From NCBI RefSeq assembly GCF_000143535.2, contig NC_037313.1, positions 193,501 through 257,500 on the forward strand: a stretch of 64,000 bases of DNA, read 5' to 3'. Shown here piece after piece: positions 1 through 64,000 of the stretch. Below the pieces are notes generated by a model, which searched no databases, was not told where the DNA came from, and saw nothing but the letters and a program-made list of their open reading frames with translations. This DNA is from Botrytis cinerea B05.10 (taxonomy: Eukaryota; Ascomycota; Leotiomycetes; Helotiales; Sclerotiniaceae). The position numbers and the translations under genes are program-made. Position 1 is the stretch's first letter, and each line of letters starts with the position of its first letter.

Positions 1-3000
1 CAAGGTTCGTATCTCAGCAATTCCTGGAAGAAATACAAGGATGGCCTTTAAGAAGTTAGCATGATTTCAAGTGATACTTAAAGGGTCTGGGACTGGACGC
101 GATCTTTGGTGTAATGCCAGAATATCTGGTTCACATCAAGGATTGCAAACCGGAGGATTCACTTGGACAGAACTTACTTTACTATACGGCACGAACCGGT
201 CATCGGCAGCGATCTTTGCAATTAACTGCGTAACCAAATCAAATTCAATCCGATACTCATCGAATTGTGCAATAGTGTTACGAGTTTTGCTGCTATATCC
301 TCGTAGAGCCTTTGTACTTTCACTTTTCGTTGCCTCGCTAGAAACGTCATCTGCGAGCTCAACATCGTCATCAAGGTCAGTATACTTTTCTTGCAGACCA
401 TTATCTAGAGAGAATCCTGTGAGCTCAACGGCGTCTTCTAGATATTTGACCTGAACAGGGAATGTACGGCCTGGGACGTTCAAGACAGGAGCACCATCTA
501 GATATTTTGAGAAGCGATCGGCATCGACTGTTGCAGACATTAGAACAACTTTCAGATCCGGTCTCCGCACCAATAGTTTTCGAAGGACAATCAGTAAGAA
601 ATCACTGTCTATTGTGCGCTCATGAACTTCATCAAGGACGATATGCGTAATATCTCTGAGGTCATTTGACCCCTCGAGCATTCGCATCACAATTCCAGTA
701 GTAGCGTATATGAGTCGAGTCTCCTTTGATGTATTAGACTCCAGTCTGATGGCATAGCCTACCAGTGAGCGAGAAGTGCCAAGATCGTTCTTGCGTTCGC
801 CCAGCTCTTCACTCACACGGCGAGCAAGAGAGATTGCAGAAATACGTCGAGGTTCTGTACAATAGATTTTGCAAGGCTTTCCTCTGGACAATTGGTGCTC
901 CAGAATAAATGCTGGGACTTGCGTACTCTTTCCGCATCCAGTCTCACCACAAACAATAACTACTTGTGAGTGATCTATAGCACCGAGTACCTCATCTTTG
1001 AATGACCACATAGGTAGCTGCATTCGTGACTGAAGCATATGTTGATAACTGTGCGATGAGGATTTTTCAGCCCATATTCTCTGGTATGCCTCGGGAGCAA
1101 ATCCTGCCTTGGGACCTTTGTCTGTAGAAGCTTCCTCATTACCAGGCGTCCTGACTGCTCCTCGATTTCGGAAAGCGCTATGTATCAAAACACCGTCTTC
1201 TAATTCTTGATCTCGTTTTGCGCGAACTAAATCACGAAACGTCTTGATAGCATTTCGATCTTCTTCATCCGATTTTTCCTTCTTAATCTCAGCAAATTCT
1301 GTCCAAAGATCACGCCATGCCGCCGGTAAACGGAGAGAAACTTTATCTTCTTTTGCTGACGACCCAAAAATAAGAAATAATGCAGTTGTAGCAATATATG
1401 CTTCAGATTGGCGGGGATCCGGGGTGGATATAGAAACCATAGTAAAACTTTGTAATTTCGCACTTGAGGCATATTCAACCTGTGGGAGGGGTGTAGTTGC
1501 AAGTGGATCTTGTGATTTTGACCAGGTGATTCGGAGGTTGTGTCGGTTGGAGTAACTTGTATCAGAAATGAGAGTGTAAGCTAACCTCACTGAAGAGTCC
1601 CTATTATAATTTTGTAAGCATGGTTCATTCCCAGTAAATTATTTGCCCCTTACCTTGCTCGACAGGCTTCTTCAAGAACTCTAGTTGGGTTGACACCTGA
1701 CCATTTACCAAAATCTCGAACAGTAACCTTTGTCCCATCCTTACCATTGACCACCGTACTGCTTTTACCAGTCAGAGGATCAACTTCATTGACAGGTAAG
1801 CTAGCAAAAAGATCAGCTAGTGCGGCATCGTCATCACTGCCATTTTCCTCGAGCATGGCTCTGCCAATCGCAGCTGCTTCTCTGCTAATTTCATCATCAG
1901 AATCCACTGAAGTGTCAGACTCTTGTACTTCCTTATCTGCAGCCAATTCAGAAGCGCGCAAGGTAGCTGCATCTCTCTCTAGCTTTATTCTTTGTTCGTT
2001 CCACTGTAGTTCTGCAGGATATTTGTCAAACAAGACATCATCCTCTATTTTCTTAAGCTTTCTTGCTAACCTCGCCGACTCTACATCAACGGGACTTCCA
2101 TTGTTTTGTAGTTTCGGGGCACCCCTTTTGCCATTTGAACGTGTATCAGTGGTAGACTTAGAGTTTTGGAGTATGAACATCTTTTCTTTGGTTTTCAGAT
2201 ATACTGGGAGGAGATCTTCTGGGTCAATATCGCTGTCATAATCTACTATGGCTACTTTCTTATTGTTTTCTTGCTTCTTTCCATTTCGGGGAGTATTTCC
2301 TCCGGTTTGAATTGATGCGAAATGCCTCGTATCTGATTCTATTCTTGGCGTAGTTGTTCCCGAGGCCATAGGGCTGTCGAACGGTGTACCTGGAAGACAA
2401 TTTATTAACTCTAGTAAATAAAAGGCAATATGGATATACATACCATTCTGAGACCTTTGCGAAGATGCTAATCTGCGATGTGCATTCTGGTAGTCAGGCA
2501 ATTCTTCCCTCGAACATTCACGGGAAAGCCATTCCAGCGATTCTTCCATGCCCCAAATTGTATCCTTATTACTACTGCCAATCTTGTCCGAGATATCCAA
2601 AACATGCTGCAGGGCCAACAACACTTTATCTGTTACAAATCCAGCCGCCACCAGAGCTTGTTGTAAAGTCCAGAGCCGAATTGCAAGCTCCTCTTCCGAT
2701 ACCTGCTTCAACGAAGTTGTATCTGTTGCTGGACCGGAAAATCGCCCTTCCATTTTGATTAAATCCAAAATCTCTTCCATAAGCTCAGGGGGTAGCCATT
2801 TCCTCGTGTTGAGAGTTTCTGATTGGCCTCGTAGAACTCTGCGATCGGTTTCTAATCGGGTCTTTTGGCGGAGCGCATCTCTCTTTGACTTCTGGGAATG
2901 TTTCTCGACGAGTATTTGAAGCTCAGAATTCTCGAGTCGCCTTTCGAACTCTTCGGGAGTCAAATCGGAATCTTGATTTGAAGGTCCCTTCCCTGCGACT

Positions 3001-3176
3001 TCACCAGCCTTTTCTCCCAATTGTTGGCTTTCAGTCGTATCAATAGCGTCATCTGCCACATCCTTTTCCTTAACAGCTTCGATAGCTTCATTTTTGGGTT
3101 TCGAGGCAATCGAGGTGGTAGCAAAACCTCTGGCAGGATTCGTAGCTGGCTTCTTCTTTTTCTTGCCACCAGCCAT
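1..3176 (-). CDS. DHX29-like DExH-box RNA helicase, 5' part (3' end beyond window)
   Basis: Four exons on the minus strand join in phase: 2444-3176, 1654-2389, 178-1600 and 1-45 (introns of 54, 53 and 132 bp), giving 979 residues before the window edge. The first intron has no stop and a length divisible by three, so it looks open. The Lys-rich start (MAGGKKKKKPATNPARGF) resembles fungal homologues of DHX29/S. pombe Ucp12. Helicase motifs follow at roughly residues 700-980: I (GETGCGKST), Ia (TEPRRIS), II as DEVH rather than DEAH, III (SAT), and the start of domain 2 (ILVFLPGIAEIRTL). In animals DHX29 helps 40S subunits scan structured leaders; a role in translation is inferred here. The missing 3' part should hold the remaining RecA2, HA2 and OB-fold regions. 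Family assignment is firm; the exact orthologue is likely. Confidence 0.9.
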
Positions 3177-3554
3177 CTTCTAGATATGTTTCGATAATTG
3201 GTGATTAAATTTGTCGGTTCAATGTAATTGTCAAGGTCCCTAAAACAATGCAGCCTCGTAACGCCAAATATTAATGCCAAACGCGGGGCCGATTTATAGT
3301 GGGGGTCGGTATTTCTTTACTGTACTCTGTTACTCTGTACGGTCGAATATCGCTAGGGTCGTCACTTCTCTCCAATTTTTTTCCTCGGAGGCCGCGATAA
3401 CATTGATCCAGGCAGTCAGTCCACCCCTCAAGAATTGCAAACAGATACTAGGTACAATCAAACACACGAGCAGTTCGCAGAGTACACAATTGAGATACTT
3501 GAGAAGATACTTGAAAAGACCATCAGGTCATGAGAGATCTTGCAGGTATACAAC
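3177..3554. promoter_or_regulatory. Divergent promoter region between helicase and GCN1
   Basis: This 378-bp gap separates the start codons of two divergently transcribed genes, so both 5' leaders and promoters must lie here. I see no convincing TATA box or known binding site. The call rests on gene orientation only. Confidence 0.6.
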
Positions 3555-6500
3555 ATGTCTGAGGTGGAGATTAACGGTCATAATGAGGGGGTGGATTTGG
3601 ACCTTACTCTTACAAAGGCTGCGCTCACTTCCTCTTCAACCAACCTACGATTAGGACAGTTAAAATTGATCGAGGAAAGGCTTTCAAAGAAAGGTACGCA
3701 AATGCACAAACTGCCGCGCAACGCCCTTGCTTGTGTTTAGCTGCTAACAAAGCTTTGTTTGTAGAACTCGATCCAAAACTTTTCCCCGTTTTACTTCAAC
3801 TTCTATTTTCCACATACCCATATTACCACGACCGAGATTCGAGACTTGCTGTTCAGCTGTGCATACGGCACATATTTGATTCCGATTGCGCTTTTGAGTT
3901 TTTGTCAGGCTTTTTGAATGCATTGGATGCCGAAACTAAGAAGGGAGGGCTGGCTCCAAGCAATGCTTTTGTTTTGGTCGAATATTGTAGTGCGATATTA
4001 CAGGTAACCACGAATGAAGCCAGATGGAAGAGCTGGGGTTTAGTCGTCGTAACTAGTAATGCGCGGGCACTTGAACTATGCATCACATCGAAACATAGGC
4101 CGTCCGCACTAAAAACTACATGGCGGGGTCTGCGGAATGTTTTTCAAAGCGCTGTATTCGAAACTGCAATCGGAGACAGTGTCCAGAAATTGAGTTCCAA
4201 AGAGGCTCAACCTTCACCCAAGAACGCTGTGATGCTAGGGGCAATTTCAGGAGTATGCGCCAGGAAACCGCAAGCAAAGGTGGTTCTGGAAAGCAAGAAG
4301 TCTTTAATTTACGGCTACTATACGCGTGAGATCATAGCCTCTAGGACTCCGCTGCCTTCACATATTGCCAATGCTTTGAAAGATTTTTTCTTGGACTTTA
4401 CTACCCAGGAAGATTTCGAGCGAGAAATAGTACCATCCCTCGAAAAAGCGTTGCTAAGGGCTCCTGAGATTGTACTAAACGATCTTGTCACACCACTCTT
4501 CCAGTCTCTACCTATCTCAGTAGATCTCTCAAACGTTCTCCAAACTAAGCTCCTAAAACCCATCCTATCCAACATCAAGTCGACCAATCCCACAATTCGT
4601 CAAGGAGCGCTTTCTGCATTCAGAGCAATTGTACCCAAATGTCATGATGAAACATCTATTGCTCAAGTGTCAGAAGAAATCTTGACACCATTAAAAGGGG
4701 GTAAAGTATCTGCAGCAGATCAGAGGGCCAACTATGCAGAAATGCTAGCAATATTGCCCGTCTCCAAGTCAAATGCTTCGGCAGCTATTGGCCTTGCGAC
4801 AATCGCAGGAAAGGAAGCCAACGAAGCTGCATTGTTAGCAGAGACATCTGCCTTGTTACATTACCTAAAAAATAGAGTGCAGAACGAATCTCCTCTGGAT
4901 AAATCCATCGTTACCAGTTTCACAAAAGGTATTTCCGATAAAAAGGTCCCCGTTAAGAAACTATGGACGATCCGCCTCGGAGAATTGCTATGGGACACCG
5001 AAGAACCTGAATTATCTGAATCGAAGGCCTTGGCAGAAGAGGCCATCACAGCATTGGTAGATATTTGGCAAGAAGTGACGGCGAATTCCATACCTGCAGC
5101 TCAGTCTGGCCTTGTCACTGCAGCTTACGTTCTTGCTGCAATCTCACAGACAAAATTAGGTGTTATTTCAGGCCCGAAGATTGACGCAGCGCTCAAAAAG
5201 GCTCAAGTCTCACACCAATCACTACTTATGGAGCCTAAGCCATCTTTCTTACTGAATCCTCGTATTTACAGCAAACTTTCTAGCTTCGATGATTTCATGT
5301 GGTTTGTTAGATCCCTGTTTGCCTTTCCGGATCAGCTCGCTTCTCTAGACCCGGCATCCCTATCAGCTATTGGTTGGTCTCAAGCTGTCATATTTTCTAT
5401 ATGTTCTCCTAATGTACATTATGATGTCAGAAGACATGCTTCTCATTTGCTTTCCCAGCTATACGTTCGCTTTCCTGGCAATGTATCCAAAATCATCACA
5501 TCTGGTTTGTGGAGATGGTTACAATCTATTGAGCTTGGAGAAAAAGACAGTGCTCCAATATCGGCAAAAACGGAAAATGAGAATTTGCACTTAGTACTGA
5601 AAGCCATCTGTTTGACACCAGCCGAAATTGCACGACGGGATGGTGATGTTGATCGGGTGGTAGTTAAGGACCAAATGATATCGCTGTTGGTTATCTGTCG
5701 ACCAGAGCTGCTTCCAAGAGTAAGCTGGATCGAGCTGTGCCTGAAGGCTGAGGTTGATCCTGGCAATCTTGCTAGAGAAAGTGGAGACGCTTTGTTAAAG
5801 CAGATTCTCGATTTTACGAGCATTCAAGACTCTGCCGCAGTACCACGATCCAAGGCTGTCAAAGACGCTGCATATAATGCCGCTGCTGAGCTTGCTTTCG
5901 TTGCTCCAGAAGTTATGACCGCACGAATTGTTGAACTAGTAGAGCAAGACCTGGACGCTACTCAGCTCGCCAATGTTGGTCCAACAGAGGCAGCCATTTT
6001 CCGTACTCCAGAAGGAACTGCCTTCGTAGATGTATTAGCATCTAAAGCTCAAAGTCATACCCCGAACAAGAACACGAAGGATTACGATACTTTAAAATGG
6101 GAGGAAGACCTCCGAGCCTCATTGGCGAAGAAGAAGGGTCAGCAGAAGAAGCTCACTCCGGAAGAAACAGCCAAAGTTAAGGCTCAACTATCGAAAGAAT
6201 CAGAAATCAGACGCCAGATTCAAGCTCTAGAGTCAAGACTTCTTCGCGGAGTTGGAATCATCAAAAGTCTTGCAACAGGGCCCCCAACAGAAGCTTCGTT
6301 GTGGATGGGAGCTGCCGTGAGAGCTTTGGTAAAGGTAATAAATGCTGGGGCTGGATTGATTACTGGTACGGCTGCTCCAGATGCTTACATTCTTTGTGCC
6401 GAAAGAGTTTCTAGTCGTATAGGTATACTCCGTTCATTTATTGGTTTGGCAACGCTTAGAGCTATGAATGTTCCGCAATTACCACCAGCCTTGACTCAAG

Positions 6501-9500
6501 AACCACTTGGGGCTCTTATCACACGTGTATTGTATCGCCTAAGATTCTCTGCAGAACAACGCCCATTCGATACAGTGTCTCTAATCTATGTTCTCCCTCT
6601 CGTCTTCCTAGTACTTCGAGATGGTGGATTTGGAGAAAGCGATGATGCCGATGCCCAACTTGTTCTCGCCCTGGAATTCCTTTCTTTTCATACTGATGCC
6701 TGTTCCGACGTTTTGGTACCTCGGGACGAAGTTCTCTCCACTTTAATTTCGTCGATGCAGACTTATAATCAGCATTACAAGGCAATCAAAGATTGTTTGA
6801 CAGATCTATGCAGATGTATCGCACCAAATATTACTGATAATGAGATCTCAATTCTTGCACAAGGAGCCATTGTTCCACAAGTTGCTGTACGAACCTCGGT
6901 ATTACAGTCAATTAGTGCAGAGATTGATATGAGTGAGCTCGATTTTTCCAATGAAATCTGGTTAGCATGCCATGACGATGTAGAAGAGAATGTTGAGCTT
7001 GGGCGAGAAATCTGGGAGGAAAGTGAATTTAAAATATCTACCGAATCACCATTCCGAATGCTACCATATCTCGAAAGCATGGATAAGCAACTTCGACGAG
7101 CTGCAGCTAGGTCTATCGCCGAGGCTGTAAAATTACAGCCTTCAACGTTCAAGGATGTGCTTAGTCGTCTGCAATCCTCTTATACAGAGTGGGCAAAGCC
7201 TCGAGTTCCCCAGCTTGACGAGTATGGTATGCCCAGGAAGATGGATTTATCGGACCCATGGGAAGCCCGAAATGGAATTGCACTTGCATTCAGAGAACTG
7301 GCTTTAGTTTTTGACGAATCGCTCCTTACTCCGTTCCTCAACTTCTTAATTGAAGGGCCACTTGGTGATAGAAACTCAATTGTTCGAGAAGAAATGGTTG
7401 AGTCTGCCACAGCTATTATAGCTATTCATGGAAAGGACAAAGTGGAAGAATTGATGAAGACTTTTGAACGCACACTCGAGACACCAGACAAAGGCTCCGA
7501 ATTTTCCGATAGAGTAAACGAGGCCGTTATCATCATGTATGGTGCCCTGGCACAACATCTGAAAGCCGGCGATGAACGTGTGCCAAAGGTTGTAGACAGG
7601 CTTCTAGAAACATTAAGTACCCCATCTGAGACTGTACAATATGCCGTGGCTGAGTGCTTGCCACCACTCGTTCGTGCATCCAAGGAGAATACTTTGGACT
7701 ACATCCAATTAGTTCTCGACAGACTGTTCAATTCGAAGAAATATGCCGGTCGACGTGGTGCAGCATATGGTCTTGCAGGTCTTGTCAATGGAAAAGGAAT
7801 CTCCGCTCTACGAGAATACAGAATCATGCTTACACTGAAAGGTGCGATCGACAATAAAAAGGATGTCAATCACCGAGAAGGAGCTCTATTAGCTTATGAA
7901 CTTCTCTCCATGATTCTCGGTCGTATATTTGAGCCTTACGTCATTCAAATTGTTCCTCAACTGCTCTCAAGCTTCGGTGACTCAAGCGCAGATGTTCGTG
8001 AAGGTTGTTTGGCAGCAGCAAAAGTGTGCTTTGCAAGCCTGAGCTCTTATGGAGTAAAACAAATTTTGCCAACACTACTTGATGGTCTTGATGACGACCA
8101 ATGGCGAAGTAAGAAGGGTGCTTGTGATCTCCTAGGTGCAATGGCGTATCTTGATCCGCAACAACTTGCCCAGAGTCTTCCCGAGATTATTCCACCCTTG
8201 ACGGGTGTATTGAATGACAGTCACAAAGAGGTCCGTCTTGCTGCCAATCGCAGTTTGAAGCGCTTCGGAGAAGTTATCAACAACCCTGAGATCAAGAGCC
8301 TTGTCGATGTCCTTCTCAAGGCTCTCAGTGATCCTACTAAGTACACGGATAATGCATTGGACTCGCTCATCAAGGTGTCTTTCGTTCATTATCTTGACGC
8401 ACCTTCCCTTGCTCTCGTTGTTCGTATTCTTGAGAGAGGTTTGGGTGATAGATCGGCAACCAAACGAAAGTCTGCCCAGGTTATTGGTAGTCTTGCTCAT
8501 TTAACAGAGAGAAAGGATCTTGTATCGCATCTTCCAATCTTAGTTGCTGGTTTGAAAATTGCAGTTGTTGACCCCGTACCAACTACTCGTGCAACTGCAT
8601 CCAAAGCTCTTGGTTCTCTCATCGAGAAATTGGGAGAAGACGCTCTTCCGGATCTTATTCCAGGTCTCATGCAAACACTCAAATCAGATACTGGAGCCGG
8701 TGACCGACTGGGATCTGCACAGGCACTCAGTGAAGTTCTTGCAGGACTGGGTACAAGCCGCCTCGAGGACACTCTTCCAACAATTCTTCAAAATGTTGCT
8801 TCATCCAAACCTTCCGTTCGGGAAGGCTTCATGTCGCTCTTCATATTCTTGCCCGTATGTTTCGGAAACAGTTTCGCCAACTACCTTAGTAAGATTATTC
8901 CACCTATTCTCTCTGGTCTGGCGGACGACGTTGAATCAATTCGTGACACGTCTTTGAGAGCTGGTCGTCTTCTTGTCAAGAATTTCGCCACGAGAGCTAT
9001 TGATCTTTTGCTGCCAGAATTGGAGCGAGGTCTAGCAGACGACAATTACAGAATTCGACTCAGTTCCGTCGAATTGGTTGGTGATCTTTTGTTCAACCTT
9101 ACTGGTATTAGTGCGAATACAGAACAGGATGAGGTCGAAGAAGGTGCGCAAGAAGCTGGTGCATCGTTGCTCGAGGTACTTGGTGAGGAGAAGCGTAACA
9201 AGGTATTATCCTCGTTGTACATTTGCAGATGTGATACTTCTGGCTTGGTTCGAACAGCCGCTGTCAATGTTTGGAAAGCTCTTGTCGCGAGTCCCAGAAC
9301 ACTTAAGGAGCTTATTCCTACGCTCACTCAACTCATTATCCGACGATTGGGAAGCTCCAACATGGAGCAGAAGGTTATTGCAGGTAATGCACTTGGTGAA
9401 TTGATTCGCAAAGCAGGTGATGGAGTTCTCTCAACCCTGCTACCCACCTTGGAGGATGGCTTGCAAAATTCTACAGATACAGATGCTAAGCAAGGAATAT

Positions 9501-11697
9501 GTATTGCACTCCGTGAATTGATTTCATCAGCCTCCCCAGAGGCTTTGGAAGATCATGAGAAGACGTTGATTTCTGTTGTTAGAGTTGCTTTGATAGACTC
9601 GGATGACGAAGTCCGAGAAGCGGCAGCTGAAGCCTTCGATTCGCTACAGCAAATTCTCGGCAAAAAGGCTGTCGACCAGGTCTTGCCATATCTCTTAAGC
9701 TTACTCCGCACAGAAAATGAGGCTGACAATGCCTTATCTGCACTCCTGACCTTGTTGACTGAAACGACAAGATCAAATATCATTCTTCCAAACCTCATAC
9801 CAACGCTTACAACCTCGCCTATATCTTCATTCAATGCCAGGGCTCTTGCCTCGCTTTCAACCGTTGCAGGGCCGGCGATGGCAAGAAGATTACCTACTAT
9901 ATTGAATTCTTTGATGGATAACATCATTTCTTCCAAGGATGAGGATCTCAAGTCGGAGCTCGAGTCATCCTTTGATACGGTTGTTCAATCCATTGACGAG
10001 TTCGATGGCCTCAATGTGGCTATGAATGTTCTTCTTGCATTAGTGAAGCACGATGATCATCGCAGAAGAGCAAATGTGGACCATCGCCTTGCCAAATTCT
10101 TCGCCGCAGCTACAGTTGACTACTCTCGTTACAACCAAGATATTGTACGCGCATTACTCGTTTCATTCGACGATAGAGATCCGGAAGTTGTCAAGGCCGC
10201 CTGGAGTGCACTTTCGGAGTTCACCAAACAATTAAGGAAGGAAGAAATGGAAACACTCATTTATTCGACAAGACAGACTTTACAACACGTCGGTGTACCC
10301 GGATCCAACTTACCTGGTTTCGGATTGCCCAAGGGTATCAACGCCATTTTGCCCATCTTCTTACATGGTCTTATGAATGGTACTGCTGAACAACGTACAC
10401 AATCTGCCCTAGCTATATCCGACATTGTTGACCGAACAAGTGGAGATTCTTTGAAGCCATTTGTTACTCAGATCACTGGTCCGCTTATTCGTGTAGTTTC
10501 TGAAAAGTCTGTCGACGTCAAAGCTGCCATTCTTCTAACTTTGAACAATTTGTTGGAGAAGATCCCGACTTTCTTGAAACCCTTCCTTCCACAATTGCAA
10601 CGTACATTTGCCAAGTCTTTGGCCGATACATCGAGCGAAGTCCTCAGAACTCGTGCTGCCAAAGCTTTGGGCACTTTGATTACCTTGACTCCAAGAATTG
10701 ATCCTTTGATCGCCGAGCTAGTTACAGGTTCAAGAACTTCGGACTCCGGAGTTAGGAATGCCATGCTTAAGGCGTTGTATGAGGTTATCAGTAAAGCTGG
10801 TGCTAATATGGGAGAGGCTTCGCGCAGCGCAGTACTCGGGTTGATCGATACTGACCCAGAGGACAACGATGTATCTATGGCTATCACTAATGCCAAGCTT
10901 CTCGCAGCATTGATCAAGAATTTAACCCCCGAAAACGCCTCAGGGCTGATTAAGAATCGTGTGGCAACAACCCACTTTACTCCATCTACGGTTCTCGCAT
11001 TAAATGCTGTCCTTGCCGAAGCACCATCCGCATTGACGGAAACTGCCTTTGCTAATGACTTACCGGAAGTCATTTGCCAAGGCATGGCAAGCAAAAATGT
11101 AAGTTACATCGTATCAACTTCCAAGGTCAAAGACTAACCGTTTCTCAGGACTTCATATCAGAAAACTGTATCCTCGCCGCCGGAAAATACCTTCTTGCTG
11201 AGACCGCAAACCATGAGTTCGAAAAGACGAAGCCAATATTTGAATCATTAGCAAAGTTGATTCAACCAGGAAATTCGGCCGATGCTCGTCGTCTATCGCT
11301 TGTAGTAATTCGCACAATCTGTCGCCACCAAACAGACGCAGTTCGACCACATCTTCCCTTACTCGCCACGCCTGTATTTGCAGGTGTTCGAGATCCTGTC
11401 ATTCCTATCAAGCTAGCAGCAGAAGCAGCGTTCCTCGCATTGTTTAACGTCGTTGAAGAAGAAAGCAAGGTATTTGATAAATACATCGCTGCTCAAGAAC
11501 TAGCACCAAATCAAAAGAGAAGTATGCAAGATTACTTCAAGAGGGTTGCATTGAGGTTAGGCAACACAGCACGAGAGAGGAAAGAAGCTGAAGGTGGACA
11601 GGGTGGACTGGGTCTTTCTAATGATGAGGTTGATGATGAAAAGGAGATCTCAAGTATTGGAAAGGTGGATTTGGGCGAAAAGGCTTTTGATGCATAA
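3555..11697 (+). CDS. GCN1: GCN1, ribosome-bound activator of the Gcn2 kinase
   Basis: Exons 3555-3693, 3765-11098 and 11149-11697 splice in phase (introns of 71 bp, with a GCTAAC branch, and 50 bp) into 2,673 residues, close to the 2,672 of yeast Gcn1. The protein is almost wholly HEAT-like helical repeats. The central part, around LGDRNSIVREEMVES to the repeated GLVNGKG/LLSSFGDSSADVREG stretches, matches the eEF3-like region conserved in Gcn1, and the C-terminal third corresponds to the Gcn2 RWD-binding region. The family binds translating, stalled or collided ribosomes with Gcn20 and passes the uncharged-tRNA signal to Gcn2, which phosphorylates eIF2alpha. The start is the ATG giving MSEVEINGHNEG; there is no better upstream ATG. 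The acidic C-terminus ends in EKAFDA. It is transcribed away from the helicase. Confidence 0.96.
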
Positions 11698-12419
11698 GGA
11701 AATGAGGTTACGATTTGATGTGATGATAAATTTCAGCATAAGAAAAGCATTTGCATTATCAATAAAAATCACTAGATATGAATTTCAATTCGGATTGCTC
11801 GTATATATTAACAAAAAATTGATGGCTTCTGAACCACGCATTGTTCAACTAACTCAATCGTTTCAACATTGAAGGATTTTCGAGGACCTGGCGACTTTTT
11901 TGAATTTTTTTCTTCAATAAATGAAGCTAAACACCAAATGCAACAATGGTTATTTGGTTGTCAGAGTTGCTTTTGAACATTGGCAGTCTTTGAATATCGA
12001 ATTTAAATGGGTGTTTGCGGCGTTGGGCTTTCTTTCCCTTGGGCGGACCCGAAAACAATTGGGATTGTGATGACTAATCATAGGATAGATTGACAAATAC
12101 CACGTGATTTATGAATCTTTGGGAAACTTCAATTGAACAAGACAGCCAATTGTTTTCTCTTTTCTGCACTCACTTAGCTCCAAACTTTTATGAATCTCAA
12201 AATTTCGATCATTTTCGCAATTCCTCAAACTTTTTTTTTTCCTTTTTGATCAAATTTCCCAGATTGTGGGTAGGGGACAGCCCTAGATTTTTCTTGATTA
12301 GTCACTAGTGGAAATTCTAGCGAGGGAAATCTTGACCACGCATTGAATCTTGAACATCGAGCGCCATCGACAAACGACAATATCGACGACCACCACCGAC
12401 GACCACGAATTCAGTCAAG
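11698..12419. other. Intergenic: GCN1 3' flank and eL19 promoter
   Basis: No coding potential was found in this 722 bp. It holds a CACGTG palindrome at about 12101, a T-run near 12231 and pyrimidine-rich sequence before the eL19 start, as is common for ribosomal protein promoters. Transcription start sites cannot be placed by eye. Confidence 0.5.
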
Positions 12420-13309
12420 ATGTAAGCCCACGCTGTTGCTAGATATTTCCATTCCATTCAATCGATCATTTCTGTTTGATTCGATACGTTGCGAGCCTTC
12501 TTGAAGCGATACCAACAACATGACTTTAAAAACATCGGAAGCATCAAAAGCTGACTCTTTTTTCTTACGATAGGGTCAACCTTACAACTCAGAAACGTCT
12601 GGCGGCTTCCGTCGTCGGCTGCGGAAAGCGCAAGATTTGGCTCGACCCCAACGAGACCAGCGAAATCTCCAACGCCAACTCCCGTCAAACCATCCGCAAA
12701 CTCGTTTCCGATGGCCTCATCATCCGCAAGCCAGTCACCATGCACTCCCGCGCACGCGCTCGTGAACTCACCGCTGCACGAAGAATTGGTAGACACCGTG
12801 GTTTCGGTAAGAGAAAGGGTACCGCAGATGCCCGTATGCCAAGGTACGACATTCGCCACTCCGAGAAAAATCATCAAGAAATACATTATGCACGATAGAT
12901 TATGGAAGAGGATTGTTGGGCTAATATTTGTTTAGCCAAGTTGTCTGGATGCGTCGTCTTAGAGTCCTCAGACGTCTCTTAGTCAAGTACCGTGCCAGCG
13001 GCAAGATCGACAAACACCTTTACCACGAACTTTACCACTTGAGCAAGGGTAACACTTTCAAGCACAAGCGTGCATTGGTCGAACACGTAAGTATCATATT
13101 GGTTCTTGCTTGCTAATTGAAAGCATCAAACTAACAGATTACAATAGATCCACAGAGCTAAGGCCGAGAAGGCACGTGAAAGACTCCTCAAGGAGGAGAT
13201 GGACGCCAAGCGTGCGAAGACCAAGGCTGCCCGCGAGAGAAAGGTCGAGAGAAACCAAGCCAAGAAGGCAGCTCAATTCGGCGAGGCAGAGGAGACCGAG
13301 ACAAAGTAA
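12420..13309 (+). CDS. RPL19: 60S ribosomal protein eL19
   Basis: Four exons (12420-12421, 12574-12843, 12936-13086, 13148-13309; introns of 152, 92 and 61 bp) give 194 residues starting [20 protein letters not shown]. The sequence is a near-textbook eL19: KIWLDPNE, the MHSRARARE segment, the [20 protein letters not shown] block and a long basic C-terminal helix ending in EETETK. eL19 is a large-subunit protein whose C-terminal helix reaches to the 40S subunit and forms an intersubunit bridge. The first exon contributes only the A and T of the start codon; the intron begins at the G of the genomic ATG, and the G is supplied again by exon 2. Several introns near the 5' end are typical of fungal ribosomal protein genes. 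Confidence 0.97.
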
Positions 13310-14313
13310 ATGGTTGGGCTTTTGTGGTGGTAGCATATGGAGTGTATCTGGCAAGGTTTATAATACAGGCCGGTTGCTTTCGATATCTTTTGATATCCTG
13401 CATTATCGCACGGGCAATGGTATCATGATCTTTCACTCAAGATTCTTTGGTGTTCAATGGTTTTTTGCAATCAGACGGTTCAAACGTGTAAACGATACCT
13501 GCTTTTCTCCATATCATGATTACCTTGGTGATAACTCCATTCCGTCCTACACATTCTCAAATTTTCGGTTCAAATTGTGGTGTATGTTTTTTGAGTCCAA
13601 TTCTTTATTTGCTTCATTCTCTGGTCATTCAAATTGCATTTTCAACGCCCCTGACCCTCACATCCCCAGATTGTCTTCTGTATCCGCTCCCATTTTATAA
13701 TCCGCCAGTATCCTCCACTATTTAATTCGAGCGTACATACATATGTATACATGGTATGCCGATAAGAAATCCATCAACTACGTCACCATTTTCGAAGCTC
13801 TCCCCCTCCGATGTGCCTCTATGATTGAATGTGAATTGGACGTAAAGTTGTGAGAAACGACATCAACGGTGACATCGCAATTGCCTCGCGTCCTAACGGA
13901 GGGTATAAGGACTCATCAAATGAATACACACAATCCCGCCATGGTTGAAACCGTGTTCTTGTTTATAGAAGAAGGTGCCGCTTTTCAAGACTCCCACGAT
14001 CGCGACTGTTCTGTTTTTTGATCTCCTTTCATTTCCATTTCTCATATCATTTGATCATCCCCATCTTATTCCAATATTTGTTATCAGGAAATAAATGAAC
14101 ATTGAGGGGAGAGATCGGCATATCTCAAGTTCCGACACTCAACCGGATAAGGTGCTAGCTTATACCCGATGGCGGGGGTTCTGGAAATCACTTGATTGCA
14201 TATTGACAAACAAAGCTCTACTTTTCGGTGCAAGCAATTGCTTATAGTTTAGTCGTATGTTTTCACTTCTTGCCCATGAAAAGCCAGAATCTCTAACTTA
14301 AGTACAGGAAATC
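13310..14313. other. Intergenic: eL19 3' flank and SHMT leader, possible uORFs and 5'UTR intron
   Basis: There is no protein gene here. A candidate leader intron lies at 14255-14307 (GTATGT donor, CTAAC branch, TACAG acceptor, 53 bp), seven bases before the SHMT ATG. Upstream are an open frame of 50 codons (14095-14247) and an overlapping 8-codon frame (14169-14195), which would be uORFs if the leader reaches that far. Transcript data would be needed to confirm any of these. Confidence 0.45.
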
Positions 14314-16098
14314 ATGTCGCTCTTTAAAGGAGCCTCAAGAACTGTGTTCAGGGCTACTACTGCGCAAAGAGCAGCAGCTTCAATATGTGGCGCGAGAAGA
14401 GCGGCGAGTAGTAGTCGAATGACTATGGAAAGTCAACAAAAGGTTTGCTACTTGTCAATTGAATTCGCAAATAGCAAGGAGCTGAATTGATTCATGATAG
14501 TTACTCTCGGCAGATCTTGAACATGCAGATCCAGCAGTCTTCAGCATTCTCCAAAATGTACGATTTCTCTCGCCAGACCCTTCGTTTGATGACAAGAGAA
14601 GACTAAAGCATTATGAATAGGAAAAACGGAGGCAGAAGCACTTCATCAACCTTATTCCTTCCGAAAACTTCACATCACAAGCTGTTTTAGATGCATTGGG
14701 AAGTGTTATGCAAAGTACGTTTGGAGTTCGATGGTGGAATGAGTCAATGTTGACTTTCTGGCAGATAAATATTCCGAAGGATATCCAGGGGCAAGATATT
14801 ATGGAGGAAATGAGTTCATCGACGAATCCGAAAGGTTATGCCAAAGTCGTGCTCTACAGACTTTTGGTTTGAAAGAGTCGGAATGGGGTGTCAATGTTCA
14901 ACGTATGTCTTTCATCTGATATGAGAGTTCCTTGCTCACAACTTATCTAGCACTGTCTGGTTCTCCCGCAAATCTCTACGCATATTCCGCTCTCGCCAAT
15001 ACACATGACAGAATAATGGGATTAGATTTGCCTCACGGTGGTCATCTTTCTCATGGATATCAAACTCCTACCAAAAAAATTTCCGCTATCTCAAAATACT
15101 TTGAAACTTTACCATATCGATTGGATGAAAGCACAGGACTCATTGACTACGCTAAATTGGAGGAACTCGCTACATTGTACAGACCAAAGATTATTGTTGC
15201 CGGTACATCAGCGTACAGTAGACTCATTGAGTATGAGCGTATGCGTGAAATTGCCGACAAGGTTGGAGCATATCTATTAGCTGATATGGCACACATTTCT
15301 GGTCTTGTTGCCGCAAAGGTTATTCCAAGTCCTTTTGAATATGCAGATGTCGTCACAACTACTACACACAAATCACTCAGAGGTCCTCGAGGTGCTATGA
15401 TTTTCTTCCGAAAAGGAGTTAGGAGAGTTAATCCAAAAACAAAAGAAGAAGAGATGTGGAATCTTGAAGATCCAATTAATGCATCAGTATTTCCAGGACA
15501 TCAAGGAGGTCCTCACAACCATACTATTACTGCCTTGGCAGTTGCATTAAAGCAAGCACAAAGTGTTGAATTCAGAGCTTACCAAGAAGCAGTTCTACTA
15601 AATGCAAAGGCATTTGCAAAGCGTCTGGGTGATTCAAAAGATAAAGGGGGTCTCGGTTACTCCATCGTCTCCGGGGGTACCGATAACCATCTTGTACTCA
15701 TTGACTTGAAGCCTCAAGGAGTTGATGGTGCCCGAGTTGAACGTGTTCTTGAACTCGTTGGAGTCGCATCCAATAAGAATACAGTTCCAGGTGATAAATC
15801 TGCCCTTAAACCTGGTGGATTAAGAATGGGTACACCAGCTATGACAACTCGTGGTTTCCAGCCTGAAGATTTCGTACGGGTTGCCGACGTTGTAAATAGA
15901 GCCGTTACTATAACTCAACGATTGGATAAAAGTGCAAGGGAAGCAGCAGAGGCAAAGGGAAGAAAGAACCCTGGTAGTGTAAAGGCTTTCTTGGAGTACC
16001 TTGGCGAAGGCGAGAATGAGAGAGAGATTGTACAATTGAGAAGTGAAGTTGAGGAATGGGTTGGCACTTTCTCCCTACCATGGGAGGAGAGTAGTTAA
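14314..16098 (+). CDS. SHM1: Serine hydroxymethyltransferase, mitochondrial form
   Basis: Five exons (14314-14442, 14501-14557, 14621-14714, 14765-14902, 14951-16098) give 521 residues. The first 40 residues are rich in Arg, Ala and Ser with almost no acids ([20 protein letters not shown]), as expected of a mitochondrial presequence. The core then follows: [24 protein letters not shown], the [10 protein letters not shown] block, and the PLP-binding lysine at about residue 280 in [15 protein letters not shown]. The PLP enzyme interconverts serine plus tetrahydrofolate with glycine plus 5,10-methylene-tetrahydrofolate, feeding one-carbon metabolism. Introns cluster in the first third. Dihydrofolate synthase, also a folate-pathway enzyme, lies 16 kb downstream, too far to suggest co-regulation. 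Mitochondrial targeting is inferred from composition. Confidence 0.95.
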
Positions 16099-16763
16099 AA
16101 AGAGAGATGGGTGGGAGAAAATTCAACTTTAATGGGATATACAGTAATTGTTTGGGGAAGATATCAATAAGGGGGTGTGGTGGCTGGCATATTGTGAATG
16201 ATAATATTATGCATGGGTTTGGTTCTCAACTCCATACCGTTTCTAAAGGTTGCAAATGATTCCTATATTGAGATTGTGAAAATGTGTGATGGAAACATTA
16301 TTCCATCAGATCTGAGATAATACCGGTGAAATAACTTCCATTTGATCTTTTAGAAACCCATGTGCCATAGCATTCATGGCCATGATTTCTAGCTGCATTG
16401 CATTAGTCGATTGATGCTTTTATATATATATACATATATAAGTACAGTACAATGACAAGTCAGCCTCCACGACTTTTTTCTACAATAAATCATGGAAGTA
16501 TACACTCATCACGACCTAGTATACAGACAGACACTCGTTCAAGTATTTAGGAAAGAAGTAACTCATAAAATTGTCATATCGAGCTTCACCTCCTCTCATC
16601 CAATCCAGCTCTCGCAATTTCCAAAACCCGTTGGTGCACGGACCACTTTCACGAATGTTGAACTTCGACTACAGACAAGGCTCATAAGTATCGAGAACAC
16701 TCAATCCATATACCAATTCAATTACCAAGCTATACGCCGTGGAATCCCAATCGCATTCCAAAT
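16099..16763. other. Intergenic: SHMT 3' flank and complex I subunit promoter
   Basis: This 665-bp spacer has a short (TA)n run near 16423-16440. An open frame runs from 16492 into the next gene, but it is only the upstream region plus a retained intron; homology to the complex I subunit starts at the ATG at 16764. Nothing else was recognised. Confidence 0.5.
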
Positions 16764-17603
16764 ATGGCATCACAATCCGTGGCAAAGGTGGCTCAGGCTG
16801 CTAACCGTGTTATTCCCGTTCACAAGGTATTTATTTATTTATCTATCCAGCTCTTTAACCTTGATCCATCTCCCTTCCCGCACCTCAGACCTCAACCCCA
16901 AATTCAACTCCAACCCTTCTGACACCCCCTCTCAGAAACACACTGTCCAATCCACTGGTATCTGGGAGACCATCCGTCGCTTCCTCGCCGTCGATCCTAC
17001 CCGCTCCAACGGTGTCCCCCTCAACCCCCAATTCCGCAATCCACCTCCAGGATCCAACGAACCATTTTCCTTCATCGACCCTGTTACTCTCCCCGCGGGT
17101 GATATCGCCGAGAACCCATACTGGAAGCGCGATTCCCGCCGCTCGTATCCGCAGCTGAGTTTTGTGGCGCAGAGCGATGTGGTGGGTTTGTTGAGTGTGG
17201 GAAGTGAGGCGGCGCCGCGCAAGGAGTTGGTCGGGGAGTCGGGGGTGAAGGAGTTGGTTAGGGTTGGGGAGGAGGGGAAGGAGGGTTTGGCGAAGTTTTT
17301 CGAGAGGGAGAGTGCGGGGGGTGCGTTGGAGTTGTTGGGGAGAGGGGGTTTGCCGCCTTTGCCTGCGAGTGTGAGTCCGAGTAAGAGGGTGGATGGGAGT
17401 AAGTATCATTTGACCGAGGAGAATGCGTATCCTGAGGAGTAAGTTTGGGGTTCTTTTTTTCCCTTTTTCTTTTTTGAATGGGAGGGCTTCTTGGAGGGGT
17501 TTTGGAATGGGATTTGGGAATGGAATAGAAGGATAATAGCCATGGTATGGTAAGATATGATAAGCTAACAAAAACTAGATACCCATGCCGAACTTTCAAA
17601 TAA
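16764..17603 (+). CDS. nuo21.3: NADH:ubiquinone oxidoreductase 21.3 kDa-type accessory subunit
   Basis: Exons 16764-16826, 16936-17438 and 17579-17603 (introns of 109 and 140 bp) give 196 residues, about 21 kDa. The start MASQSVAKVAQAANRVIPVH and the block STGIWETIRRFLAVDPTRSN followed by GVPLNP and VTLPAGDIAENPYWKRDSRR match the fungal complex I subunit known as 21.3 kDa in Neurospora (NUZM type in Yarrowia). The last exon is only 25 nt and adds the conserved tail YPCRTFK; without it the frame would stop at the donor site. The protein is an accessory subunit of the mitochondrial inner-membrane enzyme and has no catalytic cofactor motif. The longer open frame that starts upstream at 16492 should not be used as the gene model. 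The identification rests on remembered family sequence. Confidence 0.82.
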
Positions 17604-17810
17604 GTAAAGAAGAAGACGACGACAAGGTGATAGGATGTTCAGGGAGGAAGAAAGAAGGGGTATGCAGGGAAGAAAACTTGTACATATACATCCATACACA
17701 AAGTTACGGAATCGAGAGTCGAGAAGAGGAATCACATACAAGATATTTGAGTTTACATTAGATCATATCACAATGCATGCACATACGCAGGTATAAGTCT
17801 ATTTCTATTT

Positions 17811-17844
17811 ATTCATTCATTCATTCATTCATTCATTCATTCAT
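17811..17844. repeat. (ATTC)n microsatellite
   Basis: A perfect tetranucleotide run of about 8.5 units, downstream of the complex I subunit gene. It is probably length-polymorphic. Confidence 0.9.
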
Positions 17845-18180
17845 TTATTTGTTTATCTCTTATATTCAGTATGTATTGTTCGTTTTTGTTGTTTGCTTGC
17901 TGGCTGGCTTGCTTCTGGGTGAAAGAAAAGAGAGAAGAGAAACTCGTGAGATTTTTGTAAGTCATTTCCAAACGTGGAATATAACGAAAGGGATTACGCA
18001 GTTTTAAATCCGCAACGTATGATGAGAGGTGAGGAAGGAATCAATGGGGAGAATGTTGGATTGGCTTGATATTTGTCTCTATCTGTCTCTGTGTTTATTG
18101 CAGTCTCAGTGTGAATTGCGTTTCAATGTTGTATGAAAGGAGAGGATATCAAAAAAAAAAAAAAATTAAGTGCATACACA

Positions 18181-18200
18181 GGTAGGTAGGTAGGTAGGTA
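18181..18200. repeat. (GGTA)5 microsatellite
   Basis: Five perfect GGTA units. The same motif recurs near 27309-27330 and 28598-28613, so this tetranucleotide is over-represented in the gene-poor interval. Confidence 0.9.
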
Positions 18201-19283
18201 ATGGATCTGGAATTTTCATATTTGTTAGTTTATTAGTTTGTTTGTTTATTTGTTTGTTTGATCGTTCGTACGTTTTTTTTGTTCATTCATTTATTCATTC
18301 ATTTATTCCCGTGCTGAACTGGAGTAGTTCATTAGTTAATTGGTCAGTCGGTCAGTCAGTCAGTCCGTCAGTCAGTTAACTGAATAGAAATCATAACTAT
18401 CGTATTTCGTTGTATTGGATCCCATCGGATGGTATTTCACATATACTCACACTTTCAACATCACGTCACCAAGATAAAGTAAGGTGAGGTTTGTCTCTGT
18501 GGATTGGTTGGCGGATTGGGGATTTTCCTGGATTCCAGATTTCATTCGCAGGGTATATGTATCTCATCGACTTTTTGTTTTTATTTTTTGTTTTGCTTTT
18601 TTGTTCTTTTTGGGAGGGAAATGGGGTAGTGAACGTTGGTTTGGTTGGTATGTAGGCAGCGGGTGTGAGAGTGTTGATATATGTATATGCATATGCATGC
18701 ATACATGTGTGTGTGTGGGTATGTATACAATCTACTCATTCAATCTGTGATTCCTGGAAATGTCATTGAGATGGAGTGGGAGTGGGATAGAATTAAGCAT
18801 CGTATTAGAGGTTTTGGAAATATTGAAACTTGTGTTCTATATGGACTATATACGGCATATGCAGCATATATACATACATATATCAATTTACATAATACTT
18901 ATTTAGATGGGTATGGGGATATATATATATATGCAGACAGATAGATAGATAGATAGACAACCTTTTTATACGTTATGTGTTATGTTATGTTTATTTATGT
19001 GTCTTGTTAGCTGTCTAGGATCTAGATGGATTAGAGCTCTGTTCTGGGAAAGAAGAGGATTGGATAGGATGGGATGAGATGGGATGGAATAGGACAGGAT
19101 TAGAAGATCTAGATATTTACTCGAGAGATTGGAGATTAGAAAATTGATACTAGACGAGAAGAGGAGAGGAGAGAGGTGGAGAGGTATCTACTATCTATCT
19201 GCTACTAACGAATGAGTGGGTAGGTGGGTGGACATATATATATATATCTATATATTTCTGTTACTTTTTTTGACTCCCGGTCT

Positions 19284-19327
19284 GTCTTTTCGTCTTTTCG
19301 TCTTTTCGTCTTTTCGTCTTTTTGTCT
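19284..19327. repeat. 8-bp GTCTTTTC tandem repeat
   Basis: Five units of GTCTTTTC, the last with one substitution, in the spacer between the complex I subunit and the peroxiredoxin. Confidence 0.85.
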
Positions 19328-21728
19328 ATTTATATTCTGTTTTCTTTTCACTACGCAAAGGAGTATGTATCTTAACTTGACTTGACCTGTCTTGCTTCTA
19401 TGCGTATGTATGTACACGAAATGCAAGATATGGAATATGAAATATGGAAGGAATAGAGAATATGAGAATACGCGAGTGCGTGGTTTGGGAGCGATTTGGA
19501 AGGAGAAATGATGGATGGTTGAAGTGGTAGGTGGAGTGGTGGGTGGAGTGGTGGATGGAGGAAGGGAGAAGTATGTGGTGTGATATGATATGATATATCC
19601 AAGAGCGAAGAATGGATGGATGAATGGATGGGGAGGAGTGGTTTGGATACATGAAGGGGAAGGAGTGGGAAATTATTAGGAGGGGATGAGAGGACGTGAT
19701 GGAGAAATAGGGAGGGAAAATGAAACAGAAATAAGAAGGGAAAAGTGGTTTGGGAAAGAAAGAGGAAAGGATAGATAGGGTAGAAGGGTAAGATGAAGGA
19801 AGTGGTTATTAGGGAAATGGGAAATGGGAAATGGGGGATAAACGAAGTGATTTGGAAACGGGGTTGAAGTTTGAAGGGGAAGAAGAAGGAAATTGTTGGG
19901 AGGGGGATGAGCGATGGAGAAAGAGAAATGAGGAAAAGTAAGGAAGAATAGATAGATGGATAATGAATTATCTAAAATAGAGAGAAAAAAATAAAGAGGG
20001 GATGAAGTAATTTGAATGAATGAACAAATAAACGAAGGAGAAGGGGGAAGGGGGGGGAGACACATAATTAGAAGAAACACAAGGGAAAAAAGAAGCGAAA
20101 AGAAAAAAATATGCAATAAATGAATAATAAATGGATAGAATAGGATAAAATATGATATGATGGATAGGATGGATATTGAATAAATTAATAGAAATGAATG
20201 AATGGATGAATGAATGAATAAATGAAAAAAAGGAGGAAAGATATAAAAGATATAAAAAAGTGAAGTGGAGAATGAGAGAATGGAGGAGGAGAAACGAGGA
20301 GAAGAGGAATAAGTATAAATACCTACCGAATCTACAAATACAAATAATTACAAATAGAGAGTGCAAAGAAATCAAAGAATAAACAACATAGGTAGGTTTT
20401 GAATCTTGAATCTCGAATCTTGAGTCTTGAGTCTTATTAAACGACAAGGAAGATTCGGGAAAGAGTAGAGAGTAGAGAGTAGAGAGTAGAAACGAAACTC
20501 GATGCAGATACAGGTAGGTACAGATACACGGAAGATAAAATGCACGAATGAATAAAAAAGTGAATATGCATACATACGGATGGATGTATGGATGTGAGTG
20601 CGGGTGTGAATGGAAGATGGAAGAATCGATGATGTGATGTGATGTGATGTGATATGGATAGGTAGGGAAAGAAGATGGATGGAAAGATGAATCGACGGAG
20701 AGAGAGAGATAGTTAATAGTTAATACATGCGTGCGTGATATGTGTATGGATAGATGAATGACCCAATGTATATATATGAGATAATTTATATATATACATG
20801 TGAAGAATGTGATGTGATGTGATGCAATATATCCCATATATAGAACTACCCTACCCACCTACTCGATATACGTCCATTCAGTCGAGGTATTCGCTATTTA
20901 CTATTTGCTATTCATTATTCGTCATTGATTTACTTGCTTGTATCAAGAGTATCAAAATCACCATCACCATCAACTAACCAGATATGCACATAGAAACAAA
21001 TCATCCATCAAAGTAAATTGAATAGAATGTAATTGAATAGAATTGAACTTATAATTCGGATATCACGTCATATCCTATACTACTATCCTATGCAATCCTA
21101 TCCATTTTTCATATCCTATCCTATCCAGCTTTCGTATCCAGTATCCTCCATCATATCGTATTGTGTTGTATTTAATGTCTGTCTTATTTGTACCCTATCC
21201 CGCATTCCCATTAACGAAAGAGAAAAAGAAACCCCAAACTCACTCCATAGCACCTGCCCATACATACCATAAGAAAATTTGAATCGAATTGAATATTGTC
21301 AAAAGAGAAAAATGAGTATCTTTTCCTTCCATGCTTCTTTCCTCCCTACGTTCTTCCTTCCATTGGCTAGCTAAAATTGTGAAATGAGTATGTAGGAATT
21401 GAAAATGGAAGGGGCCCTGAAGATTGGGAATAATAAGTATCTTCAAAAATCAATCCAACAAGTAAAATGAGATAGATCAACCGAATCAAATCAAAACGAT
21501 TCCATGCTTTTTCAATCCATCCATTCATCGCCATGACTCGCTTTCTTTCGATGCCCATCAAAAATCAAAATCAGAATCAGAAGATCAAATGAGAAGAAAA
21601 TGCAATCATATACGCATGCGTGCAGTGGATGAACGAAGGGTTATGCAAGTAGCAGCAATGCAGATGAATGAATTCATCAAACCAAGCATTCATCCTGAAG
21701 AATCAAACTCAAGTCAAGACCTCCATGC

Positions 21729-22892
21729 TCAAGCTGTTGAAGTCTCAGCAGCTTTAACTTCGGAATCTTTGCCGTCAAGTTTTTCAGCTGTATCAGCTAC
21801 ATCTGCTGCAACTTCTGCTTTGGCAACATCTTCCTTTGCTGCGGATGAGTCGGCCCCGTTAATACCATTTGTTTCTGGAATTGTTGGTTCTTCGGTTTTC
21901 TTTTCCTCTGAAGTTGGTGAGGCTTCCTCTTTTGTTTCTTCTGCTGTAGTTTCCTTCTCATTTTCCTTCTCGGCTTCTTTATCTTCTTCAGTTACAGCTT
22001 CTTCCTTTTCGACTTCTGCTTTCTTAGCACCAATCAATCCTTCTACAACCTCAAGTGTACCCTTAGGACTACCAGCCTGAGCGGCCAATACCTTTCCGGA
22101 TTTGTCAATGACAAATACACCTCTAGTGGTACCCTTTGCATTTTTCAACCCAATTGCGGAGATGAGTGTAGACTTTGTGTCGCAAAGAAGTGTATAAGGA
22201 AGTTTTTGATTGGTTTTGAAGGTGGTGTTGGATTTGGGGGAATCCTTTGAGAGACCATAGACGGTGTAGCCGGTTAAGAGGAGGGTGGGATGAGAGTCGC
22301 GGAAAGCGCAGACTTGGGTTGTGCCTTGAGAAAATTAGCGATTGTTTAAAGATGAAGTTGAATGAATGAGAGATGGGATTGAGATGATGGATGGATAGAT
22401 GGATTGATGGATGCATATTGAAGGAGTATGATACTTACATCCAGGAGTAGAAGCTTTGGGATAAGTAAAAAGTACAACACCACTCTTACTCTCCGAAACA
22501 AGTTTCTCGAGTGTAGTCTTTTCACCCTCATTGGTTTCAATCTCTCCACCGAATCCTTTAAGATCGATGGTTTCACCAACTACAACTTTTGTCGTTGCTA
22601 CTGGAGCTGAAGCTGGAGCTGGAGCTGAAGCTTTAGAAGCTTTAACTTGAGGCAAGGGAGCTGGAGCTTCAACTTTAGTTTCGGTCTTAGCTTTAGATCC
22701 ATTTGTCTTTGATGCAGGAGCAGCTTTGGTAGCTTTGGCAGCTTTTGGTTCAGCAGCTTTCGGTTCAGCAGCTTTCTTGACGGGTTCTTTAACTTTTGCG
22801 ACGGTCTTTGCGACAGTTGACTTCTTTTTAGCAGCTGGAGCTGGAGCTGGAGGCTCAGCTGGAGCAGGACGTTTTCTCAATGTAACAGGCAT
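21729..22892 (-). CDS. Peroxiredoxin of the BCP/PrxQ (Dot5-like) type with long low-complexity tails
   Basis: Exons 22439-22892 and 21729-22324 (114-bp intron splitting the catalytic Cys codon) give 349 residues. The core has the AhpC/TSA signature: peroxidatic Cys152 in YPKASTPGC and a candidate resolving Cys157 five residues on (CTTQVC), the spacing typical of BCP/PrxQ proteins such as yeast nuclear Dot5. The core continues through VYGLSKDSP, LPYTLLCD and TRGVFVIDKSGKVLA. It would reduce hydroperoxides with thioredoxin. The first ~110 residues are Lys/Ala/Pro repeats (KAAEPKAAEPKAAKATKAA) containing KR/KKK clusters that could direct it to the nucleus. The last ~100 residues are Glu/Lys/Ala-rich and probably disordered. 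The start ATG (MPVTLRKRPAP) is the only sensible one. Nuclear location is inferred. Confidence 0.9.
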
Positions 22893-25831
22893 GGTTGTGT
22901 ATTGCGTTTGATATAATGGAAATTGAAGGTGGTTGTTGTTGTTGTTGTTATTGACGAGGTTGATTGTCGCGATTGTTGGTTTGCGATAAAGAGGGAGATC
23001 TTATCCGAGAAGGATGGAGAAGTGGTTCGATGAAATACAATTCACTGATAATGGAGTAGAGGGAGAAGAATTGGGATTAAGAGAAAGGAGAGATGGATTG
23101 GAAAAAGTGAAGAGAGAAAAGATGAAAATGGAAAATGGAAAATGTTATGTAGTTAAATTATAGGCTGAGCAATCATTTTCAATAATCTCCTCACTCCCCA
23201 TCCATTCTCTCCAGCCACGGGGGCTCTGGTTACTTACTGTACCGTGCAAGGTTACGTTAGTTAGGGGCAATGATAGTTTCGTCTTTTGGGGTGTGTACAG
23301 CAAGTTCACGCGTTTTGGTATGTGGTTCTATGATCTGCCTGAGACGGCGTATTTGTGGAATGTACGATTTACGTTATCTGGAGAGGAGGCAGGTCGTTTG
23401 CCTGCTGCATGTATGTACGAGGTAGGTGGATGTTGGAGATGTTGATAGAGGTCTATGTTCTGTATTCTGGCACTGGCGTTGGCACAGTCAGTCAGTATTG
23501 AAGGAATTGAAGAAATCTAACAGAGTAGGGAAGCTTTCCTAGGTCGAGTATCAACCTATCACAGGAAGAACAATAGAATGGGGATTCACAAAATGGAATT
23601 CTGGACCACCGGTGGACTGATTGGTGGATTTGGTTGGTTTGTGCATGCAAAACACGAATTGGCAAAGTCGGGGAAGGGGAAAGGTCTGGGAAAGGTCTGG
23701 GAGATATGGCACGGGAGTCAGGATGGATGAAGAATTGTGGACTGGATGAGATATTGATTGGCTGTGTGCGTGTGCGTGTGTGGTATGGAATTGGAATTGG
23801 AATTATCATTTGTGAGTGAGAGGAAGAGAGGAAGAGAGGAAGAGAGGACGAGAGAGAGAGGGAAAGGAGAAGATCACAAGAGATAAGTTAGCCATTGTTG
23901 CAGGATATATATAGATGGATATGTATGTATATATATATACATATATCAAGATGAAATCGAAATTCTTTTCGAGGAATAGCTCAAACGATGGAGCTGTATA
24001 TATATATATATATATATACACTTGAGAAGTGTTAATACACCTACTTATCTATCTATCCACCTACCTACATAGCTTTACCTAATACAACCAAAATCAGAAT
24101 ATTTTCAACTGATATCAACAACATACCAACCTCCTTCAATGATACAAGCTAGATTGAAATTCACATGCTCGAGTATAGTATCATGAAGTTATTTGTAATG
24201 TCGTCCATTACTAGACATCTTACCATCTCGAGACACGCCCAAACAGACACTTGCTTTCACGGGAAATCCTGTAAGCGCACAGAAAAGTCCAAGCAAATAT
24301 TGTAGTATGTTATGGTAAACGTTGTAACCTCGACAACTTTGCATTTCCTCGTATCTGATTGATGGGCTTTGATCATTTCATCGCTCTCTTCTTCTTCCAA
24401 TAAACCACATATACAGAATAAGAAGAGGGACACACACAGAAGTAGTATCCATATCAAGATCAAGTACCTTCGCACCAGACCTCCAAGACTAGTCCATCAG
24501 CCAGATCCCTCGAAACTAACCTTCAAGCTCCGGAGAGGCCATCTAAACGGAAGCGTAACGGGAGCCCCGCACACTGACTAGGTACTAGTATCTTGCAAGT
24601 TGTACGTTGTCGTCTGTACAGAGTATAGTACACATGACAAGCTTCAGGGTTTTGAGTTTGAATGATGGATGGCCGAGCTAGACTCTAGACTTCTCATCGG
24701 GTAAAGTCTTTTATGGTTGGATCTCTACACAGTACAGTACTATCAAGCTACTCCATCGAATGCCATATATGTAAAGGTCCTCGGATAATATCCCGAGTTG
24801 TTCTCTGGTTTAATTTAGTTGGTTGGCCAAAGAGTAACTCAAAGTCTCAGGTCCAAGGTTCAATATGGTGGCCCGAGGGAAAGAGATATACGATGTCCTG
24901 GATTGGACGGACTGGATTGGACGGACTGGTCTCGAGACGGGTTAATCGGTACAATGGATAATAGATATTTGCCATTATTACCCGGACTGATGGAGCCATG
25001 AATACTGTAGGTACTTCATAGGTAGGCAAACTCGGATCCCTTCAAATTCCAATGTTATTCTGTTGGTTGTAGGTCTTTGTAGGTCTTTGTAGGTCCTTGA
25101 TATTGATGATTCAAATGATGTAAGTCATCCATCAAATCACCAATCCAAATTCATGATAAACCATATGAATACCTCGATAAGCAGTACCTGGTAATTTCTA
25201 CCAATTTCTATCAAATCTCGTATTAGGAATGAAGAAAGGCCATTCGTCCGGGCATCGGAGAAACGATAATCAAGGCGTAATCAAGGTGCAAAAGGGACGG
25301 AATCTTGAAGATCTTCTCTTCTTCTCAAGATCAACAATATCCATGAACGATATCCATGGAGAAGAGAAGAAAAGAACCTTGCCTCCACCACCACCACCTC
25401 CACTCTTCACATTGACTCCTCTTGAGTCTTGAGAGTCGAGACATGCGAGACATGGTCGGATAGACATTAAGCGAAACACCGATGGCGAAAAATTTGATTT
25501 TCACAAGCAAAAAACTAGTAAAAGTAGAGGGAAAGCCCAGACAAAATCCGAATTCGATCCGACCCTTTATCTTGAAAATCCTATGCAGAGTAATAGTTAT
25601 TCCTATCTTACTAACAAATTCCATCTTCCTATAAGTTAACTATCTGACTCTCCCTCCTTCTTGATTACTACCAACGAGACATCACACATCATCCTTTTGT
25701 TTTGTTTCTGCGATACAAGTACAATAGATCAATACATCAACACATCCCTACGATATCTTCTTACCCGTTCGAAGCTTCAAAAAAAGGGTCCAAATCTCCA
25801 ACAAGCACACGACCAAAGGCACACGATCAAA
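22893..25831. other. 2.9-kb intergenic region between divergent peroxiredoxin and Ups2-like genes
   Basis: No supported gene was found; open frames are short and of low complexity. The first 300 bp presumably hold the peroxiredoxin promoter and the last few hundred the Ups2-like promoter. Features include repeated GGAAGAGA units at 23820-23850, an (AT)n run at about 23995-24018, and repeated GGACTGGATT-like sequence near 24903-24930. No tRNA or other structured RNA was recognised. Confidence 0.6.
23995..24018. repeat. (TA)n microsatellite
   Basis: An uninterrupted TA dinucleotide run of about 24 bp in the peroxiredoxin upstream region. Confidence 0.85.
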
Positions 25832-26469
25832 ATGAAGGTCTTTTCTAGCGACTGCAAATTCGATTATTCGTGGGAAGAGGTTTCGACTGCAAACTGGAGA
25901 AAGTACTGTCCATGGAATCATAAATCTACTCACGTTATCGCCGTCGATACATTATCCCGACATGTAGATGCTGACACCGGAATTGTATGTGCCTCTCCCT
26001 TCCCCCTCTTCTATTTCTCTACACACAGCACACAAATACTAATTTAATACAGCTACGCACCGAACGTTTAATTACCTGCCAACAATCTGCTCCAAAATGG
26101 TTACAATCACTCATGGGCGGCAAAGATACATCCCACGTCTTCGAAACCTCATATGTCGATCCGATTACCAAGAAAGTCACAATGACATCTACCAATCTCA
26201 CATTTTCCAACATCATCAATGTGCAAGAAACAGTTGTCTACCAACCCTTATCGGCAAACACAACACAATTTGTCCAGGCGGCACAGATTACTGCATTATG
26301 TGGTGGATGGCAAAAAGTGAAGAATGCAGTTGAAGACGCGACAGTTACTGCGTTTTCGGAAAATGCACGCAAAGGAAAGGAGGGATTCGAAGCAGTTTTG
26401 GCGATGAGCAGGAGGGTATTCAGTGAGGAGAAAATGAGACAACAACAAGCGGCTACCGTTACTGCATAA
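25832..26469 (+). CDS. UPS2: PRELI/MSF1-domain intermembrane-space lipid transfer protein, Ups2-like
   Basis: Exons 25832-25984 and 26053-26469 (68-bp intron, phase 0) give 189 residues. The PRELI/MSF1 domain covers nearly the whole protein: [68 protein letters not shown] and the helical [19 protein letters not shown] end. The pattern ([30 protein letters not shown]) is closer to yeast Ups2 than to Ups1. Ups2 with Mdm35 moves phosphatidylserine across the mitochondrial intermembrane space for conversion to phosphatidylethanolamine. There is no cleavable presequence, as in the family. The C-terminus ends in a short Gln/Ala-rich tail. The Ups2-versus-Ups1 choice is by sequence pattern only. Confidence 0.88.
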
Positions 26470-28188
26470 AGTTCGAAATTTCAAAGGCGTTTTGAAGAGG
26501 GGTTTCCGTGAAGATATTCCGGTTCGGTCCGAGATATACATGATGAGATTCATATCATTTGAATCTCCTCACATCACGACTGAAACGATTCCTCCCTTGT
26601 CCTTTTTCTTCACTTCACTTCAACCATCTCCTCACTTCATTTCGGCATTTACGAGTTTCACATCATTTTAGGAGTTTGGGGATTTTTTATTACAAGTTCC
26701 GGTATACAAAAAAGTCCACTTTCGGAGTTCTAGAAGGCGAAATTCTCGGTTGCGAATTCTATTTTAAGCGCGGCGTTAAAAAAGGATAAATGGGATATTT
26801 GGGTTAGGTTGGGTTTTGCTTCAAAAAGACGATTGTCTTTTGTTGTCTTTGAATGGAAAAGTTATGATATTCAAAGAAACTTTCATCCTCAACGCTGATG
26901 TGGGTTATTGTTACGATACAGATACCCCTTTTTTCCTTCTTTCTTTTTTTGCGGTGCTTTTTTTTTTTTCTTCTTTGAAGGGGGAGATAAAAATAGATGG
27001 ATAGATGGGTTGATTTTATAGATGAGGCTGAATAGGGAGATGATGTAGATAGAGTGAGCGAGTCAGTGGGTGAGAGACTTGAAGAAAATAAATATTAGAT
27101 TTTACTTTATATTGTGTTGTGCTATATGAGTGAGTGATTGGTGTGTGAGTGATTGGTGTGTGAGTGATTGGTGGGTGGGTGATTAAGTGAGTAACCAAGT
27201 AACTAATAGATGCATGGATAAATAAAATATGTCAGACATTGTAATGATGTATATGAATCTCCATTTATGCTTTGTTCTTTCGCATTTCTCATTTCTTCTT
27301 GGGAATACCTAGGTAGGTAGGTAGGTAGGTGGGTATTTGGTGAAGAAGTTAGTTGGCTATTTGGTTATCTTTTGGTTCTTTCGCGAGTGAGTAACTATAT
27401 GGGGTTTGTATTTATGTTTGTGTTTGTGTGTATGGGTGTGGATATGAATGATTTGTTTTGGGAATGAAGATGGAGATGGAAATGGGAGATGGAGAGATGG
27501 AGAGATGAAGAGATGAGATGAGGAGATGGAAAGCGAGTGCTTGGTTTGTGAGTTGGTTGGGGCGTGATTGGTGAAAAGGGAGGTGAAAAGGGAGGTTGAT
27601 GAGGGTTTTTGTATGAGGGAGAAGGGAGAGGATGAGGACGAGGATAAGAATGAGTATGAGTATGAGTATGAGAATAAGGGGATGTGGAAGAGAAGGGAGA
27701 AGGGAGAAAGGATAAAGATAAGAATAAATATAAAGGGATATGGAAAAGAGAAGGAAGAAGAGAGAAGGGAGGAGGCAGGATGGAATGAAAAGATGAAAAG
27801 TAGTATGGGTAGTAATAGTAATACTGCAATACTGAACGGGGAGATGAGTAGCCAGATAGATACCGTATGTAGGCGAGGAGAATATCTTATTTATTTTCTC
27901 TCTCTCTTTCTCTCTTTCTCTCTTTCTCTCTCATATTTTCTCGCCTCTCCTTCCATCTCCTTACAAAACTTATAAATAAATAAAAATACATCGAGAAGTC
28001 AGTCAGTCTAGTAATCTTACATGACACATACGTTTGAGACGCACATGCTCCATATCCATATACAAATCCAAATCCAAATCTATTTGATTTCTAATTCTAC
28101 CCCGTTAATGGAATCAGAATCATCGGATTGGTTAGTATGTTTTGCGGTTTGTGCTGTAGATAGATATTGTTCTCACTTATTCGATGTA

Positions 28189-28228
<40 letters not shown>

Positions 28229-28241
28229 CACGCATACTCTC

Positions 28242-28280
<39 letters not shown>

Positions 28281-30507
28281 CAAACAAATCGATACACAGA
28301 CAGACAGATAGATAGATAGATATCTTGATTTCGACCCATGGACTAGCACAGAGGAGTACAAAATACATAATTGTAAATCCAGCTTCAAGATTTCCGAGTA
28401 TGTATGTACTCCCCCTTCTCCTTCCCCTTCTCCTTCCCCTTTTGTATCTTCCCCTCCCAATCCCAAACTAAAAGCTGAACTGTATATAGCTGGCTGGATC
28501 TAGGGTGTATGTGTGTGTGTGTGTGTAACTCGCTGTGGTCAGTATTGTTCGAGTCTGAGACTCTGAGTCCCCTGGGTTGGAATAGTATGAGAAGGATAGG
28601 TAGGTAGGTAGGTGATAGCTATAGGAATCTATGTACACACATACATACACACACACTCACCTCTATTTCCGACCCCCTTTCAAAATTCTTATTCATTCAT
28701 TCATACATACATACGTACATTCATACGCACCCTCATGATCTAAGATCTAAAATCTAAAATCTAATCTCAATACTAAAATCAAACCGCTTTGGAAATTGTG
28801 ATTACGAGAGGGATATGTATCTGTATATCTATATATCTAAATATCTATATACAAACTTAAAACAATAAAAGTATCAATTATAACAAAGTTACCAGTGTGA
28901 TATTGATATCAATGCTTGTATATGAAGATAATTGTGTATATACTATATACACATATCCACACAAATCTCCATCATCAGAGAAAAATAAAATGTAATATTC
29001 GGATTGGGCTCGAGAATAAGATTGAAATTAAGATCGGGTAGAGTTATTGAGTTGAGTTGATAATGGGAGAGGAGAGTAGGGTTGTAATATGTATAAATAT
29101 ACACACATATACCTATGCACTCATCACTAATCCATCATATCCCTCCCACCAACTTCCTCTCACATCTCAATGCAGACCCAAGAAGTGCGTGAGATGAAGG
29201 TTTTGATTATCTAGACATACTACATACTATATGTGATATACTCGAGTCGTAATTACTACTCCGACGACGTTGATACTGATATTGATATTGGTATCTTCAT
29301 CCTTTTATTCTCATCTACCTCTTTCTTCAACTGAGACTGAGACTGAGACTGAGAATACGAACATGAAGGTATGAAAAGAGATATGTACGGAGAAGAGATT
29401 TTGATAGGAAGTGCGACGCATGTTGGTTCTCTTAAACGGTATCTTTTATTTTGGAGGTATAGTTTTATATAGATCATACTCTGATTTTCCTGTTCGTTGC
29501 TTGTGTCTAATCATATCCTCCTATCCTTTTCAACGGTTTGATCTATGCCATACTCCCCCTTGCCACTTTCCAATACCCATATATTTGCCGATGAAGAATC
29601 GTAAACCTCAGCATAGTATCCGCTTTCACATCAAGAACATCAAGCACCCTTGATCTTCTTCCTCTCAGCATATTTCTTCAATATGAACGAACTCGAAATC
29701 ATCGCACATGCTTGTAGGCGCGGTATTGAATTTCGGGTTTGATGTATTGGAGAACGGAGGTTGGAGTAGGCATTTCCAATCGTATTTTCGTTGCCAAGTA
29801 CGTTGAAACCATCTATAACTTCCATTCATAAAGACATTTCCAATCTAGAAGAAACTCTTTGTAAGATTTTGACTCGTGCTTGGCTAGAAATTCGGAATTC
29901 CGAGCGCAAGCGAAGACAACTTAGGGGAGTAAAGAAGGGAACTTCCGCCCAATTTTCATCCGCTATCCTTTTGTTTCTCTGTCATTCTTGAAATCCCAAA
30001 GTGAGGATCTGGAACGATCCAAGATCATAACTTCCATGTAATCTCTTCTAGACCTTGCCTAATTTCTCATATCGATCTCTCGACATTTTCAACATCCCCA
30101 ATCATTCATCCAACACCCTAATTCCTAGCATTCAATTGCCTGGATACGTAAAAAACGACTCCAATTTCTCGATGAGTAGCCCGTTCAATGGTTGGAATGG
30201 ATGAGAGAAGGTATTCTCAGAATGGGTACACATCTCCTTGCTTTCAGATCAATCACACCTTGAATCTTCAGCCCATCTTAGGATCGGCAGGAGTAGTAAC
30301 AGCACGTCTTCCTTCAGTTGAGTCTGATCTTTTAACAGAAACCCACGAACAAGCTCTCTTGCCACCCATTCTCACTCCACCAGTCCCCCAACGAATCGAT
30401 ACACTTCCTATTTGACATCAAATACAATGTATCAGAATCTTTCAAATTTCCACCAAATATCGAATGAGAATTGCCCATTTCAAATTTGACAACAGACAAT
30501 TCATCTC
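26470..30507. other. 4.0-kb gene-free, microsatellite-rich intergenic region
   Basis: No coding sequence could be supported. It contains GTGTGTGAGTGATTGGT-type repeats at 27128-27180, GGTA units near 27309-27330, a purine-rich plus strand at about 27440-27830 with GAGTATGA repeats, CTTT/CTCT repeats at 27898-27932, a (TG)n tract at 28194-28222, (AAGT)n at 28242-28279, GACA/GATA at 28299-28321 and CTCCTTCCCCTT repeats near 28410-28440. The stretch from about 29640 to 30420 has more balanced composition but only short frames without recognisable domains. Confidence 0.65.
28194..28279. repeat. Compound microsatellite (TG)n then (AAGT)n
   Basis: A TG dinucleotide run at 28194-28222 is followed after a short spacer by about nine AAGT units at 28242-28279, then by GACA/GATA units to 28321. 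Confidence 0.9.
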
Positions 30508-31062
30508 TCACTTCTCTTCCTCTTCCTTTTCCTTTTCCCTCCCAACCCCTAACCTTTCTCCACACCTCCTCTCATATTTCTCCACCACCGCCCTAAAATC
30601 CTCCATCAAGTCATCTTGTTCCAATATCCTCTCTGATAACTTCTTCGCTTCTTCAAATTTTCTATAAAAATACAATTCTTCGATTGCGTAGAGGAACTGA
30701 GCCGTTTGTGGTTTACTGCGTGGGTTTAGAGGGAGAGGGGGGAGTGTCTTATGGATCTATTTGAATGTGAATCAATATTTACTATCCCATTTGCAATCTC
30801 GCACTTGGCACAAAAATCAAGAAAAAGAGATAAGGGGGGAACTGTGCGAAGGAGGAAGGAAGCAATGAACGGAGAAATGGGAAGGGAAGAACAAACATAC
30901 CTCGCCAGATTCGCTTCTAGCTTTCCATTCACGTCGTACGGTTTGAAAGTTCTCTTCGGATTGGAAATCTCGAGGGACTTTTTCTGTGGTGTCGGGGGTA
31001 GATTCGTCGGATGAGTCGTATTCGATTGCGAAGAGGGGGTTTTCTTCGGTTGAGTCTGACAT
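30508..31062 (-). CDS. Small uncharacterised protein, 136 aa
   Basis: I do not recognise a named family. Two exons fit: 30901-31062 (54 codons) and 30508-30756 (83 codons including the stop), with a 144-bp intron (GTATGT donor, AAATAG acceptor, phase 0). The N-terminus is acidic and Ser/Thr-rich (MSDSTEENPLFAIEYDSSDE), followed by a conserved-looking segment (FQSEENFQTVRREWKARSES), then a Pro-rich linker and a helical stretch (FLYAIEELYFYRKFEEAKKL) that looks like one TPR-type helical hairpin. The C-terminus is very charged (GREKEKEEEEK). The alternating coding signal across the intron and the helical pattern argue that it is real. A distant TPR/alpha-solenoid relation is inference. It is divergent from the P-loop kinase gene, sharing a 542-bp promoter region. 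Confidence 0.62.
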
Positions 31063-31604
31063 TGGGATGGAAGAATGAGGTGAGGGCGATATGGGTATTG
31101 TATTGCTTCAGCTATCAGTGTGTGGATTGAAGAGGTATAGCTTCTGACTGTGTTGTACTCGGGATAGTGAAGTAAGACGTTATGTGTGAAAGGGGAGCTA
31201 GATGATAATGTATGCATGAAGAAGGCAGGCAAGAGGAAAGATAAAAATAAAAACAATATTTTCTTATCGATAAGAATTTCTACTTGTCTTGATTGACATC
31301 AGCTACCAGAACCGAAGCGGGGCATATGAGGGGTTCGACTTGTGGAAGTAGCATCGATCGTCATCTCACATCACATTAGATCACTGGCGGATGAGATTAA
31401 TTGTTTCACCACATTTTGATAGCCGTAGTAATTTCATGGACATCCCATAATTACTCACACTTTCTAATTATAGTCTTGGTACTTCTTCTGCTTTTGTTGT
31501 TCTTTGACTTTCATCCACTTGTCATCTTATCTCGAGACTTGTTTTGACTTGTGTGAATTGAGTTTATACCATCCCGAGAGTTTGGAACACCTACAGCCCT
31601 TAAG
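31063..31604. promoter_or_regulatory. Divergent promoter region between the 136-aa gene and the P-loop kinase
   Basis: A 542-bp spacer between two divergent start codons. It has several CATC/GATG-rich stretches around 31340-31390 but no motif I can name. Confidence 0.5.
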
Positions 31605-32451
31605 ATGGAAGATCAAGTAACAAGATTGACGGAGAAGGTTTGGGGTATGTACTACTCTTCTGCACCAATATACCTCGATGATGTAGGGGCTAATGATTCT
31701 GTTTAGAAAGGTTCCAACATACACCTTCTAATAGTAGATACCTCGTCGCGGTTTCTGGAATTCCTGGTTCAGGTATTTGCATATCTGCATTGCCCTCTTC
31801 ACCCCATATTCGTATTTTCCAATCTCACTAAAACCGTCCTTAGGCAAAACCACCCTCGCAGCAACTGTTACCAAACGTCTCAATGCTCTGCAAGACGCCC
31901 ACTCAAACAAAACCTCCCTCCCTCCAATCGCCGGATTTGTCCCCATGGACGGCTACCATTTAACCCGCGCCCAACTATCAGCCATGCCAGACCCAGCGCA
32001 TGCCCACGCACGTCGAGGCGCAGAATTTACATTCGATGGCCCCGCATTCCTCTCTCTCATCCAGCGTCTTCGTGAACCACTTACTCCATCTACTGTCACA
32101 ATCCACGCTCCATCATTCGATCATGCGCTCAAGGATCCCAAGGCTAATGATATACCGATTGAACCCACAACCCGGATATTGATTTTTGAGGGCAATTATT
32201 TATCGTTGAATAAGGAACCGTGGAGGAGCGCTGCAAAATTGATGGATCAGCTTTGGTTTGTGGATGTGGATTTTGAGGTTGCAAAGAAGAGGTTGATTCC
32301 CAGACATGTAAAAGCGGGGATTGCGGAAAATGAGGAGGATGCTGAGAAGAGAGTCGTGGAAAATGATTTGGTTAATGGGGAGGAGATTGTTAAGGGGAGG
32401 ATGGAGGTTGACGAGGTTATTGTTAGTAAGAATGATGTTGTTTGGAAGTAG
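31605..32451 (+). CDS. P-loop kinase of the uridine kinase/phosphoribulokinase superfamily (YFH7-like)
   Basis: Exons 31605-31644, 31707-31772 and 31844-32451 (introns of 62 and 71 bp) give 237 residues. The second intron interrupts the Walker A loop, which reads GIPGSGKTT after splicing. Further family features are the substrate-side motif VPMDGYHLTRAQL, the ARRGAEFTFD segment, the Walker B-like strand RILIFEGNYLSL and the lid region FEVAKKRLIPRHVKAGI. This matches fungal YFH7-type kinases, relatives of uridine kinase and pantothenate kinase whose substrate is not settled. There is no targeting signal that I can see. Its 3' end converges with dihydrofolate synthase, only 89 bp stop to stop. 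Kinase fold assignment is firm; substrate is unknown. Confidence 0.87.
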
Positions 32452-32540
32452 ATAGTTGGCGATGTGAAAGAGTGAAGAATAAGTGAACCCAGTCCGCTAA
32501 CCACGAATTATGAATCATTCATATTGAAAGCTTAGTTGGT

Positions 32541-33785
32541 CTAATCTAGCAATGAACTTTTTACCATTTCGGCATCCCTTAGCAGTCGTAGTACATCTGA
32601 AACTAAATAAAGACTACCTGCCACAACGATAGGACCACCTTGGGCAACAGTGGCTGCCCACCTTAGTGCTCCAGAAATATCCGCTGCTGAATCATGCAGG
32701 CAAGTGGGAGAAACACCAGCTGTAGAAGCTGCATGTAGTATATCTTCTGTATCCATAGCTTGAACCCATGGCATTCCATCTACTGGTCCGAACTGGACTG
32801 CTGCTACACAGTCCCCTTCTCTTAAAATCTCTTTCATAATTCCATCGAGCTCTTTCCCTTGGGATGCAGCCAATACCCAGGTCACTTTGTTTGATTTTAC
32901 TCGAAGCTTTCCATTGACATATGAGCCAAGAACTTCTGCGGATTGAACATTGTGCGCGCCATCGAGTAGTATGGGTTCTTTTCGACCTGTCACAGCTCTA
33001 ACATCAGTAGTTTGCAGCCTACCGGGCCAATGTATATTTTGTATGGCCGGTAGTAGTCGATGTAGAGGAGATTCCAATTTAGTATATGCTAAATGAAATG
33101 CTGTGTATGCGCAAGCTAGATTTTCCAATTGATGTGGTTCGAGATCTTGTCCTTTGATCTCGTCCAAAAATGCCGATTCAGTAGAACTAATAACCACGTC
33201 TGTTCCAATTTCTTTGGCATAATTTGAGACGACATCCCGCACCGAAGATATATTGCTCCTATCCAAAACACATGGAACACCAGGTCTCATAATTCCGGCT
33301 TTTTCTCGAGCTATTTCTTCAATTGTATTTCCTAAGAATGATTGATGGTCTAGACCAATCTTGGAGATTATTGTGACCGCTTTATTTTCCATAGTATTTG
33401 TTGCATCTAATCGTCCTCCCAGACCAACTTCGATTACTCCCATCTCTACTTTCTCTTTATAAAATACTTCGAATGCCGTGGCCGTGAGTAATTCGAATTC
33501 GGATGCTTGGAGATTCTCTGCTTGGTTTCTCTTTACCACTAGAGCTTCAGCTTCGCGGAAGATCGATTCTCGAACTGGCTGTTCATCGATAGTAATGCAA
33601 TCCCACCTATCAATTAAATGAGGTGATGTAAATCTGCCACAACGCACACCACTGGCATGCAGCATGGCAGACAAGTAGGCACATATTGAGCCTTTTCCGT
33701 TGGTACCTGCAACATGAATGGCTTTCCAAGGTTGAGGAGTATGCCTCAAAAGACGGCTGATGCGATTTAAGCCAAGCTCAATCAT
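32541..33785 (-). CDS. FOL3: Dihydrofolate synthase (FolC/Mur ligase family)
   Basis: A single exon of 414 residues. It starts MIELGLNRISRLL, has the ATP-binding loop AGTNGKGS at residues 26-33, the folate-site region RFTSPHLIDRWDCITIDEQ, the GVIEVGLGGRLDATN block, GLDHQSFLGNTIEEIAREKA, and the C-terminal domain motif LLDGAHNVQSAEVL. Length and the short N-terminus fit fungal Fol3 (dihydropteroate plus glutamate to dihydrofolate) better than the longer Met7-type folylpolyglutamate synthase. It acts in folate biosynthesis, upstream of the one-carbon step run by SHMT. It has no intron, unlike most genes here. The next gene on the same strand ends 181 bp upstream of its start, so its promoter must be short or lie inside that gene. 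Confidence 0.93.
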   Translation of the reverse strand: MIELGLNRISRLLRHTPQPWKAIHVAGTNGKGSICAYLSAMLHASGVRCGRFTSPHLIDRWDCITIDEQPVRESIFREAEALVVKRNQAENLQASEFELLTATAFEVFYKEKVEMGVIEVGLGGRLDATNTMENKAVTIISKIGLDHQSFLGNTIEEIAREKAGIMRPGVPCVLDRSNISSVRDVVSNYAKEIGTDVVISSTESAFLDEIKGQDLEPHQLENLACAYTAFHLAYTKLESPLHRLLPAIQNIHWPGRLQTTDVRAVTGRKEPILLDGAHNVQSAEVLGSYVNGKLRVKSNKVTWVLAASQGKELDGIMKEILREGDCVAAVQFGPVDGMPWVQAMDTEDILHAASTAGVSPTCLHDSAADISGALRWAATVAQGGPIVVAGSLYLVSDVLRLLRDAEMVKSSLLD

Positions 33786-33966
33786 GATGAGGATGGAGAA
33801 TGCAGCGATTGGTTCAAAAGGGCGTTTCCAAAAAGACTTTGTGACAATGTAAGCTAGGTGGTAGAGGTGACTATTTCTTTCAAGTAAAAATAGACATTGC
33901 CAAAGTAGTTGTTCTAGAATACATATACATACTTTGTTGCTGTCGTCGCATCATATGAAATGTGAG

Positions 33967-34269
33967 TCAATCGCGCGATATCAGTAGATCGCTCAAGCTA
34001 ATGAGAGCTTCACGTACCGGATCTCCAGTATTGACAAGTTTGAATGTGAAAAGCTTGAGCTTGAGCTTGGAATTGGTCTGGTCTTCTGTTATCGATAAAC
34101 ATTGTGCAGTAACCCAATGTATGCAAGTCCCATTGTCATTGTCATGGATGTCCACGGGTAATAATTTTGGACGACCAGAAGAGTCGATCCATGTTAATTG
34201 CTTGACTGGGTATTTAGCGCGCTTTTTTTGGAGCGCGATCGATCTCTCGAGTTCTTCCCCCAGATTCAT
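33967..34269 (-). CDS. Hypothetical protein, 100 aa
   Basis: A single open frame beginning MNLGEELERSIALQKKRAKY. I do not recognise it. The composition looks like a folded protein, with alternating hydrophobic strands (KLKLKLFTFKLVN) and an amphipathic C-terminal helix ending LISLSDLLISRD, unlike the low-complexity frames elsewhere. The frame could extend to 34302 through a basic stretch with no ATG, but the ATG at 34269 is the natural start. It is divergent from the acidic-tract gene (193-bp gap) and in tandem with dihydrofolate synthase (181-bp gap). An overlapping plus-strand frame of similar length exists and is Ser-rich; I judge it a shadow. Confidence 0.5.
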   Translation of the reverse strand: MNLGEELERSIALQKKRAKYPVKQLTWIDSSGRPKLLPVDIHDNDNGTCIHWVTAQCLSITEDQTNSKLKLKLFTFKLVNTGDPVREALISLSDLLISRD

Positions 34270-34462
34270 CTTCCTCTTCCTCTTCCTTCTTCCCTCACCC
34301 ACTCACTCTCATTCACTCACGTCTACTGAATGAGCAACCTTCAAATATTATACTCATCGCCAATTGTCAATTGAAAACGCTTCAGGATTGTGATCACGAA
34401 GAACAAAATCACGGTCGCCGATACCTTTCGTCTCTTTCTATTAACTCTCTATCACTCAAAAC

Positions 34463-36290
34463 ATGGGTTTACCGTAAGCCATCAATCTCCCCCTTCACAT
34501 TTCGCCTGTCGCATTGCGCCAAAACTCATCCTCATTCACAAACCACAGGATATTTTTCAAGCCTTCGGAGCCCGATGCCTCATCAAATTCGACAGAAGAC
34601 CCTACTTCTCGCGCACGATCTACTATTCGAGGTCATGCTTCTATTCTTCGAAGTACCATGCGCAATCCCCCCCCTCGTGCTACTACCCGTCCGCATTTAA
34701 GTAGCGCACGGAGGCGGGCGCCCACAGATGATGTTGAGCAACATCGCTTTTTCTACAGCTCTGAACCCCATAGTAGTGTACTCATTGCTGCTCCTCCTAG
34801 ATCTTCAATCACAACAACAACTAGTGATGCAATGAGACACGCGAGGAGAAATGGTTCATCATCACCAGAAATTCCATTAATAACTTTTAGGCCGAGTGCC
34901 TTCACAGATTTTGTGAATGCCAATGATGATGATGACGATGATGATGACGAGGACGAGGACGATGGACCACCGATGCCCGCTGTTCCAGAATCCAGAGATT
35001 TTTCCAATCCTTCAAATGTAGAGCCTTCGCGAGATTCTTTAAGACGTCATCAGCAACCTCGTCGTCGATTGATGGATACCAGAATGTTTAGAGGTCACAC
35101 CATGACTCTCTCCTCTCTCTTTCAACCACCTACAATTCCAGAACAGCGCCCTAGGGCAGTACCCCCCTCTCGAATTGATGCCAGTAACTCGAACCGCAAT
35201 GTAAGACCAAGTTTATTAAGTGCCCCAGCATGGCAGTATGTGGACTAAGTATGACTGTAAAGATTATTGCTAATTATTTTGATAGAATGAATTAGCGGAA
35301 CGTGTCGGTGAAACGAACTCACAAGATTCTTCGGCGCAGAGGCACCGGCGAAATACAGAAGACGATGTAGATCGACGTATTCGCCGACGCATTCAGCGAC
35401 GCGTGCATGGGGGACGACGCATTGGCGACACCACTATCAGACAGGAACTAGTTCAACACCCCAGCCATCACGAAGCAGCTGAACATCGACGGCAATTCGA
35501 TAGCCACGAAGCACAACGCATCAGCGATTTTAGACTGCAATTGAGAATCCGAGAACGAATTATAGCTTCTAGAGAACGAATGAGGGCGAGACTTCTAGCT
35601 GAAGTAGAGCAATCCAGGCGGTCCACTACTTCTGGCCGCGGAGAACAACAACAGAACAGTATTGAAATAGAGCGGGCCGATGGATCCATTAATTCTATTC
35701 CCGGAGAGTGGCAACGAGTTGAGTTGTTTAATGGGATGCTTAATCATCTCAATGTTGAAGAAAACGGACAAGAAGGCACGCAATCAAACACACTACTGCA
35801 GTTTGGGGAAGGAGGAAATCTCAGGATAAACACCAATTATGACGGCCTCGGTGATCGAGAACGTAGCATTGAGTTTCAAGAACCAGAGAGGGGCCACAGA
35901 GAATTTGACGACCATTACGTCATAGATAATGTTGAGCAACTCGATGTTGACGATCGTAGTGACCCAAGGCATGATTTGGATCTAGAAGGTCAAGAATCAT
36001 GGGAGAGTATCTTGATCACGCCAGATCCACAATCACCAAACCCATCATCTTCATTTGCTTCGACCGCTGCGTCTAGCTCACAACGACCTTCTATAGGAAC
36101 CTCTGTCAGTAGTATGCACGAGAATGCGTCTGTTACGATTGGTGATTGCGACATTGTATCAGATGTAGAAATAGACGATGGGGCAATTGTCGCAGCTATC
36201 GAATATTTCGGACGATATACACAAAGTCGTCCAGACCCTGCATATGTCGAACAACCTATGGAACAACATAGAACATTCGCAGGGCAGTGA
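34463..36290 (+). CDS. Uncharacterised fungal protein with Asp/Glu run and Arg-rich segments, 555 aa
   Basis: Exons 34463-34473, 34549-35200 and 35286-36290 splice in phase (75- and 85-bp introns). The first exon is only 11 nt and encodes MGLP, continuing into IFFKPSEPDASSNSTED. Without that exon the frame has no good start. The protein is mainly disordered: a run of acidic residues at about 155-170, Arg-rich patches (RRIRRRIQRRVHGGRR) and a predicted helix (FRLQLRIRERIIASRERMRA) that could be a short coiled coil. The middle donor is the GTAAGA inside the open frame at 35201, chosen because only it restores phase. I see no catalytic domain, signal peptide or membrane segment. Function is unknown; nucleic-acid binding through the Arg-rich parts is only a guess. 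Confidence 0.75.
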
Positions 36291-37666
36291 ATCTATTGTG
36301 TTGGTCTTGGATGATTTCGTCTATCGATAGTTGTATTTATTTCATTGCCAATCCAAGGACTGGAGTTTTTTTTCTTCTTCGAGAGGGGATCAAGCATGGA
36401 ATTGCGGAAGGGCTTTCCACAATTCTGATATATTTGTATTATTAAACTGGCGTTGGGTCGATCAGGCGGATTCGGGATATCTACTTTCTGTTTGTTCGTG
36501 GTTATGATCAAACAAGCAGTAATATGGGTGTTCGTTACTCACGATTTATTATTAATGATTGTTATAAAGGAAGATCAATTTCGTCAAGGAATATTGGATT
36601 ACGAGCCATATAGGGGAGTTGTTTATCACCGTAACGGCAAAATTGGGGGAGTTGGATCTGGTGAATTGCCTACTTGTGAATTATGACAAAGGGTTGCAGT
36701 TTTCTACAAAATTATTAGCGTGGAGGTATCAGATACTTCATGGGTAGCCTTTGGTGAAGACATCAACGAGTGGACATGAGTTGAGTATGAACAGAGGTTG
36801 ATGGATGATTTTTAGTCCAGGTGGTTGGTTGGTTGGTTGATTGATCATTTCAATCTTTCCTCCCTTTTTGTATTTTATAGACATACTTATCATCATCACA
36901 TATAACAAGAGGCATTATTTCCTTTTATTTATTTTTGATCGACTCCCTCGATCTGAAATCAAGCAAAAAAGAAACTTCATGAGACCATCAAACAATAAAT
37001 GGCGTTTCCCCAGAGACAAATGTTGAATCGGATGTTGAAAGCTCCCTTGTCCACAATGCAGATTCTCCGTCTCTCACCAAAACGATGATTTACGACCATC
37101 AGCCTTATTAGGCGCGGCATGCTTTATTTAGATGCAGCTCGCCAGAGAGAGATAGAGAGGGCGAGTGGTTGCGACTTCAACAGGATCCACCCATGTAGGC
37201 GCTTGTTTGCCAATTTTGTTTAATCTCGCCTTGCCCAATGTTTTAATTTCTCTCTCTCTGATAATGCTCCATAACTCATAATACCACGCTTCGTTTTTTT
37301 TGTAATGATTGGACAAACATTCATACACAATTCTTCAGCCAACAATAGAGAATGTTTATTATCTTCAAGACACAAACATCAAATTCAAATTCAACATAAT
37401 ACCATACAAACAGTGAATTTCTTATCCACTCTCGCGTGCTATTTTCGCCTTGCAGTGAGGGCCAGGATCCACCGATATCGACAACCTTGAATATATTCCT
37501 ATAACCCCGCCAAATAATCGTCGTGAAACAGGAACAGGAACCTAGTCCACAAAACACGAAAAGCTCATGCTTCAATGAGATCCCCCATCTGCGAGAGCAA
37601 TATACCTCTAGCAGCCCTCCTCTCCACCCTCTGAAACCTTCCACGCGGGGCCATCGCACACCGACC
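36291..37666. other. Intergenic region before sepH
   Basis: 1.4 kb without a supported gene. It contains a GGTT tetranucleotide run near 36822-36842 and presumably the long leader and promoter of the kinase gene. Short frames here have no recognisable content. Confidence 0.5.
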
Positions 37667-40600
37667 ATGGTTTCTCGCCCACCCTCCTCAGCCGACCGGC
37701 AAGGCAGTTCAAGATCGGCGGGCGTGAATGGGAGTGCGAAGGCAGACAGGACGCCAGGGACACCGCGGAGAGAAAGAAAGGAAAAGGCTGTGCAGGATCC
37801 GGGACTCAAAGACTACGTACACACCCGAGATATGCAATAGAGGAAATACACCTACTTATAAATGTTTAGCGTCTAGGAGAATGTCTCGGGAAGGGAGCAT
37901 TTGGCTCGGTCTACAAGGCGTTCAATTGGGGCACGGGGGAAGCTGTGGCCGTGAAGCAAATAAAGCTGGGGGACCTCCCAAAGAGCGAATTGCGGATGAT
38001 TGAGGTAGACTTAAGCGTTGAGATGGTTTGGACTACGTACTAATACCATGTGCAGGCAGAAATAGACCTTCTCAAAAATTTGCATGTAGGTTTGCAGTTG
38101 GGTTGGGAAGGGCAAAGCCGTTTGAGCTGACATTTCTTAGCACGACAATATTGTCAAATATCTTGGTTTCGTTAAGTCTTCAGACTGCCTGAACATAATT
38201 CTGGAGTAAGACATCTTGTGTTTTGTTCCTTTGCCACATTGTGCTGACAATAGTCTTAAGGTATTGTGAAAATGGTTCCCTACACTCGATATGCAAAAGT
38301 TATGGGAAATTTCCTGAAAACCTGGTTGGCGTTTACATGGGACAAATACTTTTAGGACTCCAATATCTGCACGATCAGGGTGTTATTCATAGGGACATAA
38401 AGGGCGCGAACATTCTTACAACAAAAGATGGGAAGGTCAAGCTTGCGGATTTTGGTGTATCTACTAGCACTCTTGCTGGAGCAGATAAGGAGGCACAAGT
38501 TGTTGGAACCCCGTACTGGATGGCTCCTGAAATCATTCAACTTTCTGGTGCAACTCCCGCATCCGATATCTGGAGTTTGGGTTGCACGGTAATTGAGCTA
38601 CTTGAGGGTAAGCCTCCGTATCACAAATTGGCTCCTATGCCAGCCTTGTTTGCTATTGTCAATGATGATCACCCCCCTTTGCCCGAAGGAGTTTCGCCAG
38701 TGAGTCAACTTTAATATCTTTTTTCTTGGAGTCAAAACTAAGCATCTTCTAGGCGGCTCGAGACTTCCTCATTCAGTGTTTCCAAAAAGATCCAAATCTA
38801 AGGGTTTCTGCACGAAAATTGTTGAAACATGCTTGGATTGTGGGCTCACGCAGAACTGATGCTCCCATTGCGAAGCCTCCAACGAACTTCAATGAAGCGG
38901 TCGAAGAGGTAAAACAGTGGAATGAGGCTTTAAAATCTCCCACCAGTGCTGGAACATTTCGCACTTCTACGAGGTCGCAGCAGCTTGGTAGCCCCTTACC
39001 AGCCCGTCGAGATCCTCCTCTGAGAAACATTCATAATGAATCGCAAAGCAATAACATGATCACCCCTCCGAAGGGTCCCCTCTCTGTGGCGAAACCGAAA
39101 AGTTTGGCGAGTTCTTTCAGGTCTCCAGAAACTGCAGGTAAGCGAGTCCCACTAGGAAATTTCAAAAATTCCTTGTGGAAACTGACTGTTGAAGCGGACG
39201 ATAATTGGGATGATGACTTCGCTTCTTCTATATCTCCAAGTGCGCTTCAACTTCCACATCTAAAACCTCATGACAATTTCGGAGGCCTCCTTTCAGCTGA
39301 TCGTCTCAAATCTTTTGCATCATTCGAGTTCACCAATGATGAATCTGATAATTGGGATAATAACTTTGAGGGTGATCTTGTGACAATTAAGGGCCCTAAA
39401 ACCCATGTCGAGACGGATGGCCATGAATTGGAGACAATTCGACCCTACAAAATCAAAGCTCCCACTAATATGGATTTTGAAGAAGACCTTTCTCCTAGAA
39501 GTTATTCGAGAAAGCCATCTATCCCTTCTCGTCCGAGATCTCCCGTCAAGGCACGGGCTGAGGGAAAATTTGCCTTGCCTTCTAGACCGGCAATAATGTA
39601 TCGCGAGACTACTGTAGAAGACTATTCAGACCTATTCGTTGACAATGATAGTGTTTTTGACAAAAGATTGGATATAATCAAAGTCAGTATCCTCAATAAG
39701 CTGTCCCGCGCATTACTAATTCTGGGTGACTTTAGGACGATGCTCTTTCCCCGAAACTCTTTCACCCATCTGACCTGACAAGCGTTCCGCGTTCTGCTCA
39801 ATCTCCCACTACAAATGGAGGTAGCAGCTTACGAAGAAAAACCACTCCCAATTCTCATGATAATCCATCCATCCATCGTATAAACTCATCAGTTGAGATA
39901 CAAAAATATGCGGAGAATGAAGATGATGAAGATTTCTCAGACATATTTGATCCACATGGCGCTGTAGTTCCTAGGATTGAGACCGACAAAGGCTCAGGAG
40001 ACACACTAATGATTAACTCAAAATTTTCACATAACTCCTGGCTTGGCGACGAGGATGATGAAGATGATCCATTTGCCTCATTGGAGCAAGGCTTTGATGA
40101 AATGGATTTACAAGCCAACATTGCCAGAGATAAACATGCTCGATTATGCGCATCAGTGGAAGGATTAGTGAGTTCACTTAAAGCAACACAAGCTGAGAAT
40201 GTATTGTCTGAATTATCAGAACAATTGGTATGTTTATTTCTTATCATGATGCCTCTTTATGTTAATGTGTGAATCAGCTTGATGTTTTGTACGAGTCTGA
40301 AGATGCAAAGGGCCTGATCATCAGTGCTCACGGAATGCTTCCAATTTTAGAGATACTGGAACCGTGTACCTTGAAAAGCCGTCAAAGTATGATATTGAGA
40401 TTATTGAAGGTCGTCAACGCAATCATTTCGAACGACGTCGAAATTCAGGAAAACCTTTGCTTTGTTGGAGGAATTCCTATCATCACAAAATTTGCTGCTA
40501 GGCAATACTCGAATGAGATACGTCTTGAGGCTGCTGCCTTTGTGAGACAAATGTACCAAACTTCTACTTTGACACTTCAGATGTTTGTCAGTGCTGGTGG

Positions 40601-42524
40601 ATTGAACGTTCTCGTTGAATTTCTCGACGAAGACTATGATGATGCTAGGGATTTGGTTCTTATCGGTGTCAATGGTATTTGGAATGTGTTTGAGCTTCAG
40701 GTATGTCGGCATGTGTAATACTGAAGCTGATAAACTAACACCCTAACAGGGACCAACTCCAAAGAATGATTTCTGTCGCATCTTCTCCAGAAGCAAGATC
40801 TTATCCCCATTGGCGCTCGTCTTAGATCGTGTGTTAGATGAAGATGATGAACTTTCTGAACTTATTGAAGGTCGCATTGTCAATATATTCTATCTTTTCT
40901 CCCAAGCAGAAAACTACGTCAAGGAGGTCGTGGCTGATCATGTAGTACTCAAACGTAGGTTTTCTTTTAAGTTTACGGTACGAGTGTTCTAACAACAATT
41001 TAGGGGTTCTCAAAGATCTGAGACGCATGACACCAGCGCATCAAATCACTATGCTCAAGTTCATCAAAAATCTATCCATGTTATCAACAACTCTCGAATC
41101 TTTACATGCCGCAAACGCCATCGAACTTCTAATTGATCTACTAAGCTCAAGTATGAAGCGCACGCCTGACCACTTCCGCGAGATTTCTAATCAAGTTCTG
41201 AATACTATGTATAACTTATGTCGACTCAGTAAGGAGCGACAGGAGGATGCAGCCTTCAATGGTATAATACCATTACTTCAACGCATTATGAAGACGAAAC
41301 GCCCCCCGAAGGAATTTGCGCTCCCAATCTTATGTGATATGGCACATTCAGGGAAAGTTGGACGTAAATATCTTTGGCAAAATAAGGGATTACAGTTTTA
41401 TGTTTCATTATTAGAAGATCAGTATTGGCAGGTCACCGCTTTGGACGCTATATTCATTTGGTATGTTCGTACCTTGCAGGTAACAAATTTGGGTACTAAT
41501 CGTATTATACAGGCTCCAAGAAGAGACGGCCAGAGTTGAAAAGGCTCTACTAGAAGGTAATTTTACTGCAATGATAGTGCAGTGTTTTACTGTATCCAAA
41601 GCAAATGCCTTCGACTATAATTTACTGGAGCCTTTACAAAAGCTCCTACGATTAAGTTCGCCTATAGCCGGCTCTCTTACCCGAACCGATCTACTCACTG
41701 GTATCCTACAAAAACTTAATCACAAAAAGGCTGTTGTGCGATTGAACTTGCTACGCATTGTTCGAAGCATATGTGATGCCAGTGGTGATGAAGCAGAAAG
41801 CATCAGGCATCACCCGTTGTTTGAGGTGATACAGCACCTCGCTGAGAACGATAGCGCTGTGCTGGTCAGAAATATGGCAAGTGAGCTAGTCAAGTTCAAT
41901 TTGGACAAAGCCTCAGAAAGTGGAAGTGGTTCAAGGTCTCGATTGGGCCCTAGACGTGGAAGTTCTTTCACAGCACCTTCTCTTCAACATAGCGTATCGA
42001 CTCCTTTGACGCCTACCCAGGCTAGTCGTATGTCACAAACATCAGCATTCATTGATGGAAGTGTTACACCTTACAGACGTTCAGGTATTACATCGACGGC
42101 GTCTAGTAGTACCGAATCTGTGCATTATCGACCTAGAACTACAGAGGGCACAACATCCATTATACGAAAAGCGAGTGGTGACCTAACAAATGGGACACCG
42201 GTTAGCAAAAGCCGATTACCTCGAACGGCGCTCCTGCGTGCGTCACGCTCATCAATAGCGGCACCACAGCTTAGAGATGACCCATCACATATTAGAAGGG
42301 AAAATAGAGACAACAGGGAAAATAGGGAAAATAGGGACAACAGGGACAACAGGGACAACAGGGAAAATAGGGAAAATAGGGAGAATGGAGTTAGGCCACG
42401 AGAAAGAGACCGTGAACGAGAGCCGATAAGACCTACGTCCTCGAATGCGGTTAGTGGGTCAGATCATAAGCTGAATAGGAGGAGAACAACGAGACCGCCT
42501 AGTGGTGATATCAAGTGGTCATAA
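37667..42524 (+). CDS. sepH: SepH/Cdc7-type septation initiation network kinase
   Basis: Eleven exons join in phase: 37667-37816, 37870-38004, 38056-38085, 38141-38205, 38261-38699, 38753-39682, 39736-40227, 40278-40700, 40750-40954, 41004-41460, 41513-42524, giving 1,445 residues. After a 50-residue Ser/Arg-rich start comes a Ste20/MAPKKK-like kinase domain: glycine loop [10 protein letters not shown], Lys79 in [19 protein letters not shown] and GTPYWMAPE, all intact. Behind it lie a disordered linker with repeated DNWD(D/N)(D/N)F motifs, an armadillo/HEAT-like helical region (about residues 750-1230) and a basic tail with RENRDN repeats. This is the layout of Aspergillus SepH and fission yeast Cdc7, the GTPase-activated kinase at the spindle pole body that triggers the contractile ring and septum. 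Exons of 30 and 65 nt in the kinase domain make automatic models error-prone. Confidence 0.94.
42298..42387 (+). repeat. In-frame 9-bp repeats encoding REN/RDN in SepH
   Basis: About ten 9-bp units alternating AGGGAAAAT and AGGGACAAC encode Arg-Glu-Asn or Arg-Asp-Asn. They lie in the basic disordered tail of the kinase and are likely to vary in copy number. Confidence 0.85.
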
Positions 42525-44275
42525 TATCATTTTGATTACAAGGTCTGAAACCAAATGGTATGAGGGGTCCTTGGATTGGGAAGGCACTGACCTGGAAGGA
42601 TGGACGAATAGATTCATGAATGTATCAATGAATAAATACTCTTATGGATGGAATGGATAGGTAACGGAATTAATTGCATTTTCTTCGGAGTACATAAAGG
42701 ATCGTGTAGACCTTGAGGGGATCTGTTGGTTCATAGGTTTACTGTTTGTTAGGAACTAAACCTGTTTATTTGCATTTTTGCGAGGAGTTCATGGGTATAT
42801 CAGGGGAAATGGTGAATTCAGAGGTTGATATTGATATGATTGGTATTGATATATCTGTGGTTGGGAAGTCAGGTTATCTTTTTAGTAGGCTAGGACTGAG
42901 ATGAGTTAGACGAGGTGCATAGGGATGATTCCCGAGAAGAATAGGGATGTATGAATGAACACAAGGATGATTTCTTGTATGGATTGATCAGATTGGTTGA
43001 CATGATTGATCCGATTTGTGAGATTCGGTGATTGAATGTTCGTACATCGGCCACTCATACAAACCTGTCCCGCTAAAGACTTGACGTCCGACGTTCTGCC
43101 GGCGTTGGGCACGTGATGCTATATTCATCTCGGTCAAACGCAAGAACGTTAACGTAAGCAAACGGAAGCAGCGCCTCCACTTCGGTTCCTCCTCTCAGCT
43201 GAAGAATTCTAGGATCCTAGAATGATATGCATATTTCAGCTCAATCGCTAGCGTATCGCTGACATTGCTTACCTGAAGCCCCGTGGTTGCATTAAGCTTG
43301 ATTTCTGTGAGGTTTCGCCCTCAGTTTTTACAAGCCCAGCAGGATGGAAGCTTAAGCCCGTGAACCTTGTCGATTCTTCGACATCACCCTACCCGAGCTT
43401 TCGACGTTTCTATTGATAAGCTGGAGGTGACTGTTGTAGGCGAATGGAAAGAAGCATGACCCCATGCACGAAGATTTTTTTTGTGGTGGTTCTCTATGTA
43501 GCCATGCCACTTTCCCCATTTAGGTTAGTTGAGTGGTGGAGTTTCTGCATGCATGTCATAGACGGTCATCACAGGCTTTACTTCAAGATAGCCTGAAGAC
43601 AATTGCCTCAAATGACCCATACTTGTTGTGTATGGCGGGCAATCTTCAAGCCAATCAAAGCTGGCAACATGGCAATTACTTCCACAAGTACAACTTTTGA
43701 ACTCTTAGAACTAAACAGAGTGAAGGGATTTTAATCAATTAATCATGAAGCGGATTCTAGTTATATACTCTATCTGGCTTCATTCAGTGGATGGGAAGTT
43801 CCATAAGTTTGGAGCTACATACTCGTGGAGCGTTGTGAGTGTGTTTTTAAATTAGCTAAAATCGTGGCTAGTGCCTTGAAAACCACTTAATGGGAGGCTA
43901 GCTGCAACTGGCAGGTGATATACAGCAGGAGTATTCTTAGACGAGAAAGAAAATTAGAGAGCTGCTGGTCTTACTCGTTGAAGAAGCAAGTGCATCTACA
44001 GACTAGCGGTTTGAGGTTCAGATCAGGCTATAGTAGCTTGGCTGCAGGGCCATGACAGATGAGAGCTTAGGAAGCAGTGGACACGTTCTCAAAACTCATA
44101 TAAATATATGTTGCGAGATATTGAACGTGAGATAGGCTCTTTGAAACACGAGAATGATAGTATTCTGAAAGTTCTTATCGTTTCACTTACTTTCCTCGCG
44201 TTTTATAGTTGATAATTGTTGGTAGCAGGTTATATTTATCACTGAAACCACCATATTTGGGGTAAACAGGCGGTC
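42525..44275. other. Intergenic: sepH 3' flank and PKS promoter
   Basis: 1.75 kb without a supported gene. I specifically looked for coding sequence of KS, AT or DH domains upstream of the PKS start and found none. A TATA-like ATATAAATATATG lies at about 44098-44110, some 175 bp before the PKS ATG. An in-frame TGA lies about 33 nt upstream of that ATG. An acceptor-like AACAG ends seven bases before the ATG, so a short upstream exon cannot be fully excluded. Confidence 0.55.
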
Positions 44276-47200
44276 ATGAACGTAAATGACTTAATCCACC
44301 GGGTCACCTGGTCCCCCGCGTCTTTAAGTGAGGAACCGCTTAGATTTGAAAGAGTGGTCTTTCTAACTGGCGATGAGGAACCGGATGAAATCTTGTCCAC
44401 GTACCGCAAGCAGCTTAATGATGAGGGCTATGAAACTGAAGTTGTCAGAGATCCCATGGAAATAATCCCTCTCTTAACACTTGATACTATTGTTGTTCAC
44501 ATACCACATGCCGCGAAGGCTAAGGATGAAGTCTACGAAGCCGTAACGAAGTCATGTACCAGTCTAATTATAGCCGCAAAAGCCCTGTGCCAGCATCACC
44601 AGCTCGACAAGAGTAAGACGTACAAATTATTCTCACTTATCAAGAAAGACCTTGGCATTCGAGATTTAGGTTACGCTCCGCTATATGGTCTGGCGCGTGT
44701 AATCAAGATGGAAATACCAGAGCTCTTTGGCGGATTGTTCGAGGATGACAAAATTGGGTTTCCACTGCTCCCTATTAAATACGCACAGGGTTTTGATGTT
44801 GTCAGAGTCTGCAATGGTGTAGCGCAGACAGCTTCACTTCAACCTTTTCAGGATTTATCGAACGATAGGAAAATGCCACAATTAAATCCTCAAGGTACAT
44901 ACTTGATTACTGGCGGAACAGGGGGCTTGGGCCGGGAAGTTGCGATTTGGATGGCGATGCGAGGAGCCCGGAGCATCTTACTAGTATCACGCTGTGGTCT
45001 CCCATCCGCCCCAAACGGCGAACCAAGGGATGCCAATATCGACAGGCTTGTTTCACGAATCACTGAGCTCGAGGCGATCGGTGCTACAATTCACGTGTTA
45101 GCCATTGACCTTAGTAAGCCCGACGCAGATTCTACACTAAGGGAGGCTATTGATAACTTAAACATACCGCCAATAAAAGGAGTGGTTCACGCTGCAGGCA
45201 TCACATGCTTTGATACTTTGGAGCGTTGCACAACTTCTGATATCGCTAACGTATTAGCGCCGAAAGTAGTAGGAGGTTTGATTCTTGACAAAATATTCCC
45301 ACCTGGTACATTGGACTTCTTCACACTCGTATCTTCAATAGGGCAGCTCTCAGGATCTCCAGGTCAGTTGACATATGCCCCCGCGAACGCATTCTTGGAC
45401 GGTTTGGCGACACAGAGAAGACGCGAAGGCGATAACAGCGTATCAATTCAATGGACTTGCTGGCGTAATGTAGGCGTGGCGCCACAGAGTATGTCATCAA
45501 CGAGGACAGTCGACAGGGGGCTAAATATCAGAGGCATCACCGAAATATGCAGAGAAGAAGCATTTGAGGCTTGGGATCGCATTACGAGTTTGAAAACTGA
45601 CCACGCGGTGGTGGTACGTGCATTGGAGCTTGATGAGAACGAGCCGCTGCGACATCCCATCCTCAAGAATATCACACCACGCAAGAAAGAAAAGCGGAAG
45701 GTTATGCTTACAAGTTATAACAGCTATCCGGAGAATGCGGTGGCAGTGGTGGGAATGGCTTGCCGAACAGCGGCTGGAGACACGGCAGAAGATCTTTGGG
45801 AAGCAATACAGACAGGCAGGACCACGGAGCGCGAGATTGACTCGAAGCGATTTCCTGATGCAGTCATGAAGGATAAGATGTGGGGTAACTTTCTATCAGA
45901 TATCGATTCATTCGACCATCGATTTTTCAAGAAATCAAAGCGTGAAGCAATGGCTCTAGATCCGCATCAGCGGACAATACTTGAAACAACTTACCACGCA
46001 CTCGAATCAGCAACCTGTTTCGGTGGTGGGCAAAAGCAGGAAGCAGAGACTCACGAGAGAACTCAAAACAAAGATACAACAGGATGCTTCATCGGCATGA
46101 TTGCACCTGATTATTCTCTTAATTTGGCTTCCCACCCAGCTTCGCCATATACAGGCATTGGTATGCATCGCTCTTACGTAGCCGGACGGTTAAGTCATCA
46201 CTTTGGCTGGACAGGACCTTCACAAACCATTGATACGGCCTGTTCCTCATCAATGGTCGCCATTCACCAAGCTTGCCGCTCTATTCAGACGGGAGAGTGC
46301 ACACGCGCTGTTGCGGGTGGCGTTAATTTAATAACAAACCTTGTTTTGTACGATGCTTTACGTGTGGGCGGATTTCTTAGCAAGACAGCAGGTTGTAAAG
46401 CTTTTGATGTAGGGGCCGATGGTTACTGCCGTGGCGAGGCCGTGGGCGTCGTGGTCCTAAAATCGTTAAATAAGGCACTAAAAGATGGGGATCATATTCA
46501 AGGGGTGCTGTTAGCTACCGGTAACAATCAAAATATGAATCACACAAGTATCACCAACCCTGTTTTAGAGAGTCAAACAGCATTATACAGAGATGTACTG
46601 GCCCGAGCTGGAGTTAATCCGGAAGATATATCTTACGTGGAAGCTCATGGCACTGGCACGCGTGCTGGAGACCCTATTGAGATCAAGAGTATTCGGCAAG
46701 TCCTTGGTGGGAAGGATAGGCATTCTATCTTGCAGATTGGTTCTGTAAAATCAAATATTGGACATGCAGAGGGAGCCTCGGGAATAGTGTCGCTAATCAA
46801 GGTCTTGCTCATGATGAAGCACGGAAAAATTCCCATTCAAGCTCAATTCAGGACATTAAATACCAATATTCCGGCCCTGGAAACTGACAAGATGGCTATT
46901 TCAACGTCGTTACAGAAACAATGGAGTGACGATCTGCGGTTAGCATTGGTCAACAACTTCGGTGCTTCAGGTAGCAATGCTTCTGTTGTTGTCGCACCTC
47001 CACCACCTAGATCATCATCTTCGTCGACATTGTTAACAGACCGCGCAATTTCTACCGCTTCCATATCTGCTTTACCATTTTTTATTTCTGCCGCTTCCAG
47101 AGCGAGCTTATTGACTTACTGTAATAAGCTGAAGACTCAGATTGGGGAAGGCTCATTATCCTCTGAATCAACTCCTAACCTGGCTTTCAATCTAGCGACA

Positions 47201-50200
47201 AAACAGAACCGTCAGCTCCAGCATGTCTATTGCACTACTGCCACATCTCGTAAGGATTTCCTAAATCTTGCTATATTTAGGAGAGCAATCACTAAATTTC
47301 TCCAACAAAACAGTAACCGATCTACAAGCTCAACTTGGCGATTTTGAGGAACATACCATGACTTCCAAAAAGCCCAAACCTATCGTTCTGCTTTTCGGCG
47401 GACAGAACGGTAATACCGTACCGTCAGCCAAGCATTTCTATGATAGTTCTTTGCTATTCCAGACACATCTGCACAAGTGCGATGATGTGATACGATCACT
47501 CGGTTTGCCGAGTCTATTTCCAGTTGTTCTCCAAGGGATCCAGGGAGATAGCGATCTCGTTCTCCGCCATGCTGCTATGTTTTCCATTCAATATTCATGT
47601 GGTATGTCATGGATTGACTCAGGGGTAAAGCCACAAGTGATCTGTGGTCACTCGTTTGGAGAGTGGACGGCACTAACAATATCGGGGGCTATGACTTTGA
47701 AAGATGGTATGAGGCTTATTACTGGGTAAGTGGTTTTCCCTCCGTGTATGATGTGGCATAAAGTAGGTACTGAGCTATAATGCTAATTTTTTGTAGTCAG
47801 TACAGTCCAAGACCATAGGATGATCTTATCAATACAGTTACTCCAAAAGACTGACATCTTAGCAGGCCGCGCATCCATAATACAAAAGTCTTGGGGTAAC
47901 GACACGGGATCCATGATAGCTATAGAGGCCACTCTAACCTCAACAAACACAACGCCAAATAAGCATTTAGAAACTTTCTATGAAAAACATCCCGATATCA
48001 AGCTCGACATAGCATGTTACAACGGACCCAATCAGTACGTCGTCGCGGGGCGCACTATAAACATGGAGCTTCTCGAATTACACCTCCAGGACAAGATAGC
48101 TAGTGGAGAAAAGCTAAGCTTCAAGGTTTTGAAAGATGTCCATGCGTATCATTCTGCCATGGCTGATTCGATTGTTGGTGAATGTGCTAAGTTGTCGAGT
48201 GAGATATCGTTTCAGGTCAGTTTCGAGTTATATTTTTTTTAGAATGTGAAAGTATCATTTTCCTCTCATATCCTTCTGATTTTTCGGATCAGAGTGTCCA
48301 ATAGTTTGGATTACAGTGCACGAGTGAGAGGGCTTTGTTTTTTGAATCTGTCTGGGAGATCTGAATGTTTTGGAGAGTTCCAATCCGCCGAAGCATTTTC
48401 GAAGATTGGCGATTCTTCAAATATTGAAGTCTTCCACATATGGTTAGCTAATTCAAATTTCTCGACACGCTACACCTCTTATATTTCATTTCATTTTATT
48501 TCAATCGCTTTTCTCTACCTCAGTAGCCACTGACTCCCCTTTCAAAATAGAAACCAACTCTTCCCTTCGAATCATGTCACCAATCTCTATGGACCGGTCC
48601 TGGCTCCAATATCATCGCCCGCCACACCCGCAGTCCTGTGTACTTTGGGCGAACTATCTCGCGCGTCGCTAGTCGCCTAGGTCCTTGTATATTTCTAGAA
48701 GCAGGTTTCGGCAGCCCCATCATCAACATGACTCGTAATGCTCTTTCTCAAGCCCATCCTCTGGCAGAACATAGCTATGTGGCCATTAATGGAAAAGATC
48801 TCGTGAGATCTCTCGCGGATGCGACAGTCACATTGTGGAAAAATGGGCAGCCACATGTTCAATTCTGGCCATTTCATCGAAGCCAGCGAATGAGCTATGA
48901 ATCTATCGCAATACCACCATATCAATTTGAGAAGGACAGACACTGGTTAGATTATATTGATCCATCAGCGGACAAGAAGAGCAAGCCAGATGAGCATTCA
49001 ACAAACTTGACTGGGGAATGTCCACATTGTTTGAAGAATATCAACGATTTCCCTTACATAGTGCAGGATAAGTCACAAATTCAGCCTGTGGATAGATTCG
49101 TTTTTAAGGTTGATACGCGTAGTAAGCGCTACCAGGAACTTGTTGGGGGTCATTCTGTGACTGGGTCTTCAATATGTCCGGCATCAATGTATTTGGAGCT
49201 ATCTTCACACGCGGTCGTCTTGGTTTACCGTCCGCAGGTAATGGCTGCTAACTCAGAGATTACCATTGATTCTTTGGAGATTAGGGCAGCGTTAGGATTG
49301 GACACGCAGCGTCTGGTCAAGGTGATCCTAACGAAGAAGGCAGAGAAGTCATGGAATTTTGAACTTTCCTCCACTAAAAATAATGAGAAGCCAATTTCGC
49401 ATGCCACAGGTAATATTTCTCTGCACGAAAGGAACGGTCGTATCATCGATGAACAGGCTGAGAAAAATATGTGGAGACACATCACAAGTCTATTAGACGA
49501 AGACACCGACGATATAGAAGCCGTACGAGGTGCAATGGTGTACAAGATATTTGGGAAGATGGTAAAGTATTCATCAATATATCGGGGATTACGTCATTTG
49601 GCTGGCCGAGATTCTGAAGGCGCAGGTGAAGTTAGTATGCCGAAGGAAGATCTAGACACGATGGCCAGGACGCCGAATGATACTATATCTGATCCTTTGA
49701 TATTGGACAATTTCATCCAAGTGCCGGGGGCGTTCATGAACTCTATATGCGAAGATGAGGATGAAGTTGATAGTGGCGCTTCATTTGTCTGTACGGGCAT
49801 TGAAACTGTAAGGCCTTTGAATTCAATCCAAGGTGAAGGGAAATACAGAGTGTACACAAAAATTGTCAGGGATAACAATAAAGAGACGGTATTAGATCTG
49901 TTCGCGTTCGATAAACAGAGCCGGAAGATTGTGTTTTCTGCCCAAGGAATCAAGTTTTCGAGATTACCACGCAATAAGCTTGCTAAGATGTTGGCGCGAG
50001 CTAATCCGGGGATTAATTCCAAGGAGGAATCACCTGGTTTCTCAAAAGCTGCTGCCTCAACACCGGCTCCCAAAAGCTCATCTCAAACAATCATTAACGG
50101 CCCTACAAAGAAGTACAAAAAAGACCGTACAGATGTGGTCGATATTCTGAGTGGTGTTCAAAAAATCCTCAGCATTTCACTAGAAGTTCCAGTTCGGATG

Positions 50201-52777
50201 GTTACGAAACAGGCCACGCTAGATGAGCTTGGTGCCGACTCACTGGTCAGCTCGGAAATCCAGGCTAAAATCTCAGAAAAATTCAAGATTGATATTTCAA
50301 CTAGAGACTTTGAACAACTAATTGATATCGCTTCTTTGTGTGATCTGATCTCTTCACGCATTAGTGGTGAAGTTTCTGATACCAGCAGTAACAACTTTGA
50401 AAACCAAAATCCAGTCTCCATTATTGAGAAAGCAGATAATACAAATTCAGATTGGCAGAAGACTGTTTTCGAAATCCTGAGCCAATCTCTCGACGTATCT
50501 GTCGCAGAAATTGAGATGGATTCAATTCTTGACGACTTAGGTGCTGACTCTCTTGTTGCAACAGAGATTGTCAGCAATTTGAATGAAGCATTTAGTCTGG
50601 ATATACAAACAGCAGAGTTTGCTTCAATAGTCGACGTGGCATCTATCTTCAGTTTGATTCCTGGTGCATCGGATGTTGATTCAATCCAGACTCCAATGAA
50701 TACTCCGCCAAAGTCTTCTCGAGCAAGTCCTACTCCAGATAGTGGTAGTTCAGCGGCTCCATACACGGGAATAGACTTGATTGAAAACAACGAGGGAACA
50801 ACTTCGACCAATTATAACGCTGCTTCGGTACATGCAGCTTTCAAGGAGATTCGACACGGCTTTGATATTCATGCTAAAACCACCAATTATTTAGGCTACT
50901 GGGATAAGGTATACCCGGAGCAGCTGAAAACAGTCGCAGCCTTCATCATCGAAGCTTTTGAGAAACTCGGCTGTCCCATCAGACATTTTCGCCATGGAGA
51001 AAAACTTCCCGCTGTAGCACTCACACTTAATAAGTACAAAAGAGATATCCTCCGGCTCTGGGAAATCTTGGAAGAAGCGGGCGTCGTCGAGAAAATAGGA
51101 GACGAATTTGCATGTGGCCCCGCTGCCAAAGACTACGACAATAAAGCCATGTCTGCCGAATATTTGAGTAAAAAGATTATTGCTGAATTTTCTCATTACT
51201 TGCCAATCAACAATATCATAAGTCTTATTGGCCCTCAGTTGGCAGATTCTCTCACCGGGAAAGTTAATCCCATCTCTATCCTATACGGTGACGACAAAGG
51301 CCGTAGTCTCCTTGACGACTTCTATTTTACCACGCCAGATGTACAAGCTGCTTCGAGATTACTTTCTGATTTTATCTCCGCAATCATTCGCGCTCGAATT
51401 TCTGAGAATGAGCCCTTACATATTCTTGAAGTGGGTGCTGGTACGGGGGGTACTACTAAGCACCTTATACCCTTTTTACAAGCTACTGGTCTCCCTTTCA
51501 CATACACTTTTACGGACCTCTCGAGATCTTTAGTTGCACGCGCTATGAATACAACCTTTAAGGACATTAAAAACATGAAGTTTATCAAACTCAACATCGA
51601 GGAAACTCCTCCAGAGGAGCTGCTGGGACTCTATCATATTGTAGTGTCAACCAATTGTGTGCACGCGACACGCAACCTAAGTTATAGTCTAAGCAATATC
51701 CACAAGCTATTACGTCCTAATATTGGTTGTGTGGTGCTACTTGAAGGAACTCAGAAGTTAGCTTGGCTGGATATAGTATTCGGCTTACTAGATGGATGGT
51801 GGCTATTCAATGATGGCCGTCAGTACGCGATGCAGAGTGTTTGGGCCTGGGAACGAGATATGCAAGCTGCTGGATTCGCCCATGTTGATTGGTCCGATGG
51901 AACGACTCGCGAATCCCGAAGCTTTCGAGCCATCTGCGGTATGCTTGCCGATACAGAGGACCCTTGTCCTGCGAAAACGACCTCCATACTTCTGCACCGT
52001 GCCATTTCGACTTCAGAAAACCGAAACTTGTTCCTTGTACCTGGCGGATTCGGTTTTGGTGCCGTATTTAGAGGCCTCTCGCCCTCATTGGCTGTTGTTA
52101 AGAATGTATCTGTCTATGCGCTTGATAGTCCCTTCACAATAATTAAACCCGATCCGAAACAGCCACCTAAAATTGAGGAACTGGCTGCCATTTATGTAGC
52201 AGAAATCAAAAGAAAGCAGCCCGAAGGCCCGTACCTGATCGGCGGATACTCTATGGGTGGCGTGGTAGCCTATGAGATTGTACGACAGCTTCTCGAAGAC
52301 GACAATGAGGTTGAGAAGTTATTCATGATTGACACTGCGTGTCCCACCTTCTCGGCCTCGCTTCCGAAAGCCCTGGTGGACTTTTTAGATTCAATAATTG
52401 AAGTCCGCGCGACTAACCCGGCCGAAATTAAAGACAAAAGAATAGGAAAAAATGAACATTCTACGCTAGGAAATCAACAACTGATAAGGTACAAAGTGAG
52501 TAAGTTGCCGGGCAAAAAGATTCCATCCGCTGTTCTATTCCTGGCGAGAGAGGGATTGGATAAGCAGAAGAAGATACCTAGACCAGAAGTTTCGCCCGAA
52601 GAGCAGAGAACAGTGGATTGGTTCTTGAATGATAGACTTGGTGATGAATCTCTTGGGTGGGAAGAGCTCTTGGAAGACGTGACGGTGATTCCCGCCGAGG
52701 GTAATCACTTCTCAATGATGAAACGTGCTTTGGTAAGACAATCTATTCATCAGTGTTTTAGTGAGATCTGCTATTAA
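44276..52777 (+). CDS. Iterative type I polyketide synthase, KR-KS-AT-PT-ACP-ACP-CMeT-TE
   Basis: Model: exons 44276-47249, 47281-47725, 47801-48215, 48551-52777, 2,686 residues, all phases agreeing. In order: a KR with its structural half (NADPH loop ITGGTGGLG near residue 214; SSIGQLSGSPGQLTYAPANA keeps catalytic Ser, Tyr and Asn); KS with Cys656 (DTACSSS), EAHGTGT and NIGHAEG; AT with Ser1116 (GHSFGEW); product-template/DH-fold domain with His1479 (GGHSVTG); two ACPs with phosphopantetheine serines at about 1842 and 1945 (LGADSL); C-methyltransferase (LEVGAGTGGTT, about 2240); thioesterase with Ser2512 (GGYSMGG) and His2664 (EGNHFSMM). Every catalytic residue I checked is present. From PT onward it resembles non-reducing PKSs making methylated aromatics; the expected N-terminal SAT domain is replaced by a KR. 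The first intron (31 bp) is doubtful, so a frameshift is possible. No tailoring genes adjoin. Product unknown. Confidence 0.88.
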
Positions 52778-53249
52778 CTATCTGATAGATTAGTGATTGG
52801 GGCGTGAAGCTTGCTGAGATATTGAGTGCTATCTAGTAGTGACTTTCATCAAACAATCGATTCTGCTTCGCAGGGGGGGGGGGCAAAGAACATCATGAAA
52901 TTGAAGATATATCGAGACGAGGAAAAACCTAAAACTTCGCCTTTATCTTCTCGTATTTGTAGTGCGAGATCTCAGTTATGTCTTGAATATTATTGAAAAA
53001 TCACAACTCTGAGTAATTCTCTAATCAATTTTTGTTCTCAAATTGTATACTTCTGATTAATATTTATAGAATAATATCGATTCTATATTCTCATACGTCT
53101 TCATCCTATTATATACTAGACCTGAGAACTAGATCAATAGATATAAATTATTTTCGTCTATTCTTTCTTTTCAAATTCATTTCATTTCTGGAAATATATT
53201 CCTCTTGAATTTCTAAATTCAAAAAAATTAAAAGATTTAAAACTTTTAA

Positions 53250-53328
53250 AACATTAGTTTAATTAGAATATTCCCCCGCCGTTCCTTTTATATTACTTTC
53301 CGGTATCCTCCAATGCCAAGACTTGTAG
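53250..53328 (-). pseudogene. Decayed duplicate of the 3' end of the 474-aa gene
   Basis: Read on the minus strand, this segment aligns with 54452-54530, the last codons plus 3' flank of the next gene. The intact copy ends LEDAEKQWKKNGGGLF; here the same stretch reads LEDTGK, stop, YKRNGGGIF. Similarity continues past the stop codon, so it is a DNA duplication rather than a shared protein motif. Many differences are G-to-A or C-to-T (CAG to TAA, GCC to ACC, CGAG to CAAG), as repeat-induced point mutation leaves. The alignment was made by eye over about 79 bp. Confidence 0.6.
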
Positions 53329-53639
53329 CAAAATGTGTAAGTTTACTCAAGGATTGGCGAGAGCCTTCGAAGGCTGGTGATCCTGGTTCTTCAGTTTGGG
53401 AGATGTAGGCGACCTTTGCACCTCTGACTGGCATTTCTGCATCGTCGCTACAAAGTTTCACCGTAACCAGCTCTGCTTTTCTTCCCGCGATCTTCACTCC
53501 CTCCGGGCCCCTAACCTCCCCTTTTTCCTCTCTCTCCCTACCATCCATCCCCAAAACCCTCATCTCCAAGTCTTTCTTCATTATCATCCGCTGCTACCTC
53601 GTCCGATTCTCCACCTGTCTCTGAAAACGAATTGCTAGT

Positions 53640-53890
53640 ACTAGACTGCGCAACGGGTACCCGCGGGGTGAATAATGATCTCCACGGGCAACCCGCGGAT
53701 TATCTGTGGCGGGGCGGATAGTTCGAAAGTTGGGATAGATTACCTGTAAAATGAACTGAGAATAGTTTCAAATCTAAAGCCTCAACAGATAATCTACAGG
53801 GTCGGTAGAACCTCTGATAGATAACCTATAGAGCGGATTATCTGCAGATAAACTATAAGTATAGATAATTTGTGCGTGGTCTAATTGCTT
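53640..53890. mobile_element. Possible DNA transposon relic
   Basis: The stretch has clustered CCCGCGG/ACCCGCGG words near 53657-53697 and repeated GGATTATCTG, GATAATCTAC and GATAACCTAT-like words in both orientations. It also has a GTAGAACCTCTGATAGATAA segment at about 53812 that resembles terminal repeats of pogo-like fungal elements. There is no transposase reading frame and I could not define ends or a target duplication. It is offered as a relic only. Confidence 0.3.
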
Positions 53891-54461
53891 CATACTTCAC
53901 AAGTTCTTAGAAAAGAACTATCACAGTGATTCATTGTTATACTCTCTCTATAATGATATTCAAGGTCTTAAGAGTTACAATAAGAATAAACTTAATCGCT
54001 ATAATAAATTCACTGAAACGAATCTTTTATATTAGGCTTATTTTTCTAGTATCACCAGCGAAATAAAAGTGTATGAAGATTGCGGCAATGCTAAAAAAAA
54101 TATCTTATAGAATGTCAGCTAACTATCATATATGTACCAAATCAAACAATTGTATAGACAGCTTTGTGATGTTCGGATATCTCAGAATATCTAATAGTTC
54201 AGACTGCAGTCCAAGATCATAGGGTTTTGAATATTTAAAAGCAATTAGAAATCTGAAAATGGTTTAATATTCTAATAAAATTTAGCATCTTGATTCATTT
54301 GGATATTCCAATTGATTGGAATGTTCTAATTGGTTCGGCGATTGATGATCTTTATTGTTGAACTGCAATCCGAACTCTTGGACACACTGCTCCATCTATT
54401 TCCCCAACAAGATTGTCAATGTTTATCCTTCCAATTTTTTTCGAGTCTAAGCCCAGTTTGA

Positions 54462-55945
54462 CTAGAATAGCCCCCCACCGTTCTTTTTCCACTGCTTTTC
54501 GGCATCCTCTAGTTCCATATCTCGTAGCTCCTTTTCTGTTGGTGCTCTGTTTGGATCTTCCTCTACCCAATTTGCTTTGGGCCCTTTATAGAGACTTTTA
54601 GACTTCCGATATATGTTTGCGTTTGATGCAAGCTCATCGCCGCGTGGTCTAGATGAATGCTCCTTACCTGTGCTCCTGCTTTCTTTCTTTACTGTTACTC
54701 CTTCCGTCGGATGAGAGGAATTGTGGGAGCCCTCTCCTCTTTGACGCTGAACTTCAGGCTTTTTGGGAATTCTGCCAGGGCTCCTACTACGATCATCACG
54801 CCTCCTTGCGATTCCAACACTTCGTTCACCAGTTGTTTCAACTCTCTTGAGCCCTGAATTTCCACGGCGCTCTCTGTCATTAGACTTTCCGCCTGCGAAA
54901 TCAGTAGTATCCATCTTCTTCCTGGCAGGCTCAGTAAGATCTGCATTCTTGCCCCTTTCTGCGGTTTTTGGTCTGCGGCGCGATTCTAAAGCTGCGGTAT
55001 CATTATCTTCATCAGACGGAAATAATTCCCTTGCTAAAGAACTCCTGATTGGCATTTTATCTTGTGCTGTTCTCTCTCCTCCTCTTCCCACCCTCTCCTT
55101 GCCACCTACTGCAGACTTCGGATTGCAAGTTTTTTTTTGTGAGACGAATAAAGATTCGGGATCAGATTCACTGTCTGATTCCAGAAACGGTCCCTTCCTT
55201 GGTTTGCTTTTTTCGTTATTGGCTTTTGTTGGTCTAGACAAAGTTGGGGGTTTACTAGAGACGATTTTACTATTCGACACCTTCAAAGGTCCCTTGCTTG
55301 GTTTGTTTCTTTCGTTTTTGGCGTCTGTTTGTCTAGATGAAGTTAAGAGATTACGATTACTAGAGACTATTTCACTACCGGAATCGGAATTAGTCTCTGA
55401 CACCAGAAAAGGTCCCACCTTTACATCCTTTCTTTTTTTATTGGCTTTTTCCGGTTGAGACGAAGTTTGTGGATGAGTACTTTTTGATATGTCTGTTCTG
55501 GCCCTTGGCTGTTCAGATGGAGCTGAAGGAGAAGATGGAAGAGGTTTGCCCTGGGCGTCAAAAACCCAGCCCTTCGATGCCCAGGCAGTCATTACGCGGT
55601 TCATTTTATTCCTTGGCTGCATAAAAATGTTAGTATGCAAACAATAGCCCTTTTTTTAATTTGAATAATACTTACATCGTGCTCTTCAGAAAGATATCTG
55701 TCGAGTGTCCTCGCTTCATCAATTAAATTCCTAGATTTAGTACCGACTTTGACATAACATTTGACTCTCTCGCGATCTTCTGGTGTAGTTTGATCAGCAT
55801 TTGCATATTCAACCTTCGACTTTCTGAAGACTATAATTCTTCTTACGGTCTTGCCGCGGTCGTTTAATTCAGCAGGAAAATATATGTAGTGACTGCTGGT
55901 ACCTGTTGTGGTTGTTAATGCCTCAAAACCACGAGAGTTTGACAT
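54462..55945 (-). CDS. Uncharacterised protein with conserved-looking N-terminal domain and disordered Ser/Lys/Arg-rich body, 474 aa
   Basis: Exons 55676-55945 (90 codons) and 54462-55616 are joined by a 59-bp intron (GTAAGT donor, ATGCAG acceptor, phase 0). I do not recognise the family. The first 110 residues look folded (HYIYFPAELNDRGKTVRRII, then VKCYVKVGTKSRNLIDEART) and end in a helical KMNRVMTAWASKGW segment. The rest is low-complexity Ser, Lys and Arg with two related repeats of the form KGP(F/L)..SDS and many acidic phospho-site-like clusters (ESDSESDPES), ending in a helix (PTEKELRDMELEDAEKQWKK). It looks like a nuclear scaffold-type protein, but that is only composition. It sits alone in AT-rich sequence, and a mutated copy of its 3' end lies 1.2 kb downstream. 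Confidence 0.7.
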
Positions 55946-58606
55946 GGTGAAAGTATAGATGTTTAATAGTTAATGTTTGGTGTGGGATAATAGTTTTTTG
56001 ACAGTGGAGATGAAGTGTCTTTCTATACAACGAAATGGGTTGAAATGTGAGATATAAACTCCATCCTAATATCTCTCATCACAATATATACACCACGAAC
56101 CAACAAACCAAGTGGATGCCCTGAGCTAAAAAGTGTCAACTTTTTTCTAAACTCGATAATTGCCCACGTGAGGAGGCCAATTAAGTGGACGGTGAAATAT
56201 CCAGATGAGACCCTCATGGTAGGTGCTATGAACTTGGTCTCAACCGACCTCGCCGGCCCGGGGTGTACGTATTTTCTGATATCGATGAATTGATGCTATT
56301 AATAGTAGGGCCTTCGAAAATAGATGTATTTTCAACAACAAAGCATACAGAATGTTCAAAATCTTTAGAGATATGACAATCAAGCTCTATTACAAGCATT
56401 GAATCTTTTCAATATGGACAATAGTCCAAATCATTGAAAGCCCTGATTAATTGCCCGTGTTGAATGCACGAGCTTGCGCAAATGATTCTTGCCTTTTCCA
56501 TGGACTATGGCCCCTCAGTGCTAATCGAAGATGTTCAATATTGATTTAACAGCTCATTTTTGCCAAACTACAGGTGATCAGTTGAAAAAATACACTGATG
56601 AGTTGCCGGGTATAAATCGCCAACACCTGTATCAATGCAACTTTGGAGGCCATCAAGTGGCCAGGATCTGTATGATTCACTTGTATTTTTTTTTTTTCTT
56701 TTCAAACATGTATACGGTCCTCTACATTAACCCTGGATAATACTTTATAACTCTATGACATCTTATCTTAAATGTTCTCCGGTTATTGATTGTTGGCCTC
56801 TGAGTGTCTTACCAGAAGGAATCCAGTTTACATTCGGGGTCTGACCAGCAGTACTACTAACAAGGCCATTTTATGGTACGCACTAAGCGTGAGTTGATGT
56901 TTTAATTATCGGCCAATTGAATGGTAGTCTTTCATGCATAAACGGCCTATAATAGGCCGCTTTGTATCTGATATGCCACATTCTACCCCTATATTGAGGT
57001 CAGCGAATTCGAAATTCGAGCCTACGTGTTAGTACTGACCACAAATTTCCGAATACAATTTGTATTTCAAGAAGCCGATGAGACGAAACGCATATCTTTC
57101 TTCTTTTATATCAAATTCGAATTGCCACTTTTGGGTTTTTATCAAATTGCTATTTTCAGCATACTCTGTCAGAAGATTTTGTAGAGCTTTTACTCCACTT
57201 TTGACACACATTCCTGGCTTAGGATACTATAGTGATAAATAAACTGAGTAGACAATAGGAGAATATATAAGCGAAGAGGTTAATAGTCTAGACGTATAGT
57301 AGAACCTGTTTATAGTGATATTTTTTTACTGAATTCGTTGATTTTTGAGTAGCTATAGTAACATTCCTCTATATATTGATATAGTGGATTCGTAGAAGCA
57401 AACGAAGTGGAAATGTACTCCATGTATTATGTAATCATATATCTCCATAGCAGGCCATTTTCATATTTGCAGATTCATAAAACCCCTTCTGATTGGTCAT
57501 AAGTAATGTGCCGACGCTAGGGCAGGGTTGTTCCGGCCGATGAGGAGGGAGGCTAAATTGTTATAGAACAATTTCAATCCAGTACATACATAACCTTTTG
57601 AAGATATATAAACTAATTATTAAAGATATATTCTATTAGAGTTTATTATACGCTTTTCAAATATATTATTCTTATTACTTTCTAAGCTCTAATTGTAAAG
57701 TTATATATCAATAACTTGTAGATATCTCACTATAAATCTAACCAGTCATCAGGTCGAAATCTCAATATTCTTGATTAGTAAGCAGTCAGGTTATGTAAGC
57801 GAGAATTAGAAAGAGAATTAGGAAGAGAATTAGGAAGAGAATTAGGAAGAGAATTAGGAAGAGAATTAGGAAGAGAATTAGGAAGAGAATTAGGAAGAGA
57901 ATTAGGAAGAGAATTAGAAAGGGAATTAGAAAAGAGAATAAGAGAAGATAATAAGAGAAGAGAATAAGAAAGAGAATAAGAAAGAGAATAAGAAAGAGAG
58001 TTAGAAAGAGAGTTAGAAAGAGAGTTAGAAAGAGAGTTAGAAAGAGATTTATGACATATATTGCTATATATTTTAACCATATCAAATAACTAGATTATTA
58101 GAAATAGTATAAATATTCTTTAACTACTATCTGACTATCGTATAACAGTCACTGCCATCCATCGTGATTCTATTGTTTTAACACAACCCTCTAGAAGAAC
58201 TTCTTTTTTTGAATTTCCATATAGATCAGAATTCGTATGATACAGATTGCTCTAACAATTAGTTATACGATATCGTAGGATCTACAGTAGATTCTAATAT
58301 ATCTGGCACAACATCGAAGGGCGCTGTAACATCTATTATATACCCTTTAGCTAGCTTGTTTAATTTATGTATAATTCAATAGAAACCAGATAATGTCCAA
58401 CCCTGCGTAGCGAGACACCCTGTGTGCCGAGACAGACCAGCAAAATTGGATGAATTTCGAGATAAATATATTGCTAAATTAAGAGAAATAGTGTGAAGAA
58501 TACATTACGAAGTCTGAATATGAACATTTTTTATTGTTGTTGGCTTCAAAGAGATAACTGCTCTATTTATCTGATAATTAGGTAAAGTTATATTATTCTC
58601 TTTCTA
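55946..58606. other. AT-rich, repeat-bearing intergenic region
   Basis: 2.7 kb without a supported gene, very AT-rich from about 57000 on. It includes a minisatellite at 57801-58045 and, near 57300-57400, a TAGTAGAACCTGTTTATAGTG segment like the terminal repeat of fungal pogo-like elements. The composition suggests repeat decay. Confidence 0.6.
57801..58045. repeat. 12-bp minisatellite (GAATTAGGAAGA-type)
   Basis: About 20 units of a 12-bp purine-rich repeat. The first half is homogeneous GAATTAGGAAGA; later units drift to GAATAAGAAAGA and GAGTTAGAAAGA. It is open in several frames because 12 is divisible by three; the Leu/Ser/Asn-rich minus-strand translations are artefacts. Confidence 0.92.
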
Positions 58607-61600
58607 CTAAGGATCAATCTCTAGTTCATTTATCTGCCATTCAAGTAATATTGCACGGGAAGACAATGTATTAGGGTGATTAGTACCTATAATCCTAGTC
58701 AGTAATAATACACATTCTTCCATAAGATTAAGGGCCTCTTCATCTCGGCCAAGTCCCTTCCATGTGAGGGCAAGATTATTCATGCTGGTCAGCGTGTCTG
58801 GATGCTCCTGCCCTAACACTCTCAAACTCGTCTCCATCACTTGCACCTCCAAGTCTTCGGCCTCCTTCCAGCGTCCCTGATTCCGGTATGTCGAAGCCAA
58901 GTTGGCCATGCTGGTCAGCGTGGAAGGATGCTCCTGCCCTAACACCCTCTTTCTCGTCTCCATCACTTGCACCTCCAAGTCTTCGGCCTCCTTCCAGCGT
59001 CCCTGATTCCGGTATGTCGAAGCCAAGTTGGCTATGCTGGTCAGTGTGTTTGGATGCTCCTGCCCTAACACCTTCAAACTCGTCTCCATCACGTATATGT
59101 TCAAGTCTTCGGCCTCCTTCCAGCGTCCCTGATTCCGGTATGTCGAAGCCAAGTTGGCCATGCTGGTCAGCGTGGAAGGATGCTCCTGCCCTAACACCTT
59201 CAAACTCGTCTCCATCACTTGCACCTCCAAGTCTTCGGCCTCCTTCCAGCGTCCCTGATTCCGGTATGTCGAAGCCAAGTTGGCCATGCTGGTCAGCGTG
59301 GAAGGATGCTCCTGCCCTAACACCTTCAAACTCGTCTCCATCACTTGCACCTCCAAGTCTTCGGCCTCCTTCCAGCGTCCCTGATTCCGGTATGTCGAAG
59401 CCAAGTTGGCTATGCTGGTCAGTGTGTCTGGATGCTCCTGCCCTAACACCTTCAAACTCGTCTCCATCACTTGCACGTCCAAGTCTTCGGCCTCCTTCCA
59501 GCGTCCCTGATTCCGGTATGTCGAAGCCAAGTTGGCCATGCTGGTCAGCGTGGAAGGATGCTCCTGCCCTAACACCCTCTTTCTCGTCTCCATCACTTGC
59601 ACCTCCAAGTCTTCGGCCTCCTTCCAGCGTCCCTGATTCCGGTATGTCGAAGCCAAGTTGGCTATGCTGGTCAGCGTGGAAGGATGCTCCTGCCCTAACA
59701 CCCTCTTTCTCGTCTCCATCACTTGCACGTCCAAGTCTTCGGCCTCCTTCCAGCGTCCCTGATTCCAAAATGTCGAAGCCAAGTTGGCCATACTGATCAG
59801 TGTGTCTGGATGCTCCTGCCCTAACACCCTCTTTCTCGTCTCCATCACTTGCACCTCCAAGTCTTCGGCCTCCTTCCAGCGTCCCTGATTCCGGTATGTC
59901 GAAGCCAAGTTGGCTATGCTGGTCAGTGTGTTTGGATGCTCCTGCCCTAACACCTTCAAACTCGTCTCCATCACGTATATGTTCAAGTCTTCGGCCTCCT
60001 TCCAGCGTCCCTGATTCCGGTATGTCGAAGCCAAGTTGGCCATGCTGGTCAGCGTGGAAGGATGCTCCTGCCCTAACACCTTCAAACTCGTCTCCATCAC
60101 TTGCACCTCCAAGTCTTCGGCCTCCTTCCAGCGTCCCTGATTCCGGTATGTCGAAGCCAAGTTGGCTATGCTGGTCAGTGTGTTTGGATGCTCCTGCCCT
60201 AACACCTTCAAACTCGTCTCCATCACGTATATGTTCAAGTCTTCGGCCTCCTTCCAGCGTCCCTGATTCCGGTATGTCGAAGCCAAGTTGGCCATGCTGG
60301 TCAGCGTGGAAGGATGCTCCTGCCCTAACACCCTCTTTCTCGTCTCCATCACTTGCACCTCCAAGTCTTCGGCCTCCTTCCAGCGTCCCTGATTCCAAAA
60401 TGTCGAAGCCAAGTTGGCTATGCTGGTCAGTGTGTCTGGATGCTCCTGCCCTAACACCTTCAAACTCGTCTCCATCACTTGCACGTCCAAGTCTTCGGCC
60501 TCCTTCCAGCGTCCCTGATTCCGGTATGTCGAAGCCAAGTTGGCCATGCTGGTCAGCGTGGAAGGATGCTCCTGCCCTAACACCCTCTTTCTCGTCTCCA
60601 TCACTTGCACCTCCAAGTCTTCGGCCTCCTTCCAGCGTCCCTGATTCCGGTATGTCGAAGCCAAGTTGGCTATGCTGGTCAGCGTGGAAGGATGCTCCTG
60701 CCCTAACACCCTCTTTCTCGTCTCCATCACTTGCACGTCCAAGTCTTCGGCCTCCTTCCAGCGTCCCTGATTCCAAAATGTCGAAGCCAAGTTGGCCATA
60801 CTGATCAGTGTGTCTGGATGCTCCTGCCCTAACACCCTCTTTCTCGTCTCCATCACTTGCACCTCCAAGTCTTCGGCCTCCTTCCAGCGTCCCTGATTCC
60901 GGTATGTCGAAGCCAAGTTGGCTATGCTGGTCAGCGTGAAAGGATGCTCCTGCCCTAACACCTTCAAACTCGTCTCCATCACTTGCACGTCCAAGTCTTC
61001 GGCCTCCTTCCAGCGTCCCTGATTCCAAAATGTCGAAGCCAAGTTGGCCATGCTGGTCAGCGTGGAAGGATGCTCCTGCCCTAACACCTTCAAACTCGTC
61101 TCCATCACTTGCACCTCCAAGTCTTCGGCCTCCTTCCAGCGTCCCTGATTCCAAAATGTCGAAGCCAAGTTGGCCATGCTGGTCAGTGTGAAAGGATGCT
61201 CCTGTCCGAAAACACTCTTGTGCCTCTCCATTACTTCCACAAACGGTGCCTCAGCCTCATTATATCGTCCATCACTAAGGAGACACTCCCCAAATCTCCG
61301 CGACAGAGCAATCCGGGTTTCTCCATCTTTGCCAGCTTCATCAGACATTAGCGCATAACATACATGTGGCAAATACGTCCTCCATGCAGTTCTATTTTGG
61401 TGGTCATCGTCTGGGAATACTTCCTCTAATCGTATAATCGCCCTTTCGGTCCACTGGGTGATCAAATCATTTTGCTGAAGCCAATTTCTCGTTGCGAGAT
61501 GCACTAGTCGGTGAAGATTAAGAGCTTGGTCTGCTACTCGCTTAATAATAAACGAGTAAGCGTCAAGTGTCCCAATTGCATCTATCTCTTTTTTTCGAGA

Positions 61601-63340
61601 CCTTCCTGCCGGAAGAAGAGACTGGGGAATATCCTTGGGGTCTATACACGCCATAAACGATAGGTAGTCGGCTGCAAGAGGGTCGCGATACCGTATCTGT
61701 TCAAACGAGATGAGCCACGTCGTAGCCACGGGGTTCTTTATATTATCGTATCTCCCGTCGTCTTCAAACTCCTCGCTAAGGAGATCAATAACATCCTCTT
61801 CTTGCTCTACAAGGAGGGATAGATAATCCGCGAACGCAATCCCATTCTCGTTAATATATGCTGCTGCCTGAACAATAGCAAGCGGAAGGTATGTGAGCTC
61901 TTTTAGTAGGGCCGTTGTATCTGGTCTATTCTTAACCAGATCTGGATCAACTAAACACTTCTGGAGCAGCTGTATCGCTACGTCTTCGCCCATCTCCGGT
62001 ACCTCTACGATATTTTGGTGTGCAAGCTTAACGGCAGTCTTCCTGTCGCGCGTTGTGAAGACGATACATCCTTGCTCACTTCGTGGGAGGCAGTCGATTA
62101 GACGGCCAGATCCTGACCTAGATACGGTGATCCACATATTGACATCGTCAGCATTATCGAAAACTAAGAGCCACCGGCCTGCGCTTTCTTTGCTCAGGTA
62201 ATCTTGCACGAGTTTCTTTGCATCGGCCTTATCCTCGTCCGAGCCGGGGATCTTGAGTTGGCGGGCAACTTCTCGATATGCTTGATGAAGACTTTCTGTA
62301 TTGGTTGCGGGTATCCAGATCACTAAGCAATCCTTATATCTATCCCTTATTCGGTAGACAAGCTCAAGCAACAGCTGGGTCTTGCCTATTCCCCCGAGCC
62401 CTGTGATGGCAACTTTTGTCACTCGACCTCCTGTAAATAGTTTTGCTTCCACCTCGGTAAGCTTCGTTCCACGACCGGTAAAGTTGAGATTTCTGTCGAA
62501 TGGGACAATAAACGAAGCGGTATTATCTATAGAATAGCGTTTAGTATAGTCAAATCAGGTTAGATCTGCCGTACCTTTAAGATCTTTCGCCTCGCTCTCG
62601 TTAGTGGAGAACCCCTTGACTGTCATTTCGAGCCTTTTCAGTGCGGCCTCCTTTCCCTCGCCATAGATTGGTGGCATAGACACCTCGCAGAGGCCTAACA
62701 GGCAGTAAACCAGGTCTTCTTCTTTGGTTGTCTGGCGTTGTGCTACCCATCTTTTCCGCTCAGCGATACTAAAATCAGAGAAAGGATCCCCTCGCAGAGC
62801 CTGAAATGGAATTCGGGTAATCTCATAAATTGGCTTTTCGAGTGACCTTTTGTCACCAAGTAGCTTGCGCTCTCGAGAGAAGAATTCGACTTCCGCTGGA
62901 GCAATAAGTTCTTGAAGTGTCCAGCCTCTAGTAAACCATCTACTACTCCGAAAGGCTACTTCCCACGTGCTCTGGTTTGCTTGGACATATACGTCATCGC
63001 CAGAGGTCGATACATCCGTGAGATATACATAGCATTTCTTCGCATTTCGATACCAGCGGAACATAGAATTAATAGCCTCCGAAAGCTCAGTAAGATTCGA
63101 CTTGTCAATACAACAAGTGTCCACCCAGAAATATCGAAGGCCATCTTTAGCCGCTTGTTCTCCACAAAACTTGATCTTTTCGTAGTCAGACTTGCTTTTC
63201 CCAGTACCACTTATTAGATCTTGATATGTGACCTCTTGATCTGTCCAAGTGTGTGAAAGGATTGCGTAGGGAAGGGTATCATGGGTGGCAACATGGATCA
63301 GGCTGAATTCGCCCGGGCTTTTCATCTCTAAAAGACGCAT
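58607..63340 (-). CDS. HET-NB-ARC-TPR fungal NOD-like receptor, 1,561 aa
   Basis: Exons 62575-63340 and 58607-62526 are joined by a 48-bp intron (phase 1). Residues 1-255 contain a HET domain with its three blocks: YAILSHTW, GLRYFWVDTCCIDK and RSSRWFTRGWTLQELIAP. Residues about 298-560 form an NB-ARC ATPase: P-loop GLGGIGKT (Lys304), Walker B RWLLVFDNADD, FTTRDR sensor and LPLAI motif. A helical region leads to one degenerate repeat and 19 near-identical 42-residue TPR units (698-1495), then a divergent unit and a short C-terminus. HET domains execute cell death in fungal heterokaryon incompatibility, and NB-ARC/NACHT proteins with repeats act as oligomerising switches and sensors. All key motifs are intact and there is no premature stop, so it looks functional. 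Partner and ligand are unknown. Confidence 0.94.
58808..61201 (-). repeat. 19 x 126-bp in-frame TPR repeat array of the NLR
   Basis: Nineteen head-to-tail units of exactly 126 bp (42 codons), each starting at Glu-His-Pro and ending Val-Leu-Gly-Gln. At protein level 31 of 42 positions are invariant. Variation is confined to unit positions 4 (S/F/D/N), 7 (T/I), 9 (M/I), 16-17 (FW/YR), 29-31 (EVQ/DVQ/NIY) and 36-38 (SLK/RKR/SLR). Units 4-6 and 12-14 are identical in protein, 1,008 bp apart. The unit is of the kinesin-light-chain-like TPR type. Other frames also stay open across the array. Confidence 0.96.
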
Positions 63341-64000
63341 AATTTCGAACGGCTAGAGATTTCACGTGTCTGAGGAAGTTGACGTGAGATCAAAATCACA
63401 ATTTCAGACCAGAATGGAGTGTAGGATAAGATTATCCAACGTCGAGAAATCACAATTCTATACCAGGATGAAGTGTAGGATGAGATTATTGAACGTAGAG
63501 TAGCCCTTCGCGCGGTGGGGATGCCTGTAGCATGTGATGCATTTCGTGGCGCAGCGTAACTAGAGCCTGCCTTCGAATTGTGGCTTAAGCAATCCGTAGT
63601 CACAATGCCACAATTTAGACGTCGAGATTCAGTACAGCAAATGATTATTCTAGAGTGCATAATTTAGAGCATATAAGAATTTGATTACAGTAACGAATAA
63701 ATCATAACAATATTAACTGGAAGGATGTTTTGAGCTATACTGGTTGAGGAAGAATGCACTTTAGTAATCTGGTGATGTTTATTTTTAGAACTGCTTACTA
63801 AACAATACTTAACTTGTTGCGACGCCACGTAAGCTATGGATACACGTGACTAGCACATGATCTATTCTGTGTATTTAAGTACTTAAGGCCTTTCGATCCT
63901 CTTTCTTCTATAGTATTAAATTCTAAGGATTTTACTAAGTCATATAGAGCTCTATTTATCACACAATTCAGTTAAACATTATATGCTATAGTAAACCTGT
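63341..64000. other. Upstream region of the NLR gene, AT-rich, to window end
   Basis: No gene supported. It should contain the NLR promoter. It has a 54-bp imperfect tandem duplication at 63394-63501 and is AT-rich from about 63650 onward. A 110-codon minus-strand open frame at 63328-63660 overlaps the NLR start and spans the duplication; it has no recognisable domain. Confidence 0.5.
63394..63501. repeat. 54-bp imperfect tandem duplication
   Basis: Two adjacent 54-bp copies, starting AATCACAATT at 63394 and 63448, share most bases including AGTGTAGGAT. They lie 50-160 bp upstream of the NLR start codon, so within its likely leader or promoter. Confidence 0.75.

Follow-up and report, generated by a model that had tools for sequence, protein, structure and literature searches.

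A gene of Botrytis cinerea B05.10 appears to encode an intracellular NLR of the HET/NB-ARC/TPR kind, whose TPR groove would act as a rapidly re-combining sensor; we put the probability of this reading at about 0.8. That the function of the array is that of a diversifying sensor seems quite likely. The window analysed here is a 64,000-nt stretch of contig NC_037313.1 (positions 193,501-257,500), and the gene lies on its minus strand at 63340-58607.

Gene architecture and the repeat array

The gene model and the features of the array are as follows (window coordinates).

62575..63340, minus strand: exon 1, HET effector domain (Pfam PF06985, E=5.9e-14, residues 25-113), with start codon and motifs placed
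62527..62574, minus strand: predicted intron of 48 nt, GTACGG...TACTAAAC...TATAG; the frame stays open across the join
58607..62526, minus strand: exon 2, with NB-ARC switch, linker, TPR array, C-terminal cap and stop (frames, Pfam)
61925..62464, minus strand: NB-ARC domain (Pfam PF00931, E=1.5e-12), P-loop GLGGIGKT and Walker-B-like LLVFDNAD
58808..61201, minus strand: putative sensor array of 19 near-identical 42-residue TPR units, 13 of them distinct (unit count, TRF, PF13374)
59392..60934, minus strand: envelope of an internal segmental duplication; the stretches 60934-60400 and 59926-59392, each of 535 nt, are identical and lie eight units apart
58682..58807, minus strand: degenerate 20th TPR unit, taken as C-terminal cap (unit alignment; helices in model)

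The joined two-exon frame runs for 1561 residues to a single terminal stop, with the HET, P-loop and Walker-B-like motifs in place. Exon 1 carries the HET motifs YAILSHTW, WVDTCCID and GWTLQEL. Judged from sequence only, the predicted intron has GT..AG ends and a branch-like motif, TACTAAAC. Further downstream of the NB-ARC domain lies HRLVH, which we take to be an MHD-like motif, and a short tail follows the 20th unit before the stop at 58607. For the switch domain, NB-ARC outscores NACHT in Pfam (1.5e-12 versus 5.7e-6). PF13374 (TPR_10) matches 21 stretches of exon 2; the best 25 of 31 Pfam matches have TPR families on top and include no WD40 family. Each NLR feature tested is present, namely the N-terminal HET effector, the STAND domain with its P-loop and the C-terminal superstructure-forming repeats. 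On these predicted features, the gene is almost certainly an intact-looking fungal NLR of the HET/NB-ARC/TPR class. A literature search without the locus tag as query found no paper on this gene.

An earlier note on this DNA had described 19 units of 42 residues, 31 positions of which are invariant and 11 variable. Unit alignment confirms this: each unit is exactly 126 bp long (unit 1, 61201-61076; unit 19, 58933-58808), and TRF returns the same array (58781-61204, period 126, score 4022). Our recount of the residue options likewise agrees throughout. The variable positions are 4, 7, 9, 16, 17, 29, 30, 31, 36, 37 and 38, with S10/D4/N3/F2 at position 4, T17/I2 at 7, M11/I8 at 9, YR14/FW5 at 16-17, EVQ11/DVQ5/NIY3 at 29-31 and SLK10/RKR8/SLR1 at 36-38. 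Mean pairwise identity between units is 0.93 for DNA and 0.883 for amino acids (19 x 42 residues). The latter value lies above the repeat identity of 85% across at least 100 residues that defines highly internally conserved (HiC) repeats in Dyrka et al. 2014, whose program was T-reks (PMC4986451).

Variation, recombination and selection

Homolog sets were the best 120 of 3425, 2217 and 7952 matches (7993-7996 candidates scored in each), from searches that admit proteins 0.55 to 1.75 times the query's length. We ranked unit positions by within-protein entropy in 76 of 172 other proteins, those kept having six or more units and lying above an identity threshold. The resulting order is 17, 29, 36, 4, 7, 18, 35, 33, 10 and 14. 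The first five all fall inside the window's 11 variable positions, and the 11 rank above other positions (Mann-Whitney p=1.7e-4; the compared proteins are related to each other, and this and the other p-values are indicative only). Set overlap between the 11 and the family top ten amounts to five positions (p=0.064).

A later comparison covered 173 proteins with at least 8 units, the window included. From it we kept 81 of 93 newly listed proteins (identity 0.70 or more) and, window aside, 47 of 79 earlier ones (0.75 or more). The 81, which come from the third search only, gave the same ten leading positions, their order slightly changed, with p=8.9e-5 for the 11 positions and a Spearman correlation of 0.95 with the 47 earlier proteins, a replication that is not fully independent because the first set had served to train the unit finder. 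By record names, the third-search set includes Fusarium, Colletotrichum, Penicillium, Talaromyces, Amanita and Mycena, the last two being basidiomycetes; among the rows kept are some metagenomic records and one, P0185, that carries the name of a plant. The same few positions vary in ascomycetes and basidiomycetes, so that the idea of a modular recognition surface in fungal NLRs can be put to a direct test. The earlier note had thought the array unusually sharp. This view is not upheld, since in internal (core) identity it ranks 26th of 173. It is among the longest of those compared in these length-limited searches, as 20 units were detected in three of the 173 proteins, the window among them.

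The earlier note had also described the residue options as mixed in many combinations. A four-gamete test on five cassettes (codons 4-5, 9, 16-17, 29-31 and 36-38; position 7 left out) found all four combinations in 9 of 10 cassette pairs, the exception being 9 with 29-31. This incompatibility bears out the description and requires recombination inside the 126-bp unit. Longer tracts have been copied as well: an exact-run scan found internal duplications of 535 nt at lag 8 and 359 nt at lag 7, which show recent segmental copying. The cassettes themselves are compound, with no intermediates between TACCGG and TTTTGG (codons 16-17) or between GTGCAA and ATATAC (30-31). This agrees better with old variants being shuffled into new orders than with new point mutations.

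Within the window, residues 29-31 of unit n are perfectly linked to residue 9 of unit n+1 (EVQ-M 10/10, DVQ-I 5/5, NIY-I 3/3). As a structural rule this cross-unit coupling was rejected, being absent in 53 other proteins (p=0.36), and we take it as local duplication history. A separate signal concerns residues 16, 17 and 29 of one unit, which co-vary strongly across the family (z 9-18 in 67, 67 and 78 proteins of at least 8 units each, the window excluded) and are perhaps a contact set between helix A and helix B. In the window itself, coupling of 16-17 with 29-31 was not significant (p=0.16).

Selection was measured as pN/pS, as one recombining array does not permit tree-based dN/dS. By count, the earlier note was right that most nucleotide differences replace a residue: of 21 variable nucleotide columns, 15 always do so, 5 never do, being silent in every case, and the effect of 1 varies with its neighbours. 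There is no excess of replacement, however, since whole-array pairwise pN/pS is 0.95, near the neutral expectation. We then split the sites by the ten hypervariable positions as defined from other proteins. At these the window has pS 0 and pN 0.133; elsewhere pN/pS is 0.49, in a class that contains six of the window's own variable positions. Two paralogous arrays on the same contig, counted without their final units (taken to be a cap or a non-TPR stretch), gave 0.99 at hypervariable positions versus 0.24 elsewhere (7 units) and 1.14 versus 0.27 (11 units). The split sets the hypervariable sites apart from a framework under stronger constraint and is by itself no proof of positive selection. 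With 0.95 overall and values near 1 at the paralogs' hypervariable sites, the data are also compatible with relaxed constraint. The paralogous arrays, L031:3781-6357 and L032:5828-8671, are both homogenised TPR arrays of NC_037313.1; one is preceded by a DUF7779 match and the other by a weak NB-ARC match that narrowly misses the cut-off.

How far does copying alone account for the pattern? Of the 42 codons, 28 are free of nucleotide variation even at silent sites and three vary at silent sites only; much of the invariance is therefore recent copying or homogenisation, to which the constraint seen outside the family's hypervariable positions adds. The array might be a neutral, recent tandem amplification by unequal crossing-over, its variants being relics of divergent founders in a protein that is possibly still an NLR. 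An overall pN/pS near 1, the 28 invariant codons that recent copying predicts, the presence of just 13 distinct sequences among 19 units and the long exact duplications all agree with this. We nevertheless consider it unlikely, because the positions that vary most are also the ones that do so in 76 and 81 other arrays and because pN/pS is higher at hypervariable positions than in the framework in three of three arrays (in the window, pS there is 0).

A more far-reaching proposal, which we regard as doubtful, is that HiC TPR arrays share one conserved combinatorial code, the same few positions of each unit reading one segment of an extended peptide. The code positions would be 17, 29, 36, 4 and 7, then 18, 33, 35, 10 and 14; units with old shared residue options would be re-ordered by recombination within and between units, and the arrays would be modular much as TALE or PPR repeats are. 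A weaker part of this proposal involves a second open frame: a shift into it by indels or splicing could turn the sensor into a non-TPR repeat, thereby silencing or re-specifying it.

Relatives and the second frame

Among the best 120 of 2217 matches, the proteins closest to our candidate NLR by the NB-ARC part are from Sclerotinia; Rutstroemia and Botrytis proteins also rank high. The HET and NB-ARC parts (window 63340-61260) show 94-98% identity to Sclerotinia sclerotiorum P0041, P0005 and P0031 and 91-96% to three further Sclerotinia records; average identity between B. cinerea and S. sclerotiorum is given as 83% in PMC3158057. A B. cinerea protein, P0042, is no closer than those of S. sclerotiorum (94.6% in the aligned HET/NB-ARC part); counted by eye it has two core units plus the cap, and the record may be an allele or a paralog. 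The high Sclerotinia identity may possibly reflect transfer, trans-species polymorphism or strong conservation.

Frame +2 of the array is stop-free in 19 of 19 units, within an open stretch at 61250-58776. On synonymous recoding of one unit, this frame is stop-free by chance in 11% of cases, and the homogenised units are not independent of each other. In the paralogous arrays, the second frame is open in none of the 7 units of L031 and none of the 11 of L032. The shifted-frame array (ESGTLEGGRRLGGASDGDE...) occurs, whole or in part, at the C-termini of P0005, P0031, P0041, P0113, P0122, P0123, P0124 and P0126, which are annotated Sclerotinia, Rutstroemia and B. cinerea relatives; six more proteins contain scattered words of it. 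A GTATGT donor-like site lies before the array at 61364 (minus strand), and the gene models of P0113, P0122, P0123 and P0124 enter the shifted frame at the site matching it. Most simply, these recurrent shifted-frame arrays are likely to be gene-model or sequence errors.

The shifted frames of several of these relatives, which decay or gene-model error could produce, are what would speak for a dead or unexpressed gene copy whose array is still open. For the window gene this is very unlikely, given a 1561-residue frame that is open throughout with its HET, P-loop and Walker-B motifs and an array pN/pS of 0.49 outside the hypervariable positions.

Proposed binding face, known systems and surroundings

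We modelled units 12-19 plus the cap from a 35-sequence alignment. The model has a mean pLDDT of 93.4 and is all-helical, with the expected helix pairs (a first model built without an alignment reached pLDDT 66 and was not used). Its best solved matches are the kinesin light chains KLC1/2 (sequence E 1.5e-42), whose chains in the fold search share 27-35% identity with it. Further down the match list, at ranks 40 and 44, are two Podospora anserina structures titled 'nearly identical TPR-like repeats', 4y6c (Foldseek TMt 0.81, rmsd 3.0, identity 38%) and 4y6w (0.80, 3.3 and 39%), which have their fold in common with the window array. They are 229-residue chains, one a Q17M variant, and differ from the window gene in having no HET or NB-ARC part. 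Both reportedly come from work by Marold et al. in 2015.

The earlier note had placed the variable positions at the surface and had named variable sites in the buried core as evidence against a recognition face. The placing has to be given up for positions 9 (M/I) and 16 (Y/F), presumably packing positions 4 and 11 of the canonical TPR, at both of which the substitutions are conservative. Surface exposure was otherwise inferred from peptide contacts of KLC1, whose concave groove is described as binding extended peptides (PMC6214655). We used 15 residues that contact JIP1 or TorsinA peptide, leaving out N469, a further contact named in PMC6214655, because it lies past the non-TPR helix, where the 42-residue register is broken. 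These map to unit positions 7, 10, 11, 14, 15, 17, 18, 22 and 36. Six of the family's top ten are among them (p=0.0025), versus 3 of the window's own 11, no excess over chance (p=0.44). With 9 and 16 at packing positions and three contacts among its 11, the window partly shows what the note had named as counter-evidence. Tests of the entropy profile for a helical face were not significant for helix A (p=0.06) or helix B (p=0.31).

Kinesin light chain is a motor subunit without an NB-ARC or HET domain. That our array is a structural scaffold or the binder of one fixed partner, as in kinesin light chain, is the least probable account. In its favour, kinesin light chains head the sequence and fold matches, and many family database records bear that name. 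Against it stand the HET and NB-ARC domains that make up the remainder of the protein, the 27-35% identity to KLC chains and the homogenised, shuffled units, which one would not expect of a domain with a single fixed partner. Kinesin light chain's own repeats are divergent, and where fungal records bear its name, the repeats have most likely led to a wrong label.

In the re-combining sensor that we favour, the groove of the TPR superhelix would bind a polypeptide. Unequal crossing-over and gene conversion would preserve a uniform framework and at the same time bring a limited stock of old residue cassettes into new combinations, which could quickly change the specificity and length of the groove. 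Once a ligand is bound, the NB-ARC switch would be released and oligomerise, the HET domains would be brought together and cell death would ensue, in allorecognition or against biotic non-self; the steps from ligand to release and cell death draw on general knowledge of NLRs. The earlier proposal of a candidate nonself-recognition locus is a fair one, based on HET, NB-ARC and homogenised TPR parts together with shuffled cassettes and shared hypervariable positions. The locus is a clear target for long-read typing. Fungal incompatibility has been reported to limit mycovirus transmission between isolates, in Podospora and in a plant-pathogenic fungus.

The earlier note had presented the pattern as known from WD40 repeats, but it had already been described for TPRs. 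In the fungal NLR set of Dyrka et al. 2014 (PMC4986451), 21.2% of TPR repeats are reported as highly internally conserved; the paper describes repeat-number polymorphism in Podospora TPR loci and, in one TPR locus, three positively selected positions, all on the concave side. It also discusses a Penicillium protein with 21 TPRs, and one of its tables includes a HET/NB-ARC/TPR protein of B. fuckeliana T4. TPR NLRs are likewise noted for high internal conservation in a 2025 Podospora study by Ament-Velasquez (PMC12222747). Our gene has in common with the HiC TPR NLRs of Dyrka et al. the domain order, TPR_10 units, identity above 85% and few variable sites. It differs from their Podospora TPR loci in its N-terminus, which is HET here and sesB-like, PFD or unknown there (table 4), and strain polymorphism is shown for those loci. 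The gene is therefore of a described HET/NB-ARC/TPR kind, a long, clean example rather than a new system. The HNWD genes of Podospora anserina carry a HET effector and a NACHT domain, and their role in incompatibility is genetically proven. With their NACHT domain and WD40 beta-propeller, they differ from the NB-ARC domain and TPR superhelix found here. As in our gene, a STAND switch is joined in HNWD (het-d, het-e, het-r) to homogenised repeats with few hypervariable codon positions (PMC12222747).

Directly downstream of the NLR gene lies a dispersed repeat (57382-58055); the queried stretch has 66 matches, itself included, in the assembly searched (42.63 Mb, 18 contigs). Inside this repeat, a 12-bp tandem, GAGAATTAGAAA, occupies 57801-58051. 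A search for DUF3435 (Starship mobility) gave 0 matches in this genome and 0 in control genomes as well, and hence says nothing. Nearby is a homogenised ankyrin repeat gene with 17 PF00023 stretches (L030:5538-8900, minus strand; C4 about 273038-276400). A homogenised short-repeat array with 15 stretches of PF23397 (DUF7104) is found at L032:1-2763, minus strand, where long open frames overlap on the other strand. About 7 kb past the window end, an open frame (L029:7190-8179, minus strand) has Tc1/mariner-like DDE transposase motifs, as recognised by eye.
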